In this document: one piece after another, positions 1 to 12,143 of the stretch
How positions within the stretch are numbered: the stretch's first letter is position 1
How the letters are laid out: each line of letters starts with the position of its first letter
Source of the DNA: Acidobacteriota bacterium
Lineage (GTDB): Bacteria; Acidobacteriota; Blastocatellia; Pyrinomonadales; Pyrinomonadaceae
Direction: 5' to 3'
Length of the DNA stretch: 12,143 nt
Assembly (NCBI GenBank): GCA_003222935.1
Contig: QHXL01000316.1
Coordinates: forward strand, 8,697 to 20,839
Notes under the pieces: generated by a model
Database searches by the model: none
What the model saw: only the letters and a program-made list of their open reading frames with translations
What the model was told of the DNA's origin: nothing
Made by a program: the position numbers and the translations under genes

Positions 1-272
1 ACATCGAATTGGTTGGGCGGGAATCTTTCGGCTGGAACGAGCGTCTTGCCTGTTGAGGCTGTGACGTTATCAAAATCCAATTGAGGGATAGCTAGTGAAA
101 ACTCATTGACAATGAGCTCTATAAACTCTGCTTCGTCAACCCTCGAAATGTATTCATCAGTTTCCCGATCGATTCGGGACTGAAGATTTATTTCCTGATC
201 GCGCAAATATTCGCGGAGTCTCTTTTCACCACCTATTTTGAAGGGCTTAGATGATGCACTCTTTGATTCCAT
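1..272 (-). CDS. Unrecognised protein, N-terminal part (cut by window edge)
   Basis: The minus strand is open from an ATG at 272 to the window edge, giving about 90 residues with no stop. The product starts MESKSASSKPF and is rich in charged residues (about residues 14-55), including the stretch RIDRETDEYISRVDE, which could form a helix. It ends in a more hydrophobic part containing VPAERFPPNQFDV. I do not recognise the family and see no signal peptide. The gene starts 28 nt after the thiC stop on the same strand, so it may be co-transcribed with thiC. The only ribosome-binding hint is a weak GGA 5 nt before the ATG. The frame stays open upstream into the thiC end, but no better start codon is visible. 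The reading frame looks real because codon use resembles the neighbours and the frame is uninterrupted, but it is short. Confidence 0.6.
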   Translation of the reverse strand, partial: MESKSASSKPFKIGGEKRLREYLRDQEINLQSRIDRETDEYISRVDEAEFIELIVNEFSLAIPQLDFDNVTASTGKTLVPAERFPPNQFD

Positions 273-300
273 TGCTGTCCAAGTTGCGAGAATAACGAGT

Positions 301-2244
<1,944 letters not shown>

Positions 2245-2367
2245 CTAAATTGCGCCCGGCATCAGAACAAAGCGCATTAGCTTGTTTCCACCACCGCTCT
2301 CGGCAGCTTCCTGAACTGCCTTCATGTTCGCAACGAGTGCAGAAATATCGTCGGCTGAAAAGGTCAT
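2245..2367 (-). CDS. 40-residue leader ORF between TPP riboswitch and thiC
   Basis: An ATG at 2367 opens a 40-codon frame ending in TAG at 2245, 30 nt before the thiC start. It has a plausible Shine-Dalgarno (GAGGTG) upstream and lies just after the riboswitch terminator. The product begins MTFSADDISALVANMKAVQE, which looks like an amphipathic helix, then has SGGGNK and a short hydrophobic tail (LMRFVLMPGAI). I do not recognise it. It has no obvious transmembrane segment or signal peptide, and no run of codons that would suggest amino-acid attenuation. It would be the first cistron read when TPP is scarce. It could be a small protein of the thiamine pathway, a leader whose translation couples to thiC, or a chance ORF. 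The good ribosome site and placement favour translation; function is unknown. Confidence 0.55.
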   Translation of the reverse strand: MTFSADDISALVANMKAVQEAAESGGGNKLMRFVLMPGAI

Positions 2368-2381
2368 AAAGAAAGCACCTC

Positions 2382-2421
2382 AAAAATAAACCGTTCCACC
2401 TGAAGCGAAGGTTGGAACGGT
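2382..2421 (-). terminator. Rho-independent terminator of the thiC leader (expression platform)
   Basis: On the minus strand ACCGTTCCA pairs with TGGAACGGT; CCT/AGG extends the stem past one bulged A, around a 7-nt loop. The stem is followed by TTTATTTTT. It lies about 10 nt after the TPP aptamer and before the small ORF and thiC, where a riboswitch off-switch is expected. The aptamer stretch GGTTAGGACCGT is largely complementary to the 5' arm ACCGTTCCAACC. I therefore infer that, without TPP, aptamer bases pair with the terminator arm as an antiterminator. Confidence 0.85.
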
Positions 2422-2430
2422 ACGATAACT

Positions 2431-2607
2431 GTTTCTCCCTTCGACGGTCCTAACCGTATCAGGTTCAAGGGGTCTTTAGGATTTCAGATTGTTTGATTTC
2501 AGATTGCAGATTTGGGAACCGCCCTTAGCGAAGGGGACCAATCTTCAATCTGCAATTTTCAATCTACAATACTCCCAAACTCTCAGCCTTCCGGCTCCCC
2601 CGAAAAC
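2431..2607 (-). promoter_or_regulatory. TPP (THI-box) riboswitch aptamer
   Basis: Read on the minus strand, the two conserved halves of a thiamine pyrophosphate aptamer are present. The 5' half has GGGGGAGCC, a short GCC-GGAA-GGC hairpin and CTGAGA (2581-2586). The 3' half has ACCCCTTGAACCTGAT (ACCTGAT at 2458-2464) followed by a hairpin and GAAGGGAG. GTTT at the 5' edge can pair with AAAC at 2431-2434 to close P1. Between the halves is an insertion of about 100 nt (roughly 2475-2580) replacing the optional P3a arm. It is built from GATTGCAGATTG-like motifs and can itself fold. Binding TPP should favour the downstream terminator and switch thiC off. Confidence 0.93.
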
Positions 2608-2681
2608 TCAATTTGTACGGTCAGTCTACTACATCGGACACAGGTTTGCCCTTTGGCGGAAGAGCGGCTGATGCTAAATGA

Positions 2682-2696
2682 AACTCTGAGAGAGTT
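2682..2696. repeat. Short palindrome in the thiC/M20 divergent region
   Basis: AACTCT-GAG-AGAGTT is a perfect 6+3+6 inverted repeat in the 169-bp gap between the riboswitch and the M20 gene. It could be an operator or chance. I found no convincing -35/-10 pair for either gene in this gap. Confidence 0.25.
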
Positions 2697-2776
2697 CAGA
2701 CCCAACTAGCAGTTCAACTCGTTTCTGAATATGATGAGGACGTTATCGCACGACAATTCGACGGAGGATTTCTTTG

Positions 2777-4162
2777 ATGCCGACAACATTGAAACGGGAC
2801 AGTCTGCGCGCATTTGCTAACGAACATAGGCAGGAGTTCGAAGGACTGCTGCGTCAATTCGTCGAAACTCCGACGGTGAGTAATGACCCTGCTCATTTGC
2901 CGGATATTGCGAAAGGTGTCGAGCTAACAGTCGAAACGATCGAACGTGTCGGTGGTGACGCACGCGTTTACAAATTGGACAAAGGCAATCCGGTGATCCA
3001 CGGCGTCTTTCATAAGGATGACAAACTCCCGACCGTAACTGTGTACAACCACATTGATGTTCAACCGGCGTCGAAAGAGACTGAGCCCTGGGATACCGAG
3101 CCCTTTGTCTTCACTCAAAAGGGCGACACTTACTACGGTCGCGGAACGACTGACGACAAAGGACCTGCCCTTAGCGCGCTCTTTGGCGCGCGCGCCGCGA
3201 TTGAAGCTGACGTACCGGCAAACATTCAGTTTCTCTGGGAGTTTGAAGAGGAGATAGGGTCGCCTAATTTCGAAGCAATTATTACAAAGAACGTAAAAGA
3301 TCTGCGCACTGATTCCGTCGTCGTTTCCGACACGGTTTGGGTGTCCCGCAATCGTCCCGCTAGCTCCGCCGGGTTGCGCGGCTTGCTGGGATTCATTTTG
3401 AGATTAGAAACAGGTGCCGTCGACACCCACTCGGGCGAGACTGGCGGCGCGTCGCGAAACCCGATCGCTGAGTTGATGCAATTGGTTTGCGATTTATATG
3501 ACGTCAGAACTGGCAAAGTAAGAGTGAAGGGTTTCTACGACGATGTGATTCCGCCCTCGAAAAAAGAGTTGAACGACTGGGCCAACTGCGGCTTCACCGT
3601 AAACGGTTTCAAGAAGGCGCATCACTTGAAGAAAATGAGGTCGACCGATCCATTGGAAGTGATGAAACGGATCTGGGGCATGCCGACACTTGAGATTCAC
3701 GGTGTGGTTGGTGGTTACCAGGGACCGGGTTTGAAGTCGATCGTGCCGCCACGTGCGGAAGTAAAAGGTTCGTGCCGGTTGGTGCCAGGTCAGGACCCGG
3801 CGAAGATCAAAAAGCTCCTTGCGGCTGCGGTAAAAGCGAAAAATCCTGATGTCACAGTTGAGTTCGAACATGCTGCGCCGGCCTTTCGCACCGTGGTCGA
3901 AGGCGAGCTGCCGGAAGCTCTCAAGCGCGCGATTAAATTTTCCTTTGGCAAGGAAGCAGTGTTTGTTCGTGATGGTGGAACCATCGGCGCGATGACGAGT
4001 ATTGAGAAGGTTCTCAAGTGCCCGGTGTTGTTCCTGGGGCTTTCCCTACCCGAACATGGATATCATGCGCCGAATGAGAATTTCGACTGGCAACAGGCGT
4101 CTGGTGGCATGGTGGCCTTCGCGAAGTACTTCGAAGAGATCGCGAACCTACATGTCCGATAA
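2777..4162 (+). CDS. M20 family metallopeptidase (dipeptidase/carboxypeptidase type)
   Basis: This is a cytoplasmic di-zinc hydrolase of the ArgE/DapE/CPG2/carnosinase (M20) family, probably acting on dipeptides; the exact substrate cannot be read from sequence. Metal and catalytic residues by family pattern are His92 and Asp94 (NHIDVQPA), Asp126 (GRGTTDDKGP), the Glu158-Glu159 pair (EEEIGS), Asp185 (VVSDTVWVS), His218 in the dimerisation/lid domain (THSGETGG), and the last His in EHGYHAPNENFD. WDTEPF is also typical. The length of 461 residues is normal. I chose ATG 2777, with GGAGG 9 nt upstream; a TTG one codon earlier is possible. No signal peptide is present. The gene diverges from thiC and converges on the acetyltransferase gene. 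Its final codons CAT GTC CGA TAA form part of an inverted repeat. Confidence 0.93.
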   Translation: MPTTLKRDSLRAFANEHRQEFEGLLRQFVETPTVSNDPAHLPDIAKGVELTVETIERVGGDARVYKLDKGNPVIHGVFHKDDKLPTVTVYNHIDVQPASKETEPWDTEPFVFTQKGDTYYGRGTTDDKGPALSALFGARAAIEADVPANIQFLWEFEEEIGSPNFEAIITKNVKDLRTDSVVVSDTVWVSRNRPASSAGLRGLLGFILRLETGAVDTHSGETGGASRNPIAELMQLVCDLYDVRTGKVRVKGFYDDVIPPSKKELNDWANCGFTVNGFKKAHHLKKMRSTDPLEVMKRIWGMPTLEIHGVVGGYQGPGLKSIVPPRAEVKGSCRLVPGQDPAKIKKLLAAAVKAKNPDVTVEFEHAAPAFRTVVEGELPEALKRAIKFSFGKEAVFVRDGGTIGAMTSIEKVLKCPVLFLGLSLPEHGYHAPNENFDWQQASGGMVAFAKYFEEIANLHVR

Positions 4163-4266
4163 ACTTTAGTTGTTGTTTAGCTGAAAAAGCGCCGCCTCCG
4201 ATAACAGGGAAAGTATCGCAGGCGGCTTTTGACTGGAGTCACGACAAACTAAAGTTTATCGGACAT
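4152..4266. repeat. Perfect 20-bp inverted repeat spanning the ends of two convergent genes
   Basis: ATGTCCGATAAACTTTAGTT at 4152-4171 recurs exactly as its reverse complement at 4247-4266. The left arm contains the last codons of the M20 gene (HVR-stop). The right arm, read on the minus strand in another frame, is the C-terminal MSDKL-stop of the acetyltransferase. The 75 nt between the arms holds a bidirectional terminator hairpin, so the whole 115 bp is one nested palindrome. Confidence 0.9.
4184..4230. terminator. Bidirectional Rho-independent terminator
   Basis: GCCGCCT (4191-4197) pairs with AGGCGGC (4220-4226), and GATA/TATC continues the stem inside. AAAAA precedes the left arm and TTTT follows the right arm, giving a U-tract in both directions. 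It serves the convergent M20 and acetyltransferase genes. Confidence 0.85.
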
Positions 4267-4737
4267 TTGGATTACGCAGGAGAGACGTTCTTCGTTGAGT
4301 CGGATGAACCCGGTCTTTTCATAGAACCGGCGCGCGTCCGGATTTTCCAAGTGAACTGCGACGTCGATCCTTGTCACCGATTCTTTGCGCAACTGATCTT
4401 TCAACTGCTCCATTAACTCTGATCCCACACCCTTACCGCGACGATCATCCTTTACTGAAACATCGTCGAGTTTGGCGACAACCGATCCCATCGACGTTGA
4501 GATGGCGTAGCAGACGACACAAACTGCCGCCGCGCCCTTTTCATCAAACGCCATCCAGACAAAACCAAGTTCAGGTCGTTCGAGGAATATATCGAGAGCG
4601 TCGTTCAATCCTTTCATTCCCAGGTCGCCGTAAGCTTGACTGCTGGCAAGGTAATGCTCGTCTGCTCTAAGAAAATTCGAGAGCATGTCGAAAGCATCGC
4701 TAACGTCGGCGGCCCGCATCTTTCTACAAGTAATCAC
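4249..4737 (-). CDS. GNAT family N-acetyltransferase
   Basis: This is a single-domain acetyl-CoA-dependent N-acetyltransferase; the acceptor is unknown. The acetyl-CoA pyrophosphate loop (motif A) is RRGKGVGSEL, at about residues 99-108, after the beta strand AKLDDVSV. Motif B is HLENPDARRFYEKTGFIRL at about 129-147. The 162-residue length is usual for the family. I chose the GTG at 4737 because GGAG lies 8 nt upstream and because longer starts (ATG 4773, GTG 4800) would translate a 7-bp tandem repeat. It is cytoplasmic, with no signal peptide. It converges on the M20 gene, and its last codons (MSDKL-stop) are one arm of the shared inverted repeat, so its C-terminus may have been set by that repeat. 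The substrate might be an amino acid, amine or antibiotic; nothing here decides this. Confidence 0.85.
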   Translation of the reverse strand: MITCRKMRAADVSDAFDMLSNFLRADEHYLASSQAYGDLGMKGLNDALDIFLERPELGFVWMAFDEKGAAAVCVVCYAISTSMGSVVAKLDDVSVKDDRRGKGVGSELMEQLKDQLRKESVTRIDVAVHLENPDARRFYEKTGFIRLNEERLSCVIQMSDKL

Positions 4738-4770
4738 GATGAATTCTCCGGATGTAATGATGCCATAAGT

Positions 4771-4799
4771 CATTGCCAAATGCCGATTGCCGATTGCCA
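4771..4799. repeat. Heptanucleotide tandem repeat (GGCAATC-like)
   Basis: On the minus strand the bases just upstream of the acetyltransferase read GGCAATC, GGCAATC, GGCATTT, GGCAATG, a 7-bp period with about four copies, the last two degenerate. It resembles the GATTGCAGATTG-type filler in the riboswitch insertion. It separates the acetyltransferase from the S41 remnant and marks where that remnant loses homology. Confidence 0.6.
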
Positions 4800-4805
4800 C
4801 TTTTG

Positions 4806-5123
4806 ACCTTTGCCCTTGAATCCTTTACGGCCTGCTCTTGGTTTGGGCAAAGTTGTTGGAACACCGACCATGGGCGCTGTTATCGGAACAGGAAGCTACA
4901 GTTTGATCGACGGCTCGACAGTTCGTACACCGGGTGTCGGAGTTTTCCTTGCGGATTCAAAACGAACAAACATGGACAACTATGGCGTTCAGCCTGACAT
5001 GCTGGTCGACAACCTGAAGACGCACTCGCTGGACGAGATCGTCAACTCGAGGCTGCCGTCGAGGAGTTGATGAAGGAACTCAACGGCACAAAACAAAACA
5101 TGGTTACCGAAGGTCAAAAGTAG
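4806..5123 (+). pseudogene. Truncated, frameshifted remnant of an S41 family protease
   Basis: This segment encodes the C-terminal part of an S41 (C-terminal processing/tricorn-like) serine protease domain: LGLGKVVGTPTMG, then VIGTGSYSLIDGSTVRTPG, then TNMDNYGVQPDMLVDN. These match the conserved end of the domain. The catalytic Ser/Lys region and everything upstream is absent. At about 5034-5043 the frame breaks: the current frame ends at 5070, but the next frame continues as DRQLEAAVEELMKEL and on to a TAG at 5121-5123, as an intact protein would. A second break is likely near 4835, where another frame reads ALESFTA. No plausible start or ribosome site exists. Truncation plus a frameshift marks it as dead. 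The 5' edge is approximate because homology fades there. Confidence 0.85.
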
Positions 5124-5137
5124 TTAGCTGAAGAATG

Positions 5138-5219
5138 AGCCGCAGATAGACGCAGGTCTACGCAGATCAGAGATATAGGAATTCTTCTGATCAGTGTTTA
5201 TCTGCGAAGATCTGCGGCT
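5138..5219. repeat. Imperfect inverted repeat (CCGCAGAT type)
   Basis: AGCCGCAGAT at 5138-5147 faces ATCTGCGGCT at 5210-5219. Inner blocks CGCAG/CTGCG and CTACGCAGATCAGA against TCTGATCAG continue the fold around a 14-nt centre. Repeats of this CCGCAGAT...ATCTGCGG kind are widely dispersed between genes in many environmental bacteria. It lies between the S41 remnant and the FAS1 stop and could end transcription from both sides. Confidence 0.75.
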
Positions 5220-5234
5220 GAATTTTGTCGGGTG

Positions 5235-5804
5235 TTATTTCGGAAGCAGGACGGAGTCGACGACGTGGATGACGCCGTTTGATTGGTAGACATTCGCGAT
5301 GGTGACTCGTGACTGTCCACCCTTTTCATCGGACAGAACCAGGGTGTTGCCATCCATCCAGGCGGTCAAGGTCCCACCATTTACCGCTTTGAACCATGCC
5401 TTTCCTTTACCAGCCTGTATCTTCTTAGCGATTGCATTAGAGTCGAACCTGCCGGCGATGACGTGGTAGGTCAGGATGTTTGTCAGCATTCCCTTGTTCT
5501 CAGGTTTGAGTAGTGTGTCGACGGTGCCCGCGGGAAGTTTGTCGAATGCTGAATTTGTCGGAGCGAAGACGGTAAACGGTCCTTTACTCTTCAACGTGTC
5601 GACCAGGCCCGCAGCTTTTACGGCAGCAACGAGGGTTGTGTGATCGGCGGAATTTACAGCGTTGTCGACAATGTCTTTCGACTTCAACATCGGTGCGCCA
5701 CCAACCATCGGGTTTGAGTTGTCCATCATTTGCGCGTTCGCGCTGGATACTGCAAGTGTGATCGATGCCACAGCAAGTAGCACCATGACTAATACTTTCT
5801 TCAC
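5235..5804 (-). CDS. Secreted fasciclin (FAS1) domain protein
   Basis: The product is an exported single-FAS1 protein; such domains mediate adhesion or surface interactions, with ligand unknown here. From the GTG at 5804 the protein is 189 residues: MKK, a hydrophobic core (VLVMVLLAVASITLAVSS), then ANA-Q, a classic signal peptidase I site after about residue 24. The FAS1 domain covers about 47-188. It contains DIVDNAVNS, the H1 box GPFTVFAPTNSAFDKLPAG, LTYHVIAGRF, and the H2 box GVIHVVDSVLLPK at the C-terminus. I chose this GTG because AAGGAAGG lies 8 nt upstream. The 61-codon upstream extension would run into palindromic element E1 and bury the signal peptide. No promoter is clear. Its 5' side faces E1. 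Confidence 0.93.
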   Translation of the reverse strand: MKKVLVMVLLAVASITLAVSSANAQMMDNSNPMVGGAPMLKSKDIVDNAVNSADHTTLVAAVKAAGLVDTLKSKGPFTVFAPTNSAFDKLPAGTVDTLLKPENKGMLTNILTYHVIAGRFDSNAIAKKIQAGKGKAWFKAVNGGTLTAWMDGNTLVLSDEKGGQSRVTIANVYQSNGVIHVVDSVLLPK

Positions 5805-5930
5805 GGTAGTTACCTTCCTTCGTTGGAACTGAATTTTTCGAACTCGTAAGGATATACGGATAGCTTTGGTGAGATGGATTGGCTCTCTAAAGAATTGTAT
5901 TGAAGTGTGGCAAGCGGATTTACCAGATTC

Positions 5931-6360
5931 AGTGCAAAGTTGGGTAGGTGCGAGCAGCGCCATTATTACCTCTCTAGAAAAGTGCAAGTTGGAAGGGGGC
6001 AGAGCGACGCGACACGGACCACTCTAGAAAAGTGCAGGTTGGGAAGGGGGCGGCGCTACCGAGACCTTTAATTAGTGGTCCTGAGCGCGCCCCCGCTGAC
6101 GCTCATTTGAAGTGCCATAAACTCTTACTAGGATCCGGCAATTAATCTCAAGCAACAGCATCGCCTGGCCGAAAATGGTCGAGCCTCAGTCATCTATATC
6201 AAAATTGGAATAGGGATAAATTGTAGTGCTGAGGCTTAGGAGGATTAGGTAAGCGGGGGCGCGCTCAGGTCCGCTTTGGAGAGGTACTTTATGAGCCGCT
6301 TGCCCCCTTCCCAACTTGCTCTTTTCTAGGGAGGAAGCGCCGCTTGGCACGTTTCTCAAC
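5931..6360. mobile_element. Element E1: long palindromic non-coding repeat (MITE-like, unclassified)
   Basis: The 578-bp gap between FAS1 and the next gene is mostly this element. The left inner arm (6022-6099) and right inner arm (6251-6331) are inverted copies around a core of about 150 bp (6100-6250). Shared blocks are CTAGAAAAG, GTTGGGAAGGGGGC, and CCTGAGCGCGCCCCCGCT. The middle of the right arm (about 6268-6294) has diverged. Outside the left arm the terminal unit is repeated at about 5981 and, more weakly, at about 5931, a 50-bp period. A degenerate repeat also follows the right arm (6339-6360). E2 at 7941-8342 is a second copy in the opposite orientation. No ORF inside is convincing. 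The type (MITE, structured RNA or fold-back repeat) is not established. Confidence 0.8.
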
Positions 6361-6382
6361 GTGTATTTAACTAGTAAGCTGC

Positions 6383-7813
6383 CTATGGCGTGACGATATT
6401 ATTCATCTTCACGACTTCAAAATTCGAGCCCTTGATCGTCTTCAATGCATTAAGCTCATCATCATTCCAACGCGAATCGGGTGCTCCGCTGATATACCAG
6501 TTTGAACCGTTGTCAGCGAGGATCAAGCCATACTTTTTCATAGCCCTTAGAATCACCTGCATCGCCGGCGTAAAGCCTGAAATATTGAACGACGCCTTAA
6601 GTCGGACTTTCATTCCCATCGGCGGACGATTCACGCTCGTGTTGGTGCTGGCCCAGTGACGCGCCGGTGCAACGTACGCCCGTCGAGTAATCTGCGCAGT
6701 GAATCTAATAGCATGTTTGATCTCCTGCTGTTCAAACACTTCGTCGTAACGCACAAGGCCAGGAAAGATCGGCAGCCCGGCCGCATCTGCTGAAGTCCAA
6801 CCCGCGGGTCGCAAGGCGTTTGAGTTCAGATCAAACACTGCTCCGCCAGAAGCATTCCAACTCGCTCCGTTGTTAACAGGAAAGGCGTTTCCCATTTCGT
6901 AAAGCTTCCAGTTGTCGCGATCGATAACGATTACGTGACGATCGCCGGTTGAGCTTGGACCACCTTCAATCGGTGCGTTAGGTGGCACCGGATACGGCCC
7001 CGGGTCACTTTCATCTTCGTAGTCTCCGAAGATGGTTGGAACAAGCGGTTGGCTCCCCGGCACAACGATGTATGGAATGCCATTCGGCGCCCCGTTCCAA
7101 ACGGTGCCAAAGTCAGGATGCAAGTTAGTATTCAAACCAATGCCGGCAATTAGATTGTCGGAATTTGGATCGAGCGGACTGTTCGAGATGTCTTCATTCC
7201 AGGCGTTGTCGGATGGAAACAGTTGCTTGCCGTGCAGACTGGCGCCTGGGCCCAGATCCGGAATCGGTTGAGGAGGCGGAGCATCATCCGGCGGACCTCC
7301 GCCAACGTGGCCGATACCAACACGCACTCTATTGCTTGTTACTCCTCGCAGAGTTATCCCAACCAAAACGTCGCCAACATCCCCCATGTTGTCGTTTAGA
7401 CGCATGACGATCGAGGTCATCCATCCAAAACTCTGGACTGCGCCGACATACTCAACAGTCATCGGGTAATGAATGTGATTCCCGTCTTCGGCATCAGCTG
7501 TTATCGATGCTGCTGTTTCCCCCGGCTGCAAAGTCAGGTTCGTCGCGAACAACATGATGCGCGTGCGATTGTCTTGACCGAAACTGACTGGAACGGTTGG
7601 CGAGACTGGTTCGGCGAGTAGGTTTACTGATTCAACAGCAATTGCTCGAGTGGAGTTGGTTTTAGTGATAAGCACGGGCGCGCTGGCAAGGCGCGCACGG
7701 GTCGGCGCAAGCAGAGCGAGTCCGATGACCGCGTGAACAATCAACAGTGAAAGTACTTTGTACCTGGGCCAGCGCGCCGCACGTGCCGGGCCGGCCAATC
7801 GAAGGGAACGCAT
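6383..7813 (-). CDS. Secreted protein of the 'FPSDNAWN' conserved family, function unknown
   Basis: From ATG 7813 the protein has 476 residues. A basic N-terminus is followed by a hydrophobic segment (about 19-36, VLSLLIVHAVIGLALLA), so it is exported. About residues 58-167 form a beta-rich, probably Ig-like domain (TRIMLFATNLTLQPGET ... LVGITLRGVTSNRVRVGIG). A Gly/Pro linker (171-187, GGGPPDDAPPPQ) follows. The C-terminal domain (about 197-476) holds blocks I recognise from conserved hypothetical exported proteins: LFPSDNAWNEDIS, HPDFGT, GIPYIVVPG, DRHVIVIDRDNWKLYE, ADAAGLPIFPGLVRYDEV, TRRAYVAPARHWAS, PPMGMKVRLKASF, KKYGLILADNGS and WYISGAPD. No enzyme motif is certain. GGAG 7 nt before the ATG supports this start over the upstream ATG at 7897. 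The gene stands alone between inverted elements E1 and E2. Confidence 0.88.
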   Translation of the reverse strand: MRSLRLAGPARAARWPRYKVLSLLIVHAVIGLALLAPTRARLASAPVLITKTNSTRAIAVESVNLLAEPVSPTVPVSFGQDNRTRIMLFATNLTLQPGETAASITADAEDGNHIHYPMTVEYVGAVQSFGWMTSIVMRLNDNMGDVGDVLVGITLRGVTSNRVRVGIGHVGGGPPDDAPPPQPIPDLGPGASLHGKQLFPSDNAWNEDISNSPLDPNSDNLIAGIGLNTNLHPDFGTVWNGAPNGIPYIVVPGSQPLVPTIFGDYEDESDPGPYPVPPNAPIEGGPSSTGDRHVIVIDRDNWKLYEMGNAFPVNNGASWNASGGAVFDLNSNALRPAGWTSADAAGLPIFPGLVRYDEVFEQQEIKHAIRFTAQITRRAYVAPARHWASTNTSVNRPPMGMKVRLKASFNISGFTPAMQVILRAMKKYGLILADNGSNWYISGAPDSRWNDDELNALKTIKGSNFEVVKMNNIVTP

Positions 7814-7877
7814 GGACCAACTCCAAACTGAACTTAGATTTCTTTTGTGGTCGGGGCAATCGAGGAGAGGTAGAAAC

Positions 7878-7907
7878 AACGTAATTTGACGAGGCAATTC
7901 AAGTCAA
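7878..7907 (-). promoter_or_regulatory. Possible promoter for the secreted FPSDNAWN protein gene
   Basis: On the minus strand TTGACT (7902-7907) is followed after 18 nt by TACGTT (7878-7883), about 65 nt before the chosen start. The -35 is good and the -10 is weak. It lies just outside element E2. Confidence 0.35.
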
Positions 7908-7940
7908 GACATTTGTTTGTCAACCACAGGCTACAAGTGT

Positions 7941-8342
7941 CTCACTAGTAAAGTACAAGTTGGGAAGGAGGAAGAGCGACGCCTCAAGTACCTCACTAGA
8001 AAAGTGCAAGTTGGGAAGGGGGCAGAGCGGAGCTACCGAGACCTTGGATTAGTGGTCCCGAGCGCGCCCCCGCTGACCTGATCCTCCGAAGTCTCAGGAC
8101 TGCAGTTTAACTATCGCGATATTCTTCAATGTTGATCTGAAACGCTGGCTGCAAGGGGGTTCGGCAGTCACTTGGGCCAGCTAGTTGCTCGGGATGCTAG
8201 TTAAGGATTATGGCGCTTCAGATGATCATCAGCGGGGGCGCGCTCGGGACCACTAATTAAAGGTCTCGTGGCGCCGCTTGCCCCCTTCCCAACTTGCACT
8301 TTTCCAGTGAGGTACTCGATGCGACCTTTGCCCCTTTCCGAC
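7941..8342. mobile_element. Element E2: long palindromic non-coding repeat, inverted copy of E1
   Basis: The inner arms 7992-8076 and 8229-8310 are inverted copies around a core of about 150 bp. A 26-bp block (7999-8024 against 8279-8304) and a 29-bp block (8048-8076 against 8229-8257) are perfect. Outer units at 7941-7991 and 8311-8342 repeat the arm ends once more at about 50-bp spacing and also pair across the palindrome (GAGGTACTCGA with TCAAGTACCTC). The core matches the E1 core only when reversed: 8192-8223 corresponds to 6105-6136 on the other strand, and 8070-8112 to 6209-6252. It fills most of the 541-bp gap and ends 12 bp before a stop codon. No coding capacity or transposase is seen. 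Confidence 0.82.
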
Positions 8343-8354
8343 ATTAGCCCACCA

Positions 8355-10319
8355 TTACGGTGCAAACTTAAAATCGGCCGGGACAAACTCGATCGCGGTA
8401 ATCGTTCCATCAGTCTTAAGTCGCTTATCCGCTTTCTTAATAAAGGAGACGACTGCAGGCTCACCAACTTTTCGTGGCCCACAGGTGATGTCGCCTTGAA
8501 TCGATGGGTTATAACTTGTGATCGCGAGCAGTTCAAACTTTGGTGTATGGAGTCGAAGGGTTACATCACCAGACTTCACCACAAAAACAATCCCTTTAGC
8601 ATCACAGTCGATTCGTAGAAGTAATACTTGTATCTGGGTCTCGCCTGCCGCGGCTTTTCTCAGCGCTTCGCGTAAGTATGATGATGACGCGTCAGAAGCA
8701 TTGTTTGGTTGAACGGGGTCGTTTGCAGTCGAGCTGCTTGTGACCGTGTTGCCAGGACGGGACAGCGTGGGCTGGCCGGAATTCTGCTTAGTTCGTTCTG
8801 CCCGCTGAGCGTCAAACTGGGCCCGCTGTTCCTCCATAGACGTTAGCTGGGCCAGCATGGAGCGCGCGTGTTGTCGCATCTCGTCTTCAGCGTTGGAGTT
8901 TGTGACCTGCTCCAACAGTGTTCGCGCTTGTTTTAGATCACCATTGCGCAGATAAAGTTGACCCAGCATGAACACCAGTTCTGTTCTTCCCGGAGACAGT
9001 TTGATCGCGCGAGCCAGCAGTGTCCTTGCCTCTTCAAGGTTGTTACCCGTAACCAGGCTGACGAAAGACAGCAGCTGGTACGACGCCGGATAGTCCGGAC
9101 GCAGTTCAATCGCTTTCAGCAACTCTTTGCGGATCTTTTCTCCCTGCTCAGGTGCGAAGCCCATCACCATGTGCGACTCGTTGGCATTCTGCTGACTCAG
9201 TGCGTAGGCGTAGTAGTAGTGAACGAGGTAGTTTTGATCGCCGGCCTTTACAGCGCGTTCAAGATAACGAAGCGCTTCCCCCAACTTCCGCTCGCGCAAC
9301 ATCGCCATCCCCATCGCCGCATTCGCCACCGGCAGATCCGGATCCAGCGAGACAGCTTTCTGCAGGTAGGTCATGCTGTCTTTCCGATTACTGTGGAGCA
9401 ATAAGTCACCAAGATAAGCTTGTGCTTCTGCTTCTGAGATAACTCTCGATTGCATCTCACTGTCAGTTTCCAATTTTCGCTTGAAGTGACCTTCGAGAAT
9501 GTTGTAACGATCCCTGCGCACGTACTCGCGAAGCTCCTTCTCCATTGCTTCAAACGTTGTTTGAAACGCTTGTTGAAATGCCTGGTCCCTGGGAACGCTG
9601 TTGCTCAACAGGTCGAGGAACTTTGAGAGTTGCTCCAAACGCCCGGCCTTACCAATGATCAAGTAATGCATGAGCGCCCACGATTGAGCGTAGAAGATGC
9701 TCTGCTTGTTTCGCTCGTTGTAGTGAGGCGATTTGTGATCAACTTCAAAAAGGGTTCGCAGCGGCAGCATCTTGCTTTCGCGCAGGAGAAAAACGTGATT
9801 GCCGATAGGCTTACCTAAAGCAAACTCCTGATCGTTCTTGATAAAGAAAGTGCTGTAATACTCGGCAAGGCCTTCATTGAACCAAACAGGCGCGCTCCCG
9901 ATCGTGTTGTTGACAAGCAAGTGAGTGTATTCGTGAAAAATTACGTCGAACGGATCCTGCGTGCCTTGTAGGTCGGTAGTCAGCGTGATGTAGTTCACAT
10001 CAGGGCCTGGCTGGAAGTAGCCAACCAGATTGGCGCCGCCTTTGAACGGTTTGTACGACTCCTGGCTCTTGAATACCACGACCGTCGTAGGTACGGGCGC
10101 AGCAAATTTCATGTTTGGAAAAAGATAAGTGAACACCTGGCGAAACTGTTCGAGGCGAGTGGCGACCTGCTTGATGTCCTTCTCGCTTCCGTTACCAATG
10201 AGTAAGAAGTTTTTCGATTGGACGCTGGTCCAAGTGTCTTTGGCGAACGCTGGTTGTTGCGATGCGATCGTTAGAAGCAAACATGCTGCCGCGAGGCTTA
10301 CAGTGAGACGTTTAATCAT
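8355..10319 (-). CDS. Secreted gluzincin-type metallopeptidase with TPR repeats
   Basis: The 654-residue product has a signal peptide (MIKRLTVSLAAACLLLTIAS...AFA-K, cut near residue 26) and a Peptidase_MA-like zinc domain at about 30-285. The zinc motif is HEYTH (His129, Glu130, His133), with NEGLAEYYS (Glu149/Glu153) giving the likely third ligand. TPR-type helical repeats cover about 296-485 (AYLGDLLLHSN, PVANAAMGMAMLRERKLGEALRYLERA, and FMLGQLYLRNGDLKQARTLLEQ). A basic, Glu/Gln-rich helix is followed by a Ser/Asn/Pro-rich linker (about 515-560) and a C-terminal beta-rich domain with two cysteines (RIDCDAKG, DITCGPRK). It probably acts outside the cytoplasm; proteolysis is inferred from the motif only. 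ATG 10319 lacks a strong Shine-Dalgarno, but the signal peptide fixes the start. It follows a paralog after 94 nt. Confidence 0.9.
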   Translation of the reverse strand: MIKRLTVSLAAACLLLTIASQQPAFAKDTWTSVQSKNFLLIGNGSEKDIKQVATRLEQFRQVFTYLFPNMKFAAPVPTTVVVFKSQESYKPFKGGANLVGYFQPGPDVNYITLTTDLQGTQDPFDVIFHEYTHLLVNNTIGSAPVWFNEGLAEYYSTFFIKNDQEFALGKPIGNHVFLLRESKMLPLRTLFEVDHKSPHYNERNKQSIFYAQSWALMHYLIIGKAGRLEQLSKFLDLLSNSVPRDQAFQQAFQTTFEAMEKELREYVRRDRYNILEGHFKRKLETDSEMQSRVISEAEAQAYLGDLLLHSNRKDSMTYLQKAVSLDPDLPVANAAMGMAMLRERKLGEALRYLERAVKAGDQNYLVHYYYAYALSQQNANESHMVMGFAPEQGEKIRKELLKAIELRPDYPASYQLLSFVSLVTGNNLEEARTLLARAIKLSPGRTELVFMLGQLYLRNGDLKQARTLLEQVTNSNAEDEMRQHARSMLAQLTSMEEQRAQFDAQRAERTKQNSGQPTLSRPGNTVTSSSTANDPVQPNNASDASSSYLREALRKAAAGETQIQVLLLRIDCDAKGIVFVVKSGDVTLRLHTPKFELLAITSYNPSIQGDITCGPRKVGEPAVVSFIKKADKRLKTDGTITAIEFVPADFKFAP

Positions 10320-10365
10320 TAGTTTTTGACCGTTGAGGGAGAGAGAAGAAGACTAGAACGGCCGA

Positions 10366-10395
10366 ATTATAGGTCCGAGACCAAAGTGGGTACAA
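10366..10395 (-). promoter_or_regulatory. Probable sigma-70-type promoter of the downstream metallopeptidase gene
   Basis: In the gap between the two paralogs, TTGTAC (10390-10395) is followed after 18 nt by a perfect TATAAT (10366-10371), about 46 nt before the ATG at 10319. The spacer contains GGTC-CGA-GACC (10372-10382), a small palindrome that could be an operator. This suggests the second copy has its own promoter. Confidence 0.6.
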
Positions 10396-10413
10396 GCCGC
10401 AACCGGCCGGGTC

Positions 10414-12143
10414 CTAAGGTGTTAAGGAGAAATCCTCGGGCACAAACTCGACCGAGCTCAGCACGCCATCGCTTTTGATTTCTTTGTTTGCCAGGGCCCT
10501 GTAACAGACAACGACTGAAGTCTCAGGTTTACGTTTCCCGCAGGTAAGCGTCCCACGAACATCGGAGGTGAATGTCGTACGGCGAATTTGTTGGAAAGTT
10601 TCTGTACGAAGTCGTAAGACACTGTCGGTAGTCTTTACGACAAAGACTAAACCTCCTTGTTCACACTCGATACTCATCAGTCTGCCCTGGATTCTCGACT
10701 CGCCAGTCGCGGGAATTCGCAATACCTCCCGCAACGCCATCGACGGATCGTCAGGCTGACTTATGTCATCCGGGTTTACCGAGGATTCCAATCCCAGTCC
10801 GCGGGCACGTCGCGCTGCTTCCTTTTGAGCTCTCTGTTCTTCGATGGCGTGAATTGCGACCAGCAGCTTTTCCGCATGAAGCCGAACTTTGTCTTCAATG
10901 TTTCCCACGCGGTCGAGCATTAGGCGAGCATTTTTATAATCGTCCTGGTGCATGTAAAGCTGGCCCAACATGTAGATGAAATCGATGCGCCCGGGCAGTC
11001 GACCGAGTGCGTCATTCAAAAGCGCGATTGTTTCGTCAACCTCTGTATTTGTTACAAGATTTACGTAAGCGAGGAGGTTGTACGAATGAGGAAAATCGGG
11101 CCGAAGAGATATTGCTGTCTTCAATTCACGACGAACCAGGGCGGCTGATTCCGATGAGATCACCAAACCCGGCTTCAGATCTGTTACGCCCTGGTGCGAC
11201 AGCGCGTAAGCGTAATAATAGTGGACGAGGTAGTTCGCCGTCTCAGCACCGACGGCGCGTTCAAGATTCATTAGCGCCTCGTCCAATTTTCCCTGCCGAA
11301 AGTACAACATCCCTAAAGAGGCACGGGCCAAAGTCAGATTTGGATCCAACGTTAGTGCGCGTAGCAAAAATTCTTCCGCCTCAGGTCTATTACTGTGCAA
11401 GAGAAGATCACCCAGGTAGGCTTGCGACTCGGCCTCGGTAACGGGAGTAGCTGTCAGTCTCACTTCCCTATCAGTTTTAACTGCCAGGTTGGATTCGACC
11501 GTCCGATACGAGTCTTGCTGAATGTACCGACGGAGCTCGTTCTCCATTCCTTCAAACGTTGTCTGAAACGAACTTTGAAATGCCTGTTCGATCGGAACAT
11601 TAGCTCTCACTGAATCGAGAAACTTCCACAACCGCGAAGCTTGTTGTCCATCACGGTGGATCATCAAGTAGTGCATCAGCGCCCACGACTCTGCGTAAAA
11701 AATGTTTTGTCCGTAATTAGGTGAATTGTAATCAGCTTGAAAAAGTACGCGTAGAGGGATGATTGGAGTCTGGCGCAACAGGGATAAGTGTCGACGGATC
11801 GGTCGGCCGAGAACGACTTGCCGATCATTGTTGAACTGCAGTGTGCTGTAAAACTCTGCGAGGCCCTCGTTCAACCAGGCCGGTACCGTGCCAACCGATG
11901 TGTTAACGAGTAAGTGTGTGAATTCGTGAAAGCCAATGTTGAGGTAGTCCTGATCGCCACGAGTTTCAGCGCTTAACGTTATGTAGTTTACGTCCTGGCC
12001 CGGTTGAAAATAACCAGCATTGTTCTCGCTGGTTTTGAAAGGATGATAGGAGACGTCGTTCTTGAAGACGATAACTGTTGTCGGTACGCGATCATTCAAA
12101 CCAGCGCCGGGAAAAATTTGAGAGACAGCATTCCGAAACTGTT
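10414..12143 (-). CDS. Paralogous metallopeptidase-TPR protein, N-terminus beyond the window
   Basis: The frame is open to the right window edge, and the visible part (about 576 residues) aligns from start to end with the neighbouring 654-residue protein. The first visible residues, QFRNAVSQIFPG, match QFRQVFTYLFPN at residue 58 of the paralog, so about 57 residues including the expected signal peptide lie outside. The zinc motif is intact: HEFTHLL, then AWLNEGLAEFYS. TPR-like repeats follow (QAYLGDLLLHSN, LARASLGMLYFRQGKLDEALMNLERA, FIYMLGQLYMHQDDYKNARLML). The linker is shorter than in the paralog (about 20 residues, SQPDDPS). The C-terminal domain keeps both cysteines (SIECEQGG, TLTCGKRK). 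A TTG at 12099 is internal, not a start. Tandem placement on one strand indicates local duplication followed by clear divergence. Confidence 0.9.
   Translation of the reverse strand, partial: QFRNAVSQIFPGAGLNDRVPTTVIVFKNDVSYHPFKTSENNAGYFQPGQDVNYITLSAETRGDQDYLNIGFHEFTHLLVNTSVGTVPAWLNEGLAEFYSTLQFNNDRQVVLGRPIRRHLSLLRQTPIIPLRVLFQADYNSPNYGQNIFYAESWALMHYLMIHRDGQQASRLWKFLDSVRANVPIEQAFQSSFQTTFEGMENELRRYIQQDSYRTVESNLAVKTDREVRLTATPVTEAESQAYLGDLLLHSNRPEAEEFLLRALTLDPNLTLARASLGMLYFRQGKLDEALMNLERAVGAETANYLVHYYYAYALSHQGVTDLKPGLVISSESAALVRRELKTAISLRPDFPHSYNLLAYVNLVTNTEVDETIALLNDALGRLPGRIDFIYMLGQLYMHQDDYKNARLMLDRVGNIEDKVRLHAEKLLVAIHAIEEQRAQKEAARRARGLGLESSVNPDDISQPDDPSMALREVLRIPATGESRIQGRLMSIECEQGGLVFVVKTTDSVLRLRTETFQQIRRTTFTSDVRGTLTCGKRKPETSVVVCYRALANKEIKSDGVLSSVEFVPEDFSLTP

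Follow-up and report, generated by a model that had tools for sequence, protein, structure and literature searches.

Small, probably mobile non-coding hairpins in an acidobacterium from soil, apparently reduced relatives of a RAYT-carrying element

The window, a stretch of 12,143 nucleotides from an acidobacterium with a 5.19-Mb draft genome of 695 contigs, contains two palindromic elements, E1 and E2, on either side of a host gene. This raises the question of whether such elements are mobile DNA, structured RNA or local fold-back repeats and, if mobile, of what moves them. E1 and E2 are, in our judgement, very probably non-autonomous mobile hairpins that depend on a REP-associated tyrosine transposase (RAYT), being of the REPIN/TIRtron kind, with unusually long nested arms and derived from a gene-bearing ancestor. 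Their family is apparently one of small non-coding mobile hairpins, reduced relatives of an element that carries the RAYT gene.

The original prediction, made from the window alone, had described E1 and E2 as sharing long inverted arms, and a repeat search of the window found arms where that prediction had placed them. In E2, positions 7980–8024 pair with 8279–8323 (93 % complementary) and 8037–8076 with 8229–8268 (95 %); in E1, 6019–6051 pair with 6302–6334 (88 %) and 6074–6100 with 6249–6275 (89 %). The perfect blocks of 26 and 29 bp reported for E2 read as described, and the claim that the cores match only when one copy is reversed was borne out (6060–6136 with 8192–8268, 87 %; 6217–6275 with 8051–8109, 83 %). 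Folding of E2 gave −247 kcal/mol against −141±6 in 100 shuffles (z −18) and folding of E1 gave −200 against −148±5 (z −9.7), with no shuffle as good in either case. Two features had been missed: each half is compound, with about 30 nt between its two conserved blocks, and an additional copy of the outer part, about 50 bp long, lies to the left of both elements. E1 thus comprises this extra unit (5968–6021, + strand; model R1 positions 4–57, matched at C480:14664–14717 with 31.9 bits), a left half of outer and inner block (6023–6098, +; 64.3 bits, also found as repeats), a core (6099–6251, −) and an inverted right half (6252–6334, −; 75.1 bits). E2 has the same plan, with an extra unit (7939–7993, +; model positions 4–57, C480:16635–16689, 27.8 bits), a left half (7995–8075, +; 76.7 bits), a core (8076–8229, +) and an inverted right half (8230–8308, −; 74.7 bits). 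No open reading frame of note lies within either element, as predicted, and both have features of the MITE type in being short and non-coding with terminal inverted repeats.

A BLAST search with E2 gave at least 120 matches in its own genome (best 40 of 87 candidates). Fifty of the 51 half-elements found were aligned, one short half (L045) being left out, and the alignment contained two near-invariant blocks, GTTGGGAAGGGGGCAAGCGG and GCGCGCCCCCGCTG, with some 30 nt of variable sequence between them. The half is about 88 nt long and whole palindromes span about 190–400 bp. A sequence-only model built from 50 of these same halves (threshold E≤0.001) detected at least 75 matches on at least 38 contigs, of which at least 55 were full halves (best 150 of 1273 candidates). 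These full halves formed at least 22 facing pairs (44 halves), with 11 halves single; within 400 bp, none of the full halves scored were paired in the opposite order. The supposition that E1 and E2 represent a defined family is upheld by these counts of matches, contigs and facing pairs. One further pair, on contig C553, has its left arm partly masked by a run of N. Core sizes were bimodal, with 26–57 nt in 16 pairs and 124–238 nt in six pairs, including E1 and E2. Outer units of about 50 bp were found outside the arms of E1, E2, C113, C373, C449 and other copies. At C449 (L049) and C373 (L052) they are stacked mirror-wise to the left and right, a pattern suggestive of one element inserting into another. 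Local pairing of the two blocks was predicted in 36 of 47 testable halves. Single halves were no more stable than shuffles, with just one of 50 beating all 40, and the local half-hairpin is therefore not used as proof.

Of 16 genomes of the genus, nine contained matches to the half model, in most cases between one and eight; one of these (G013) had eight half matches, in copies of the same split type. BLAST with E2 gave matches in three of 58 other genomes searched, all three within the genus, and a distant blastn search with E2 of plasmid and phage collections gave no match.

In the window both elements follow the ends of host genes. E1 lies 22 bp past the stop of P504 (6383–7897, −), a host protein without a Pfam match that separates the two elements, and E2 lies 12 bp past the stop of P654 (8355–10319, −), a Peptidase_MA_2/TPR-like host gene. 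P654 adjoins a related gene of the same type (10414–12099; 48 % identity), and full-length homologues of these genes (50–58 %) occur in seven of 15 other genus genomes. Placement was assessed for 23 copies with gene calls based on a simple hexamer score. Overlap with a called host gene did not exceed 60 bp in any of them, and three touched a gene end by 9–14 bp. Sixteen sites were between tandem genes, four convergent, one divergent and two not callable; in the same stretches, 97 of 126 neighbouring gene pairs were tandem, 18 convergent and 11 divergent. Fifteen of the 16 tandem sites were closer to the stop codon.

This last bias is what would be expected if the elements were structured RNAs or regulatory hairpins at 3′ ends, such as terminators or mRNA stabilizers, kept by selection whatever their origin. 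The very stable folds of E1 and E2 point the same way, as does the position of two copies in G013 beside the same gene as a host copy. The two arms of a copy are also slightly more alike (77.4 %) than arms of different copies (74.4 %), a value reached in seven of 10 000 permutations (19 pairs out of 22, each of the remaining three having a single listed half). However, this excess is small, no Rfam family matched the window at gathering score, and mismatches between arms showed no excess of wobble pairs, with 53 GU, 54 AC and 130 others in 14 copies whose orientation was taken from the gene before them. Two relatives, moreover, lack E2 at the corresponding junction. The comparison of arms gives scant indication that an RNA helix is under selection. 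Together with the lack of an Rfam match this makes a conserved RNA unlikely, and the conserved blocks are taken to be DNA recognition sites. The structured-RNA option of the original prediction is therefore not supported, and we give a small probability to a structured RNA or 3′-end regulatory hairpin kept by selection.

Comparison with relatives bears on the mobility and age of the copies. In one relative (G012) the homologues of P654 and P504 are adjacent without E2, and E2 is also absent from a second (G007), in which P504 is cut by a contig end and was recognized by a weak match. E2 was thus either acquired in the host lineage or lost from those of the two relatives. A composite transposon of E1, P504 and E2 is an unnecessary assumption, as P504 and P654 are adjacent without the elements in G012; the fasciclin gene was not found beside P504 in that genome, which consequently offers no comparison on the E1 side. 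A comparison for target duplications established none and no exact insertion end; the ends were not sharp and the E2 sites of the relatives were too diverged. At two of six loci in G013 the element adjoins the same gene as a copy in the host genome, with a different gene order on the far side. These two loci are probably inherited, and the shared neighbour indicates that part of the family is old. For the same two loci (L220 and L221, against L038 and L050 of the host), interspecies homology ends about 60 bp or less from the element, with one neighbour conserved and the other not; recombination between copies may be a source of such genome rearrangement. It had been proposed that many copies, sharp ends and empty sites would mark a mobile family, and a conserved position beside the same genes an RNA or regulatory role. 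Many copies and an E2-free site in two relatives were found, sharp ends were not, and a conserved neighbour was seen at those two of six loci.

The nature of the element is indicated by the C553 copy. Between its arms, the NCBIfam model for RAYT proteins (NF047646) is covered by two frames (9.2e-15, model positions 5–106; 5.8e-6, positions 107–146). A frame change disrupts the gene, and neither frame by itself reaches the model cut-off. The inner block flanks the gene on either side; the outer block is present to the right, and a remainder of the left outer block follows the run of N. At C373 the same arms enclose two RAYT remnants, the gene start (tblastn 1.6e-15 in a set of 10 elements, 2.4e-12 in one of 37 loci) and the gene end. 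Blastn aligned C373 with C553 in conserved order, at 75 % identity across 96 bp and 73 % across 111 bp (gene end). This order is that expected after an internal deletion and strongly supports such an event at this locus. C361 contains a weak RAYT remnant (blastn E 0.008). The earlier statement that no transposase is present thus holds for E1 and E2 themselves and fails for the family.

The long cores without a gene also share sequence with C553. A match to the 5′ flank of the C553 RAYT gene was found at one core end of E1, E2, C113, C449 and C361, with a score reached by 0–2 of 500 shuffles (one for the right end of the E2 core, two for E1); in reversed controls the score was reached by 117 or more of 500. 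The reverse complement of the E1 core terminates in GGCACTTCAAATGAGCGTC, as does the end of the RAYT-bearing C553 copy. The corresponding end of C373 did not match the C553 5′ flank above chance (67 of 500 shuffles). At the other core end, C113, C449 and C373 matched C553 (0–2 of 500 shuffles), and the left core ends of E1, E2 and C361 were at chance level (31, 167 and 226 of 500, respectively); all six long cores are mutually alignable at that end. Since they have one core end in common with C553, five long copies, E1 and E2 among them, are read as derivatives by internal deletion, and for E1 and E2 an origin from an autonomous element is suggested by this one end. The graded copies would accordingly form a deletion series, in which we infer the direction to be from gene-bearing to gene-less.

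These observations support the first option of the original prediction, a MITE moved in trans, with RAYT (NF047646) as the candidate transposase. A classical MITE of an insertion sequence with a DDE transposase would have the same size and terminal inverted repeats, but the gene that the arms were found to enclose is of the Y1/RAYT type, and this derivation is highly unlikely. The preferred reading, a RAYT-dependent hairpin, can be set out as follows. The ancestor would have carried the gene for a RAYT, an HUH/Y1 transposase, between long inverted repeats. Internal deletion would have stripped this gene, giving the broken gene of C553 and the two gene ends of C373, and would have left E1 and E2 with untranslated end sequence alone and sixteen pairs with cores of 26–57 nt. 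Through the arms, the conserved blocks may become exposed in single-stranded hairpins, for example at the replication fork, and the RAYT would cut and rejoin at these blocks, moving the unit to other intergenic places. E1 and E2 may now be inert or dependent on another RAYT, and one intact RAYT gene is present on contig C52.

RAYT genes of the same clade are framed by related repeats in other genomes. With an intact RAYT from a relative in the same genus (G009) as query, 29 of 119 genomes of the bacterial family, including the host, had matches at E≤1e-15. The G009 RAYT is 100 % identical to that of a MAG labelled Pyrinomonadaceae, nine of 11 named loci of this clade bear the same label, and the host is accordingly taken to belong to the Pyrinomonadaceae (Acidobacteriota). 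All six intact RAYT relatives passed the NF047646 cut-off, and the best PDB match was TnpA-REP (4er8, 7e-4). Among 17 close RAYT loci, 13 had inverted flanks scoring above all 100 shuffles; in the remaining four, two (L181 and L189) are at a contig end, one (L188) has 122 bp on one side and one (G009:C425) has a one-sided arm. A compact motif, CAGGTnRGGAAGGgnGGCTTGCCCCCGCT, was found by pattern at 13 of the 17 loci, compared with none of 17 shuffled loci and three of 30 other Y1 loci, and we read it as an E1/E2 arm that lacks the insert. The two sets of 13 differ, as L186 has inverted flanks without the motif and L189 the motif without inverted flanks. A hairpin of the compact type also lies upstream of the P654 homologue in another genome (G001:C179, locus L122, 5602–5776). 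Blocks of the E type themselves occurred at C553 and G009:C425 among 51 Y1 loci of the genus, with a lone distant outer block at L140 and L141. On C52 (L178) the intact host RAYT gene has a complete palindrome of about 115 bp on each side (about 1285–1404 and 2165–2285). This sister type is present at 40 or more places in the host genome (best 40 of 76 candidates) and forms a second REPIN-like population. It weighs against the RAYT-dependent reading that the sole RAYT found inside E-type arms is the broken one of C553, and that the arms around the intact C52 gene, though related, are not the same. Fold-back amplification, in which a unit of about 50 bp is duplicated in inverse without any transposase, may account for the mirror-wise stacked units of C449 and C373, but as an origin of the family it is the least probable of the explanations considered, the evidence against it being that copies sharing both blocks and the facing order are dispersed over at least 38 contigs and that the RAYT genes of relatives are framed by the same motif.

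A further step is possible from the presence of gene sequence between such arms at two loci on different contigs (C553 and C373). The RAYT gene may itself have moved as cargo within its own inverted repeats, as a true transposon, and then decayed by internal deletions to non-autonomous hairpins; we would give this an even chance. RAYTs are described as single-copy and apparently not self-mobilizing (PMC3116915), and the account of tnpAREP genes in PMC6006769 describes their autonomous mobility as being without formal evidence. If correct, the spread of a RAYT within its own terminal repeats would contrast with that description. REPs and REPINs are widespread in bacteria, and their rise from a transposon and the self-mobility of RAYTs are open questions. 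A series from gene-bearing to gene-less copies in one genome, together with the intact sister system on C52, makes the origin of REPINs testable.

Among known systems, insertion sequences of the IS200/IS605 family combine HUH/Y1 chemistry with end hairpins, as supposed here. In contrast to these, the transposase here fits the RAYT model and the ends are inverted repeats of each other; the class 1 TnpA model (NF033573) gave 16–26 bits or no match against a cut-off of 55. Transposable elements associated with palindromes also occur in haloarchaea. In the TnpA-Y1 classification as presented in PMC6006769, the motifs of the G009 RAYT (DHFH, WQ and YIHANP), compared by eye, are nearest to subclass 2.5 (DH[LF]H, WQ and YI[VI]ANP), although the third is inexact and that subclass is listed for xanthomonads and pseudomonads. 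The original prediction that no named family fits does not hold at the level of kind, where RAYT-associated REPINs and TIRtrons, as described in PMC3116915 and PMC3733652, both fit. Like REPINs as outlined in PMC3116915, the elements have inverted conserved ends around a variable spacer (at least 22 facing and no opposite-order pairs), an intergenic position, a predicted hairpin and a RAYT in the same genome (broken on C553, intact on C52). They differ in that one copy encloses a RAYT gene itself and in that the half is about 88 nt, compared with 20–40 bp for a REP, with no conserved GTAG: GTAG or CTAC was near the block foot in 13 of 50 halves and anywhere in 28, and the elements do not belong to the GTAG REPs. 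TIRtrons (TIRYT; Di Nocera et al. 2013, PMC3733652), for which acidobacterial examples are reported, likewise have a RAYT-like gene in long terminal inverted repeats (TIRs) unrelated to GTAG REPs, and their repeats are also moderately abundant and dispersed, whether single, paired or clustered. All three properties are found here, with the gene of C553 and the inverted flanks of close RAYT loci, the dispersed copies in the same genome and TIRs unrelated to GTAG REPs. A GGGGWSAS motif is reported for some TIRs, not all (PMC3733652); none of the 50 halves contained it, and among the 13 RAYT loci with the compact motif it lies within the motif copies at two (L175 and L176). The elements are therefore placed as a new family, a variant in its compound arms. 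Compared with the TIRtrons of that report, the arms here are compound, with palindromes of about 190–400 bp and stacked units of about 50 bp, and gene remnants attributed to internal deletion are visible. On sequence grounds, the fit is thus to RAYT-associated repeats, resembling REPINs in plan and TIRtrons in their long terminal repeats without GTAG.
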